DNA of 64,000 nucleotides from an uncultured bacterium (GTDB taxonomy: Bacteria; Patescibacteriota; Saccharimonadia; Saccharimonadales; Saccharimonadaceae): assembly GCA_903900345.1 (NCBI GenBank), contig CAIUMO010000025.1, positions 1 to 64,000 on the forward strand. Direction: 5' to 3'. Shown here piece by piece: positions 1 through 64,000 of this stretch; the stretch's first letter is position 1; the number at the start of each line of letters is the position of its first letter. The notes under the pieces were generated by a model. It was not told the origin of the DNA and did not search any database. It saw nothing but the letters and a program-made list of their open reading frames with translations. The position numbers and the translations under genes were made by a program.

Positions 1-2
1 CA

Positions 3-149
3 CGAGTCGGTCACTTCTCTCATCCTGGCAATTACAAGGCTTGGTTCGCAATCTATGACGGTAACAAATGGCGTCCTTATGACACATACACGCCAGAGAC
101 TGGTGCAGAAAATACTACTTTGAACTTTACAGTTAAACCCGCTTTGTAG
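3..149 (+). CDS. 3' end of a CDS entering from the left (partial), ...HFSHPGNYKAWFAIYDGNKWRPYDTYTPETGAENTTLNFTVKPAL*
   Basis: Open frame from position 3 to TAG at 147-149; not in ORF track because truncated by window edge. Confidence 0.6.
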   Translation, partial: RVGHFSHPGNYKAWFAIYDGNKWRPYDTYTPETGAENTTLNFTVKPAL

Positions 150-191
150 AAAATTTGTAGCTGCGGTTAGACTCTATAAGAGTTGTTGGTG

Positions 192-1136
192 TTATTTTTT
201 ATTCTTATTGTTATAAATATTCTTGATAGCATAGAGCGGACGGTTTTGAACCTCTGTGTATATGCGACCAATATAGCTACCAAGCACGCCTAACATTATT
301 AGCTGCATTCCGCCAACAAAAAATATACTAATTACAATAAATGTCCATCCATCAACCACATTATGAGGTGTAAAGAGCTTTACGCATACGGCATAAATGA
401 TTGAAAGAAGGCTAATTCCAGACATGAAATATCCAATGCCACTAATAAGTTTTAATGGAGCGCTTGAAAAGCCCATTATGCCGTCGGCGGCAAACTTTAT
501 CATTTTTGATAAAGGATAGCCAGTTTTGCCAGAATGGCGTTCATCGCGATCAAAGGATACTCCGATTTGTTTGAAGCCGATATTGCTAATCAGGCCTCTT
601 AGGAAGCGATTATGTTCAGAATACTTTTTCATTTCTTCTGCAATCTTGCGATCAATAAGACGGAAGTCGCCAGTGTTTCGAGGTATATCTATACTGGCAA
701 CTTTATGTAGGAAACGGTAATACATGTCAGCTGTTACTTTTTTGAATATAGTATCTTTGCGCGATTTTCTTTGTGCATATGCCACATCATAGCCTTCTTC
801 CCACTTGTTGATCAGTTCGAGACTAACTGATGGTGGATCTTGCATGTCGCTGTCCATAATGATAATAGCATCACCAGTTGCATGGTCAATTCCAGCTGTA
901 ACGGCAATTTGATGTCCAAAATTACGAGCAAAATCTATAATAAATATACGCTCGTCTTTATCAGCGAGCTCACTTAGTAATTCTAGGGAATTATCTTTGC
1001 TGCCGTCATTAATGAATATAAATTCAAAGTTATACTTTTTTTGAATCGGTCTTATAGTCTTAATAATAGTTTTGTATAAGAGGTCTATATTACCTGACTC
1101 GTTGTATATTGGAAATATGTAGGTTAGCTTTTTCAT
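192..1136 (-). CDS. Family 2 glycosyltransferase, polyprenyl-phosphate sugar transferase type (GtrB/DPM1-like) with two C-terminal TM helices
   Basis: IFPIYNESGNI, DGSKDNS, MDSDMQDPP motifs, C-terminal TM pair. Confidence 0.9.
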   Translation of the reverse strand: MKKLTYIFPIYNESGNIDLLYKTIIKTIRPIQKKYNFEFIFINDGSKDNSLELLSELADKDERIFIIDFARNFGHQIAVTAGIDHATGDAIIIMDSDMQDPPSVSLELINKWEEGYDVAYAQRKSRKDTIFKKVTADMYYRFLHKVASIDIPRNTGDFRLIDRKIAEEMKKYSEHNRFLRGLISNIGFKQIGVSFDRDERHSGKTGYPLSKMIKFAADGIMGFSSAPLKLISGIGYFMSGISLLSIIYAVCVKLFTPHNVVDGWTFIVISIFFVGGMQLIMLGVLGSYIGRIYTEVQNRPLYAIKNIYNNKNKK

Positions 1137-1186
1137 CTATGAAGATTATACGTGAACGGTACCGTATTGTCACTATCGCCCAAAGA

Positions 1187-3409
1187 CTAATAGTTTATAA
1201 TCCTAAGCATTTGATCTATCTCATTTTCAAACGCATGGTATGTTTGTGTTTTTACAAGTTGCTTATATAGGTTATCTGCTTTGACATCAAAATCGTGCCG
1301 ACTTTTAATTAGTTTACGGATTACAGCGGCAAATTCCTCTGCCGATTCGGGATTTTTAATTAAACTAGCATTTTTACCTACAAGGTTAGGTATGCCACCA
1401 ATAGCGGTGCTAATGATAGGTAATTTTGCTAGACCTGCTTCTATCAAGATGTTTGGTGTGCCGTCGAACATACTTGTATATATAATGGCGTCATATTCAT
1501 TAAGGTTAATATCGTCGAAGAAGCTCTTAAAACCACCTCGGTAGTTAAGATTTTTAAGTGATTTGTTAACTAATGGGTTAGTCGAGTAATGCCCCTTTTC
1601 TGGTGCGCCGTAACAATCAATTAAAACATCATTAGTATTTGCGAATTGTTTTGCGATAGCAACAACTGTTTCTGGACGCTTCTCTTTTTTGATTCGCGAG
1701 GCCCATAATAGACGAACTGGCGTATTATTCTTGGCTTTACGTGATCTTGCTACTTCTGGGACATTGAATGGCTGATGGTGTAATATCATCTTTTTCTTAT
1801 CCATGCCATATTCATTTTCCCATAGATCTATAATTGCTTGGTTGTCGGTTGTTATGCATTTAACTTGGTTATAACACAGAGGTATGTATTCATGCACGTA
1901 ACCCTGACGTTGTCCAAATTTAGATATAACTTCATTATATGCTGTTGCTACGATGCTAATATTTTTTGATTCCAAGTATGATTTATGCTCGGTTATAAAC
2001 TTAAACCCAAGCAGCGAATTGGCGATATGAACAGCCTCGACGTCTAATTGTTCAACAAGTAGTTTAATCATCTGCAGACAAAATACACTATAATCAATAT
2101 CGCTATTTATAATTTCTGCTATTGGTAGAAAATCTATTGAATCAGATAACTTGCTTGTATTGCATTCAACCGATTTTATTAACGGGTTGGTTGAGATGAC
2201 TAATATGTGTTTGTCTGGTCTAAGTTTGGCGATAGCGTTTGCATAGTTGATAAAAAACATATCCGCCCCACCCTCTATCAGCCAAGGTACGACAAGTAAG
2301 TAATCATACTTATCATAAGTAAGGTGCGAGCAGGCTATTTTATAATATAACCCAAATTTATAATTGTTATCTTGGTTGCTCAGGCAAAGTGGCGACATGC
2401 CTTTTAAATATTCTGGGTATATAAATACGCGTGGTTCAATCTTGTGTATTAGTTGAGCATCTTTTAGTAGCCATGATGGGGCTGCGTAAGACGTAGAGAA
2501 TGAGATGCCAGCACTTATATTGTTGATGCGGCTGCGCATGTTATGGTATATCTCAAGACTATGCTGTGCGGATTTGACAATTATCGGATAACTCTTTAGT
2601 TTATCTTTTACTGTGTTTTTTAATCTTCGACTGGCAGGTGTAGTTGGTTTGTGTTTTGTGAACTCATCAACTAGCTCGATTGATTTAATGTTTGACGGTA
2701 AAAGAAGCTTTGTCTTCGGAAGAATAAAACGGTTAAACGTATGTGTTTGTAATTGATCCTTTGTGTAATAACAAGTACGGGGGATCTTCTCGAGTGTTAT
2801 TCTTTTATCAATAAGTTCACAAATTATGTGCCATTGGTAGGGGTCGTATTCATTACTATTACATGGGGTATATTCAAAGTCTTCAAAAATGTTTTTTGGG
2901 AAAATAAGTGACGACTTCCAACGACAATCAAAAACGTTTAGCAGAGTTTCTATCTCGAAATTTGTAAATGTATTTGATGGTTGAATTATAGGTGAATTAT
3001 ATGGCTCATTATAATATCCGACGATAGTGTCGCAATATGTAACGTATCGGCCATAATCCTTTGACTCTAGTAGCTCTAATGATTTTGAAAGATACTGAGA
3101 TGACAACAGATCACCTGCAGTAAGGAATATAACGTATTTACCGTTCGACTTCGAGAGCGAGTAGTTCCGAGAAAGGTTAATATCGTAGAATGTATTTTTT
3201 AGAACGACAACGCTATTCTCTAACAGGAAATCATTGTTTGTGTCTATGTATTGAATCGTCGAAGCGGATGGGTTGTCTATATGAAGAATGATTTCACTCT
3301 TAAAATTACTGTTTTTTGTCTCAGCAATGGCGCTTAAAATACTCTTGTGGATTGTTATGCCCTCTGAACTTGACGTGATAATTATCGATAAATCAAGAAT
3401 ATTTTTCAT
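1187..3409 (-). CDS. Large glycosyltransferase: GT2-like N-terminus plus GT4-like C-terminus
   Basis: N-term GT2-like fold region; C-term RLLWASRIKKEKRPE and DGTPNILIEAGLAKLPIISTAIGGIP typical of GT4. Confidence 0.8.
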   Translation of the reverse strand: MKNILDLSIIITSSSEGITIHKSILSAIAETKNSNFKSEIILHIDNPSASTIQYIDTNNDFLLENSVVVLKNTFYDINLSRNYSLSKSNGKYVIFLTAGDLLSSQYLSKSLELLESKDYGRYVTYCDTIVGYYNEPYNSPIIQPSNTFTNFEIETLLNVFDCRWKSSLIFPKNIFEDFEYTPCNSNEYDPYQWHIICELIDKRITLEKIPRTCYYTKDQLQTHTFNRFILPKTKLLLPSNIKSIELVDEFTKHKPTTPASRRLKNTVKDKLKSYPIIVKSAQHSLEIYHNMRSRINNISAGISFSTSYAAPSWLLKDAQLIHKIEPRVFIYPEYLKGMSPLCLSNQDNNYKFGLYYKIACSHLTYDKYDYLLVVPWLIEGGADMFFINYANAIAKLRPDKHILVISTNPLIKSVECNTSKLSDSIDFLPIAEIINSDIDYSVFCLQMIKLLVEQLDVEAVHIANSLLGFKFITEHKSYLESKNISIVATAYNEVISKFGQRQGYVHEYIPLCYNQVKCITTDNQAIIDLWENEYGMDKKKMILHHQPFNVPEVARSRKAKNNTPVRLLWASRIKKEKRPETVVAIAKQFANTNDVLIDCYGAPEKGHYSTNPLVNKSLKNLNYRGGFKSFFDDINLNEYDAIIYTSMFDGTPNILIEAGLAKLPIISTAIGGIPNLVGKNASLIKNPESAEEFAAVIRKLIKSRHDFDVKADNLYKQLVKTQTYHAFENEIDQMLRIINY

Positions 3410-3467
3410 ATCATATATTATACCATGAGGCTATATCTCGCCTCAGAGCTGTAATTAGGCGGACAGA

Positions 3468-4484
3468 TTAAATATTCTTATATCCGTTAGGATTGTTTGA
3501 TTGCCAGCGCCAAGAATCTTCACATGCCTGATCGATGGTTTTTTCAGCAGTCCAACCAAGTTCTTTGTTGGCTTTATCGGCGGTAGCGTAACACGACGCG
3601 ACGTCACCAGGGCGACGAGGAACGATCTGGTATGGTATGTCTTTGCCGGCGGCTTTACCAAAAGCTGTTATAAGCTCGAGCACAGATACGCCACGGCCAG
3701 TGCCTAGGTTATAAGTAGAGACGCCTGGTTGACTATGCTTCAGGGCGGCGACATGGCCTTTGGCAAGGTCGACGACATGAATATAGTCGCGAACGCCTGT
3801 ACCATCCGTAGTGTCATAGTCATTGCCGAAAACATTAACTTTTTGTAGCTTACCAACAGCAACTTGAGCGATATAGGGCAGTAAATTATTTGGAATACCA
3901 TTTGGATCTTCACCGATCATACCGCTAGAATGTGCGCCGACTGGATTAAAGTAGCGCAACAAGGTCACCTCTACGGAACTATCAGAAACGCTAAAGTCGC
4001 GCAGGATTTGCTCAATCATGAATTTAGTTTGGCCATAAGGATTAGTTATGCCAACACCAATACGACTTTCTTCGGTTAACGGCAGAGTTTCAGGGTCGCC
4101 ATAGACAGTTGCCGATGAGCTAAAGACGATTCTTTTGACATTATGTTGTTTCATAACTTCCAACAATACAAGTGTAGAATCTATGTTGTTACTGTAGTAT
4201 TCAAGTGGTTTTGAGATTGACTCACCAACTGCTTTTAGTCCGGCAAAATGAATGACGGCATCAAAATGGTTCTTATTAAATACTTCTTTGAGTGCATTAA
4301 TATCACGAACATCAATGTCATAAAAAGGTATTGTTGAGTTTGTAATTTTTTCAACACGTCGCAGCGATTCTTGGCTGCTGTTTGATAGGTTATCGACAAC
4401 AACAACTGAGTGTCCACTACTTAATAGTTCAATAATTGTGTGTGATCCAATGTAACCAGCGCCACCAGTTATAAGTATATTCAT
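3468..4484 (-). CDS. galE: UDP-glucose 4-epimerase
   Basis: MNILITGGAGYIGSHT, SSSATVYGDP, NPYGQTK, YNLGTGRGVSVLE. Confidence 0.95.
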   Translation of the reverse strand: MNILITGGAGYIGSHTIIELLSSGHSVVVVDNLSNSSQESLRRVEKITNSTIPFYDIDVRDINALKEVFNKNHFDAVIHFAGLKAVGESISKPLEYYSNNIDSTLVLLEVMKQHNVKRIVFSSSATVYGDPETLPLTEESRIGVGITNPYGQTKFMIEQILRDFSVSDSSVEVTLLRYFNPVGAHSSGMIGEDPNGIPNNLLPYIAQVAVGKLQKVNVFGNDYDTTDGTGVRDYIHVVDLAKGHVAALKHSQPGVSTYNLGTGRGVSVLELITAFGKAAGKDIPYQIVPRRPGDVASCYATADKANKELGWTAEKTIDQACEDSWRWQSNNPNGYKNI

Positions 4485-4531
4485 ATAGCTATTATAGCAT
4501 TTAGCCTAATTAAGTAGGTTATAATAGAGCG

Positions 4532-5575
4532 ATGATAACAGTAATTATCGCTGGTGGTTCAGGCACCCGCTTGTGGCCACTGTCTACTCCTGAATATCCA
4601 AAGCACTTATTAAAATTGACCGGCAGTCGGACTATGCTGCAAACAGCTTATGATAGAGCTTCGAAGTTAGGCGATACGATTTATGTCGTAACGGAAGCTA
4701 GCCACTCTGGTCATGTTCGTAATCAATTACCAGAACTGCCAGCATCGGCGTTTTTAATTGAACCAGGCCGACGAGGAACAGCGAATTGTATTGTTTTTGC
4801 GCTTGATGTCATTGCCCGTTCTCATGATCATGATGAGCCGATCGCCTTTATTCACTCTGATCACCATGTGCGTGATATTGGTGGTTTCGCCAGATCATTT
4901 GCTGTAGCTGGAAAAGTGTCGCAAAAAGATAACCAAATCACATTAATCGGCATCGAGCCAACCTTTCCTTCGATCGGATTTGGTTATATTAAACGCGATG
5001 GTGTAATAAGTGCTAGTCGAGGCGTATTCCATGTCGAATCGTTCAAAGAGAAACCGAACTACGAAACAGCTAAGAAGTATGTTGAATCTGGTGATTATCT
5101 TTGGAATTGTGGTTACTTTGTTGGTTCGGTAAATACTTTCTTGGGTGAAATGAGATTGAGCGCGCCAGACCTACTAGATAGTTTTAATAGTTTAGCTCTA
5201 ATTAAAAATGTTGGGTCAAAGCAATATAATGATGCGTATTTAGCGCTTAATAATCAAGTGATAGATATCGCCTTGATAGAAAAGACTAAAAGTTTAGCTG
5301 TAGTTGCCGCTAGTTTTGACTGGATGGATGTTGGGTCGTTCAAAGATTTACATGATGTTGTACCTAGGGATGAGCAGGGTAATTATTGCCATGGCAATAA
5401 CATTCATACCATAGACGTCTCTAATGTCTATATTCGCAACGAAGAAGACGATAAGCCAATCGCTGTTATCGGCCTTGATAATATTGTGGTCGTAAACACG
5501 CCCGATGGCATATTGGTGTCACGTAAGGATGTCAGTCATAAGACTGGTGAGATAGCAAAGAAATTACAGATTTAA
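4532..5575 (+). CDS. manC: Mannose-1-phosphate guanylyltransferase
   Basis: IAGGSGTRLWPLSTPEYPKHLLKL pyrophosphorylase signature, FKEKPN. Confidence 0.9.
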   Translation: MITVIIAGGSGTRLWPLSTPEYPKHLLKLTGSRTMLQTAYDRASKLGDTIYVVTEASHSGHVRNQLPELPASAFLIEPGRRGTANCIVFALDVIARSHDHDEPIAFIHSDHHVRDIGGFARSFAVAGKVSQKDNQITLIGIEPTFPSIGFGYIKRDGVISASRGVFHVESFKEKPNYETAKKYVESGDYLWNCGYFVGSVNTFLGEMRLSAPDLLDSFNSLALIKNVGSKQYNDAYLALNNQVIDIALIEKTKSLAVVAASFDWMDVGSFKDLHDVVPRDEQGNYCHGNNIHTIDVSNVYIRNEEDDKPIAVIGLDNIVVVNTPDGILVSRKDVSHKTGEIAKKLQI

Positions 5576-5576
5576 T

Positions 5577-6737
5577 CTAGCCAACAAATCCATGTAGTAT
5601 AAACATGGATAGCATTATAAACTGAATCATTGCACCTGTCAGGCAAAGGCATATTAAAATCGTTTTTCTATATCTACCTTTTATCATTAAGGCTAGCGCT
5701 ACGTAAAAGGTTAAACACGGTAAGATGTAGCGATGTACCGATACTACGTTGCTATTAAGAGTGAACATAACGATCGATGTTAACCCATAGATGCCAAGTG
5801 GTATATATTTGCCTTTTTGTTTTAATAATAAATAAATTGATCCGATTGCTAGAATCATTATGCTACTCAGCGGCAGTATATAATTTATTACTAGCTCATT
5901 ATTAATAGACCTTTGATGTAGAAAAACTTTAACTACTTCATAGGTTGATCTGAGGATGGTTTTAATAAAATTTATGTCAAATATCTGGTAAGACCAATCG
6001 TTTGTCGCGCTGTAGGCATGGAACATTGCCAAAAAGTCACCTCGAACAATTAATAAATATATCCCGTAAACGATAAACCCAATAGGCGCTAATAAAAAAT
6101 ATAGTAGATTTCTATTAAAATACCTCTTTATATCCCAGTTGTATGACCGCATGAATTCAAGGCCACAAAGACCGACTACTAATATAGCTGGTAGTCGAGC
6201 TGAAGTTAGTATTGCTAGGATGATGCCCATAGTTAGCCATTTGTGTCTGAGGGCGAAAATGTAAGCCCATAAACTGAGAGCCATAAATATCGCCTCGCCA
6301 TAGAATACATGCAGGAAGAAAGCTGCGGGCGTAAATAATACCAGTGCGATAAGCCAATACTTTTTTCCGTCGTCAAGAAATTCACGTCCAAGTTTTAGCA
6401 ATGCGATGATTATGGACCAAACGGCGATAGTATTAACTATTTGCCCAGCTACCAAGATATCAAGTGAGTTAAAGCTGATTAGTTTAATGATAATAACAAG
6501 TAATGGAAAGAGCGGATAAAAGGCTGCAGCGGCTGCATCTGTAATGTAGTGGCCGCTTATAACTGCTATATACCAGCCTGAGTCCCAATTATATGTATGG
6601 CTGACGATACTACTAGCCCCACCTATTGAGGAGCTATCTATTAAATAGCCTATAGTTAGCATAGCTGTCTTCCAGGCGACCGTGATAAGTAATGCAATAC
6701 CTAAGTCGGTTTTTAGGAATTTTTTAATTAATTTCAT
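5577..6737 (-). CDS. Polytopic membrane mannosyltransferase-like protein (PIG-V-like)
   Basis: Multi-TM; NWDSGWYIAVISGHY and AAAAFYPLFPLL resemble PIG-V family. Confidence 0.65.
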   Translation of the reverse strand: MKLIKKFLKTDLGIALLITVAWKTAMLTIGYLIDSSSIGGASSIVSHTYNWDSGWYIAVISGHYITDAAAAAFYPLFPLLVIIIKLISFNSLDILVAGQIVNTIAVWSIIIALLKLGREFLDDGKKYWLIALVLFTPAAFFLHVFYGEAIFMALSLWAYIFALRHKWLTMGIILAILTSARLPAILVVGLCGLEFMRSYNWDIKRYFNRNLLYFLLAPIGFIVYGIYLLIVRGDFLAMFHAYSATNDWSYQIFDINFIKTILRSTYEVVKVFLHQRSINNELVINYILPLSSIMILAIGSIYLLLKQKGKYIPLGIYGLTSIVMFTLNSNVVSVHRYILPCLTFYVALALMIKGRYRKTILICLCLTGAMIQFIMLSMFILHGFVG

Positions 6738-6943
6738 TATCGTTGACTATTTTACAAAAATTAGTTATTAATAAGGTTTTTCTTTCGATATTCATATATT
6801 AAGATTGTATCATTTAACGGAGGCATAGATAGTTAACTTTAATATCCCCCTATTTTTAGTATTATTTCCGCTTTAACGAACAGCAATAGTTCTTGGTCAG
6901 GTATAATAATATATACGTTTCATAAAAAGCAGAGGAGTATCGT

Positions 6944-8764
6944 ATGTGCGGAATAGTAGGATGTATTGGTAAAAAAGAAGCCCAGCCCTATTTAATTAGC
7001 GGTTTACATCGATTAGAATATCGCGGTTATGATTCGGCTGGAATTGTGACTATTAGTAATGATAATAAGGCGACATTATTGCGCGCCAAAGGTAAAGTCT
7101 CTTCACTGGAGTCATTAATTGGTAAAAATACATCCAAAGATACGATTGGCATTGGTCATACCAGATGGGCAACGCATGGTGAGCCGTCAGAAACTAATGC
7201 CCATCCTCATCAATCTGGCAACGTCTATCTGGTACACAATGGTATTATTGAAAATTACAAAGAGTTAAAGACTAGCCTTAAGGATCATGTCTTTAAAAGC
7301 CAGACCGATACCGAAGTTTTGGCGGCTTTAGTTAACTCGTTTTACAACAACGACACTGAATTAGTTGATGCTGTTACCCAGGCTTTGCAATTGGTAGTAG
7401 GCACCTACGGTATTGCGGTTGTATCGGCTCGCAACCCTGACGAGATTATAGTCGCCCGATCAGGCAGTCCACTAATTATTGGCATAGGTGATGATGAGAC
7501 ATATATCGCCAGTGATGCCTCGGCCTTAATCGGCTACACCACGCAAGCTATTTATTTGAATGATGGTGAGATAGCAGTTTGTCGTCGAGATGGTGTCAAG
7601 TTACGTGATCTTGCAGCTCAACCGATATCAGCTCAGGTTGAAACGATCGAGATTGATATGCAAGCGATTCAGAAACAGGGTTATGATCACTTTTTATTAA
7701 AAGAGATTTGTGAGCAACCAGTTACACTACGCTCAACCTTAAGCGGTAGAGTAAATGTCGAAGACGAACTAGTTAAACTGGGTGGCTTGAATTTAACCGT
7801 CGAAGAAATCAGAGATATCGAGCACGTCACAATAATTGGCTGTGGGACAGCTTATTATGCTGGCTTACTCGGTTCGTATTATCTAGAACAGCTAGTTGAC
7901 GGTTTGACGGTTGATGTCGCTATGGCGTCTGAACTGCGTTACCGCTCGTTCCATTTACCAAAGAAAACAGTTGCTTTGGTGATATCACAATCTGGTGAAA
8001 CGGCCGATACTTTGGCTTGTTTGCGTGAGTTAAAACGAAGAGGTGTAAAAACTCTTGGTATTATTATCGCCGTTGGTTCGACAATTGCTAGGGAAGTTGA
8101 TGGTGGTGTTTATGTCCATGCCGGTCCTGAGATATCTGTCGCCTCTACCAAGGCCTTTACGTCACAAGCAGTCACAATTACTATGTTTGGTGTTCAAATC
8201 GCTCAGGCTAAGGGCTCAGGCGCCAAGGATGTTGCCAAATTTATTAAGGAACTAGACCAATTACCAAATGAAATTGAAGCCGTTATAAATAATTACAAAG
8301 ATCGCATCGCTGACCTTGCTAAACGCTATGCGCATTATGAGCATGCCATATTCTTTGGTCGTGACACCTTATATCCAGTCGCACTTGAAGGAGCGCTAAA
8401 ACTGAAAGAAATATCATACATTCAGGCCGAAGGGTTTGCAGCTGGTGAATTAAAACATGGTCCAATTGCATTAGTCGACGATACCTTCTTTGAAGTCGCT
8501 TTGATATTAGATAATTGGTTGTTTGATAAAAGCCTCAGCGGATTAGCAGAAGTTAACGCCAGAGGTGGGCATATTATTGCAATAACCAATAGTAAAAAAC
8601 AAATTGATGCCGAAGAGGTACTGGTTATTGATACAAAGTTAGACCTATTGGCGCCATTAGTCTTGAATGTCGCCCAGCAACTATTCGCCTATTATGTAAC
8701 TGTTGCCAAGGGTTTCGATGTTGATCAACCACGTAATTTGGCTAAAAGCGTCACGGTTGAGTAG
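6944..8764 (+). CDS. glmS: Glutamine--fructose-6-phosphate aminotransferase (isomerizing)
   Basis: MCGIVGCIG, HTRWATHGEPSETNAHPH, CGTAYYAG, SQSGETADT, PRNLAKSVTVE. Confidence 0.98.
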   Translation: MCGIVGCIGKKEAQPYLISGLHRLEYRGYDSAGIVTISNDNKATLLRAKGKVSSLESLIGKNTSKDTIGIGHTRWATHGEPSETNAHPHQSGNVYLVHNGIIENYKELKTSLKDHVFKSQTDTEVLAALVNSFYNNDTELVDAVTQALQLVVGTYGIAVVSARNPDEIIVARSGSPLIIGIGDDETYIASDASALIGYTTQAIYLNDGEIAVCRRDGVKLRDLAAQPISAQVETIEIDMQAIQKQGYDHFLLKEICEQPVTLRSTLSGRVNVEDELVKLGGLNLTVEEIRDIEHVTIIGCGTAYYAGLLGSYYLEQLVDGLTVDVAMASELRYRSFHLPKKTVALVISQSGETADTLACLRELKRRGVKTLGIIIAVGSTIAREVDGGVYVHAGPEISVASTKAFTSQAVTITMFGVQIAQAKGSGAKDVAKFIKELDQLPNEIEAVINNYKDRIADLAKRYAHYEHAIFFGRDTLYPVALEGALKLKEISYIQAEGFAAGELKHGPIALVDDTFFEVALILDNWLFDKSLSGLAEVNARGGHIIAITNSKKQIDAEEVLVIDTKLDLLAPLVLNVAQQLFAYYVTVAKGFDVDQPRNLAKSVTVE

Positions 8765-8773
8765 CCGTATCTT

Positions 8774-9850
8774 ATGAAGCAGGTTTGTCTTGTCACTTGC
8801 TATAACCAACCTGACTATATTCGTGCCAGAACTTTACGGATGGCTTTTGGCGACGTTAAAAATGTTAAGTTAATTGTTGTAAAAAATAAACACACTGGCT
8901 TGCTGAGATACATTGAGGTTCTATGGCAGTTGATTATTGTCCGTATTACTAAGCAGCCAGATTTATACTTTTTGACTTTTCGGGGCTATGAAATGCTACC
9001 ATTTGTACGTTTAATTACATTTGGTAAGCCACTGATTTTTGATGAGTTTATAAATCTGGTTGAATGGGTTGTTTATGAACATCATAAATTTAAAGCTAGT
9101 AGTTTGACTACAAAGGCCTTGACTGGCTTTTATAGATTCTGGCTTAAATCGGCCAATCTAATTGTGACGGACACGCAGTCGCATGCTGAGTATTCTGCTA
9201 AGCTAATGAATATACCATTAGACAAATATGTACCGTTAATTGTCAGTACTGACGAAGTAACATTTGGTTATATTGGCCAGCAATCAAAATCAAAGGCCGG
9301 ACTATTCAAAGTCTTTTATTATGGCAATATGTTACCGCTGCACGGTGTTGATATTGTGATTGAAGCGATGGTGTTATTGAAAGATCAGGGGATTGAACTA
9401 ACCTTAATCGGCGGTAAGGGCAAGATAGATGTTGCAGTCGAAAAGGCAAGGTTAGCTGGCGCAGCCATTGATTATAAAACCTGGGTACAATTCAATGATT
9501 TGCCACATTACATCGAACAAGCCGATGTCTGTTTGGGTGGCCCGTTCGGCAGTACAACTCAGTCACAATTTGTGATTACCGGCAAAACATATCAATTTTT
9601 ACAAATGGGTCGACCAGTGATTGTCGGTGCTAACTTAGAATCAGGTATCTTTACCGACAAAGATAACGCCATAGTTGTCGAACAAGCCGATGCCGAGGCC
9701 TTGGCGGGTGCGATTCTATGGTCAAAACAACATCCGATTCAATTAGACAAGATTGGTGAATCTGGTAAGCGATTATACCAAGAAAAGCTTTCAATTAAGT
9801 TCTTAACTAAACAGTTAAATCTTTTGCTTGCGAACAAACATATTCTTTAA
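8774..9850 (+). CDS. Glycosyltransferase (GT4-like)
   Basis: FYYGNMLPLHGVDIVIEAM, QFLQMGRPVIV motifs. Confidence 0.75.
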   Translation: MKQVCLVTCYNQPDYIRARTLRMAFGDVKNVKLIVVKNKHTGLLRYIEVLWQLIIVRITKQPDLYFLTFRGYEMLPFVRLITFGKPLIFDEFINLVEWVVYEHHKFKASSLTTKALTGFYRFWLKSANLIVTDTQSHAEYSAKLMNIPLDKYVPLIVSTDEVTFGYIGQQSKSKAGLFKVFYYGNMLPLHGVDIVIEAMVLLKDQGIELTLIGGKGKIDVAVEKARLAGAAIDYKTWVQFNDLPHYIEQADVCLGGPFGSTTQSQFVITGKTYQFLQMGRPVIVGANLESGIFTDKDNAIVVEQADAEALAGAILWSKQHPIQLDKIGESGKRLYQEKLSIKFLTKQLNLLLANKHIL

Positions 9851-10738
9851 GTGCAATGTACTTGATATAAAGAATAATATTATCAAAAAGACTATATAAA
9901 TCGCTCGATCAACGATACCAGCGGCAACAATAGACATCAATGGAATGCTATGAATCGATTGTGACAGCAGCAAGAAGGCCTCGCGAACGCCAATAGCGCC
10001 AGGTGTGAGTGAAACGAAAAGGGCTAAGTTGGCACTGGCGGTGTAGGTAATTGTCTGTATCAAGCTATATGAGCCACCAGGATTAATTGCATTAAGTTCG
10101 ATTGTGTAAATTACGGTCATAAATGCAATCTGAATAGCGGTTAAGATAAAAATGCCCAAGATATATTTTTTCAAAGCCGTCAGACCTAATTTGTCAGTGG
10201 CTACTGTAATTATCGTAATCGCAACTAATACGCCCAGTATGGTGAATATTGGTAGATTTTTGATAAATAACAAAGAGACGTTCAGGGCTGCATAAGCAAA
10301 ATAATAAAATAGCATTACATAGGTGTAGTCACGGATTTTGAGACCGAGTTTTTTCTTTAAATAAATAGCGCGCACTGCCGGTCCGCTTTGGAGCGGTCCA
10401 AAAAAGTTAATCACACCGGAATAGATGGTTAGAAAGAAGCTGTTTTTGAGCGGTAATTCCTTGCGGCATAGACGGATTGTGTTATGGGTTATAAAGACGT
10501 TAGTTAGTACTACGCCGCCGTATAACAATAAAATCAACAATACGTTAACGAAGCCAACTTTGGCTATGTCATTGATAATTGCTGGATGCGCATAAACATA
10601 GACCCCAAAAAATATAAAAAAGGCGACTATTACAAAGATAGCTAACGATTTTTTGTATTTTTTGACTAATTTTAATAAAGACGAATCTGATATTATTCGG
10701 CTGACCTTTTGAAGCTTGGTTGTCAAAGTTTTTATCAT
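9815..10738 (-). CDS. Lysylphosphatidylglycerol synthase-TM/UPF0104-type membrane protein
   Basis: Multi-TM with LTPGAIGVREAFLLL, FFGPLQSGPAVRAIYLKKKLG. Confidence 0.75.
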   Translation of the reverse strand: MIKTLTTKLQKVSRIISDSSLLKLVKKYKKSLAIFVIVAFFIFFGVYVYAHPAIINDIAKVGFVNVLLILLLYGGVVLTNVFITHNTIRLCRKELPLKNSFFLTIYSGVINFFGPLQSGPAVRAIYLKKKLGLKIRDYTYVMLFYYFAYAALNVSLLFIKNLPIFTILGVLVAITIITVATDKLGLTALKKYILGIFILTAIQIAFMTVIYTIELNAINPGGSYSLIQTITYTASANLALFVSLTPGAIGVREAFLLLSQSIHSIPLMSIVAAGIVDRAIYIVFLIILFFISSTLHLKNMFVRKQKI

Positions 10739-11679
10739 TATTTTTTGTATTGTATTTCTTTGATTCTTTCGAGTTGCTCTTCAACCAAAATGCGGTTAGT
10801 TCGCAGCAGGTCTGATATTACCAATAAAGTAAATGACAACAGCGCGCCGACTAACATTGATGAGCCAAAAATTAAAGATTGCAGATGTCCACGACTGTTG
10901 CCGTTCAACCAGTGAACGCCAAAGCTAATAAATGGAATTGAACCGATAATCAAAAAAGTGAAGCCAAGCGTATTAAAGATAAAATATGGTTTAAACATTA
11001 TAAAACTGCGAATGATAGCTTTGGCTGACTGCGCCATGTGATGCCAAATATTCTTGAACAGGCGAGACTCTCGAGTTTTGGCGTTAGTCTCGATTTCTAT
11101 GCTAGCAATTTTAAGGCGTTTGTTACCAGCCTGAATAATCGTTTCCATACAATAACTAAATGGAGTCACTATATTAAGTTTCATCAGTGAATTGCGCGAA
11201 TAGGCCCTAAAGCCGCTAGCGGCATCTGGTAGATTAGTACCGGCGGCTTTATTGACCACCCAGCTACCAAATCGTTGCATTAGCTTTTTGAAGATTGAAA
11301 AATGGGCGATTTTGGCGGTTTGTCGGTCGCCAATTACTATCTCGGCTTGGCCCTTGATTATCGGCTGCACAAGATCAGCGATTCTAGCTTGAGGATATTG
11401 ATTGTCACCGTCAGTATTGACGACGATATCGGCGCCGTGCTGAAGGGCATAGTCAACACCATCGCGGAATGAACGGGCTAAGCCCATGTTGCGTGCATGT
11501 CTAACAAAATGTTTGACGCCGTGTTTCTTGGCGATTTCGATTGTTTTATCACTTGAGCCGTCGTCAATAATCAGGATTTCGATTGTATCGACATTTTTAA
11601 TTTTTTTAGGTATCGATTCAAGCACCAGGTGTAGGGTCGATTCTTCGTTTAGGCAGGGAATTTGGACAAAAACTTTCAT
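10738..11679 (-). CDS. Family 2 glycosyltransferase with C-terminal TM segments (start refined to MKVFVQIPC)
   Basis: IPCLNEESTL, IIDDGSSDKT, VNTDGDNQYP. Confidence 0.88.
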   Translation of the reverse strand: MKVFVQIPCLNEESTLHLVLESIPKKIKNVDTIEILIIDDGSSDKTIEIAKKHGVKHFVRHARNMGLARSFRDGVDYALQHGADIVVNTDGDNQYPQARIADLVQPIIKGQAEIVIGDRQTAKIAHFSIFKKLMQRFGSWVVNKAAGTNLPDAASGFRAYSRNSLMKLNIVTPFSYCMETIIQAGNKRLKIASIEIETNAKTRESRLFKNIWHHMAQSAKAIIRSFIMFKPYFIFNTLGFTFLIIGSIPFISFGVHWLNGNSRGHLQSLIFGSSMLVGALLSFTLLVISDLLRTNRILVEEQLERIKEIQYKK

Positions 11680-11692
11680 ATATATTATTATA

Positions 11693-13198
11693 TCAGCCTT
11701 TACCACTAATGATTAATGGCGAGATTATATTCTTTAAGTTGAGGTTAAAATCTATAACGGATTTGTCTTGCCAATACCAACCAGATTCGCCTCTAATCAA
11801 ATAAGTAAACATGCCGCCACCCTGAAGCAATAACAAGATAATTACGACCGCGAATATATTCACGAACGATTCGAGGCGTTTTTTGACTAACCGCTTGAAT
11901 AATTGACGATAAGCCAGGCCCATGAGAATAAATAAGAAAGGCAACACGATTACAAGGTATCTGCCATTAACGGCTAGCATAGTGCGATAACGCAGATATT
12001 CAGTAAGGTTTATGTAAAATATGGCGCCAATATATAAAGCTAGAATTGTTACAAATAATAATAAGCGCCGGTCAATACTGATAATGATTTTTCGGAATAC
12101 TACCAAGATTATCAAGCCGATAAAGCCAATAATTGCAGCTATAGTGATCGGAATTGGTAGTGGTAAATCGTTACTGTAATCGTAGTTTATAGCAAAGTAA
12201 AGTCGGTAAATCATACCTCCGAACCAGTATGGTACGAATAAGAACATTTGAGGGTCATAATCGGGATCATTATCTATTATATTGGTCGTGATACGATTAT
12301 TGCGCGCCCATGGCCCATATTGAACGCAGTATGATGTAGCCTGAATTTTACTGCATTCTGGTTCTAGGCTGTGGTATTGAAACAGATTGACGCCGTATCT
12401 TTCGATAAATAAACCACCGCTTATAATCATGGCGATTATTAAAGTCACTTGTAGCCAGTGCCGTAATGATTTAAACGAGTTAGCCGTAGCTTTTATTAAC
12501 GTAGCTTTTGATGACGTTCGTATGAATATGACTGCTAGGTATATAATCGTGGCGCCAAATATTGGTAAGAAGGGGTATTTAACTAGACTGCCCAGGATGC
12601 CGACTGTAATTAGTAATATAAATCTTGTGACTGGTATTTTACCGCTTAGGACGATACCATCGCGGCAGTCTAAAGCTAAACTAGCGATCAGTGGCACTAG
12701 GACAAAAATCAAGTTGTCATAATTTATTGTTGCTGCCAAAAATGGTACGGCAGGTATCAAAACCAACATCAGTAGCGAGAAGTTAATCATAGTCTTTGAT
12801 ATTTTTAGCCTATTAAATAGTTGTCGGAATAAAATCATTCCGCCGGCAAATAGACCGATATTCAAAAACCTCATAATAATTATTTGGGCTGATTGTTGAT
12901 GAATGAATGAGGCGATTATTCGATAGGGGAAGCTCATCAGGTAGTGATAGAGGTATGAGTCATATCTGGTTATCTCGCCGTATATAGCCGAATTGGCTGG
13001 CGCGTTATTGATAAATGGCAACCATTGATGCGAATAAATTTGAATTAGTCCAAAATGATAGTTCTCGTCAAAAGCCATTGGATATTGGGCGGTTAATGCA
13101 AACCAAGCTGCTTGAATTATCAGTAAACCAATTATTACGTAAAAAAACTTATTAGAGCTAAGGACTCGATAAATACTATGTGAGATTTTATTAACCAT
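11693..13198 (-). CDS. Polytopic membrane protein, DUF2142/GT39-like
   Basis: ~10 hydrophobic segments, YPMAFDENYHFG luminal acidic motif. Confidence 0.65.
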   Translation of the reverse strand: MVNKISHSIYRVLSSNKFFYVIIGLLIIQAAWFALTAQYPMAFDENYHFGLIQIYSHQWLPFINNAPANSAIYGEITRYDSYLYHYLMSFPYRIIASFIHQQSAQIIIMRFLNIGLFAGGMILFRQLFNRLKISKTMINFSLLMLVLIPAVPFLAATINYDNLIFVLVPLIASLALDCRDGIVLSGKIPVTRFILLITVGILGSLVKYPFLPIFGATIIYLAVIFIRTSSKATLIKATANSFKSLRHWLQVTLIIAMIISGGLFIERYGVNLFQYHSLEPECSKIQATSYCVQYGPWARNNRITTNIIDNDPDYDPQMFLFVPYWFGGMIYRLYFAINYDYSNDLPLPIPITIAAIIGFIGLIILVVFRKIIISIDRRLLLFVTILALYIGAIFYINLTEYLRYRTMLAVNGRYLVIVLPFLFILMGLAYRQLFKRLVKKRLESFVNIFAVVIILLLLQGGGMFTYLIRGESGWYWQDKSVIDFNLNLKNIISPLIISGKG

Positions 13199-13218
13199 GG
13201 AGTTTGTTTTTAGTATGA

Positions 13219-14361
13219 CTAATAATCCTTAGAGCGCGCTGGATAGCTGGCTTGGTCGTTGACGATTTTACGAATTTTAGTGATAAATAAACCCTTGTCG
13301 AAACGCTTAGCTTTGCGGCGTAGTGTGCCTGGCAAAAAGTTGATTGTCTCGGCTTTTTGAATTGCTTGAACGACAGACTTAACGGTCTGCGAACTGAATA
13401 GTATGCCACTTTCGCCATCTTGGATTATATCCAAAGTACCACCTTTATTGTAGGCGACAACTGGTACGCCGGCAGCCAAGGCTTCGACTTGAACAATGCC
13501 GAAATCTTCATCGGCGGGGAATATATAGCCCTTGGCATTATTTAAAGCTTCGGTTACGGCCTTATTTGAAGCATCGCCAAATCGATCTGTAAAGAATTGC
13601 ACTGTTGGTCCAGCCATCTCGACTAGCTTTTGATGTTCACTGCCATCACCATAGACTTTTAGCTTAAGGCCAAGTTTAGTTGCGGCGGCAACAGCTAAAT
13701 CGATCCGTTTATACGGCACCTGGCGGCCTAATGCCACATAGTAATCGTCGCGAACTCTGGCTGGTTCAAATCGATCGACATCAACAGGGGGATAAATAAC
13801 GGTTGATGGTTTGCCGTAATACTTTTTGATGCGTTGTTGGACTTCGCTGCTGTTGGCAATAAAAACATCAACTTTTTGAGAGGCTTTGTAGTCGGATTTC
13901 TTAAGCGCTGGAACCATCAACGGCATAACTAGACGGACTAGCCAATTTAGTTTGCCAAAACCTGGGTCGGCTAGGTATTCATCGTAATGGCTCCAGTAAT
14001 AGCGAATTGGAGTGTGACAATAACAGATGTGAATTTGGTTTGGGCGAGTCTTTTGGACTTGTTTTGATTCGGCGCTTGAACTGCTAATAATAATGTCAAA
14101 ATCTGACAGGTCTAGTTTTTTGAACGCCATAACGCGCAACATTGGAAAAAATTTATGTAGTTTACGCAATGGTTTCGGTAGATTCTGTAAAAAAGTCGTG
14201 CGAACATCTAGGTTTTTAAACGCCGGCATAGCTTCGGGGGTGAATGTTGATGTATAGATCGGTGCACTCGGAAAAGCTTCATGAAGCGCTAGCGCAACAT
14301 TCTCGGCGCCACCCATATTAGTCAGCCAGTCATGAACAATGGCGATCTTCGGGGCAGTCAC
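13219..14361 (-). CDS. GT4 glycosyltransferase
   Basis: IVHDWLTNMGGAENVALAL, YVALGRQVPYKRIDLAV, EDFGIVQVEALAAGVPVVAYNKGGTLD. Confidence 0.92.
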   Translation of the reverse strand: MTAPKIAIVHDWLTNMGGAENVALALHEAFPSAPIYTSTFTPEAMPAFKNLDVRTTFLQNLPKPLRKLHKFFPMLRVMAFKKLDLSDFDIIISSSSAESKQVQKTRPNQIHICYCHTPIRYYWSHYDEYLADPGFGKLNWLVRLVMPLMVPALKKSDYKASQKVDVFIANSSEVQQRIKKYYGKPSTVIYPPVDVDRFEPARVRDDYYVALGRQVPYKRIDLAVAAATKLGLKLKVYGDGSEHQKLVEMAGPTVQFFTDRFGDASNKAVTEALNNAKGYIFPADEDFGIVQVEALAAGVPVVAYNKGGTLDIIQDGESGILFSSQTVKSVVQAIQKAETINFLPGTLRRKAKRFDKGLFITKIRKIVNDQASYPARSKDY

Positions 14362-15797
14362 TATTTAGCTCCACGTTTACGTAAGACTACACCGATTGTC
14401 TTGAATAAGATCTTGATATCAAGCCAAAAGGTCCAGTTTTGGGCATAGAATAATTCGAGCTCAATGCGTTCGTCGAATGACAGCTCGCTACGGCCACTAA
14501 CTTGCCAGATGCCAGTTACGCCTGATTTGACGCTATGTAGTAATGAGGTTCGACCGTGAGCTAATTTTATCTCTTGGGGTAGAATTGGTCGAGGTCCAAC
14601 TAGGCTTAAGTCGCCCTTTATGACGTTGAAAATTTGCGGTAATTCATCTAATGAAGTTGAGCGCAAGAATCTTCCAAAGCGAGTAATTCGTGGGTCGTTT
14701 TGGACTTTACGATGTTTTTCGTATTCGATAGCTAAATCTTCGCGACCCATTTGACGAAATTCTTCAGCGGCATCACAGCTGCCGTATTTGGAATCCATAC
14801 TACGGAATTTAATCAGGTCAATGTGTTCCGAAAAGCGACTTAAACGCTTGCTGATATAAAAGGCGGGGCCAGGATCAGCCATCTTTTTGATAACATATAT
14901 CACTAATAAGATTGGCGATAACAAAACTAGCAAGAATAAGCTAACTACGAAATCAAAGATGCGCTTGATAATGGCTCCCCAACCGATAAGTGGGGTCTGA
15001 TAGACTGATATCATTGGATAGCCCAAGAATACGTCAATTGTGTTTTTGCCTGAGTAAAATTCGGCCTCGCCTGGTATGAAACTGTAGCTAATATTATTAG
15101 CTTGAGCAGCGCCAAGAATCTTTTGGTTGCGTCCAGACGAATCATATAAGTCGGTCTGAATAATCGTTGTAATGTTATTTTGTTTGATATCTTTTAGGGC
15201 AGTTTCAACTAGTGAATAACGTTTAATCTTTAGATCGGCTGGCACAATGCTATTTGGGCCCGCAATGGCAATGATTTTATAGCCACTTTTAACAGTGTCC
15301 GATAAGCTGCGCGCAATATCGCTGGTTGCCTCGGAACTGCCAATTAATAACACTCGATTAATGCCTTTGTTGTATCTGAACATTAGACTACGAACTAGCC
15401 TTAATACTTCTCGTTCAAATACAATTAATCCAAAAGCCGCCAACAGTCCATACAATGCGACTAGTCGGGCGGGTAGGATATTCTTGTCGCTGACATATTG
15501 CCAGCCTATGATTAATAGGATGCCGACAAATGAGCCAACGGCAACTTTAGCCCACTCAGCCAACCGACGATTGTAGGTGCTTGACTGATAAAGACCCAAT
15601 AACGCAAAAATTATAATCCAAAAAGGGATAATAATTAAGAACGCGCGTAAGTAATCATAGGCGTGAATATTGGTTAATAATGGTCGTGGATCATACTGAA
15701 CCCGAGCGATGTAGGCGATAGTAAAAGCGCCTAGTAGAACGAACGTGTCTATTATTATAAGTACTAGACTGTAAAATTTAGTGTTTTTGCCTGGCAT
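14361..15797 (-). CDS. Undecaprenyl-phosphate sugar phosphotransferase (start refined to MPGKNTKFYS)
   Basis: KRIFDFVVSLFLLVLLSP, LIKFRSMD, DELPQIFNVIKGDLSLVGPRP, KSGVTGIWQVSGRS. Confidence 0.93.
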   Translation of the reverse strand: MPGKNTKFYSLVLIIIDTFVLLGAFTIAYIARVQYDPRPLLTNIHAYDYLRAFLIIIPFWIIIFALLGLYQSSTYNRRLAEWAKVAVGSFVGILLIIGWQYVSDKNILPARLVALYGLLAAFGLIVFEREVLRLVRSLMFRYNKGINRVLLIGSSEATSDIARSLSDTVKSGYKIIAIAGPNSIVPADLKIKRYSLVETALKDIKQNNITTIIQTDLYDSSGRNQKILGAAQANNISYSFIPGEAEFYSGKNTIDVFLGYPMISVYQTPLIGWGAIIKRIFDFVVSLFLLVLLSPILLVIYVIKKMADPGPAFYISKRLSRFSEHIDLIKFRSMDSKYGSCDAAEEFRQMGREDLAIEYEKHRKVQNDPRITRFGRFLRSTSLDELPQIFNVIKGDLSLVGPRPILPQEIKLAHGRTSLLHSVKSGVTGIWQVSGRSELSFDERIELELFYAQNWTFWLDIKILFKTIGVVLRKRGAK

Positions 15798-15840
15798 AAG
15801 TAGTCTAATTATAACACTTTTAGTATATAGTAGGTGGTAT

Positions 15841-17160
15841 ATGGTAGGTGGTAGAAAGCAGAAACTGCTAAAAAGACTTGAAAAACTATACGTTGGCATA
15901 CTACTAGTTATATTTGGTGGTATTGTCTTGCAAGGTCCAATAAGTGCTGGTTTCGGTAGTTTGTTTCCAAGTTATGATCTATTGATCAAATCATGGAAAG
16001 AAATCCTAATGTTGGTGGCTGGTGTGATTGCACTTGTCTTGCTTTATCAAAAAAAGAAACTACAGATATTGCGCGATCCAGTTATCTTTGCGATTGGCGC
16101 TTACGGTGTTTTACATCTAGTTCTGTTCGGCTATACATTTACCGGTTTAACGTCGAGTTTAGCCGGTTTAGCGATTGATCTGCGCTATGTTTTATACTTC
16201 GGTCTGGTTTATGTCGCGATGCGCCTATATCCACAGTATCGTCAATACTTTATTAAGGTTGGCATAGCCGGCGCTTTGGTTGTGCTGGTTTTTGCGTTAC
16301 TTCAGGTTTTTATCTTGCCCAAAGATGTCTTGAAATATATTGGTTATAACGTTGATACGATTAGTCCATATCTGACGGTTGATAAGAACCCAGGCTTTAT
16401 CAGGATTAACAGCACACTAAGGGGCCCTAATCCACTTGGAGCTTATGCTGGTATGGCGTTGGTATTGGTCGTAGCTGCTGTAGCGAACCGTAAATTTATA
16501 AAAGGTAAGCTTTCGATATTTGTATTATCCCTGTTATCAATTGGTGGAATAGTCGCCTTGTGGTCCAGTTACTCGCGCAGTGCTTGGATTGGGGCTATTA
16601 TCGCTATCATTTCCTTATTAACTGTCATCAAGATAAACAAAAAATCACTAAAAACTTGGTTAATAATCGGTATCATATCAATTGTGTCGCTGGGTGGAAT
16701 TGTTATATTTAGTAATGGTGGTAATTTTATATCGAACGTCTTACTCCATGAAAATCCAAACGGTGGCAGTAGCACTAATTCTAATCAGGGCCACATTAGT
16801 TCATTACAGGATGGCTTAAAGCAGATGACCAACCAGCCATTAGGCGATGGTGTTGGCAGTACTGGTTCGGCATCACTCTACAGTAAAAATCCAACAATAG
16901 TTGAGAATCAATATTTATTTATCGCTCATGAAGTTGGCTGGTTCGGCTTGATATTGTTTGTCTACATAGTCGTATTAGTAATGAATAGCTTATGGAAGCT
17001 TCGTAAAAATTGGTTAGCAATTGGCGTGCTGGCTAGTGGTATTGGCTTGGCGATAATTGGCCTGTTGTTGCCAGTTTGGGTTGACGACACGGTAGCCATA
17101 ATTTGGTGGGGATTAGCAGCTATAGCACTATTTCCTCCTAAAAAAGCATTAGAGGTATAA
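15841..17160 (+). CDS. O-antigen ligase/polymerase-like membrane protein (start refined to MVGGRKQ)
   Basis: Multi-TM, RINSTLRGPNPLGAYAG, SYSRSAWIG, VENQYLFIAHEVGW. Confidence 0.85.
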   Translation: MVGGRKQKLLKRLEKLYVGILLVIFGGIVLQGPISAGFGSLFPSYDLLIKSWKEILMLVAGVIALVLLYQKKKLQILRDPVIFAIGAYGVLHLVLFGYTFTGLTSSLAGLAIDLRYVLYFGLVYVAMRLYPQYRQYFIKVGIAGALVVLVFALLQVFILPKDVLKYIGYNVDTISPYLTVDKNPGFIRINSTLRGPNPLGAYAGMALVLVVAAVANRKFIKGKLSIFVLSLLSIGGIVALWSSYSRSAWIGAIIAIISLLTVIKINKKSLKTWLIIGIISIVSLGGIVIFSNGGNFISNVLLHENPNGGSSTNSNQGHISSLQDGLKQMTNQPLGDGVGSTGSASLYSKNPTIVENQYLFIAHEVGWFGLILFVYIVVLVMNSLWKLRKNWLAIGVLASGIGLAIIGLLLPVWVDDTVAIIWWGLAAIALFPPKKALEV

Positions 17161-17168
17161 TAGACAGA

Positions 17169-18902
17169 ATGGATCACAGACTACGGAAGTTAAATGCCAG
17201 ATTTAGATCACATTGGCGCCAGATCTTGTTATTTGGTGTTAGTGGGCTATTAATTTTAGTAGTGATTGGGCAGTTTATCTACCCGTCTGATCGTCTGGCT
17301 TTATTTACAGTTGTTGATGGTACTTCGTTTAGCAGCTGGCAAAAGAATGACGCCATTAAACTACTGAATGATAAATATAATAACCAAACAATACCACTAT
17401 ATTTTGGTGAAGCAACGCAGCCATATAAAAAACCACTCCCAGCTGAAATCGGCTTAACTATTAATAACAAGACGCGTATTGATAGTCTTAATTATCCTTG
17501 GTATTTGCGTATTATACCAACATCGATTTTGTGGGCACATTTTGTCATTAAGGTTCCATCCGAACCGATTTATCAACGTAATAGCGATAAGCTATCAGCC
17601 TATATTAGCAAAGAGCTGGATGCTTCGTGTAATATCAAACCCCAAGATGCTAGCCTGGGTTTATCAGATGGAACTGTTAAAGTTATACCTTCACGAATTG
17701 GTGGTACTTGCGATATAGACCAGGTTAGTAAAGTATTATCTGAAACAAAACCACAGCTTGGTGGTAAATATCGTGTTGTGATTCCTATTAAAGCTACCAC
17801 GCCAGTGGTGAGTGATGTCGCGGCACAGCAGCTAGCTGACTTATTGAATAATAAAGTTGGCACAGGCATCGCAGTTGTCGTTAATGGTTCATCTCAAATA
17901 ATTCCAGCCATCCAAGTCTTGGACTGGATTGATTTCAGTTCGAGCGACGGTAAATTGACTTATACTTTTAACGCGGATCGAGCTTTAGTTGACCTTAATC
18001 AAGAATTTGCGTCTAAGGTCAATATCGGTGCCGGTACGACCAAGGTCAGTATGTATAACTTTACTGAAGCTTCACGAGTCACTGGCGCTAGTGGTAAAAA
18101 ACTTGATGTTAGTGCAACACTAAATAGTCTGAAATCATTTATTGATAATGGTACGCCAGCCACGGTAGCGACAATGATAGTATCGCCAGCGGTCATCTAT
18201 TCTTATAGCTATAGTTCAGATGATGAAGGCCTTTCGGCTTTAATGCAGAACTACGCTCAAACACATTCTGGTGTTTACGGAGTTTCCTTGATCGAATTAT
18301 CTGGACAGGGTCGCGTAGCCTCTTATAATGGCAATAAATCATTTACGACTGCTAGCACGTATAAATTATTCGTGGCTTACAGTAGCTTGATGCGTATTGA
18401 AAGTGGTGCATGGCAATGGTCCGACCAAATTATTGATGGACGTGATCTCTCGGCTTGTTTTGATGACATGATTGTCAAATCTGATAACAAATGTGCTGTT
18501 GCTATGCTAAACAAGATAGGTCATACCGAGATAACTAATGAAGCGCATGCTATTGGCTGCAATAGCACATCATTTATAGGTAGTGGCGATATTAAAACAA
18601 CGGCGGCTGACTTGGCGCTGTTGTTAGCTAAATTGCAGAACGGTCAGATATTGACCAGCCAATCAAGTAGGGACACCCTAATTAATGCCATGAAGCGCAA
18701 TAACTATCGCGACGGCATACCAGCCGGCATTAGTGGATCGGTTGTGGCTGATAAGGTTGGATTTTTGGACGACCTTTTGCATGACGCCGCTATAGTCTAT
18801 AGCCCAACTGTCACGTATGTCTTAGTCGTAATGACCGACGGATCAAGTTGGGGTAATATCGCCAATCTGGCTAGACAGATTGAAAATCTACGAACACAAT
18901 AA
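17169..18902 (+). CDS. Exported class A beta-lactamase-like serine hydrolase with N-terminal TM and PG-binding-like region
   Basis: TASTYKLF (SxxK), KSDNKCAVAML (SDN), DKVGFLDD in place of KTG. Confidence 0.8.
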   Translation: MDHRLRKLNARFRSHWRQILLFGVSGLLILVVIGQFIYPSDRLALFTVVDGTSFSSWQKNDAIKLLNDKYNNQTIPLYFGEATQPYKKPLPAEIGLTINNKTRIDSLNYPWYLRIIPTSILWAHFVIKVPSEPIYQRNSDKLSAYISKELDASCNIKPQDASLGLSDGTVKVIPSRIGGTCDIDQVSKVLSETKPQLGGKYRVVIPIKATTPVVSDVAAQQLADLLNNKVGTGIAVVVNGSSQIIPAIQVLDWIDFSSSDGKLTYTFNADRALVDLNQEFASKVNIGAGTTKVSMYNFTEASRVTGASGKKLDVSATLNSLKSFIDNGTPATVATMIVSPAVIYSYSYSSDDEGLSALMQNYAQTHSGVYGVSLIELSGQGRVASYNGNKSFTTASTYKLFVAYSSLMRIESGAWQWSDQIIDGRDLSACFDDMIVKSDNKCAVAMLNKIGHTEITNEAHAIGCNSTSFIGSGDIKTTAADLALLLAKLQNGQILTSQSSRDTLINAMKRNNYRDGIPAGISGSVVADKVGFLDDLLHDAAIVYSPTVTYVLVVMTDGSSWGNIANLARQIENLRTQ

Positions 18903-18926
18903 TTAGAAAGTGTTATAAATAGTATT

Positions 18927-19376
18927 ATGATTGAGCAACGATCCAGCAAAAGACAACGAGAGCTATTAAGCTTTGTTGATAGCTTCATTCAGAGGCATGG
19001 TTATGGTCCTAGTTATCGCGAAATTATGCGCGCTTTGGGCTATAAGTCAGTCTCAACAGTAGCTGTTCATATTGATGGCTTGTTGACGAAAGGTTATTTG
19101 CGCAAACGTGATCGATCAGCCAGATCACTGGAAGTCGTTACGACGCATTTGGACGAACCTTCAGCTAAAAAAGCTCCAACGCCAGCTCAAGAAAAATGGT
19201 TAATCAACGCTGTTACAAATAAGTTCAATGATTTTGACAATTCACACAGCGCCGAAACTTTAGATGAATTGTATGTTTTAGTTGGTGCGCTGAAAGTGTT
19301 AGGTTTGGACGGCGCCCATATCGCAATGAAAACTCGCCTGGTTGATTATCTTAAAACTCAGAACAAAATTGGATAG
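18927..19376 (+). CDS. LexA-type winged-helix DNA-binding protein without S24 peptidase domain
   Basis: RQRELLSFVDSFIQRHGYGPSYREIMRALGYKSVSTVAVHIDGLLTKGYLRKRDRSARSLEV like LexA N-domain; C-term lacks Ser-Lys peptidase motifs. Confidence 0.8.
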   Translation: MIEQRSSKRQRELLSFVDSFIQRHGYGPSYREIMRALGYKSVSTVAVHIDGLLTKGYLRKRDRSARSLEVVTTHLDEPSAKKAPTPAQEKWLINAVTNKFNDFDNSHSAETLDELYVLVGALKVLGLDGAHIAMKTRLVDYLKTQNKIG

Positions 19377-19406
19377 TTGACTAATTCAAAGAGTAAAGTA
19401 TATAAT
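19377..19406 (+). promoter_or_regulatory. Sigma-70-like promoter for tRNA-Asn: TTGACT-N18-TATAAT
   Basis: -35 at 19377-19382, -10 at 19401-19406; expected start near 19413. Confidence 0.7.
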
Positions 19407-19414
19407 AACACTTG

Positions 19415-19532
19415 TATTCCGACGTAGCTGTCACCATGTCGAATGACGTGGCAATGGTAAAATTGGTTTCATATATTCCGACGTAGCTGTTCCCATGCTG
19501 TATAGCGTGGCAATGGTAAAGTACGGTACACC
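19415..19532 (+). repeat. Two 59-bp tandem units resembling the tRNA-Asn 5' end with a 22-nt hairpin insert
   Basis: 19415-19473 and 19474-19532 both start TATTCCGACGTAGCT, as does the tRNA region from 19533. Confidence 0.85.
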
Positions 19533-19535
19533 TAT

Positions 19536-19610
19536 TCCGACGTAGCTCAATGGTGGAGCAAGAAGCTGTTAACTTCGAGGTTACTGGTTCGAGCCCAGTC
19601 GTCGGAGCCA
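19536..19610 (+). tRNA. tRNA-Asn (anticodon GTT), CCA encoded
   Basis: TCCGACG/CGTCGGA acceptor stem, CTGTTAA anticodon loop, GGTTCGAGCC T-arm, GCCA end. Confidence 0.93.
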
Positions 19611-19650
19611 AATAAAGAAGACCCGCAAAGGTCTTTTTTATTTGGCTCCG
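19603..19650 (+). terminator. Long inverted repeat/terminator overlapping the tRNA-Asn 3' end
   Basis: CGGAGCCAAATAAAGAAGACC-CGCAAA-GGTCTTTTTTATTTGGCTCCG, 21-bp stem with one G-U. Confidence 0.8.
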
Positions 19651-19960
19651 CGCCCTGCGGTCTCGAACCAGTAACTCGCCAGCTTGCCTGGCGATAGTTA
19701 CTGGTTAGGTGTAGCGAGTAAAATAAAAGAAAGCGCGTAGCATTTTCTTTTGTGAACGAGCGGAAAAGGCGAAGCCGCTGGCCAGTCGTCCAGACCTTAT
19801 GGTCTGTTTTTCGCGGATATTATAGAAGCGGCGAATTAGCTGTCTGGATATTTGTGTGTTTTTGTTAAGTAATAAATTATATTTGTAGAATACATTTAAA
19901 GTTTTTCTTTGTCGTTTGCGCTATTATTAGATTAAGTTAATTTTAGTTGAAAGTATTAAT

Positions 19961-21082
19961 ATGAAGTTTGGTATAAGAAAGCGTAGTTTTAAAAAATCAT
20001 TTAGTGCTATGACAACTGGCAGATTAAAACGTGCAGTCAAGCGACAGGTTCTGCCATTTTATGGTAAAAAAGGGGCGGGATGGATAAAGAATCCAAAGAA
20101 AGCATTGTATAACGCCGTTTATCATAGAGTTACTATTAAATCGCCATTACCTTATCTAGGATCTGATAATAAAAAAGTAACAAGAAGGAGCAACATGGCA
20201 TTTAGCACTTATATAGAAACTGCAGATAATGATAATGTGGCGGAATCGATAGCAACCTCATACAAAGCACTAACAGTTGGTAGCGGTAATTTTGAACAAT
20301 TGAAGCAAGATTTAACTGAAGTTTATGACAACAGGCTAAAACTTAAAAAAGAATTATCGAAATCTAAGATTATATATTATTTAACGTATTTATTTAACTC
20401 AAAAGATAAACGTCAAGCAAAAAAAGACATTATTGAAAAATTAAGTAATGCGGTTGAGCATGCATATATAGACCTGAATTTTGAAGTGAAGTTAAAGGAC
20501 GCGCATTTGTGGATGGAATGCTGTGAAACATTTGAGGAGGTTATGAAATCAGACAAGATATGGGATTTAACTTCGAGAAAAGATACTAATAGGTATCGTG
20601 AAAGAACTATTGCTAGTGAGAGTGTTGATAGAAAAATTGTTGTTGCTCGTGACCATAAGTCTCTAGAGTTTATTAAATCTGATGTTGATAATATTTATAT
20701 ACCAAATGTGAACGGTCCTGATATTTATATATTTCCTGCCTTCATTGTTCTGTTTAAAAATTATAAACAATTTAGTATTCACGATATACAACAGGTCAAT
20801 ATATCAGTTACTGCTACTGGATTTCATGAAGAAGATGGCGTGTCTGGGGATGCGACTGTAGTTGGCCAGACTTATAAATATACAAACAAAAACGGTACTC
20901 CCGATAAACGATTTGCAAATAATTACACCATACCCGTAGTTCGTTATGGCGATTTGAGGCTTGATTCGGATGGCGGTATTAATGACAGATATTTATTCAG
21001 TAATTTTGATAAGTTTACTGAATTTAGCAAAGCACTTACTAAATTTGTTCAAGTAAATTTGAAAGTATCTGTTCAGAAGTAG
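19961..21082 (+). CDS. Accessory protein of unknown function; basic N-terminus MKFGIRKRSFKKSFSAMTTGRLKRAVKRQVLPFYGKKGAGWIKNPKKALYNAVYHRVT
   Basis: Intact 373-aa ORF; N-term style resembles short basic modules in Gram-positive accessory proteins. Confidence 0.7.
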   Translation: MKFGIRKRSFKKSFSAMTTGRLKRAVKRQVLPFYGKKGAGWIKNPKKALYNAVYHRVTIKSPLPYLGSDNKKVTRRSNMAFSTYIETADNDNVAESIATSYKALTVGSGNFEQLKQDLTEVYDNRLKLKKELSKSKIIYYLTYLFNSKDKRQAKKDIIEKLSNAVEHAYIDLNFEVKLKDAHLWMECCETFEEVMKSDKIWDLTSRKDTNRYRERTIASESVDRKIVVARDHKSLEFIKSDVDNIYIPNVNGPDIYIFPAFIVLFKNYKQFSIHDIQQVNISVTATGFHEEDGVSGDATVVGQTYKYTNKNGTPDKRFANNYTIPVVRYGDLRLDSDGGINDRYLFSNFDKFTEFSKALTKFVQVNLKVSVQK

Positions 21083-21308
21083 ATAGATAGACTGCCTACC
21101 TCCAAATAAATATATACCCATATAGTATCTTTTTGAAATTGGGGGTGGGGGTGTATCTTATTAGTAAGCCATATTAGAGGTGCGAAATTGTCTGTCTAAT
21201 TGTCGAACAGTTTTATTTGCACATCTAGCTAGCGATTCGCCAACTTTTGCGTGATACCAACTACCAAAGCACTGTCTGTTAAGAAGCTTCCTTTATAATA
21301 AAGAGCTT

Positions 21309-23243
21309 CTACTCGGAATCGAGCTGGTCTTTTACATAAAAGTCATTACTAATTTTTATGACCAAGGCTATCATAAGTTTTAGTGCGATTATGTATGTGT
21401 TATGGTGAATATTTTCATTATCTTTATCTGCTTGTGAGCCATGTAGATATTTATTTCTTAGGTCATATCCATCACTAAACTCAGACTGGTTTAATTGGAA
21501 GTTGAAATAGCTAGCTTCCTGGTCTGTGAGAAGTGTGGATTTTCTTATTAGCCATCCGCTATTGACCATAGAATCTATTTCGGTTCTTATATCTTCTGCG
21601 GCATTGTTGTAGCCGATAGCTTCATAGTCGAACAGGACTTTTAATGCCACTATTTGCGGTAGGCTTCGGAATTTCAATAGGCCATCGACTGTATGTAGCA
21701 CCCCTAGCTTAACTAACTTATCGATTTGAGGCTTTTGAAATGATTGTAATTCATCAAATCTAATATCTTTTGTAGTTAGTAGTTCAAACAGGGTTCTAGC
21801 CTGTAGGTCGTCATTGATATACCCTAGGTGTGCTTGGTCTGAGAATAAGTAGAATTGTACAAGAGCTATGTCTTCGTCGTTAGTGACATATACATACTTG
21901 TCTTTTATTGGGCTGGGTATATCGTGATAACGTATTTGTTCTGATGTGAGGTCAAGTAACTCTTTATCAATTTTGCCGTCTTCCGCATAAAGGCTAAATT
22001 GTCTAAGAATACTCTCCATCTCTGTAAACACATGTCTGCTTTTTTCTAGGTATGTAGACAGTTCGCTGGACGGCTTATATTGAAATCCCTCTGCGCAATG
22101 CCTAGTTTTTAAGTATTCCTCAAAGAACCAAGCTATAACTTTCTCTAGTGAGTTATTGTGTTCCTGTAAGAATCTCTCATATACAAACACTTGTCCAAAT
22201 GAGCGTTGCTCGGATAAGTTGAAGGCGATTCCTGTTGGATATGAGTTCTTGCCTTTAACGCCCATAAAGCGTTCAACTATACCCGTCATCGCAGATTTAT
22301 ATGATGGTAGGCTGAGAACCATTCCTTCATGCACAAAACCAAACAGGTGAACAAAGTTAGCTAGTATTTCCTCATTAGACGAATGCTCTTCTAGCCACTT
22401 TTTACCATAGCTAAGTCTTATGATTCCCTCCGCATTCGTAGATAGTAATAGTGGTTCGGATTGCTCGTTGTCTATGGCAATGTCTGTACCGTACTTGAAT
22501 CCGCCAGCGTTCTTATTCTTAAAGAATTCCTCTGTCCACTCCTTGTCTTTGCGTTTTGCTTTTAGTTTCAATTTGGCGTTCATACCAATAGCCTTAGGGC
22601 TTGTGTCTGCAATTAATTTTATGTAGTTAGGGTTAGCTTCGGCATCATCAATGTAGCGGCCCAATAGGGCCTGTATGTCGTCATTAGTCAGGCTGCTGGG
22701 CAAATGTATATCTTGTCTATCTTTTTTCTCTAAATGTTTACGCATGACTAGCTCTGCATTCCTAGCTTCAGCAATTAGTAACAGGCGAATGTCTTGGTCA
22801 AATACTTTCACTAATTCCTTATTTTCAAGCATCTCACCAACACGAATACCGGCCTTACGCAGTAGAGTTAATAAATCTCCAGCCACAGCTCGTTCGTGTA
22901 CTTTGTTTCCTATTATTAATGTCAGTAAGTTATGATGATAATTGTTATCGATTTTAGTTATTTTAGTTGCGGCATTTGACTGGTCTATCGTGTTTAAAAA
23001 GATTGCGATAGTCTTTCTAATTTTCGGAACTAATGCTTTATATTCCGTTTCTTTTTCAGAACTTAAGTCCTTTGGAAAAACACCATTCTCCGCAAATTGA
23101 ACCGTATTATACAACTCTATAATATCGTCGATTGCGTAGTCGGTTTTGCTGCTGTCGTAATCGTCTAAGCATTCCGTAGCCCTCTTTACTTGGAAAAATG
23201 TTCCATAATCATTAAGTCCATAAAATTTTAAACGTTTATCCAT
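21309..23243 (-). CDS. Large protein of unknown function with C-terminal HEPN-like RNxxxH motif (start refined to MDKRLKFYG)
   Basis: Intact ORF, GAGGGAG SD; C-term DLRNKYLHGSQ followed by HHNTYIIALKLMIALVIKISND. Confidence 0.7.
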   Translation of the reverse strand: MDKRLKFYGLNDYGTFFQVKRATECLDDYDSSKTDYAIDDIIELYNTVQFAENGVFPKDLSSEKETEYKALVPKIRKTIAIFLNTIDQSNAATKITKIDNNYHHNLLTLIIGNKVHERAVAGDLLTLLRKAGIRVGEMLENKELVKVFDQDIRLLLIAEARNAELVMRKHLEKKDRQDIHLPSSLTNDDIQALLGRYIDDAEANPNYIKLIADTSPKAIGMNAKLKLKAKRKDKEWTEEFFKNKNAGGFKYGTDIAIDNEQSEPLLLSTNAEGIIRLSYGKKWLEEHSSNEEILANFVHLFGFVHEGMVLSLPSYKSAMTGIVERFMGVKGKNSYPTGIAFNLSEQRSFGQVFVYERFLQEHNNSLEKVIAWFFEEYLKTRHCAEGFQYKPSSELSTYLEKSRHVFTEMESILRQFSLYAEDGKIDKELLDLTSEQIRYHDIPSPIKDKYVYVTNDEDIALVQFYLFSDQAHLGYINDDLQARTLFELLTTKDIRFDELQSFQKPQIDKLVKLGVLHTVDGLLKFRSLPQIVALKVLFDYEAIGYNNAAEDIRTEIDSMVNSGWLIRKSTLLTDQEASYFNFQLNQSEFSDGYDLRNKYLHGSQADKDNENIHHNTYIIALKLMIALVIKISNDFYVKDQLDSE

Positions 23244-23339
23244 AAGTAGCTCCCTCTTGTATATCATTTTACATCAAACTGAGACTGTTATATAAGTAAT
23301 GTAGTAGAGCGAACATTCCACACTACACCGTTTCTGCAA

Positions 23340-23709
23340 AAGAGTTTGCGTTATCTAGATTATCGGCAACAAAGAAAAGGCGGAGCAGTATATGAAGATT
23401 ATCTGGACAAGTCTGCCAAAATATACGCCACAAAATAGCCCATGAAAGTGCATATCCGTTCGAAAGACCCTTTAGCTAGCTTTAGTGTAGTGACATGAAT
23501 TTGATATTGATACAGTCGTAAAAAATTTTGAAAAAGATTGTCATGTATTAAGTACTCTTGAACAAAATATGTATGAGGTTACACGAATACTTTTGCTGGA
23601 TAATGTATTGCATACGATAATTTTCCCCGATATTTGTCCGTATATGATTCGTTCTGGTGGCATGGGTTGGGAAGACTTTGAAAAACTATTAACAAAAACT
23701 GCTGTTTAG
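23340..23709 (+). pseudogene. Possible decayed coding remnants in two frames
   Basis: RYLDYRQQRKGGAVYEDYLDKSAKIYATK* and HEFDIDTVVKNFEKDCHVLSTLEQNMYEVTRILLLDNVLHTIIFPDICPYMIRSGGMGWEDFEKLLTKTAV* lack good starts. Confidence 0.35.
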
Positions 23710-23856
23710 TTGGGTAAGACAGCTGTTGAATCCTGCTTTATTAGAGTTATAACCTCCCTTACTATAGGGAGCCAAGATTATATATTCACAGATTATCCAC
23801 TAAGCATTTACACTACCAGATTTTTTGTTGCTACAATAGATTTAGGATGATTAATA

Positions 23857-24246
23857 ATGCCAAAAGATAAATCTATTCAACCTGGTGGTGTGGATGAATA
23901 CATTTCCGCCCAACCAGATTATGCCCAAGATAGCCTGAGAAAGATAAGGTCTGCCATACTTGCGATAGCTCCTGAATCTATTGAAACAGTGAGTTATTTT
24001 CAAATTCCAGGATATTCCTATGGCGACTATGATTACAACGGAATGTTTGTATGGTTTAGTTTCAAAAAACCTTACGTGCGTTTACATTTGCGGCCACCAG
24101 TTATTGATAATTATAAAAAACAGCTTGTTGGGTACGTCACAACAAAAAGTATCGTTAGTTTTCCGGCCGAAAAAGACCTGCCTGTGGGGTTGGTAAAAGA
24201 ATTAGTGAAAGCGAGTTTGAAAGTTATGAAAGATTCTGTAAAGTAG
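23857..24246 (+). CDS. DUF1801-family protein
   Basis: VDEYISAQPDYAQDSLRKIRSAI and FQIPGYSYGDY; second copy at 30235. Confidence 0.8.
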   Translation: MPKDKSIQPGGVDEYISAQPDYAQDSLRKIRSAILAIAPESIETVSYFQIPGYSYGDYDYNGMFVWFSFKKPYVRLHLRPPVIDNYKKQLVGYVTTKSIVSFPAEKDLPVGLVKELVKASLKVMKDSVK

Positions 24247-24373
24247 GTTAGTCTATGAATAGTGTGCCGAGCCAGATAAATAATCTGCGTAAAGCATTTT
24301 TTATAATCTCATCGCCTGGTCCGAGCCAGTAACTTCGCCAAATTAACACATTATAGTGTAAGCTTGAATAATC

Positions 24374-25627
24374 ATGACAAAAAAATATGATCTTATAGTA
24401 GTTGGTGGTGGCGCATCGGGGATGATAGCGGCTGGGCGGGCTGGTGAGCGCGGACTTAGCGTGTTGCTGATTGAGAAAAATAAACAACTTGGCTGTAAAT
24501 TGCTGATAACTGGCAACGGTCGCTGTAATATATTGAATGCCATACAGGATGAACATATGCTGTTGGAAAAATATGGTAATTCAAAGCAGTTTTTGTATTC
24601 GCTTTTTTCAAAATTTGGCGAGAAAGACGCATTCGATTTTTTTAATTTACATGGTTTACCTTTGGTGGTTGAGAATTATAATCGGGTATTTCCAAAATCG
24701 CAAAGTGCAGTTGATGTTGTCGATTTTTTAGCTGATTATATGCGTCGAGGTAATGTCGAGGTACGAACTGGATGTGCTGTTTCGGGTGTGCAAATTAATA
24801 ACGGCAGTATTGAATCTATTTCATGCAAAGATGAAGTGCTGACCGCCACAGATTATATCTTTGCTACTGGCGGCACATCACATCCAGAAACTGGATCAAC
24901 TGGGGATGGCTATAAGTGGCTAAAACAGCTAGAACATACGGTCGCCAATCCAACGCCAAGTTTGGTGCCTTTGGCGGTTAAAGAACAGTGGGCCAAGGAA
25001 TTGTCAGGTGTATCGCTGGAAGACATGAAGATAACTTTTTTTGTTGACGGCGAAAAAGAATTTAAATTGAATGGCAGATTATTATTTACCCATTTTGGTA
25101 TTTCTGGCCCACTAATTCTTAATAGTTCTTCGAAAGTCTCGAAACTATTACCAACGGGAATTATCACTGCCCAGATCGATATGTTTCCAAAAACAGATAT
25201 TGGGAATCTAGAACGCCAAATAATTAGCATTTTTGATGTCAATAAAAACAAAACATTAAAGAATATTGTTAGCGATTTGGTGCCGGCAGGGATGTCAAAG
25301 GGTATGTTGATATTACTTTCAGAGTATATGGATATGGAAACAAAAGTTCATTCAGTGACAAAAGACAATCGAAAAAAGCTAGCTAATCTATTCAAGACTT
25401 TGCCGATTACGATTACAGGCTTAATGGGGCTGGATCGAGCTATAGTCGCTGATGGCGGCTTGCCGCTAACTGAAGTCGATATGAAAACTATGCGATCAAA
25501 AAAGATAAATAACCTGTTTGTCACTGGTGACTTATTGAACATCAACAGGCCATCTGGTGGCTTTTCGTTGCAACTGTGTTGGTCGACTGGTTACGTAGCT
25601 GGATCGTGCGCTGGTAAAAAAGATTAA
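24374..25627 (+). CDS. HI0933-family FAD-dependent flavoprotein (YhiN/BaiN-like)
   Basis: DLIVVGGGASGMIAAGRAGERG, GRCNILNA, TGDLLNINRPSGGFSLQLCWSTGYVAG. Confidence 0.92.
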   Translation: MTKKYDLIVVGGGASGMIAAGRAGERGLSVLLIEKNKQLGCKLLITGNGRCNILNAIQDEHMLLEKYGNSKQFLYSLFSKFGEKDAFDFFNLHGLPLVVENYNRVFPKSQSAVDVVDFLADYMRRGNVEVRTGCAVSGVQINNGSIESISCKDEVLTATDYIFATGGTSHPETGSTGDGYKWLKQLEHTVANPTPSLVPLAVKEQWAKELSGVSLEDMKITFFVDGEKEFKLNGRLLFTHFGISGPLILNSSSKVSKLLPTGIITAQIDMFPKTDIGNLERQIISIFDVNKNKTLKNIVSDLVPAGMSKGMLILLSEYMDMETKVHSVTKDNRKKLANLFKTLPITITGLMGLDRAIVADGGLPLTEVDMKTMRSKKINNLFVTGDLLNINRPSGGFSLQLCWSTGYVAGSCAGKKD

Positions 25628-25670
25628 TAGCAGCTCCGTATAAATTACTCTATTGTTGTGAGCCAAGAAA

Positions 25671-25705
25671 GAAGCTGAAGATCTTTATGAATCTCAGCTT
25701 TTTTC
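25671..25705 (+). terminator. Rho-independent terminator
   Basis: GAAGCTGAAGAT..ATCTCAGCTTTTTTC. Confidence 0.6.
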
Positions 25706-25755
25706 TATGCGCTACAAGTTGAATATGAACGACAAAGCTGCGATAATCATCTCTA

Positions 25756-27141
25756 ATGAAGTTAAAAGGCCTGGCATCAAAGATCATAGTGACAATTCTT
25801 TATGTGTTGCCTGTTATATTCTTTACAATAGTTTATTTTTTACAAGTTGTTAGTAGCGAAGATATATATCAGGGTGCGGGGCGCCCTGTATCAATTATTG
25901 TCGACGCACTAAGCGCATTTCACTGGAGTGCGCGACTTGGTGATATGTATGCATGGTCTGTTATAAACTTCTTTGATTATAAGTATTCATTCGGGGTAGA
26001 TACATTTTTTCGTCTATTTGATGTAATTCTTGTTTTTGGAATATTCTTCATTATGACAAGCATTATTTTGGGGCGTAGACCCAAGTGGCAGATTAAGGAT
26101 GCGCTATTATTTTGTGTTTCATTTTTGGCTGTATTCCTGTCGCCCTATAGCCGACCAATAATGAGTAGTTTCTCGCAAATACATAACTATTTACCTATTG
26201 CGTTACTGTCGCTACTTTTCCTTTTGCCTTTCGCAAGGCAACTGCGCGGACATCTATTGCCAAGGAGCCGTATTAATAAAATATTAATGCTGATTGTCGG
26301 GTTCTTGTTTGGATTCTCATCGAACGTAACTCCAGTGACCTTTTTGATAACGGCAGGGCTAGTAGTTTTATATGAGAGGTTTATTAAGGAAAGGAAGACT
26401 CAGCTTAAGGATATATTTACTTCATGGCAGTTTTTCGCACTCATTGGTATATTTTTAGCTCTTGTGGTTATGTATGTAATGGGCTCTGGTGTTTCGTCGT
26501 ATACGCACGGATATGACAGTGGCTATGTCTCAATCAGCGACCTTATTGTTCACCCTGGCAGCAAAGGAGTCGTGGTACTTGGTAATATAGTGCATAACTT
26601 TCAGTCCGTTGTGCCTATGATTTTGCTAATGAGCTTTGCTACATTATTTGAGTATGTTATATATCGAAAGACGCTTATGCCAAGGCGTCAGGAGTTAGTC
26701 CCAGGAGTGAAGTTTTCGTTGATTTGTCTAGTATTTTTCTCTATCCATATTCTGGCAGTTTCGCAAGTCGATATATCTACAATGACTCGAATATTATTAC
26801 CAGCATATATCTGTGCCGTTGTTTCTATATTATTTACCGTTAACCGTTTGGTTAATATCCTAAAGATTCACAATAAGACACTAGTACTAATCTCATTACT
26901 GACTATTTTTCTTACCTTTATCATCACGCTCGATATTGGGATAGGTATGATTAAACATCAACAACAATCAAGCGTAGTACTAGACAGAATTAAAAATGCA
27001 CAGACTGCTATAGTTTGCGTGACGCCAGCCGAGAACCCAACGGCTAAGTCGCCACTTTTAAAATACTACCAAAGAGAACTTTTTGTCACATGGGCGATGC
27101 CTGAGGTAATTTATGGCAAACAGGTAGTTTGGTGTAGATAA
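25756..27141 (+). CDS. Polytopic membrane protein, DUF6056-like
   Basis: ~10 TM segments. Confidence 0.6.
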   Translation: MKLKGLASKIIVTILYVLPVIFFTIVYFLQVVSSEDIYQGAGRPVSIIVDALSAFHWSARLGDMYAWSVINFFDYKYSFGVDTFFRLFDVILVFGIFFIMTSIILGRRPKWQIKDALLFCVSFLAVFLSPYSRPIMSSFSQIHNYLPIALLSLLFLLPFARQLRGHLLPRSRINKILMLIVGFLFGFSSNVTPVTFLITAGLVVLYERFIKERKTQLKDIFTSWQFFALIGIFLALVVMYVMGSGVSSYTHGYDSGYVSISDLIVHPGSKGVVVLGNIVHNFQSVVPMILLMSFATLFEYVIYRKTLMPRRQELVPGVKFSLICLVFFSIHILAVSQVDISTMTRILLPAYICAVVSILFTVNRLVNILKIHNKTLVLISLLTIFLTFIITLDIGIGMIKHQQQSSVVLDRIKNAQTAIVCVTPAENPTAKSPLLKYYQRELFVTWAMPEVIYGKQVVWCR

Positions 27142-27405
27142 AATTAGTCTCAGCTATCTATACGATAGCGTGTCTCTTTGTTAGAAAAGGCTTCGTTGAA
27201 GATTCCGCACTCTCAAATTTACACATTGAGACCTTTGGCTCCTTGTTGGTGTAAAGATTTCTGAACTTCTTCACAGTTCTTTTGAACTCTCGTCGCATGT
27301 CATGTAAACTACTCGACATCTCGATATCAACATCTGCTGACGAATCGCTGAAGTTATCAACAGTAATATCACATCGTTGTAATTTAATCAGAGTATAATT
27401 AAGGT

Positions 27406-28083
27406 GTGAATGATAACATGCTAAATGGTCTACCAACACCCAAAAGCGAAAGCGAAAGTATTGTCGCCCATTTCAGTGATGGTTTATTGATGCATTTTAC
27501 AAAAGAAGAAACCATCATAAATGGAATTGATGAACCCGAGGGTGTGTATTTAATAAAAGATGGATTTGTTAAGGCTTATTCTGTGTCAAAAGCGGGCAAT
27601 GCCAATCTGTTGTTGATCCACGAAGCTGGTGAGTTTATACCTCTACCATGGGCACTGGACGGTGCTAGGACGACCGGTCTTTATTACGAGGCGATGACCG
27701 ACGTGACCGTTTTGCGCGCTTCTAAGGACAAATTACGAGCAGCAATGGGTAGCAACAGTTGGCTGTCTCAGGAAATATTTAAACAAGCAGTTAGTATATT
27801 AGCGGTGTATTCTAATAGAATTCAAACGCTTGAATTCCGAACCGCACGCGGAAGAGTGATTTCCGAACTATTAAATTATGCCGAAAGATTTGGAAAGCTT
27901 GTGGGGGATAAGGTTGTTATTAACGCTCCTATTACCCAGCAAGATATCGCCGATTCAATTAATATGACCCGCGAAACTGCCAACATAGCTCTTGGACTAC
28001 TTTTTGAACAAGGTCTAGTTGGCCAAGATGAGCATTTATTTACGATTCTAGATTTACCAGGACTACAAGCCGCATTAAGTTAG
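27406..28083 (+). CDS. Crp/Fnr-family transcriptional regulator (GTG start)
   Basis: Cyclic-nucleotide-binding-like domain then QQDIADSINMTRETANIALGLL HTH. Confidence 0.88.
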   Translation: MNDNMLNGLPTPKSESESIVAHFSDGLLMHFTKEETIINGIDEPEGVYLIKDGFVKAYSVSKAGNANLLLIHEAGEFIPLPWALDGARTTGLYYEAMTDVTVLRASKDKLRAAMGSNSWLSQEIFKQAVSILAVYSNRIQTLEFRTARGRVISELLNYAERFGKLVGDKVVINAPITQQDIADSINMTRETANIALGLLFEQGLVGQDEHLFTILDLPGLQAALS

Positions 28084-28193
28084 AATTGTCAGTCTTTGCT
28101 ATGATTTGATTTCAAAACTAACGATATATAAGTTCGATAGGCTTTTATCTGGTCATCACGATTAGCTAATTGATAGTACAACACGTATGATTT

Positions 28194-28619
28194 GTGCATA
28201 ATGCCGAACATGAAATATCGGCACCAACGATAGAGGGTGAAAAAGAAACGGTCCGACAATTTATTTAACTTGAATCTGAGAATAAACAAATTACCCGAAT
28301 GATATCGGTCGACAATAAAACAATTGGTGCCGTGTGGATTGAACTATATCACAATCACAGCGTTCAGCTGCCAAGCGTTCATATTATTATCGGTAATCCA
28401 GAATATCGCGGAAAGGGTATTGGTGCGTCGGTAATGAAATCAACTATTGATTATACAGATAAAGTTCTTGGATATCAGACTGTATATTCTAGACACCTAG
28501 TTAATAACCAAGCGATTGCGGCTGTTAATAAGACTCTTGGGTTTAAAGACGATGGCGCATCGTATACCGACGATAATGGGCTAGTTTGGCAAAACGTAAA
28601 GCTTAATCAGTTGCTATAA
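28194..28619 (+). pseudogene. GNAT-family acetyltransferase interrupted by in-frame TAA at 28266-28268 (intact part 28299-28619)
   Basis: VHNAEHEISAPTIEGEKETVRQFI*LESENKQITRMISVDNKTIGAVWIEL...NPEYRGKGIGASVMKSTI. Confidence 0.6.
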
Positions 28620-28627
28620 TAGACTGT

Positions 28628-29179
28628 ATGAAACGTATAGTCTTAGTAACTGGAAATAGTAGAAAACTAGGCGAAGCAAAGGCTGCGCTAGTTGATTTTG
28701 ATATAGAAGTTGAGAATAGACAATTTGATATCGATGAGATTCAAAGTCATGATGTGATGGCAATTGCAAAAGATAAAGCATCAAAAGCCTTTAAGCTAGT
28801 TGGTGAGTCAGTGGTTGTAACTGATACTTCATGGGATATACCAGCGCTACGTGGGTTTCCTGGTGGATACATGAAAGATGTTGCAGATTGGTTTGATGCA
28901 ATCGATTTCATTAATTTATTAAATGGTCACGAAGATAAGAGTATTAGTTTTACTGAGACAATTGTTTATCAAGACGATAAACAAACTAAAATATTTAGTC
29001 AAAAGTTTATAGGCAAAATTGCAGATAAGCCACGTGGTTCTGGCAATTCAATCGAACAGTTAGCCGAATTTGACGGCTTTACAATCGGCGAACGCCAACA
29101 GCAAGGACGATTTAGTCATGATCCCAAAGATTACGTTTGGTATCAGTTTGGACAGTGGTTTACGTCAGCTTTGCTATAA
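28628..29179 (+). CDS. Non-canonical purine NTP pyrophosphatase (RdgB/HAM1 family)
   Basis: LVTGNSRKLGEAK, VVVTDTSWDIPALRGFPGGYMKDV. Confidence 0.88.
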   Translation: MKRIVLVTGNSRKLGEAKAALVDFDIEVENRQFDIDEIQSHDVMAIAKDKASKAFKLVGESVVVTDTSWDIPALRGFPGGYMKDVADWFDAIDFINLLNGHEDKSISFTETIVYQDDKQTKIFSQKFIGKIADKPRGSGNSIEQLAEFDGFTIGERQQQGRFSHDPKDYVWYQFGQWFTSALL

Positions 29180-29186
29180 TGACCAC

Positions 29187-30212
29187 ATGGAACAGATGCA
29201 AGTTATAATCGACAACGGCATATCATCAACAGGGCTTCGGGCTGCGGCTGATGAATTAGGCTGTTTGGTTGCGGAATTACAGGTCAAATCTGTCAGTGGC
29301 GGTTATTCACTCAACCGTCGATCATTAGTCAGCTGTGGCGACAGATGGATATTCGTCAAAGAGGTCGATCATGGTCTGCTAAATAGTGATGGCGTCGAAG
29401 AGTTGGGTTGGTTAAACAAAGATTATGAATGCGTTAATCATCTAAAACAATCAATTCCTGAACTGGTGCCAGAATGGGAAAAATTAGTTGCTGATGGCCA
29501 TGTGTTGCTGATGCCAAGTTACCAAATAACAGATGGTTGGCAGTGGCAATTTCCATCAGACCCAGATGAGCAAAAGGTCTATATTCAGGCAGTGGTAGAT
29601 GCGACCAAAAAACTTGAATCAGTTAAGTTTGATCAAGATGTGATTGATAGGTTAAACCTGCATCCGTATTTTAGAGATAAGCTGGCAATTGATGGTGGCT
29701 TGAAACTAATTATTGGAAACGCCGAGATTCGTAACCAGTTGGATGAAAAGTACGCTGCTATGGCGCAAGATGATTCATTGATATTATTACGACCTGCAAT
29801 TATTAAAATGCAGGCTTTATTGAAGGATGAAAGATTATTAGCCGAATTATCTATTAAGGCATCGGCGCTGATTAATCAGCCGAATGATTGTTTTGGACAT
29901 TGTGATGTTCGTAGTGATAATATTGCTTTCAGCTCATCAACGGGACAGATAAAGTTCGTCGATTGGAATTGGGCGTCGTATATATCGGCTGGTTTTGGAG
30001 CGACTGAATTTTTGGTAGATATGGCTAGGCGGGGTGTTGACGTTAAGCCATGGGCTAATTACTTAAATGTTGAATTACTAGCTGCGGTTGTGGGGTTTTA
30101 TACAAAAAGATGCCTGCAAGATCCGCTAGCGCCAGGTAATACATTGCGTGACGTTCAAGCTCAGTCGGCGGCCGTCGCATTAGATTTGTATTATATGGCT
30201 GTTAGTCATTAA
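29187..30212 (+). CDS. Aminoglycoside phosphotransferase/kinase-like protein (start refined to MEQMQVI)
   Basis: CFGHCDVRSDNIAFSSSTGQIKFVDWNWAS catalytic motifs. Confidence 0.8.
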   Translation: MEQMQVIIDNGISSTGLRAAADELGCLVAELQVKSVSGGYSLNRRSLVSCGDRWIFVKEVDHGLLNSDGVEELGWLNKDYECVNHLKQSIPELVPEWEKLVADGHVLLMPSYQITDGWQWQFPSDPDEQKVYIQAVVDATKKLESVKFDQDVIDRLNLHPYFRDKLAIDGGLKLIIGNAEIRNQLDEKYAAMAQDDSLILLRPAIIKMQALLKDERLLAELSIKASALINQPNDCFGHCDVRSDNIAFSSSTGQIKFVDWNWASYISAGFGATEFLVDMARRGVDVKPWANYLNVELLAAVVGFYTKRCLQDPLAPGNTLRDVQAQSAAVALDLYYMAVSH

Positions 30213-30234
30213 ATTTAGGCAAAGGAGGTAATTA

Positions 30235-30609
30235 ATGAGAAATTATATTGCTGCAAACGTTGATGAATATATTGCCAGTGCTGAACCGGCAGCTGGTCCG
30301 CTACTAAAATCTCTTCGCGAATTAGTAAAATTAACAATTCCCAAGACCGAAGAAGGGATTAGTTGGGGTGTGCCGTTTTATAAATATCATGGCCTGTTGG
30401 CTGGCTTTTCGGTTTTTACAAGTCATGTTAGTTTTGGTCTAGCCTTTGCATTGGACGATGAAATTCGTGTCAAATTAGCAGAAAAAGGTTATAAAACTGG
30501 TAGCAAAACTATCCAAATCAAATTCGATCAATCGTTGCCGACTGTCGAAATAAAACAGATTCTAATCGCTCGTGCCAAAATTAATGAAGCCAAAAAAGTT
30601 ATCAAATAG
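30235..30609 (+). CDS. DUF1801-family protein
   Basis: NVDEYIASAEPAAGPLLKSLRELVKLTIP, GVPFYKYHG; AAAGGAGG SD. Confidence 0.82.
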   Translation: MRNYIAANVDEYIASAEPAAGPLLKSLRELVKLTIPKTEEGISWGVPFYKYHGLLAGFSVFTSHVSFGLAFALDDEIRVKLAEKGYKTGSKTIQIKFDQSLPTVEIKQILIARAKINEAKKVIK

Positions 30610-30618
30610 ACCAACAGA

Positions 30619-31602
30619 TTACTTAATAATCAATAAAATCAAAAGCATGGCACTGATGACAAATGAAACGGCGCCACCAACTAAAAACATTGTACGAAAT
30701 ATCTTGGTCGAAAGTACTGCTACTTTGTCAAAATCAATTATGTCTATAGCTGTTAATAATTCATCTTTATTTTTAATCTTGCTGGAGTAGCCTATGTTGT
30801 CTGATACGAAATGTTGAGCGTATGGAAAACATACGATTTGTGAAGGTTGGTTGGTGAATAATCCAGGATACCAGGAATTAATCTGTAAATTAACTGTCGG
30901 AATATTAAGGGCTTTTTCGACTTCGCAAGGCTCAAATTTAAGTGAAAAAATATCAGCGCCGTTTTCAGATAAAACTCGACCATAACCAACCGACAGGTTG
31001 CCTTCCAGCCATAATCGCTGGTCTAGATTGGTCATTTTGCCAGATTCAACATTGGCGTCAAATGCTAATCCGCGGCTGTTATCATCGCGTTTGATATCAA
31101 CAAATAATGTACCACGGTGATTAATAGTTATGACTGATTTGCTGCTGTTGGGTGACCGTAGGCCATTTTTCTTGTCATAGCTGATAGTATCGGTGTCGTA
31201 ATCAACGATTATCCAACTCAGTAGGCCTGACTTTTGATCTTCGGCGATAATATAAAATTCAGTCCGAGCGCCCCAAAAAGCGCTGGTGTGGGCGCGAAAA
31301 CAACCAAAGATGCAGTAATACTTTGGTTCGTCGGTGTCGAAAATCTTGGTTTTTACCAGCTCAAAACCATCTGGCAATAATGATTTGGCCTTGTCGATGT
31401 CGGCGATTTCATAGCATAAAAAGCTACTGTATGGTTCGACTACGAACCCCATATAGGGAATTTTGTTAGATGATGATTTGATCAATTTAGCTTGGATAAA
31501 CCTGGGTAGCAAACGGTTAAATGATTGAATAAAATGTAGCGTACCAACACTAATTGGGTCAATTAAACGTTCGACACCTTTGGCAAAGTTATTCTGGCTC
31601 AT
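30619..31602 (-). CDS. Hypothetical protein with C-terminal TM anchor
   Basis: Intact ORF, C-terminal hydrophobic segment. Confidence 0.6.
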   Translation of the reverse strand: MSQNNFAKGVERLIDPISVGTLHFIQSFNRLLPRFIQAKLIKSSSNKIPYMGFVVEPYSSFLCYEIADIDKAKSLLPDGFELVKTKIFDTDEPKYYCIFGCFRAHTSAFWGARTEFYIIAEDQKSGLLSWIIVDYDTDTISYDKKNGLRSPNSSKSVITINHRGTLFVDIKRDDNSRGLAFDANVESGKMTNLDQRLWLEGNLSVGYGRVLSENGADIFSLKFEPCEVEKALNIPTVNLQINSWYPGLFTNQPSQIVCFPYAQHFVSDNIGYSSKIKNKDELLTAIDIIDFDKVAVLSTKIFRTMFLVGGAVSFVISAMLLILLIIK

Positions 31603-31741
31603 TTTTATTTAGTCCGCCAATTATTTTAAGTGATAGGTTAATTCTATATGAAAAGGGTAATCTTTTAAAGCTTATACTTAATTATGTAATCTAGCTTAAA
31701 AACGTTGTATAATTGTTGATATTGAAACTTGGGGGGGGATT

Positions 31742-33424
31742 GTGAAAAAAAAGACTAAGTCCAAGTCTGGGACTCAAAGCGACGAACAGTCGAACTCTTT
31801 AAAATTGGATCAACCTGATTCAAAGGCGAAATCTAAAAAGTCTATCTTAAGTGTTGTTTTACATCATAAAAGGTATTGGTTGCTACCCATTTTAATAGTT
31901 TTAATAGCCTATCTGGGCTGGTATTTATCGCAAACTTGGTTGGTCCGAACGACTTTTTCGCAGGCCGTAACTTATCCGAAAGTTTCGGTTTTGGGCACTA
32001 ATGTCGGTGATTTGAGTGCTAGTAAGCTCAACGACAAACTGACAGAATTAAAAACTAAGTTCGAAGCCAAAAAGGTTACTTTGGTGAACGGTAAAAGCCA
32101 ATGGGTTTTTGATGCTAATAAACTAGGCGCAACTGTTGATGTTAAAGCTACCAGCCAGGCAATCTTGCATCTTAATAAACTTAGTATTGTCGACAAATAT
32201 CGTTTAATGACCGGTAAGATTAGTTCAGTTATAGAGCCTATACTATTAGTTGATAATGACACTTGCGTTAAAGCCTTGTCGGTTATACCATCCGTCCAAA
32301 TCGAGTCCAAGGATGCCTCAGTTTATTTTGATCAGACTGCAAAAATACAGCCAGATCAGCCAGGCAGTAAATTCAATGCTGTTTTAACCTGTCAAGAACT
32401 ACCTAGGTTAATCAAAACCGAGTCGTTTACTACAAATGTTGCGTTAGATATTATTCCGGCTAACCTCACCAAAGCTGATCTTGAATCCAAATTACCTCAA
32501 ATACAGTCAATGGTTGGCAAGCCGCTATCTTTAAAGAGCGGTACCTACCAGCTAACTCAAACGCCAGAACAGCTTTTGGCTTTGTTGGATATATCCAAGC
32601 AAGGCTCTGACGTACATGTGGATTGGTCTTCGGGTAAATTAGATACTCTTGTTAGCGGTATTGCGTCTAAAGTTAATACCTATAACAGTAGTCCGGCTCT
32701 AGGCTCTTGCCAGAAATTAGTCAGTGTTGGCGGCAATTGGTTAGATCAATCAGCTACGAAGAAGATATTTACAAATCTTGGGACTAATAGTTCACGTAGC
32801 TATAACTTATCGGTTGTTTCGCATGAGTCCAGTGTTAGCACTATTTCGCCGGTAGCCGCCGGTAGCAAAGGTGTAATATATTTAACTTTTGATGACGGAA
32901 TGACATATGGCAACCAGATTATGAATTACGCTGCTTGTTACGGCGTAAAAATTACGTTTTTCGAGATCGGTGAAAGGGCAGCTGGTACTGATGCCGCCGC
33001 TCTTCGTCGAGCAATCGCCGAAGGTCACTCTGTTCAGTCGCACGGACATTATCATGCTATGTATGACTATGGCGCACGTAGTTACGACTGGCAATATAAT
33101 GATTTAAACCAATCGATTACTGACATTATGGATATTGCTGGCGTAAGGCCAACTTATTTTCGTCCACCTGGTGGTAATCGTAGCTCAACAACTTATGACG
33201 CCGCCGGTGCTAACGGTTTGAAAGTAATTCTATGGGGTGTATCTTCTGCTGATGCAACAGTTGGGGGAATTAGCTCGGCAACTACTTGTGCCAACGTTTT
33301 GGCTGGCGCTTATCCTGGGGCTAGTGTTTTGATGCATTCTACAAAACAAAGTACCGCAAACGCTGTTCCTTGTATAATCGAAGGTCTGGCGGCTAGAGGC
33401 TACAGTATGCAGGCCTTACGTTAG
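31742..33424 (+). CDS. Membrane-anchored polysaccharide deacetylase (NodB) with N-terminal PG-binding/VanW-like repeats
   Basis: N-term TM; YLTFDDGMTYG, QSHGHYH, RPPGGNRSST. Confidence 0.85.
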   Translation: MKKKTKSKSGTQSDEQSNSLKLDQPDSKAKSKKSILSVVLHHKRYWLLPILIVLIAYLGWYLSQTWLVRTTFSQAVTYPKVSVLGTNVGDLSASKLNDKLTELKTKFEAKKVTLVNGKSQWVFDANKLGATVDVKATSQAILHLNKLSIVDKYRLMTGKISSVIEPILLVDNDTCVKALSVIPSVQIESKDASVYFDQTAKIQPDQPGSKFNAVLTCQELPRLIKTESFTTNVALDIIPANLTKADLESKLPQIQSMVGKPLSLKSGTYQLTQTPEQLLALLDISKQGSDVHVDWSSGKLDTLVSGIASKVNTYNSSPALGSCQKLVSVGGNWLDQSATKKIFTNLGTNSSRSYNLSVVSHESSVSTISPVAAGSKGVIYLTFDDGMTYGNQIMNYAACYGVKITFFEIGERAAGTDAAALRRAIAEGHSVQSHGHYHAMYDYGARSYDWQYNDLNQSITDIMDIAGVRPTYFRPPGGNRSSTTYDAAGANGLKVILWGVSSADATVGGISSATTCANVLAGAYPGASVLMHSTKQSTANAVPCIIEGLAARGYSMQALR

Positions 33425-33508
33425 AGTTGGAAAAACCAAACTAAAATTCTAGAGTATTTGCAACAATCTAAAAAGCTAGACTAGGCATAAGAGTATAATT
33501 ATATATAG

Positions 33509-33871
33509 ATGAAAGATCTAACTCCAGAAGAAAAGAAGGTGATTATCGATAAGGGTACGGAAGCGCCTTTTACTGGAGAATATGTCTATACTATGGATCC
33601 TGGAGTGTATGTTTGTCGCCAATGTGGTAAGCCACTCTATCAGTCTGAAGACAAGTTTTAATCTGATTGTGGCTGGCCTAGTTTTGATGACGAGATTACT
33701 GGCGCTGTTAATAAAAGTCTAGACGCAGATGGCGTTAGAACCGAAATAGCCTGTGCCAATTGTGGTGCTCATTTGGGCCATCTATTCTTAGGTGAAAAGT
33801 TTACAGAAAAGAATGCCCGTTACTGTGTTAATTCGATATCAATGAAATCCTCAGTAGGTTTGGGCAATTAG
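33509..33871 (+). pseudogene. msrB: Peptide-methionine (R)-S-oxide reductase with in-frame TAA at 33659-33661
   Basis: [46 protein letters not shown]...[12 protein letters not shown]...[12 protein letters not shown]. Confidence 0.88.
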
Positions 33872-33935
33872 CCATTTTTTGCTATAATATGAAAAGTACG
33901 ATTATTCATATCTGATTAAATAAATAGGGGGTTAA

Positions 33936-35624
33936 ATGGTAAAATCACAAGTTGTTAAAGTTCCGAAAAAGGAGTCTTTCTTTAAAAAGTGGGGACCAGT
34001 CTTTGTTCTTAGTTTGGCACTAGCAATCATTTTGATTGATGCTACGTTATTGAATGTATCACTGGGTGTCATTATTAAATCTCTGAAGACTGACATTCAA
34101 AGCCTACAGTGGGTGATCACGGCTTATTCGTTGACGATAGCCGCCTTAACGATTACAGGTGGTCGACTGGGCGATTTATTTGGTCGCAAAAAGATGTTTA
34201 TTATTGGCGCTGCATTATTTGCTGTCGGTTCATTTATTGCTTCAATTAGTACTAATGTTGGCATGATGATTATTGGTGAATCGATTATTGAGGGTATCGG
34301 CGCGGCGTTAATGATGCCAGCAACGGCATCGATTTTAGTGTCAAAATATAAAGGTCGTGATCGTGGCATTGCTTTTGGTATCTGGGGTGGTGTGGCCGGC
34401 GCGGCGACGGCTGTTGGCCCACTTTTGGGTGGTTATTTAACAACTAAATTCGAATGGCAATGGGGTTTTAGGATTAATGTTGTCATTGCTTTAATCTTAA
34501 TAATTGGCTCGGTCGTTATTAAAGAATATCGCGAAAAAGTTGAAAAGCCATCTTTGGACTTTGTTGGTGTCATACTGTCGTCAACTGGAATGTTGGCGTT
34601 GGTTTACGGTATTATTGAAGCTTCAACTTATGGCTGGTGGTTAGCTAAAACACCTTTCATTGCCTTTGGCCAAACTTATGGACTTTGGGGTTATTCAATT
34701 ACGCCTTTTGCGATTTTTATAGGCGCACTTATATTATCGCTATTTATGATGTGGGAAAAAAGAATCGAAAGACTTGGTAAGACACCGCTAGTGTCATTAC
34801 ATTTGTTTAGCAACAAGCAATATGTATCGAGTGTGACGACAACGGCTTTGTTCTCGTTAGTCCAAGCCGGTCTTATCTTTTCAGTGCCTGTGTTCTTACA
34901 GGCTGTTCGTGGTGCGACTCCTTTCGAAACAGGTTTAGCTATGCTGCCACTATCAATCATGGCCTTTATCACTGCTCCAATTGCCGGCTATTTGTCGCAT
35001 AAAATTCCGCCAAAAGTATTAGTCCAGATTGGACTAGCTTCTTTCTTGGTTGGTTACGGTGTCCTGTACCTAGTTTTGAACGTCAATACAGTGGCTAGTG
35101 ATATGGTGATTCCATTTGGAATTATGGGTCTTGGTATGGGTATGATGATGTCTTCAATTAGCAATTTGGCGTTATCGGCTGTTTCACCAGAACAATCAGG
35201 CGAGGCATCGGGTGTTAATAATACGCTGCGTCAAATCGGTTCAACTCTAGGCACGGCAGTCATTGGTGCAGTCATGTTGACGACGGTTTCAACGAGTTTA
35301 ACAGCAGGCATCAATAGCAGTACGGTAATTCCTAGTGGTCTGAAACAAACTATCAGTAAAGTAGCTTCTGCGCAGACCTCTAACGTTGAGTTTGGCAGTG
35401 GTGTGCAACTCCCAACCTCCATGCCGGCCGAAATTAAAACTGAAATTAACACCAAGATTAAGCCGGTCGCTATCACTGACGGCAATAAACAATCCCTGGC
35501 TTATGCTATATCTTTTGGCATAGTGGCTTTGATATCTACAATTTGGTTACCGAGTGGTACTCATGTTGAATTTGAGAAAAATTTGGCAGATAAGAAAAGT
35601 AAAATTATAAAAGCAAAGGCCTAA
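33936..35624 (+). CDS. MFS transporter, DHA2 (EmrB/QacA) type
   Basis: GGRLGDLFGRKKMFIIGAALF, LQWVITAYSLTIAAL, 14 TM. Confidence 0.92.
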   Translation: MVKSQVVKVPKKESFFKKWGPVFVLSLALAIILIDATLLNVSLGVIIKSLKTDIQSLQWVITAYSLTIAALTITGGRLGDLFGRKKMFIIGAALFAVGSFIASISTNVGMMIIGESIIEGIGAALMMPATASILVSKYKGRDRGIAFGIWGGVAGAATAVGPLLGGYLTTKFEWQWGFRINVVIALILIIGSVVIKEYREKVEKPSLDFVGVILSSTGMLALVYGIIEASTYGWWLAKTPFIAFGQTYGLWGYSITPFAIFIGALILSLFMMWEKRIERLGKTPLVSLHLFSNKQYVSSVTTTALFSLVQAGLIFSVPVFLQAVRGATPFETGLAMLPLSIMAFITAPIAGYLSHKIPPKVLVQIGLASFLVGYGVLYLVLNVNTVASDMVIPFGIMGLGMGMMMSSISNLALSAVSPEQSGEASGVNNTLRQIGSTLGTAVIGAVMLTTVSTSLTAGINSSTVIPSGLKQTISKVASAQTSNVEFGSGVQLPTSMPAEIKTEINTKIKPVAITDGNKQSLAYAISFGIVALISTIWLPSGTHVEFEKNLADKKSKIIKAKA

Positions 35625-35629
35625 ATAAA

Positions 35630-35854
35630 ATGTTTCACGACAAGCCACAAATTTGGGGAGTGACAACCGTAGGTGAGCGTGGTCAGGTTGTTATCCCCGC
35701 TAGGGCTCGTGAAGAAATGCAGCTTGAAAAAGGTGACAAATTAGTTGTAATTTCAAAAGGTAAAAAATTAATTGGTTTTGTCAAAGAATCCGAAATAACT
35801 GGCATGCTGAAATCTTGGTTAAGTGAAATCGAAGGAATGAAGCCAGAATCGTAA
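35630..35854 (+). CDS. AbrB/SpoVT/MazE-type DNA-binding protein
   Basis: TTVGERGQVVIPARAREEMQLEKGDKLVVISKGKKLIGF. Confidence 0.9.
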   Translation: MFHDKPQIWGVTTVGERGQVVIPARAREEMQLEKGDKLVVISKGKKLIGFVKESEITGMLKSWLSEIEGMKPES

Positions 35855-35877
35855 TTAATTAGACTATAATAGAACTT

Positions 35878-38301
35878 ATGATTAAAGGTCTATCATTTAA
35901 AGAAGTAAAAAAAATAAAAAAACAATTTGGCCCGAATGAACTACAAGACGATCTAGGTAGAAGTAAAACTCTGTTAGCATTTTTGGCTCGATTCAAAAAT
36001 CCATTAGTCATTATCCTGCTTTTGGCTGCTACTTTGTCACTATTTTTTGGTGATCGAGCTAGCTTCTTTATCATTATCGCCATTGTGATGTTGAGTGTTG
36101 GTTTGGATTTTTTGAATACCTATCGTTCACAAAAGGCTGCCGAGGCTTTAAAGGATAAAGTTCGGGTGAGAGCCCATGTCATACGCGAAGGCAAAGAGCA
36201 TTTGGTCGCTGTTAGTGAGCTAGTGCCAGGTGATATTGTCATGTTATCGGCTGGTAAAGTTATTCCGGCTGATGGTGTCATGGTTGAAGGCAAAGACTTG
36301 TTTACGAACGAGGCGGCTTTGACTGGCGAATCTTTTCCTCAAGGTAAGCCAGTTGGCGCTGAAGTCTTCATGGGCAGCGGTGTTGTTAGCGGATCTGGTT
36401 TGATGCGTATAGTTCAAACAGGTAAGTCGACCAAGTTTGCCCACATTGCCAAAGCCCTACAATCGGCTAGACGTGAAACTGAATTCGAACGCGAGATAAA
36501 AGAATTTAGTGTTCTAATTATTAAGATCACCTTCTTTTTAGTTGTTTTTGTTTTAGTTGTTAATATTTTATTCCAACGTAATTTGCTGGAATCAGTTTTG
36601 TTTAGTTTAGCATTGGCGGTTGGTTTAACGCCGGAATTATTGCCACTCATTATAACTTTGAACTTAACCAAAGGTTCGCTCAAAATGGCTAAAGAGGGCG
36701 TGATAGTTAAACAGTTGTCGGCTGTTCAAAACTTTGGCAGTATGGATGTTTTATGTACTGACAAGACTGGTACCTTAACTGAAGACAAGATTACTTTAGT
36801 GAAATATATCGACGGCAAGAATAGTAATTCCGACGAGGTGCTGAAACTGGGTTATTTAGCCAGCTCGTTCTCGACCAGTTTTAGAAATCCACTTGATAGT
36901 GCCGTCAGGGCTCACTCTGGTGTTGATATATCAATGTTTGAAAAGGTGGACGAGATTCCTTTTGATTTTGAACGTAAGCGTGAAGCGGTTGTCGTCCATC
37001 ATACACACCAACAGCAGCGTTTTTTGATAGTTGAGGGTGCGCCTGAAGAGATTTTAAAGATCTCGACTACTTATGGATCTGATCATATTCACTTGGACGG
37101 TGAACTTAGACAGACTATTCAGTCAACCTATGATCAGCTTAGTCGTGATGGTTTTAGGGTGATGGCGGTCGCATCAAAACAAATTGAACCAGAAAAGCAT
37201 TACGAACCAGAGGATGAGAATAAGCTGTCGTTTTATGGATTCTTGGCCTTTTTGGATCCAGCCAAAGATTCAGTCTCGGAGACATTGGAACGGATGCGCA
37301 CTATGGGCATTAATATTAAAATTATTACTGGCGACAATGCCTATGTAACTGAAAAAATCGCTCACGATATTAAGTTGCCAATTGACGGCATAATAACGGG
37401 TGATGAAATTGATAAATTATCAGCTCGAGAAGTTGCCATCATCGTCGAGAAGACAACTATTTTTGCCAGAGTTAATCCCGAACAAAAGATGCAGATTATT
37501 CAAGCTTTGCAATCCAATGGCCATATCGTTGGCTATATGGGTGATGGTATTAATGATGCACCAAGTTTGCGGGCAGCTGATGTTAGCGTATCGGTCAATA
37601 ATGCGGTTGATGTCGCCAAAGATGCAGCCGACTTTATTTTACTACGCAAAAATTTACACGAGTTAATCAATGGTGTTGTTGAGGGTCGTAAGACCTTTGC
37701 CAATACTATGAAGTATTTACGTATGAGCCTTAGCTCTAATTTTGGCAACATGTTTTCAATGGCCGGCGCCTCGTTATTTTTGCCGTATTTGCCGATGTTG
37801 GCGACTCAAATCTTACTTAATAATTTATTATATGACGCATCGCAATTTGCGATTCCACTTGATAACGTTGATGAATCCGAAGTCTTAAAACCACACAAAT
37901 TAAGTATCCCTGATATCAAGAAGTTCATGTGGTCGTATGGGTTGCTAAGCTCGTTATTTGACTTTACAACGTTTGGTTTGCTGCTGTTCGTATTTAAGGC
38001 TGATGAACCAACTTTTCAAGCTGGTTGGTTTTTAGAGTCGATGATGACACAAGTGTTTGTCGTTTACGTGATTCGTACAAAATTAATTCCGTTCAAACAA
38101 AGCCGTCCGTCTGCAATGCTTGTTGTCAGCACATTATTGGTTGTATTGGCGGCTTTGTTGGCTATTTTGTTACCAATACGTACGATATTTCATTTCGGCT
38201 TACTGCTACCAGTCCAAATCGGTAGCCTGGCTGGATTGGTATTTATCTACTTATTGCTGGCTGAGATTATTAAGAAAAAGGTTTACAGTAGCAAGAAGTA
38301 A
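35878..38301 (+). CDS. P-type cation-transporting ATPase (magnesium-translocating-like)
   Basis: LCTDKTGTLTED, TGESFPQGKP, GDGINDAPSLRAADV. Confidence 0.92.
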   Translation: MIKGLSFKEVKKIKKQFGPNELQDDLGRSKTLLAFLARFKNPLVIILLLAATLSLFFGDRASFFIIIAIVMLSVGLDFLNTYRSQKAAEALKDKVRVRAHVIREGKEHLVAVSELVPGDIVMLSAGKVIPADGVMVEGKDLFTNEAALTGESFPQGKPVGAEVFMGSGVVSGSGLMRIVQTGKSTKFAHIAKALQSARRETEFEREIKEFSVLIIKITFFLVVFVLVVNILFQRNLLESVLFSLALAVGLTPELLPLIITLNLTKGSLKMAKEGVIVKQLSAVQNFGSMDVLCTDKTGTLTEDKITLVKYIDGKNSNSDEVLKLGYLASSFSTSFRNPLDSAVRAHSGVDISMFEKVDEIPFDFERKREAVVVHHTHQQQRFLIVEGAPEEILKISTTYGSDHIHLDGELRQTIQSTYDQLSRDGFRVMAVASKQIEPEKHYEPEDENKLSFYGFLAFLDPAKDSVSETLERMRTMGINIKIITGDNAYVTEKIAHDIKLPIDGIITGDEIDKLSAREVAIIVEKTTIFARVNPEQKMQIIQALQSNGHIVGYMGDGINDAPSLRAADVSVSVNNAVDVAKDAADFILLRKNLHELINGVVEGRKTFANTMKYLRMSLSSNFGNMFSMAGASLFLPYLPMLATQILLNNLLYDASQFAIPLDNVDESEVLKPHKLSIPDIKKFMWSYGLLSSLFDFTTFGLLLFVFKADEPTFQAGWFLESMMTQVFVVYVIRTKLIPFKQSRPSAMLVVSTLLVVLAALLAILLPIRTIFHFGLLLPVQIGSLAGLVFIYLLLAEIIKKKVYSSKK

Positions 38302-38351
38302 CGAAGTGTTTTTAAGATAGCGCAATATGGACAAGAGTGATCTCATTATTT

Positions 38352-38768
38352 TCATCCTTTCGCGCATTTTTTGCAGGTGCCAGTAATTAATAATTGTCCC
38401 GATATTTTGCAGCCATCGATTGTCGATTCTAGAATTGGAATAATTTTGTTTTTAATGTCCGTATCGTGTAAACGTCCGCAAGTTGAACATTGAAAGTGGT
38501 CATGTAGTTTGGTATTGGCATCATAACGCATTGAGCCACTGTTGTTAGTTGGAGCAATTGCGATCGTGCCACGTGATGCAAGACGGGCAGTGGCGCGGTG
38601 GACGGTAGTAGCGCTCAGGTCGGGGAATGACTGCCGCAAAGCAAGTAATAATTCGGCATTTGTAGCGTGACCAAGCTTGCGAAGAGTTCCTTCGATTGAT
38701 TGGCAGTATTTAGTTTGTCTTTGATCAGTTGACGATAAAATCATGCTAATTATTATATATAATATCAT
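38352..38768 (-). CDS. Fur-family transcriptional regulator
   Basis: LSATTVHRATARLASRGTI, DHFQCSTCGRLHD, CKKC. Confidence 0.85.
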   Translation of the reverse strand: MILYIIISMILSSTDQRQTKYCQSIEGTLRKLGHATNAELLLALRQSFPDLSATTVHRATARLASRGTIAIAPTNNSGSMRYDANTKLHDHFQCSTCGRLHDTDIKNKIIPILESTIDGCKISGQLLITGTCKKCAKG

Positions 38769-38827
38769 TGCTAATGTAAATTATTTACATTAGAATAGGA
38801 TAAAAGATAACATAAAAATGGAGTTTT

Positions 38828-39088
38828 ATGAGTAGAGTATTTATTGATGTACGCGAACCATTTGAATTTGCAACCGGACACGTCAAAGGGGCAATCAATA
38901 TCCCACCATCAAGGTTGATGGCTGGCGATAAAAGGCTAAATGACATTCCCAAAGATGCTGAAATTATTCTATATTGTCGTTCAGGCAGCCGATCAGGTGT
39001 CAGCGCGCATATCATGAAGTCGATGGGCTATACCAATATTACAAACGGCATCAATAAAGACCAAGTCCGCGCTAGATATGGCCTTTAA
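38828..39088 (+). CDS. Rhodanese-like protein
   Basis: FIDVREPFEFATGHVKGAINIPPSRL, ILYCRSGSRSGVSAHIM. Confidence 0.93.
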   Translation: MSRVFIDVREPFEFATGHVKGAINIPPSRLMAGDKRLNDIPKDAEIILYCRSGSRSGVSAHIMKSMGYTNITNGINKDQVRARYGL

Positions 39089-39181
39089 TCGCGGTTGATC
39101 ACTAAGGAATTAAAGTTTAAGCTTTTTGTCATATTTAGTGTTAATATGAAAATAAGTAAACTATAACTAGGGAGTCATCAA

Positions 39182-39505
39182 ATGCAAAAACGTAATCTGA
39201 TAGCAGTGTTATTATTACCTCTTATCACATTTGGCATTTATTCGTTGTATTGGGCAGTGACAACTAAGGGTGAAATGAATAAACTTGGCGAGGAAGTCCC
39301 TACGGCCTGGATTTGGCTGATTCCATTTGTTGGCCAACTTTGGTGGTTCTGGAAATATTCTGAAGCTGTCGAACATGTCACTCACGAAAAGTTGACTGGT
39401 ATCGTATCATTCTTATTGGTATTTTTCTTAGGTACTGTTGGGTTCGCTATTATTCAAGACGCTTTCAACAAGGTTGATGCTGTTGCGCCAAAAGTCGCTG
39501 TTTAA
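39182..39505 (+). CDS. DUF4234-like membrane protein
   Basis: LPLITFGIYSLYWAVTTKGEMNKLG. Confidence 0.75.
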   Translation: MQKRNLIAVLLLPLITFGIYSLYWAVTTKGEMNKLGEEVPTAWIWLIPFVGQLWWFWKYSEAVEHVTHEKLTGIVSFLLVFFLGTVGFAIIQDAFNKVDAVAPKVAV

Positions 39506-39533
39506 TAAGCATTCCAATATACGATATAACCAT

Positions 39534-40385
39534 ATGAGACATCGTAGTCGTCTAATAAAAGGCATCCAGACAAAACAGCTCTGGGCTATAATTGGTGCTA
39601 TCTTATTGCTCGTAGCGATTGAAATATTAATACTCATTTTCTTTCCTGTTAAGGGCGGCAGTGGCGCCAATATCTCTGGTGCAGAAACGACTCAGCCGAT
39701 CGTGATTTCACTAGCAGCGATTCCAAATGATTTAGATCAAAAATCAGCTAAACCGTTGCCTGAATTTGTACCAGACTTTACAATACCGCCGATAGCTAAC
39801 GGTATGGCGCCAGTTATTACTAATTTTTCGACCAAACAAAAAGTGGTTTTTTTGACAATCGATGACGGGGCTTATAAGGACCAATCAGCGGTTGATATGA
39901 TCAAGCAGAATGGGATTAAGGCCTCTCTATTTTTATCGAAAACATTTATTTCTAGCAATCCTGATTTCTTCAAGCAGATTATCGATATAGGATCGCTAGT
40001 CGAAAACCATACGATTGGTCATGATACACATATGGTAACGAATCAGGGCTATCAACAGCAAAAGGATGAGATATGTGGTATGGCTGACTATGAATTAGCT
40101 CGTTATGGTCGACGTCCAATCTTTTTTCGCCCACCAGGCGGAGCTTACTCTGATACGATGCGCCAAGCAGCAGCAGCTTGTGGTATGAAGGCGGTTGTCA
40201 CCTGGATAGCTAAAGTCAATGGTGGTTCGATGCAATATCAGATAGGTAATCATTTGCGTCCTGGTGATATTGTCTTGATGCATTTTAGACCTGAATTCAA
40301 GCAGGACATGCAGGCCTTTATTGACGCTCAAAATGCCGCCGGGCTTCACACTGAACTACTGGAAGATTTAACGACAGTTAATTAA
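39534..40385 (+). CDS. Membrane-anchored polysaccharide deacetylase (start refined to MRHRSRL)
   Basis: FLTIDDGAYKDQS, ENHTIGHDTH, FRPPGGAYSD. Confidence 0.88.
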   Translation: MRHRSRLIKGIQTKQLWAIIGAILLLVAIEILILIFFPVKGGSGANISGAETTQPIVISLAAIPNDLDQKSAKPLPEFVPDFTIPPIANGMAPVITNFSTKQKVVFLTIDDGAYKDQSAVDMIKQNGIKASLFLSKTFISSNPDFFKQIIDIGSLVENHTIGHDTHMVTNQGYQQQKDEICGMADYELARYGRRPIFFRPPGGAYSDTMRQAAAACGMKAVVTWIAKVNGGSMQYQIGNHLRPGDIVLMHFRPEFKQDMQAFIDAQNAAGLHTELLEDLTTVN

Positions 40386-40471
40386 AGCTAGCCCTTATCA
40401 AGTTCAGTAATAAATGTTATAATCACCATAATGTGTAAATTGCCTTGAGACGGGCAATAACACCTTATATA

Positions 40472-41821
40472 ATGACAGTACTGATTTTTCTTTTAATATC
40501 GTTCATATTAATAGTCGTTTGCGGATTATTTGTTGTAGCCGAATTTTCGCTGATTGCCGTCAATCGGACAACTGTCGATCATCTAGTCCTTAAGGGCGAC
40601 AAATCGGCAGCTGGTATCAAGCGGGCGCTTAGCAGCTTAAATCTACAATTATCGGGCGCTCAAGTTGGAATATCGCTGACTAGTTTAGCTATTGGTTTTT
40701 TGGCTGAGCCTTCCATTGCTAAGATAATTATTCTGCCACTTAGAAGCTTTGGTGTTTCAAATGATTTTGCCAGTGTTATTTCGATCGCAGCGGGCATTGC
40801 GATAGCGACTGCCATCACAATGATATTTGGTGAGCTGATACCAAAAAATTTAGCCATGATAAACCCGCTGTCGGCTGCCCGATTAATACAGCAACCGATC
40901 AGATTATTTAGCGCCATCATAAAATATCCAATCATTATTCTGAATAACAGCGCTAATTTTATATTGCGAAAGTTCGGTTTTAAACCGCTGGAAGATTTAG
41001 CCTCGGCTCGTTCGGCTGACGAGCTGCTGTCTTTGGTACGTCGTTCGGCCAAAAAAGGCACATTGCCCCAAGATATGGCCTTGATGCTAGAAAGATCACT
41101 CAGTTTTGGTGACATGACCGCCCTGGAGGTTATGACTCCAAGAGTTAGAATGCAAGCCGTGTCGGCTGACGAGTCAATTACTAAAGTGTTTAATATGGCT
41201 AAATCAACTGGGCTATCTCGTTTCCCAGTATTCGGTAAAAATCTTGATGACATAGTTGGCATCGTTCACATCAAACACGTCATTGGCATTTCAAGGCCTG
41301 ATCGAGAGAAAACTCTTGTCAGTCAAATTATGCGACCGCCGCTGTTAGTACCTTCCAATATTCAATTAGAAGCACTGCTTGAAGCGCTCCGTAAAGGTGG
41401 TCTACAAATGGCGATTGTCATCGATGAATTTGGTGGGACTGACGGTATAGTTACGATTGAAGATTTGTTCGAAGAGTTAGTTGGTGATGTTAGGGATGAA
41501 TATGATCGTACAAAAGTCATAGTTCGTAAATGTAACGATGGCAGCTGGACTTTTTCGGGGTTATTGCGACCAGATGAAATCAGTGAAGAAATTGGTGTTT
41601 TCTTGCCTGAAGAAGAAGACTCTGAGACAATCGCCGGCCTGATAATCGACTACCTGGAAAGAATGCCTCGAGTTGGTGACGTGATTCAGTCCAATGCCAT
41701 TAATCATAACGGTGATAATATCGTTGTTAAGCTGCGCGTCGAACGAATGGATAGTCATCGAGTTGATAGTGTACGTATGTATGTTGTGGCCTCAGATCAA
41801 ATAAATGAGGTTAAATCATGA
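40472..41821 (+). CDS. CNNM/CorC-family membrane protein with CBS domains (start refined to MTVLIF)
   Basis: DUF21-type TM domain, VMTPRVRMQAV, VIDEFGGTDGIVTIEDLFEELVGDVRDEYD. Confidence 0.92.
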   Translation: MTVLIFLLISFILIVVCGLFVVAEFSLIAVNRTTVDHLVLKGDKSAAGIKRALSSLNLQLSGAQVGISLTSLAIGFLAEPSIAKIIILPLRSFGVSNDFASVISIAAGIAIATAITMIFGELIPKNLAMINPLSAARLIQQPIRLFSAIIKYPIIILNNSANFILRKFGFKPLEDLASARSADELLSLVRRSAKKGTLPQDMALMLERSLSFGDMTALEVMTPRVRMQAVSADESITKVFNMAKSTGLSRFPVFGKNLDDIVGIVHIKHVIGISRPDREKTLVSQIMRPPLLVPSNIQLEALLEALRKGGLQMAIVIDEFGGTDGIVTIEDLFEELVGDVRDEYDRTKVIVRKCNDGSWTFSGLLRPDEISEEIGVFLPEEEDSETIAGLIIDYLERMPRVGDVIQSNAINHNGDNIVVKLRVERMDSHRVDSVRMYVVASDQINEVKS

Positions 41822-42855
41822 ATATTTGGTTAGCACTAGCCATTGCTTTGTTTATGTTGGCTGGCAACGCCTTCTTTGTTGGTGCTGAATTTGGTCTAAT
41901 ATCGGCTCGTCGCAGCAAGATTGAACTAGAAGCAGCTAAAGGCTCAATATCGGCTAAAATTGCCCTAAGCGCCATGGAGCAAGTCTCATTAATGTTAGCT
42001 GGTGCGCAACTTGGCGTTACTATCTGTTCACTTATCTTTGGTGCTGTCAGCGAACCTCTAATGGCTCATCTTTTGGAAAAGCCAATTTATAATTTAGGCC
42101 TTTCGGAAGCCCTAGTGATTCCAATGGCGCTATTTATAACTTTGATGGCTATGTCGTATTTGCATGTTGTGATCGGTGAGATGGTACCAAAGAATCTAGC
42201 TTTGGCGGCGCCCGTTAAAGTCGCCTTGTTCCTAATCCCGCCTTTGGTTGTATTTGTTAATATCTTTAAACCAATAATTATTGCCCTCAATTCTATTACG
42301 ATGTCTTTGTTAAAATCTGCTGGCTTCCAGCCCAAGCAAGAGTTAGCCAGCAGTTTTAGTCGTGATGAGGTGGCTGGTTTCATCAAAGAGTCACTTCACG
42401 AAGGTTTGTTGAGTCTCAAAGAAGGTCAATTATTATCTGGGTCACTTCGGTTTGATGATGCCGCCATTAGTTCGGTGATTATACCGCTCAGTACAGTTGT
42501 TTTTACGTCACATCAGCCAACTCCTAACGAGATAGAGAAATTGACTTCAACGACTGGCTTCTCGCGTTTTCCAGTCATAGGCAAATATGGTCAGATTAGG
42601 GGATATATTCACCTGAAAGACATATTGAGGATTCCGGATCATGAATACGATAAACCACTATCCGCCAACCTGTTTAGACCTCTTAGTAACGTCAAGAATA
42701 CGTCGACCCTCAAAGACGCCCTGGCTGCTATGCAAAGCTCAGGTTCGCATTTATCAAAGGTTACTGACGATAAAGGTGAGGTTATTGGCATAATTGCACT
42801 TGAGGATGTTCTAGAGGAATTAGTTGGTGAAATCCGCGACGACACTCGAAAATAG
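41818..42855 (+). CDS. CNNM/CorC-family membrane protein, paralog lacking the C-terminal CorC_HlyC domain
   Basis: NAFFVGAEFGLISARRSKIE, GIIALEDVLEELVGEIRDD; ATGA overlap with previous CDS. Confidence 0.9.
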   Translation: MNIWLALAIALFMLAGNAFFVGAEFGLISARRSKIELEAAKGSISAKIALSAMEQVSLMLAGAQLGVTICSLIFGAVSEPLMAHLLEKPIYNLGLSEALVIPMALFITLMAMSYLHVVIGEMVPKNLALAAPVKVALFLIPPLVVFVNIFKPIIIALNSITMSLLKSAGFQPKQELASSFSRDEVAGFIKESLHEGLLSLKEGQLLSGSLRFDDAAISSVIIPLSTVVFTSHQPTPNEIEKLTSTTGFSRFPVIGKYGQIRGYIHLKDILRIPDHEYDKPLSANLFRPLSNVKNTSTLKDALAAMQSSGSHLSKVTDDKGEVIGIIALEDVLEELVGEIRDDTRK

Positions 42856-42906
42856 GCTGACTGTATTTGACATACTTTTCATACATATATTATAATAGTA
42901 TTTAAT

Positions 42907-43146
42907 ATGCATGAAAAGAAGCTATACGGCACAACAACAGTCGGTACCAAAGGTCAGATAGTCATCCCAGCGACTGCTCGCGAAGAACTGGTTATTAATA
43001 CCGGTGATAGGTTATATGTTGTTGGTTCGTCTAGTAATGGGCTTATAATGCTTCTAAAAGAAGATAAATTAGAGCAATTTATCGAACATATGAGTTTGAA
43101 CGTTGAAGCTCTCAAGGCTTTTAAAAAGTCTAAAATTAGTAAATAA
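42907..43146 (+). CDS. AbrB/SpoVT/MazE-type DNA-binding protein
   Basis: TTVGTKGQIVIPATAREELVINTGDRLYVV. Confidence 0.88.
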   Translation: MHEKKLYGTTTVGTKGQIVIPATAREELVINTGDRLYVVGSSSNGLIMLLKEDKLEQFIEHMSLNVEALKAFKKSKISK

Positions 43147-43325
43147 AGTACTTGCGCTTTCACAACTATAGTTCTATAGTAGGAAACACGAGCGTTATAT
43201 ATAACGCATTTCTTGACGTTTATTGACTATGCTGATAGTATTGATACTACGTCTCGCGCCAAAACTATAATTATAAAGGTCGAAGCGCGTGAGGCTGTAC
43301 ACATAGTACAAGGAGTTAAAATCAC

Positions 43326-43418
43326 ATGCCAATAGCCATCGAATTTGTGTCGTCAAGACGCAAAAAGATAGCCGTGGATGTGGTGCCTGCCGAATGGCAA
43401 CTGTATATCGCACAGTAA
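43326..43418 (+). CDS. Candidate 30-aa small ORF, MPIAIEFVSSRRKKIAVDVVPAEWQLYIAQ
   Basis: AAGGAG SD at 43310-43315; missing from ORF track because short. Confidence 0.45.
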   Translation: MPIAIEFVSSRRKKIAVDVVPAEWQLYIAQ

Positions 43419-43471
43419 GAGTCGTTTGACTAAAAATCCACCCCGTCTTTATGACAGGGTACCAAAAACAA

Positions 43472-43500
43472 GAAAACACCCCAGGCACCGGGGTGTTTTC
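43472..43500. terminator. Bidirectional terminator hairpin
   Basis: GAAAACACCCC...GGGGTGTTTTC between convergent genes. Confidence 0.85.
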
Positions 43501-43518
43501 AATTTCTAGGAGTCTATT

Positions 43519-44247
43519 TTAATTAGGTAGGGCTATGCCAGCTTTTGTCAGCTCTTTGTTGATCTCGTCCTTTAACTCTTGGCTACTTTTTGTGTAATCG
43601 TTCCAGTTTTCACCACTTAACTTTGTACCATTTAGGAATAATGTTGGCGTAGCATCGACGCTTTGTTTGTAGCCCAGAGCCTTGTCAAAACTAATCTTGG
43701 CACTAATATCTTTATTAATAACACTATTGCCTTGACTGCTATCAGCACGGAATTTAGTCATATCTAGATTCAAAGTTTGAGCATATCCATCAAAAACCGA
43801 AATTAGTTTGTCGCCACTCAAATAAGTCCAGCTATTTTGGCCTTCATAAACTAAGTTATACATATCCCAATATTTACCTTGTAGGCCAGCCGCTTCAGCC
43901 GCAGTGGCCGCTATTGTGCCGTTAGGGTGACCTGATGCTGCGCCTAGTGTAAAGTTACGAAAAACATACTGAATCTGATCTTTATAGGCTTCAGTGACGG
44001 CCTTGATTACTGGATGTGCTGCAAAACAAGCTGAACATTGAAAGTCGCCATATTCGACCAGTGTAACTTTACTGTCTGATTTGCCAAAGACATGGTCGGC
44101 AATGTTACCGTTTTGGGTGCTGGCGACCTGAACTGCATTGACATTAATCTTGCTGACGTCAATTTTTGAGCTGCCCGAAAATATAATCAAAATAGCTAAG
44201 AAGCCAATGGTGACAACTGAAAATACGATCCATTTAATTTTATTCAA
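43519..44247 (-). CDS. DsbA-family thioredoxin-like exported protein
   Basis: N-term TM; VEYGDFQCSACFAAHPVIK (CxxC), TPTLFLNGTKL. Confidence 0.9.
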   Translation of the reverse strand: MNKIKWIVFSVVTIGFLAILIIFSGSSKIDVSKINVNAVQVASTQNGNIADHVFGKSDSKVTLVEYGDFQCSACFAAHPVIKAVTEAYKDQIQYVFRNFTLGAASGHPNGTIAATAAEAAGLQGKYWDMYNLVYEGQNSWTYLSGDKLISVFDGYAQTLNLDMTKFRADSSQGNSVINKDISAKISFDKALGYKQSVDATPTLFLNGTKLSGENWNDYTKSSQELKDEINKELTKAGIALPN

Positions 44248-44348
44248 AAGAAACTCCTATTCAATAATTACTATGTATTAATTGTAGCAAATAACAAGCC
44301 TGCCTGACAGTGGGCGAAGTTGGCCATCTGCGTTACAATAGCAATGTA

Positions 44349-45329
44349 ATGTTTACGTTTTATTTGATACTGACAGTTATTGTTTCGGTCTTAATGTTGC
44401 TAGTGGCGGCAATTCGGCCAGATCATAGCAAATTTAATATGTTTGAGTTGGAGCGTCGCGCCAAGTTAGGTGACAAAGATGCCAAAAAAGCTTGGGCGCG
44501 TGAGAAATTATTAAGTGATGTTGTTGCTATGCAGCACATCGTAATCGCCATACTGCAAGTTTTTGTTGTCTTTTTATCAGAGCAAACCTTTGGCCCGCTA
44601 GTCGGCGTTACGATAGCACTAGTTGTCGCATTTGGTTACGGTTCGATTGCGCGCCTTAGTCTTTCTAGGTATTTGGCCCAAAAGATCTACAATCACATCG
44701 AACCATCAATTCTTAGATTCGTGCGCAAAAATCCATTCCTATTTAAGATAATAAGAGGTGCGCCTAAAGGCGATGGCTATTATAATCTACGGATTGATTC
44801 GCGCGAAGAACTTCAGCATTTAATAGCTGAATCAGATAGCGCCCTGACCTCTGACGAAAAGAAGTTACTGGTTCATAGTTTATCCTTTAGTGACCGCCTG
44901 GTCGGCACGGTTATGACGTCACGTAGTATGATCGTTGGCATTGATAAATCCGAGTTTCTTGGCCCACTGATGCTAAACGATCTACATAAAGTCGGCCATA
45001 ACTTTTTGCCGGTTATGGATGGTGATCTGGACCATGTTGTCGGAATTTTGAATCTCAAAGGTTTACTGACGCTTGATAGCAAAAAATCAATGACAGCTGG
45101 TAAAGCCATGCAATCAAAAGTCTATTACGTTCGTGAAGACCAAACTTTGCATCACGCTTTGGTGGCGTTGTTACATACCCACCATCATTTACTTGTCGTG
45201 ATTAATGAATCTCGAGAGACCGTCGGTATCTTGACGCTGGAAGATATTATCGAGGCATTACTGGGGCGCGAGATTGTTGATGACTTTAACGATCACGATA
45301 GCTTGATAGCCGTATCGCAACATAAATAA
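44349..45329 (+). CDS. Divergent CNNM-like membrane protein with CBS pair (start refined to MFTFYL)
   Basis: N-term TM segments; VTSRSMIVGI-like MTSR, TVGILTLEDIIEALLGREIVDD. Confidence 0.78.
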   Translation: MFTFYLILTVIVSVLMLLVAAIRPDHSKFNMFELERRAKLGDKDAKKAWAREKLLSDVVAMQHIVIAILQVFVVFLSEQTFGPLVGVTIALVVAFGYGSIARLSLSRYLAQKIYNHIEPSILRFVRKNPFLFKIIRGAPKGDGYYNLRIDSREELQHLIAESDSALTSDEKKLLVHSLSFSDRLVGTVMTSRSMIVGIDKSEFLGPLMLNDLHKVGHNFLPVMDGDLDHVVGILNLKGLLTLDSKKSMTAGKAMQSKVYYVREDQTLHHALVALLHTHHHLLVVINESRETVGILTLEDIIEALLGREIVDDFNDHDSLIAVSQHK

Positions 45330-45388
45330 TGTAGTTTTATAGGTGTTATAGTGGTAAAATATAGCCAAGAAGAACAAGGAATCAAATC

Positions 45389-46705
45389 ATGACGCGAACA
45401 CTAACACGAGAACTAGCAACAAAAGTTGGCGAAACCGTCACCATTAGCGGCTGGTTGCATAAAAAACGACTACTCGGCGGCCTTAATTTTATTACTTTGC
45501 GTGACCGCGGCGGGGTTGCTCAGACACTGATTGACAACAAAGAAGAACTTGAAAAGCTACGCGGACTACAAATCGGCACTGTCTTGACCCTGACTGGCCA
45601 GGTAGTAGCCGATGACCGTGCTCCAGGTGGAGCCGAATTACACTATGTCAAAGTCACGGTTGATGTGCCAGTGACAGATGAACCGCCAATTGAAGTTGAT
45701 AAGCCAATATCGCATAAATCAGAGCACCTAGATACGCTATTTGAAAACCGCGTTCTGAATATTCGTAACCTGCAAGAGCAGAAAATATTCAAAATTAGAG
45801 CCGATCTAACTTACTATATTCGTGATTTTTTACGCAGTCGTGAATTCGTTGAGATTGATACGCCAAAATTATTAGCCGAAGCTACCGAAGGTGGTTCTGA
45901 AGTCTTTACATTGGATTATTTTGGTAAAATCGCAACTTTAGCACAAAGCCCTCAGCTGTTTAAGCAAATTATGGTTGGTGCTTTTGAACGTGTTTACGAA
46001 ATCGGTCATTCCTACCGAGCCGAACCAAGCGCTACCACTCGTCATTTAACCGAACTAACGATGCTTGATATCGAGATGGGCTTTGTTGAAGGCCACGATG
46101 AAGTGCTAGATATGGTTGGCGACATGACGCAAACTGTTTTGAAACGTGTTTATCAGGAGCATGCTGACGATTTGCGAACATTCAACGCTCTTGAGCTAAA
46201 ACTTCCCGAAGATGGCAAGGTGCCACGATTTACAATCGCCCAAATTCATGACATGTACACCAAAGCTACCAAGACTGATACGACTCGGGAAAAAGATTTA
46301 ATCCCTGACGAAGAGCGTTGGATTAGCAATTACGCTCGTAAACAACTTGGTACAGATTTAGTTTATGCAATTCGCTTTCCAATTGAAGCCGCCAAGTTTT
46401 ATCACAGAGTCGACGTACAGGACGGAACTGTGCTTTGGGGTGACCTATTGATGCGTGGTCTTGAAATTGCGACTGTGCCACTACGTGAAAATAACTATGA
46501 CAAGATGATCGAACAGATGAAAAAGGCCGGACTTGATGTTGAGCACGAAGGTTTCAAATATTACTTGCAAGCTTTTAAATACGGCCTGCCTCAACATGGT
46601 GGCTGTGGTTTTGGTGTTGACCGACTGGTCCAAAAAACTATTGGTCTAGCCAATGTCAAAGAAGCTTGTTTGTTCCCACGCGATATAAACAGGCTGACAC
46701 CATAG
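45389..46705 (+). CDS. aspS: Aspartyl-tRNA synthetase (archaeal/non-discriminating size class)
   Basis: VTISGWLHKKRLLGGLNFITLRDRGG, EGGSEVFTLDYFGKIATLAQSPQLFKQ, GCGFGVDRLVQ. Confidence 0.92.
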   Translation: MTRTLTRELATKVGETVTISGWLHKKRLLGGLNFITLRDRGGVAQTLIDNKEELEKLRGLQIGTVLTLTGQVVADDRAPGGAELHYVKVTVDVPVTDEPPIEVDKPISHKSEHLDTLFENRVLNIRNLQEQKIFKIRADLTYYIRDFLRSREFVEIDTPKLLAEATEGGSEVFTLDYFGKIATLAQSPQLFKQIMVGAFERVYEIGHSYRAEPSATTRHLTELTMLDIEMGFVEGHDEVLDMVGDMTQTVLKRVYQEHADDLRTFNALELKLPEDGKVPRFTIAQIHDMYTKATKTDTTREKDLIPDEERWISNYARKQLGTDLVYAIRFPIEAAKFYHRVDVQDGTVLWGDLLMRGLEIATVPLRENNYDKMIEQMKKAGLDVEHEGFKYYLQAFKYGLPQHGGCGFGVDRLVQKTIGLANVKEACLFPRDINRLTP

Positions 46706-46707
46706 CT

Positions 46708-47181
46708 ATGACTGAAATCGCTACTTTGGGCAATGTAGTAAATCCGTCAGAGATTGTTGTTGTTAATAAACAGCGGCATTTCTTGGCTGCCTTCTTCTTA
46801 AGCTTTATATGGGGAGTCTTCGGAATCGATCGATTCTATCTTGGTAAAATTTGGACTGGCATTTTGAAACTCTTAACTTTTGGTGGTTTTGGTCTTTGGG
46901 CGATAATCGATCTGTCGTCTATTATGTCTGGTAACATGCGCGATAAACAGGGGAACGAAATGTTAGAAGCTGCTCGCTACAAGAAATTTGCAAGTCGAAC
47001 GGTCACTATTTTTGCCTTGGTCGTCAGCGCTACGATTATAATAGTCGTTGGACTTTCGATATATGCTGTCATGCAATTTTTGCAGAATGGCGGAATCGAC
47101 AATATTCAAAAGCTTATTCCTAGCGGTAGCCAAACAACAGATGTTAACCAAATACTAAATTCATTAAATCAGTCACTTTAA
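46708..47181 (+). CDS. TM2-domain protein (start refined to MTEIATL)
   Basis: FFLSFIWGVFGIDRFYLGKIWTGILKLLTFGGFGLWAIIDL. Confidence 0.85.
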   Translation: MTEIATLGNVVNPSEIVVVNKQRHFLAAFFLSFIWGVFGIDRFYLGKIWTGILKLLTFGGFGLWAIIDLSSIMSGNMRDKQGNEMLEAARYKKFASRTVTIFALVVSATIIIVVGLSIYAVMQFLQNGGIDNIQKLIPSGSQTTDVNQILNSLNQSL

Positions 47182-47221
47182 TTGACCAAATAGCTATCGG
47201 CATTAGATAATAGGAAACAGT

Positions 47222-47773
47222 ATGCGAATTACGAATAAATTATTAATTTTTGGCTTTGTGACTGTGGCTTTAATAAGCGGCTTAGCCTTTTTGCCGGTTT
47301 TTGCTCAAAATACAGCGATGACAGACCAACAGGTTCAATTAATTCGTGATAACTGCGTTTCAACCAAGAATACCTTGAATCAGCTCCATTCAAGCGATGC
47401 GCTGTTACGTGTTAACAGGGGACAGATTTATGAATCGATGTCGACCAAGCTAATGGAAAAGTTTAATAGTCGAGTTTCTAGCAACGGCCTTAGCAATTCT
47501 AATTTAGTCTTGGTGGCCAATAACTACAGTACGGCACTTGATACTTTTAGGGCTGACTATATCATCTACGAGAAGCAATTAACGTTGTCCATGAATATCG
47601 ATTGTTCAAAGCAGCCGATCGTTTTTTATGATGCCGTTGCTTTGGCTCGCAATGAACGCAGCCAGGTTCACGCCGACGTCTTGAAGTTGAATCAGTTGAT
47701 TGATCAATATCAGGCTTCTGTCAGCCAATTTGGACAAGATTATCAGACTGCTATGCAGGGAGTAAAACAATAA
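47222..47773 (+). CDS. Exported hypothetical protein
   Basis: Signal-like N-terminus, coiled remainder. Confidence 0.65.
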   Translation: MRITNKLLIFGFVTVALISGLAFLPVFAQNTAMTDQQVQLIRDNCVSTKNTLNQLHSSDALLRVNRGQIYESMSTKLMEKFNSRVSSNGLSNSNLVLVANNYSTALDTFRADYIIYEKQLTLSMNIDCSKQPIVFYDAVALARNERSQVHADVLKLNQLIDQYQASVSQFGQDYQTAMQGVKQ

Positions 47774-48102
47774 TGGAAGAACACGAGCATCGTTTTTCTT
47801 TGATGATCATTCTTTCAATTATATTGGCATTTATATTGACGTTCGTCAGTATGGCTTTATATAACAGCAGTGGAGCAGCTCAACTTGACCTAAGTCGACC
47901 TGGTTATAAAGACGTAAGGTCTCAGGTTGTGAATGATGATAATTTCCAAGATTATTCAAGTTCAGGATCAATTAATCAAGCTGCGATTAATGAATTTGTA
48001 TCAATGTATCATCAACAGGCTGTTAAAACTGAATCAGTTGATGCCTTTGGCGGTGACCCACTCAGCACCGATGCTTTGGGTCTGGTTCCAACGTCTAATT
48101 AA
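47773..48102 (+). CDS. Single-TM hypothetical protein, coupled to upstream CDS
   Basis: TAATGG start/stop overlap; N-term TM. Confidence 0.65.
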   Translation: MEEHEHRFSLMIILSIILAFILTFVSMALYNSSGAAQLDLSRPGYKDVRSQVVNDDNFQDYSSSGSINQAAINEFVSMYHQQAVKTESVDAFGGDPLSTDALGLVPTSN

Positions 48103-49355
48103 TTCTTTGCTAGTTGTTCGCGCAGCCAACTGTCAATCTTGCCAGCGCCCATACATAGTACTAATTTACCTTGGCTGCGGTGTCTTTGGACGTCATTCCA
48201 CAGCTCGTCATTAAAGTCGACAATGTGGACATTTGACCGATTGGTGATGTTTTGAATTAATTCTTCTGGTTTTAGAATCGGTAATTTAGGGTCTTCGCGC
48301 GATAAATAAGTTGGCAGCCAATAAACCTCTTCGGCTAGTTCGAATTGATCGGTGTATTGATCACGAATCTCATGTTGCCTAATGTTCTGATGTGGCTGAT
48401 AAACAAGTACAACGTGGTCCGATATTTCGCGTGCCAGCTGCAAAGTGGCTGCGATTTCAACTGGATGATGACCATAGTCGCTGTACAAATTATCAGCTAG
48501 CTTTTCGTTTCTTCTGTCGGTTCCAGGAAAACCCGTTAGAATATCATCGGTATTTTGAATCAAGCCTAATAATCGGAGTGCAGTTTGGACAATTGTCGCA
48601 TTACGGCGATTATGTAGACCAGCGATCTTCTGAAGTTTAGGATTAATGTCTAATGGGCTTAGCAGGCTAGTATGAGGCAAGTTATCAAATAACTCTTCGT
48701 GTTGATCGTCCCAGGCGACGACGTGATCGCTTTGAGAGGCGAATTGACGAAAGGCATCCAAATAGCTTTTTTCGGTAGGGTAGGTATCAGGATGGTCGTA
48801 GTCGACTGCAGTGATGAGCGATAAATAAGGTTGAAAGTGCAAGAAGTTGCGATCGAACTCGTCGCATTCATATACAAAATATTTACTATCGGTATCAAAT
48901 TTGCCGCTCGGCCCATAATTAATAGTTGTACCAATAGAATAACTAATCGGAACACCCAGCTGCTTTAGCGCCCATACCAACATGCCAGTCGTAGTCGTTT
49001 TGCCGTGAGTGCCAGCTACTGCGATTAGTTTGAGACCCTTGTCATTAATGATATACGCCAATAATTCATCGCGCTTGGCGGTATGAATTCCCAATTTGCG
49101 AGCTAGTGATAATTCTGGATGATTATCAGGCAAAGCCGAAGTGTAAATGAACCAGTCGATCGGTTGGTCCTGGTGACAGGCTTGCAAGAAGGAACCATCT
49201 TGGCCAATATTGACTGCTATGCCTTTTTGTCTAAGTTCACTTGTCATGAGCGATTCTTCTAAGTCAGATCCGACAACATTGTAACCGGCGTCATTAGCAA
49301 TCTCAGCTAGCGGACCAATACCTACGCCACCTATTCCAGAAAAATATATGTTCAT
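48099..49355 (-). CDS. Mur ligase, MurC/Mpl-like
   Basis: MNIYFSGIGGVGIGPLAEIA, VAGTHGKTTTTGML, FGHHP-like DYGHHPVEIAATLQ. Confidence 0.9.
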   Translation of the reverse strand: MNIYFSGIGGVGIGPLAEIANDAGYNVVGSDLEESLMTSELRQKGIAVNIGQDGSFLQACHQDQPIDWFIYTSALPDNHPELSLARKLGIHTAKRDELLAYIINDKGLKLIAVAGTHGKTTTTGMLVWALKQLGVPISYSIGTTINYGPSGKFDTDSKYFVYECDEFDRNFLHFQPYLSLITAVDYDHPDTYPTEKSYLDAFRQFASQSDHVVAWDDQHEELFDNLPHTSLLSPLDINPKLQKIAGLHNRRNATIVQTALRLLGLIQNTDDILTGFPGTDRRNEKLADNLYSDYGHHPVEIAATLQLAREISDHVVLVYQPHQNIRQHEIRDQYTDQFELAEEVYWLPTYLSREDPKLPILKPEELIQNITNRSNVHIVDFNDELWNDVQRHRSQGKLVLCMGAGKIDSWLREQLAKN

Positions 49356-49418
49356 TTTATTTAGTATAACATCTCGATGTGGCTCTTAATAACCCTTGTG
49401 GTATACTGGTTTTAGAAG

Positions 49419-50069
49419 TTGAGGTGGGGTTCGTCGGTGGTTGATAAAAGGCAAGTCAAAAGGGATATCAAACAATTACAGCGCGTTAAAACGTGGCAAT
49501 TGTTTATATTGCTGATACTTATGGTCTTTGTGACTGCGACTTTTTTACGGCTAAATAATATCGGTATGGTTGAGCGCCGAACGGCCGTAGTTGACGCTGA
49601 TAATTCCAATAATACTTCAAAAATCCAAGACACGTTGTTTGAATTACAGCGCTACGTAACTGCCCATATGAACACCGACATGGGTAAGGGGATTTATCTG
49701 GAAGCAACCTACAAACGTGACGTTCAGACGGCCTATGACAAGGCTTCAAATGACAACAACCCGAACGGTAATATTTATAAAAAAGCACAAGAAGTTTGCG
49801 CCCCAAGGTTCACCGGTTATTCTAATGCTTATTTACAATGCACCATCGGTGAGCTGAACAAATATCCGGCCAGCGATAACCTAATTAGTTCGATTAATTT
49901 ACCTCAACCTAATAGCTATCTTCATGCCTTCATTTCGCCACTTTGGTCACCTGATTTTGCTGGTTGGTCGGTCCTAATCTGTATAGCAATTTTAACAATG
50001 ATAGTAGCCAGATTGACAAGTGTTGCTGTCCTTAAACTACTCCTTCGCCACCACTATAAAAGTATTTAA
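49419..50069 (+). CDS. Hypothetical protein with N- and C-terminal TM segments
   Basis: Intact ORF; two hydrophobic segments. Confidence 0.65.
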   Translation: MRWGSSVVDKRQVKRDIKQLQRVKTWQLFILLILMVFVTATFLRLNNIGMVERRTAVVDADNSNNTSKIQDTLFELQRYVTAHMNTDMGKGIYLEATYKRDVQTAYDKASNDNNPNGNIYKKAQEVCAPRFTGYSNAYLQCTIGELNKYPASDNLISSINLPQPNSYLHAFISPLWSPDFAGWSVLICIAILTMIVARLTSVAVLKLLLRHHYKSI

Positions 50070-50139
50070 CCGTTGACACCAAGCGCGCCACAATGTACGC
50101 TAGCTTTCGTATAGTACTAACAGGAGGGATAAGGATATT

Positions 50140-50346
50140 ATGGCTTACAAGCACACAAACTCAAAAGGTATTACTTATTATTTGCACAGCACCGAAGTAA
50201 CACTTCGTGGTGGCAAATTACAAACTATCTACTTTTTCGCTAAAGTAGCAAAGAATGCAAAAGGTCAACCAGTTGATCTTCCAGCAGACCGAATTGTCAA
50301 AGAAAACCCACGCAACGGTTTCTTGACTGTCTCAAAGAAAAAATAG
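50140..50346 (+). CDS. Small conserved-looking hypothetical protein, 68 aa
   Basis: GGAGGG SD, followed by strong terminator. Confidence 0.7.
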   Translation: MAYKHTNSKGITYYLHSTEVTLRGGKLQTIYFFAKVAKNAKGQPVDLPADRIVKENPRNGFLTVSKKK

Positions 50347-50408
50347 TCCGATTTCGGACTTGCACCATAAGCGAGTTTGGTTGTATAGTTAAATCAAACA
50401 AACAGGTG

Positions 50409-50439
50409 CCAAAAATGCCTCCAATCGGAGGCATTTTTG
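50409..50439 (+). terminator. Rho-independent terminator
   Basis: AAAAATGCCTCC-AATC-GGAGGCATTTTTG. Confidence 0.88.
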
Positions 50440-50482
50440 TTTGGTTTGATTTCTTGTGAGGTTAGACTTACAATTATGCCAA

Positions 50483-50785
50483 ATGGAAGCCATACATAAA
50501 CAGACAATACAGACAGGCCAATGTGCATTTTGTGGCCAATCTGCAGCGGACTATAATTTGGAATTAAATCAAAACACTGGTGCGATTATTGTACGCTACC
50601 GCAAGTGCTATAAGGGAAAAATGTGTCGAGCATGTGCGAAAAAGACTTTTGCAAAAACTCAAGTGCACAATTTGTTCCTTGGGTGGTGGGGTACTATTAG
50701 CTTTTTTGTCACCCCGTTTTATTTGTTAGCAAACACAATATCCTACATTTCTTTTCTGTTTGTGGCGAACAAAGAAGATCTTTAG
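50483..50785 (+). CDS. Cysteine-rich (zinc-ribbon-like) small membrane protein
   Basis: CAFCGQ and CRAC motifs, C-terminal hydrophobic region. Confidence 0.55.
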   Translation: MEAIHKQTIQTGQCAFCGQSAADYNLELNQNTGAIIVRYRKCYKGKMCRACAKKTFAKTQVHNLFLGWWGTISFFVTPFYLLANTISYISFLFVANKEDL

Positions 50786-50846
50786 AGCGCGCCAACATTT
50801 GGTAGACAAAACAAAATAGCGACCAAAGTCGCTAATTTATCAACTG

Positions 50847-50922
50847 TGGTGGGGGCGGTTGGAGTTGAACCAACCACCAAAGCGTTATGAGCACTCTGCT
50901 CTAACCGATGAGCTACGCCCCC
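50847..50922 (-). tRNA. tRNA with CAT anticodon (elongator Met or Ile2)
   Basis: GGGGGCG/CGCCCCC acceptor, CTCATAA loop, GGTTCAACTCC T-arm, ACCA end. Confidence 0.9.
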
Positions 50923-50980
50923 AGACTTAGTTATTATAGCCTATAGTTCTCTGTTGGGCTATAATGTTGGTAGGGAAATT

Positions 50981-51427
50981 ATGAAAAAAATAAACATTCG
51001 CCGTAAATATTATCAAATTCGTCACAAATATCTGACGTTGAATAATATTGTTGTGGCGATTGGCCTGATGATTGCGGCCGGTTGGGTATGGGGGTCATTG
51101 GGAGTTCTACAGCGTAACTATGCTTTACAAAAAGAGCTAGATGACAAATCACGTCAATTAATCGTCGCCCAGTTAGACACGGCTAGCGCCCAGCTGGAGC
51201 AACGTTATTATCAAACCGATGAATACAAAGAATTAGCCGTTCGAGAGCGCCTAGGCCTGGTTACGCCAGGTGAGAGTGTGTTAATTCTGCCACCAAACTC
51301 CGAATCTGCCAAAAATGCCGATATAGCAGCCACAAAAACATCATCGATTGAACCAGTGCCAACCAGTAATTTGTTGCAGTGGATAAACTTCCTCTTTGGC
51401 GGCAACAGCAGCCATATATCTCAATAA
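50981..51427 (+). CDS. Septum formation initiator-like (FtsB/DivIC) protein
   Basis: Single TM then coiled coil, YYQTDEYKELAVRERLGLVTPGE. Confidence 0.75.
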   Translation: MKKINIRRKYYQIRHKYLTLNNIVVAIGLMIAAGWVWGSLGVLQRNYALQKELDDKSRQLIVAQLDTASAQLEQRYYQTDEYKELAVRERLGLVTPGESVLILPPNSESAKNADIAATKTSSIEPVPTSNLLQWINFLFGGNSSHISQ

Positions 51428-51494
51428 ATTTCGACTAGTCGGACAGGTAGCGCCTTGTCAAAGCTAACTATATCTGTTAACCTGGTATATGTAT

Positions 51495-51572
51495 CGCGGG
51501 GTGGAGCAGCCTGGTTAGCTCGGATGGCTCATAACCATCAGGTCGCAAGTTCAAATCTTGCCCCCGCAACCA
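51495..51572 (+). tRNA. tRNA-fMet (CAT), initiator type
   Basis: C1:A72 mismatch, CTCATAA loop, CGCGGGG/CCCCGC acceptor, AACCA end. Confidence 0.9.
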
Positions 51573-51613
51573 AATTAAAGCACTTATCGAAAGATAGGTG
51601 TTTTAATTTGGTT
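51568..51613 (+). terminator. Terminator/inverted repeat beginning within the tRNA-fMet 3' end
   Basis: AACCAAATTAAAGCACTTATC-GAAA-GATAGGTGTTTTAATTTGGTT, 21-bp stem with two G-U. Confidence 0.8.
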
Positions 51614-51839
51614 CGGGTTCTTTGCAAGCAAGCAGAGGAGGCCAAAGGCCGATAATCTTGTCCTATTAAAATAACCCATCTTTCGATGAGTTCTTCTTTA
51701 TCAATAAATCAAATCATTACAAGGTTTAAGTGCACAGTGAGATAATTTCAATGTTGCAAAATTTTGTTTGCCCAGGGATTCGTTCAAACGCGAGTTCTCC
51801 AATAAAGGAAAGCTACAAGCGGAACAAATCCCCGGGGTT

Positions 51840-51884
51840 GGGTAGTCATTATGACTACCCTCTAGTAGCCGTCATGACTACTAG
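51840..51884. repeat. Two adjacent palindromes at the end of the 51855 gene
   Basis: GGGTAGTCATTATGACTACCC (51840-51860) and CTAGTAGCCGTCATGACTACTAG (51862-51884). Confidence 0.75.
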
Positions 51885-52193
51885 TTGGTACAAAGATACC
51901 CAAGCCAGCGCAATAACTAATGTTTTCATTAGCCATCGGCCCTGTTTGAAAGTGCTTAAAGCTAAGATGATCAACCCGTAGATAACTACCAACCCTATAA
52001 GCACAATGGCCATAGTTTGGAGATCACCACTCGTTAATCTCAAAAACTTTGAGAACAGGTGTAACCTTGTTTCGTCTGAAAATGAGACCCATATGAATTC
52101 AATTGTTAACATGGCGGCCATAATGAACGTCATGTTTTTTTGAATTACAGAATCTACACCTTCTTTTATTTTGTTTTGTGTGTTTTTGAACAT
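51855..52193 (-). CDS. Small membrane protein, hypothetical
   Basis: Three hydrophobic segments; GGGG SD. Confidence 0.6.
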   Translation of the reverse strand: MFKNTQNKIKEGVDSVIQKNMTFIMAAMLTIEFIWVSFSDETRLHLFSKFLRLTSGDLQTMAIVLIGLVVIYGLIILALSTFKQGRWLMKTLVIALAWVSLYQLVVMTATRG

Positions 52194-52230
52194 TTTACTG
52201 TTCCCCTTTTTGTTTTTTCATCATTCTGAT

Positions 52231-52325
52231 GATATTTTGCTACCACCGACGAATGATGAAAATCGGGAGCAGCCGACAGTTAATCTAACCCAGGTAGGTT
52301 AACTAACGTGCTGCCTCCGAATATC
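52231..52325. ncRNA. Candidate structured RNA, strand unresolved
   Basis: Nested complementarity GATATT/AATATC, CGGGAGCAGC/GCTGCCTCCG and TAACC/GGTTA. Confidence 0.4.
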
Positions 52326-52637
52326 AAAAAGAGAACATACTTTGGAATAATTCCTCAATATGCACTGTAATGATCCGATTTATTAATGGTCATCTGTTAC
52401 CAAGGATTTTCACCTCTGATAACTGATGGCTAAATTGTAGCATAAACATGTTAAAATGTCAATAACTAGCGCAATGTTATGCTAATAAAAGCAAATTATG
52501 TTTATAAATATATGGCTAGATTACAGTGGTTACTTGACTGACGCTACCTCTTTATAATGCTATTGTTAGTCCTATTTAATTTTGATACAATTTAGTCATA
52601 GTACGAGGGGTGTTCGTAAAGAAAAATTAGGGGGAGT

Positions 52638-53345
52638 ATGGAACGAAATAACACTGAACAAGTTGACAATGGGCAGTCGCCTAGCGGGGCTGCTGTACCT
52701 CAGTCAAAAAAATCAAAATCAAAGAATATCTTATCAATTATAAAAAGATTCTGGTACTTTATTGTCCTAGCTATTGTCGTAGTGGTTGGCGGTGCTATTT
52801 GGCGCACCAATGTGACTAATCAGGATAATGCCTGGGCTCGTGCAACAGCGTTCTATACGAAGGCTGATTATGACAACGCCGCCAAAGAATTGGCTGGTTT
52901 GCCAGTGCCAAGTGACGCTGCAAGATTAAAGGTTTATGCCCAGACTATGCTTGCAAAACGTGATTTAGAAAAGGCATTGCCAGCTTACGAAAAGTTGTAT
53001 GCGGCTACCAAAGAGCCTAACTACAAGATTATCTTGGGTAATATATATAACGAGCAGAAGAATTATGACAAAGCCATCAGCACCTACAAAGAGGTCATTG
53101 CGGATAACCCCGGCTATACACAGGCCTATGTCAATTTAGCCATTCTTTATAAGTTGCAAAATAAAATCTCAGAGGCTACTGCCATAGCTAACGCGGCTGT
53201 CAAAAGTAATCCTAATAATGTAACTTTGCTGGAACTTAAAGTCTCAATCTTGATGGAAGATAAAACCACACAAGATTACAAAACGGCTGTCAAAGATTTA
53301 GCAGCTATTAATCCACAAGATCCTTTGCTTGACTCGTTAAAATAG
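52638..53345 (+). CDS. Single-TM TPR-repeat protein
   Basis: N-term TM; NYKIILGNIYNEQKNYDKAISTYKEVIADNPGYTQAYVNLAILYKLQNKISEA. Confidence 0.85.
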   Translation: MERNNTEQVDNGQSPSGAAVPQSKKSKSKNILSIIKRFWYFIVLAIVVVVGGAIWRTNVTNQDNAWARATAFYTKADYDNAAKELAGLPVPSDAARLKVYAQTMLAKRDLEKALPAYEKLYAATKEPNYKIILGNIYNEQKNYDKAISTYKEVIADNPGYTQAYVNLAILYKLQNKISEATAIANAAVKSNPNNVTLLELKVSILMEDKTTQDYKTAVKDLAAINPQDPLLDSLK

Positions 53346-53381
53346 ATAATTCCATTTAGTGCATTAAACCGGATTGGTTGA

Positions 53382-64000
<10,619 letters not shown>

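Follow-up and report, generated by a model that had tools for sequence, protein, structure and literature searches.

What are the two tRNA-like pieces that precede the tRNA-Asn(GTT) gene of the window, by which we mean the whole 64,000-nucleotide stretch analysed here, and how did they come to lie in the leader of this gene? The window is on contig C25 of its genome assembly (G000; 788 kb, 29 contigs), and this tRNA-Asn is the only one found among the surveyed tRNAs of that genome. The pieces occupy 19415-19473 and 19474-19532, between a conserved promoter and the tRNA (Table 1), and share one layout, namely TATTCCGACGTAGCT, a 22-nt insert, CAATGGT and a 15-nt spacer; within each, 22 nt copied from the tRNA 5' end are broken by a hairpin, precisely between positions t12 and t13. 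TATTCCGACGTAGCT is present three times, at 59-bp spacing. The original prediction spoke of two exact 59-bp units: both are indeed 59 bp long, but their sequences are 76% identical. Its description of a tRNA-like start, a 22-nt insert and then CAATGGT was borne out in both units, and the two hairpins it drew are real: CCATGTC-GAAT-GACGTGG and CCATGCT-GTAT-AGCGTGG each form 7 bp, with both partners of the two innermost pairs changed from one unit to the other. Each unit of the window carries one hairpin, not a double hairpin. Since the RNA folding of the two units by themselves departs only mildly from expectation (z about -1.9), the evidence for them is comparative. An ORF with a LexA-type DNA-binding domain (PF01726), at 18927-19376, ends directly 5' of the tRNA-Asn promoter.

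Table 1. Features of the tRNA-Asn locus, with positions in the window, and loci that carry the unrelated element B discussed at the end of the text
Feature	Position or locus	Strand	Remark
Promoter TTGACT-N18-TATAAT, native to the tRNA-Asn gene	19377..19406	+	11/12 match
Unit 1, tRNA-Asn copy t-2..t12	19415..19429	+	exact match
Unit 1, inserted hairpin GTCA-CCATGTC-GAAT-GACGTGG	19430..19451	+	exactly between t12 and t13
Unit 1, copy of t13..t19 (CAATGGT)	19452..19458	+	
Unit 1, spacer	19459..19473	+	weak pairing with copied acceptor strand, p=0.33
Unit 2, tRNA-Asn copy t-2..t12	19474..19488	+	
Unit 2, inserted hairpin GTTC-CCATGCT-GTAT-AGCGTGG	19489..19510	+	
Unit 2, copy of t13..t19	19511..19517	+	
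Unit 2, spacer	19518..19532	+	pairing with acceptor copy p=0.13
Third, uninterrupted copy of the duplicated 22 bp, within the intact tRNA gene	19533..19554	+	
Intact tRNA-Asn(GTT)	19536..19610	+	
Element B upstream of tRNAs	L115, L133, L109, L139, L134, L124		
Element B downstream of tRNAs	L116, L121, L130, L136, L141, L145		

Comparison with related genomes indicated where the added DNA lies. Most close relatives have the promoter and the tRNA-Asn without units; the same promoter is joined directly to the tRNA-Asn in G016 and, according to the match coordinates, in G007, G008, G011 and G034. The predicted promoter (11/12 match) was thereby confirmed, the same stretch lying directly 5' of the tRNA in relatives without units, and the idea of a leader stands insofar as the units lie downstream of this native promoter and should be transcribed. 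Here the native upstream sequence runs straight into the first unit, so that the added DNA lies to its right. Units at Asn were found in 2 of the 28 genomes of the genus, G000 and G002, a presence/absence polymorphism that is consistent with mobility. One unit occupies this site in G002; its tRNA-derived parts are identical, and its hairpin (TCATATC-GAAT-GATATGG) has changed while keeping its pairing. A chance origin of the Asn units was rejected, given this covarying unit in a relative and the recurrence of the arrangement at many tRNAs. An assembly artefact at the tandem repeat is unlikely in view of the differences between the two units and the independent occurrence of the arrangement in G002. 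Nor do the two units represent a recent tandem duplication, since the 18-nt hairpin of unit 1 is identical to one at tRNA-Arg(CCT) elsewhere in G000 and unlike that of unit 2.

The hairpins belong to a family with the consensus CCATRTC-loop-GAYATGG. Within the scope of our survey of G000 (tRNA neighbourhoods and pattern matches), all mismatch-free matches to this consensus lie 5' of tRNAs, at Asn, Arg(CCT), Arg(TCG) and Lys(CTT), and in relatives hairpin-split copies stand next to intact tRNAs for Ala(CGC), Arg(TCT), Arg(TCG), Gln(CTG) and Ile(GAT), in one case (L175) downstream of the intact gene. Where a tRNA stretch is duplicated, the hairpin lies within one of the copies, and a nuclease gene or a short spacer separates it from the adjoining intact copy. 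The insertion points are t7|8, t12|13, t20-22, the anticodon arm and the T-loop. Checked base by base, 17 of 20 insertions neither removed nor added tRNA bases; the duplicated stretch of these 20 spans 15-88 bp, and duplications usually start 0-5 nt upstream of t1. The hairpins of relatives are paired in opposite orientation, with loops (ATTC/GAAT or ATCC/GGAT) that in most cases could pair with each other, and among 15 double hairpins compiled, 14 have 7/7 pairs in both hairpins and the remaining one has 6/7 in one of them. Across 23 distinct hairpins, 99.4% of 161 pair cells pair, a somewhat flattering figure given that the set was partly found by a pattern that expects pairing; double changes occur in six of the seven pairs, a result that none of 500 shuffles reached. 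Chance repeats were ruled out as the source of the tRNA copies, as tRNA upstream regions fall into two classes, those with 5' tRNA copies of 11-25 nt and a background of at most 10 nt. Two further arrangements were seen in passing: a hairpin nested inside a hairpin at L080, and a 5' copy of tRNA-Leu(CAG) in G000 (L119) that carries a different, 14-nt insert (CCTATGAATAATCG).

At several of these tRNAs the space between the hairpins and the intact gene holds an ORF of about 86-97 codons: Arg(TCT) in G016 and G007, Arg(TCG) in G002 and Lys(CTT) in G000. Its product is a GIY-YIG domain (Pfam PF01541, E=1.4e-12), a single UPF0213-like domain whose nearest solved chains are 1zg2 and 1ywl, and residues Y3, Y15, G17, R25, H29 and E61 are invariant in both GIY-YIG alignments. 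GIY-YIG genes stand beside tRNA-Lys in G000 and G002 and beside tRNA-Arg in G002, G007, G016 and G020. One GIY-YIG protein of G000, 86 aa long, is encoded at G000:C19:9397-9654. Recognisable split copies are absent at Lys in G000 and at Arg(GCG) in G002 and G016, and at L186 the tRNA that follows the ORF is unlike the tRNA copy before it. Among the copies at different tRNAs, dN/dS is 0.05-0.14, a sign of purifying selection; the gene is thus maintained as a working protein while residing at different tRNAs. The tRNA-Arg(TCG) has hairpins with the ORF in G002 and hairpins without it in G000, a comparison that links the ORF-bearing and ORF-less forms.

The association extends beyond the genus. 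A database scan for the GIY-YIG protein, with one genome per species and a narrow profile (a profile of all tRNA-linked proteins was too diverse), gave 27 loci, mostly from Patescibacteria/CPR or unassigned bacteria by title, including five in the window's genus and one from Neomarinimicrobiota. Among the 14 homologs that reach 50% identity or more, 13 adjoin a tRNA (8 of the 9 from outside the genus), as against 4 of the 13 less similar ones. Copies of Gln, Arg and Ala tRNAs split by hairpins occur in the members titled Berkelbacteria, Vogelbacteria and Parcubacteria, and the hairpins in the Berkelbacteria and Parcubacteria members are very like those of the window's genus; the Berkelbacteria locus L188, for instance, reads CCATGTCATTCGACATGG CCATATCGGATGATATGG and belongs to the same hairpin family. 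Outside the genus the split falls in the D-arm region at L188 (Gln), in the anticodon arm at L194 (Ala) and L185 (Arg), and in the T loop at L182 (Tyr), L184 (Gln) and L181 (Ser). This co-occurrence of hairpin and nuclease in different host tRNAs across candidate phyla is the strongest argument for a mobile element. A search of the phage collection gave no match. In six more distant CPR loci (L195, L196, L198, L199, L201, L202), GIY-YIG ORFs lie between palindrome arms (e.g. CCCGTTAGAG ... CTCTAACGGG), and the combination of palindrome and GIY-YIG gene suggests a wider kind of element.

We therefore come to the reading that we consider likely, namely that the units in the window are ORF-less copies of a tRNA-targeting mobile element made of hairpins and a GIY-YIG gene, and that they arose by hairpin insertion with duplication of the tRNA flank, twice at Asn. 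The original prediction had offered a remnant of repeated insertion at the tRNA as an alternative, and it is this alternative that gained support: the units are patchy, the same hairpins occur at many tRNAs, insertion into the duplicated tRNA piece is precise, and full forms carry a nuclease gene. Hairpins nested in another hairpin and in element B (see below) also count in favour of a mobile element. A full-length element would consist of one or two palindromic hairpins and the gene for a single-domain GIY-YIG nuclease, and would insert in the arms and loops of tRNA genes. The nuclease may open the DNA of the tRNA gene at or near a hairpin-forming arm; the hairpin DNA would be joined at the cut, and repair would duplicate the flank, so that the essential tRNA survives. 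Where a tRNA has a single gene, an insertion that spares no intact copy would kill the host, so that only duplicating insertions would persist. ORF-less forms may have been moved in trans or may have decayed. At tRNA-Asn the insertion would have happened two times and left a pair of units in the 5' leader of the transcript. Several points stand against this reading. The spacers of ORF-less units have no obvious sequence in common with each other or with the ORF-bearing middle, and these units are therefore not plain internal deletions. We know of no process that yields both the duplication and a hairpin within one copy. The loci named above without a recognisable split copy, and the mismatch of tRNAs at L186, also count against it. 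Finally, the unit at Arg(CCT) is 38/39 identical between G000 and G020, while identity over the full alignment of the locus is about 78% and the spacer differs, a conservation that exceeds expectation for dead DNA.

The last of these points leads to the explanation that an ORF-less unit, whatever its origin, is kept as an RNA structure of the pre-tRNA that tunes RNase P processing or tRNA dosage, either as a decoy of the tRNA 5' half, in competition for the 3' acceptor strand, or as a hairpin closing on itself and protecting the real tRNA. The promoter places the units within the transcript, the Asn hairpin covaries between units and between species, and the Arg(CCT) unit is preserved across diverged genomes as described above. 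In the predicted lowest-energy fold of leader and tRNA, the acceptor copy of unit 1 pairs with the 3' acceptor strand of the tRNA, and the spacers of ORF-less units tend to pair with the copied acceptor strand (p=0.001 for Asn in G002, p=0.002 for Arg(CCT), p=2.5e-4 for seven ORF-less units combined), a tendency absent in the ORF-bearing forms. However, the test set is small and consists of the data that prompted the idea, the two spacers in the window pair only weakly (Table 1), and the units are very patchy, occurring at Asn in the two genomes named. Moreover, hairpins also split copies downstream of tRNAs and T-loop copies, where a leader role would make no sense. We accordingly regard a leader function as the general explanation as rather unlikely, and we give no better prospects to the narrower claim that some ORF-less units are under selection as RNA.

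Two other origins would dispense with a dedicated GIY-YIG element. A Y1 (RAYT/IS200-type) transposase could have moved the hairpins, which would then be REP-like palindromes, and the GIY-YIG gene would be just a passenger. A Y1 transposase gene is present in all five genomes tested (G000:C10:12069-12296; homologs L141-L144), and pairs of small palindromes in opposite orientation are typical of REPs (PMC3733652). Yet the flanks of the four Y1 loci examined contain no hairpin of the tRNA-linked family, the GTAG/CGTC tag of most REPs is absent at the t7|8, t20-22, anticodon-arm and T-loop insertions, and it is the GIY-YIG gene, not the Y1 gene, that sits at hairpin-bearing tRNAs, which makes this origin quite improbable. 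Replication slippage could instead have duplicated tRNA pieces in tandem, with hairpins forming in the spare copy, or arriving there, at a later time. It would fit with insertions being tolerated only where a spare tRNA copy exists, and with other structured inserts (element B, see below) likewise lying in spare copies. Slippage predicts native-like sequence just 5' of the intact copy, whereas the observed sequence does not resemble the native upstream region, and one hairpin family is found again and again, precisely placed, in different genomes and candidate phyla, together with a nuclease under purifying selection; we hold this origin to be highly improbable.

Hairpin elements and GIY-YIG selfish genes are already known separately. 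The double-hairpin elements (DHE) of fungal mitochondrial DNA are described in PMC4618339, which cites Paquin et al. 2000, as two adjacent stem-loops that are considered mobile and lie in intergenic regions and near tRNAs. The tRNA-linked elements likewise form two adjacent stem-loops with patchy presence, in sequences too short and variable for homology to be judged; unlike the fungal DHE, they are bacterial, lie precisely inside duplicated tRNA pieces and are linked to a GIY-YIG gene. With GIY-YIG homing endonuclease genes they share the catalytic domain and the habit of a selfish gene residing in an essential conserved gene, and the location of a homing gene within its target has its counterpart in the tRNAs beside the closer homologs. 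They differ in having the UPF0213-like domain alone, in lacking an intron or intein, in having hairpins at the insertion point, and in that the flank is duplicated rather than an intron spliced out. REP/RAYT palindromes, small, often in opposite pairs and thought to be miniature transposons (PMC3733652), differ from the present hairpins, which have no GTAG/CGTC tag at most sites and are tied to tRNAs and the GIY-YIG gene. Insertions in CPR rRNA genes (PMC11270868) are mostly group-I-intron-like with LAGLIDADG enzymes, Saccharibacteria rRNA genes being reported as an exception; the likeness is that a stable RNA gene of the same clade is invaded with the aid of a homing-type nuclease, and the difference is that our elements lie in tRNA genes, involve GIY-YIG and have no intron match. 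Genomic islands and prophages that sit at tRNA 3' ends likewise duplicate part of the tRNA and leave it whole, but the present elements measure about 40-350 bp, lack an integrase, carry the hairpin inside the displaced copy, and use many tRNAs and several insertion points.

In 15 loci no Rfam intron reached the gathering threshold, and the window stretch gave none at E<=5; a search for known tRNA-leader and T-box regulatory RNA families returned the tRNA itself and chance-level matches. In the sources cited above, none of DHE, GIY-YIG homing genes, REPs and CPR rRNA insertions is described as combining palindromes with a GIY-YIG gene and restored copies of a tRNA, and a search of the openly accessible journal literature found no description of such a coupling. 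That these elements form a new class of mobile DNA, widespread in CPR, in which a tiny GIY-YIG nuclease inserts hairpins with precision into the hairpin-forming arms of tRNA genes, part of the tRNA being copied so that a working gene remains to the host, and of which some ORF-less copies were co-opted as leaders, is a proposal that we judge to fall just short of probable. Minimal selfish DNA seems to populate the tRNA genes of very reduced genomes densely, and hairpin-split duplicated tRNA pieces show how an element may live in an essential single-copy gene without an intron; structure-guided insertion, if true, would be a different way of choosing a target site. On a practical level, ARAGORN called a hairpin-split tRNA-Tyr copy as a gene, and split copies may thus mislead tRNA annotation.

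An unrelated structured element, which we term B, shares the habit of lying in tRNA copies. It is about 100 nt long (GTGAG ... GCAAGGCCGGA ... GAGGCGGGGT ... GTGAC), shows both-side changes in 17 of 35 consensus pairs and has no Rfam match; in the genus it lies in the D-arm part if the tRNA copy is a 5' one and in the T loop if it is a 3' one (Table 1). At tRNA-Gln(CTG), B in G000 (L115) and a double hairpin in G020 (L169) lie at nearly the same place of the tRNA copy, in otherwise similar leaders, and at L173:640-690 a consensus hairpin lies inside the apical stem of a B element. Copies of tRNA 3' parts, inverted or direct, follow the terminator at 19630-19675 and in many other tRNA downstream regions; a copy of at least 13 nt lies within 500 nt downstream in 25 of 116 tRNAs surveyed, and at L121 the tRNA 3' part, the terminator and the inverted 3' part form one long palindrome.
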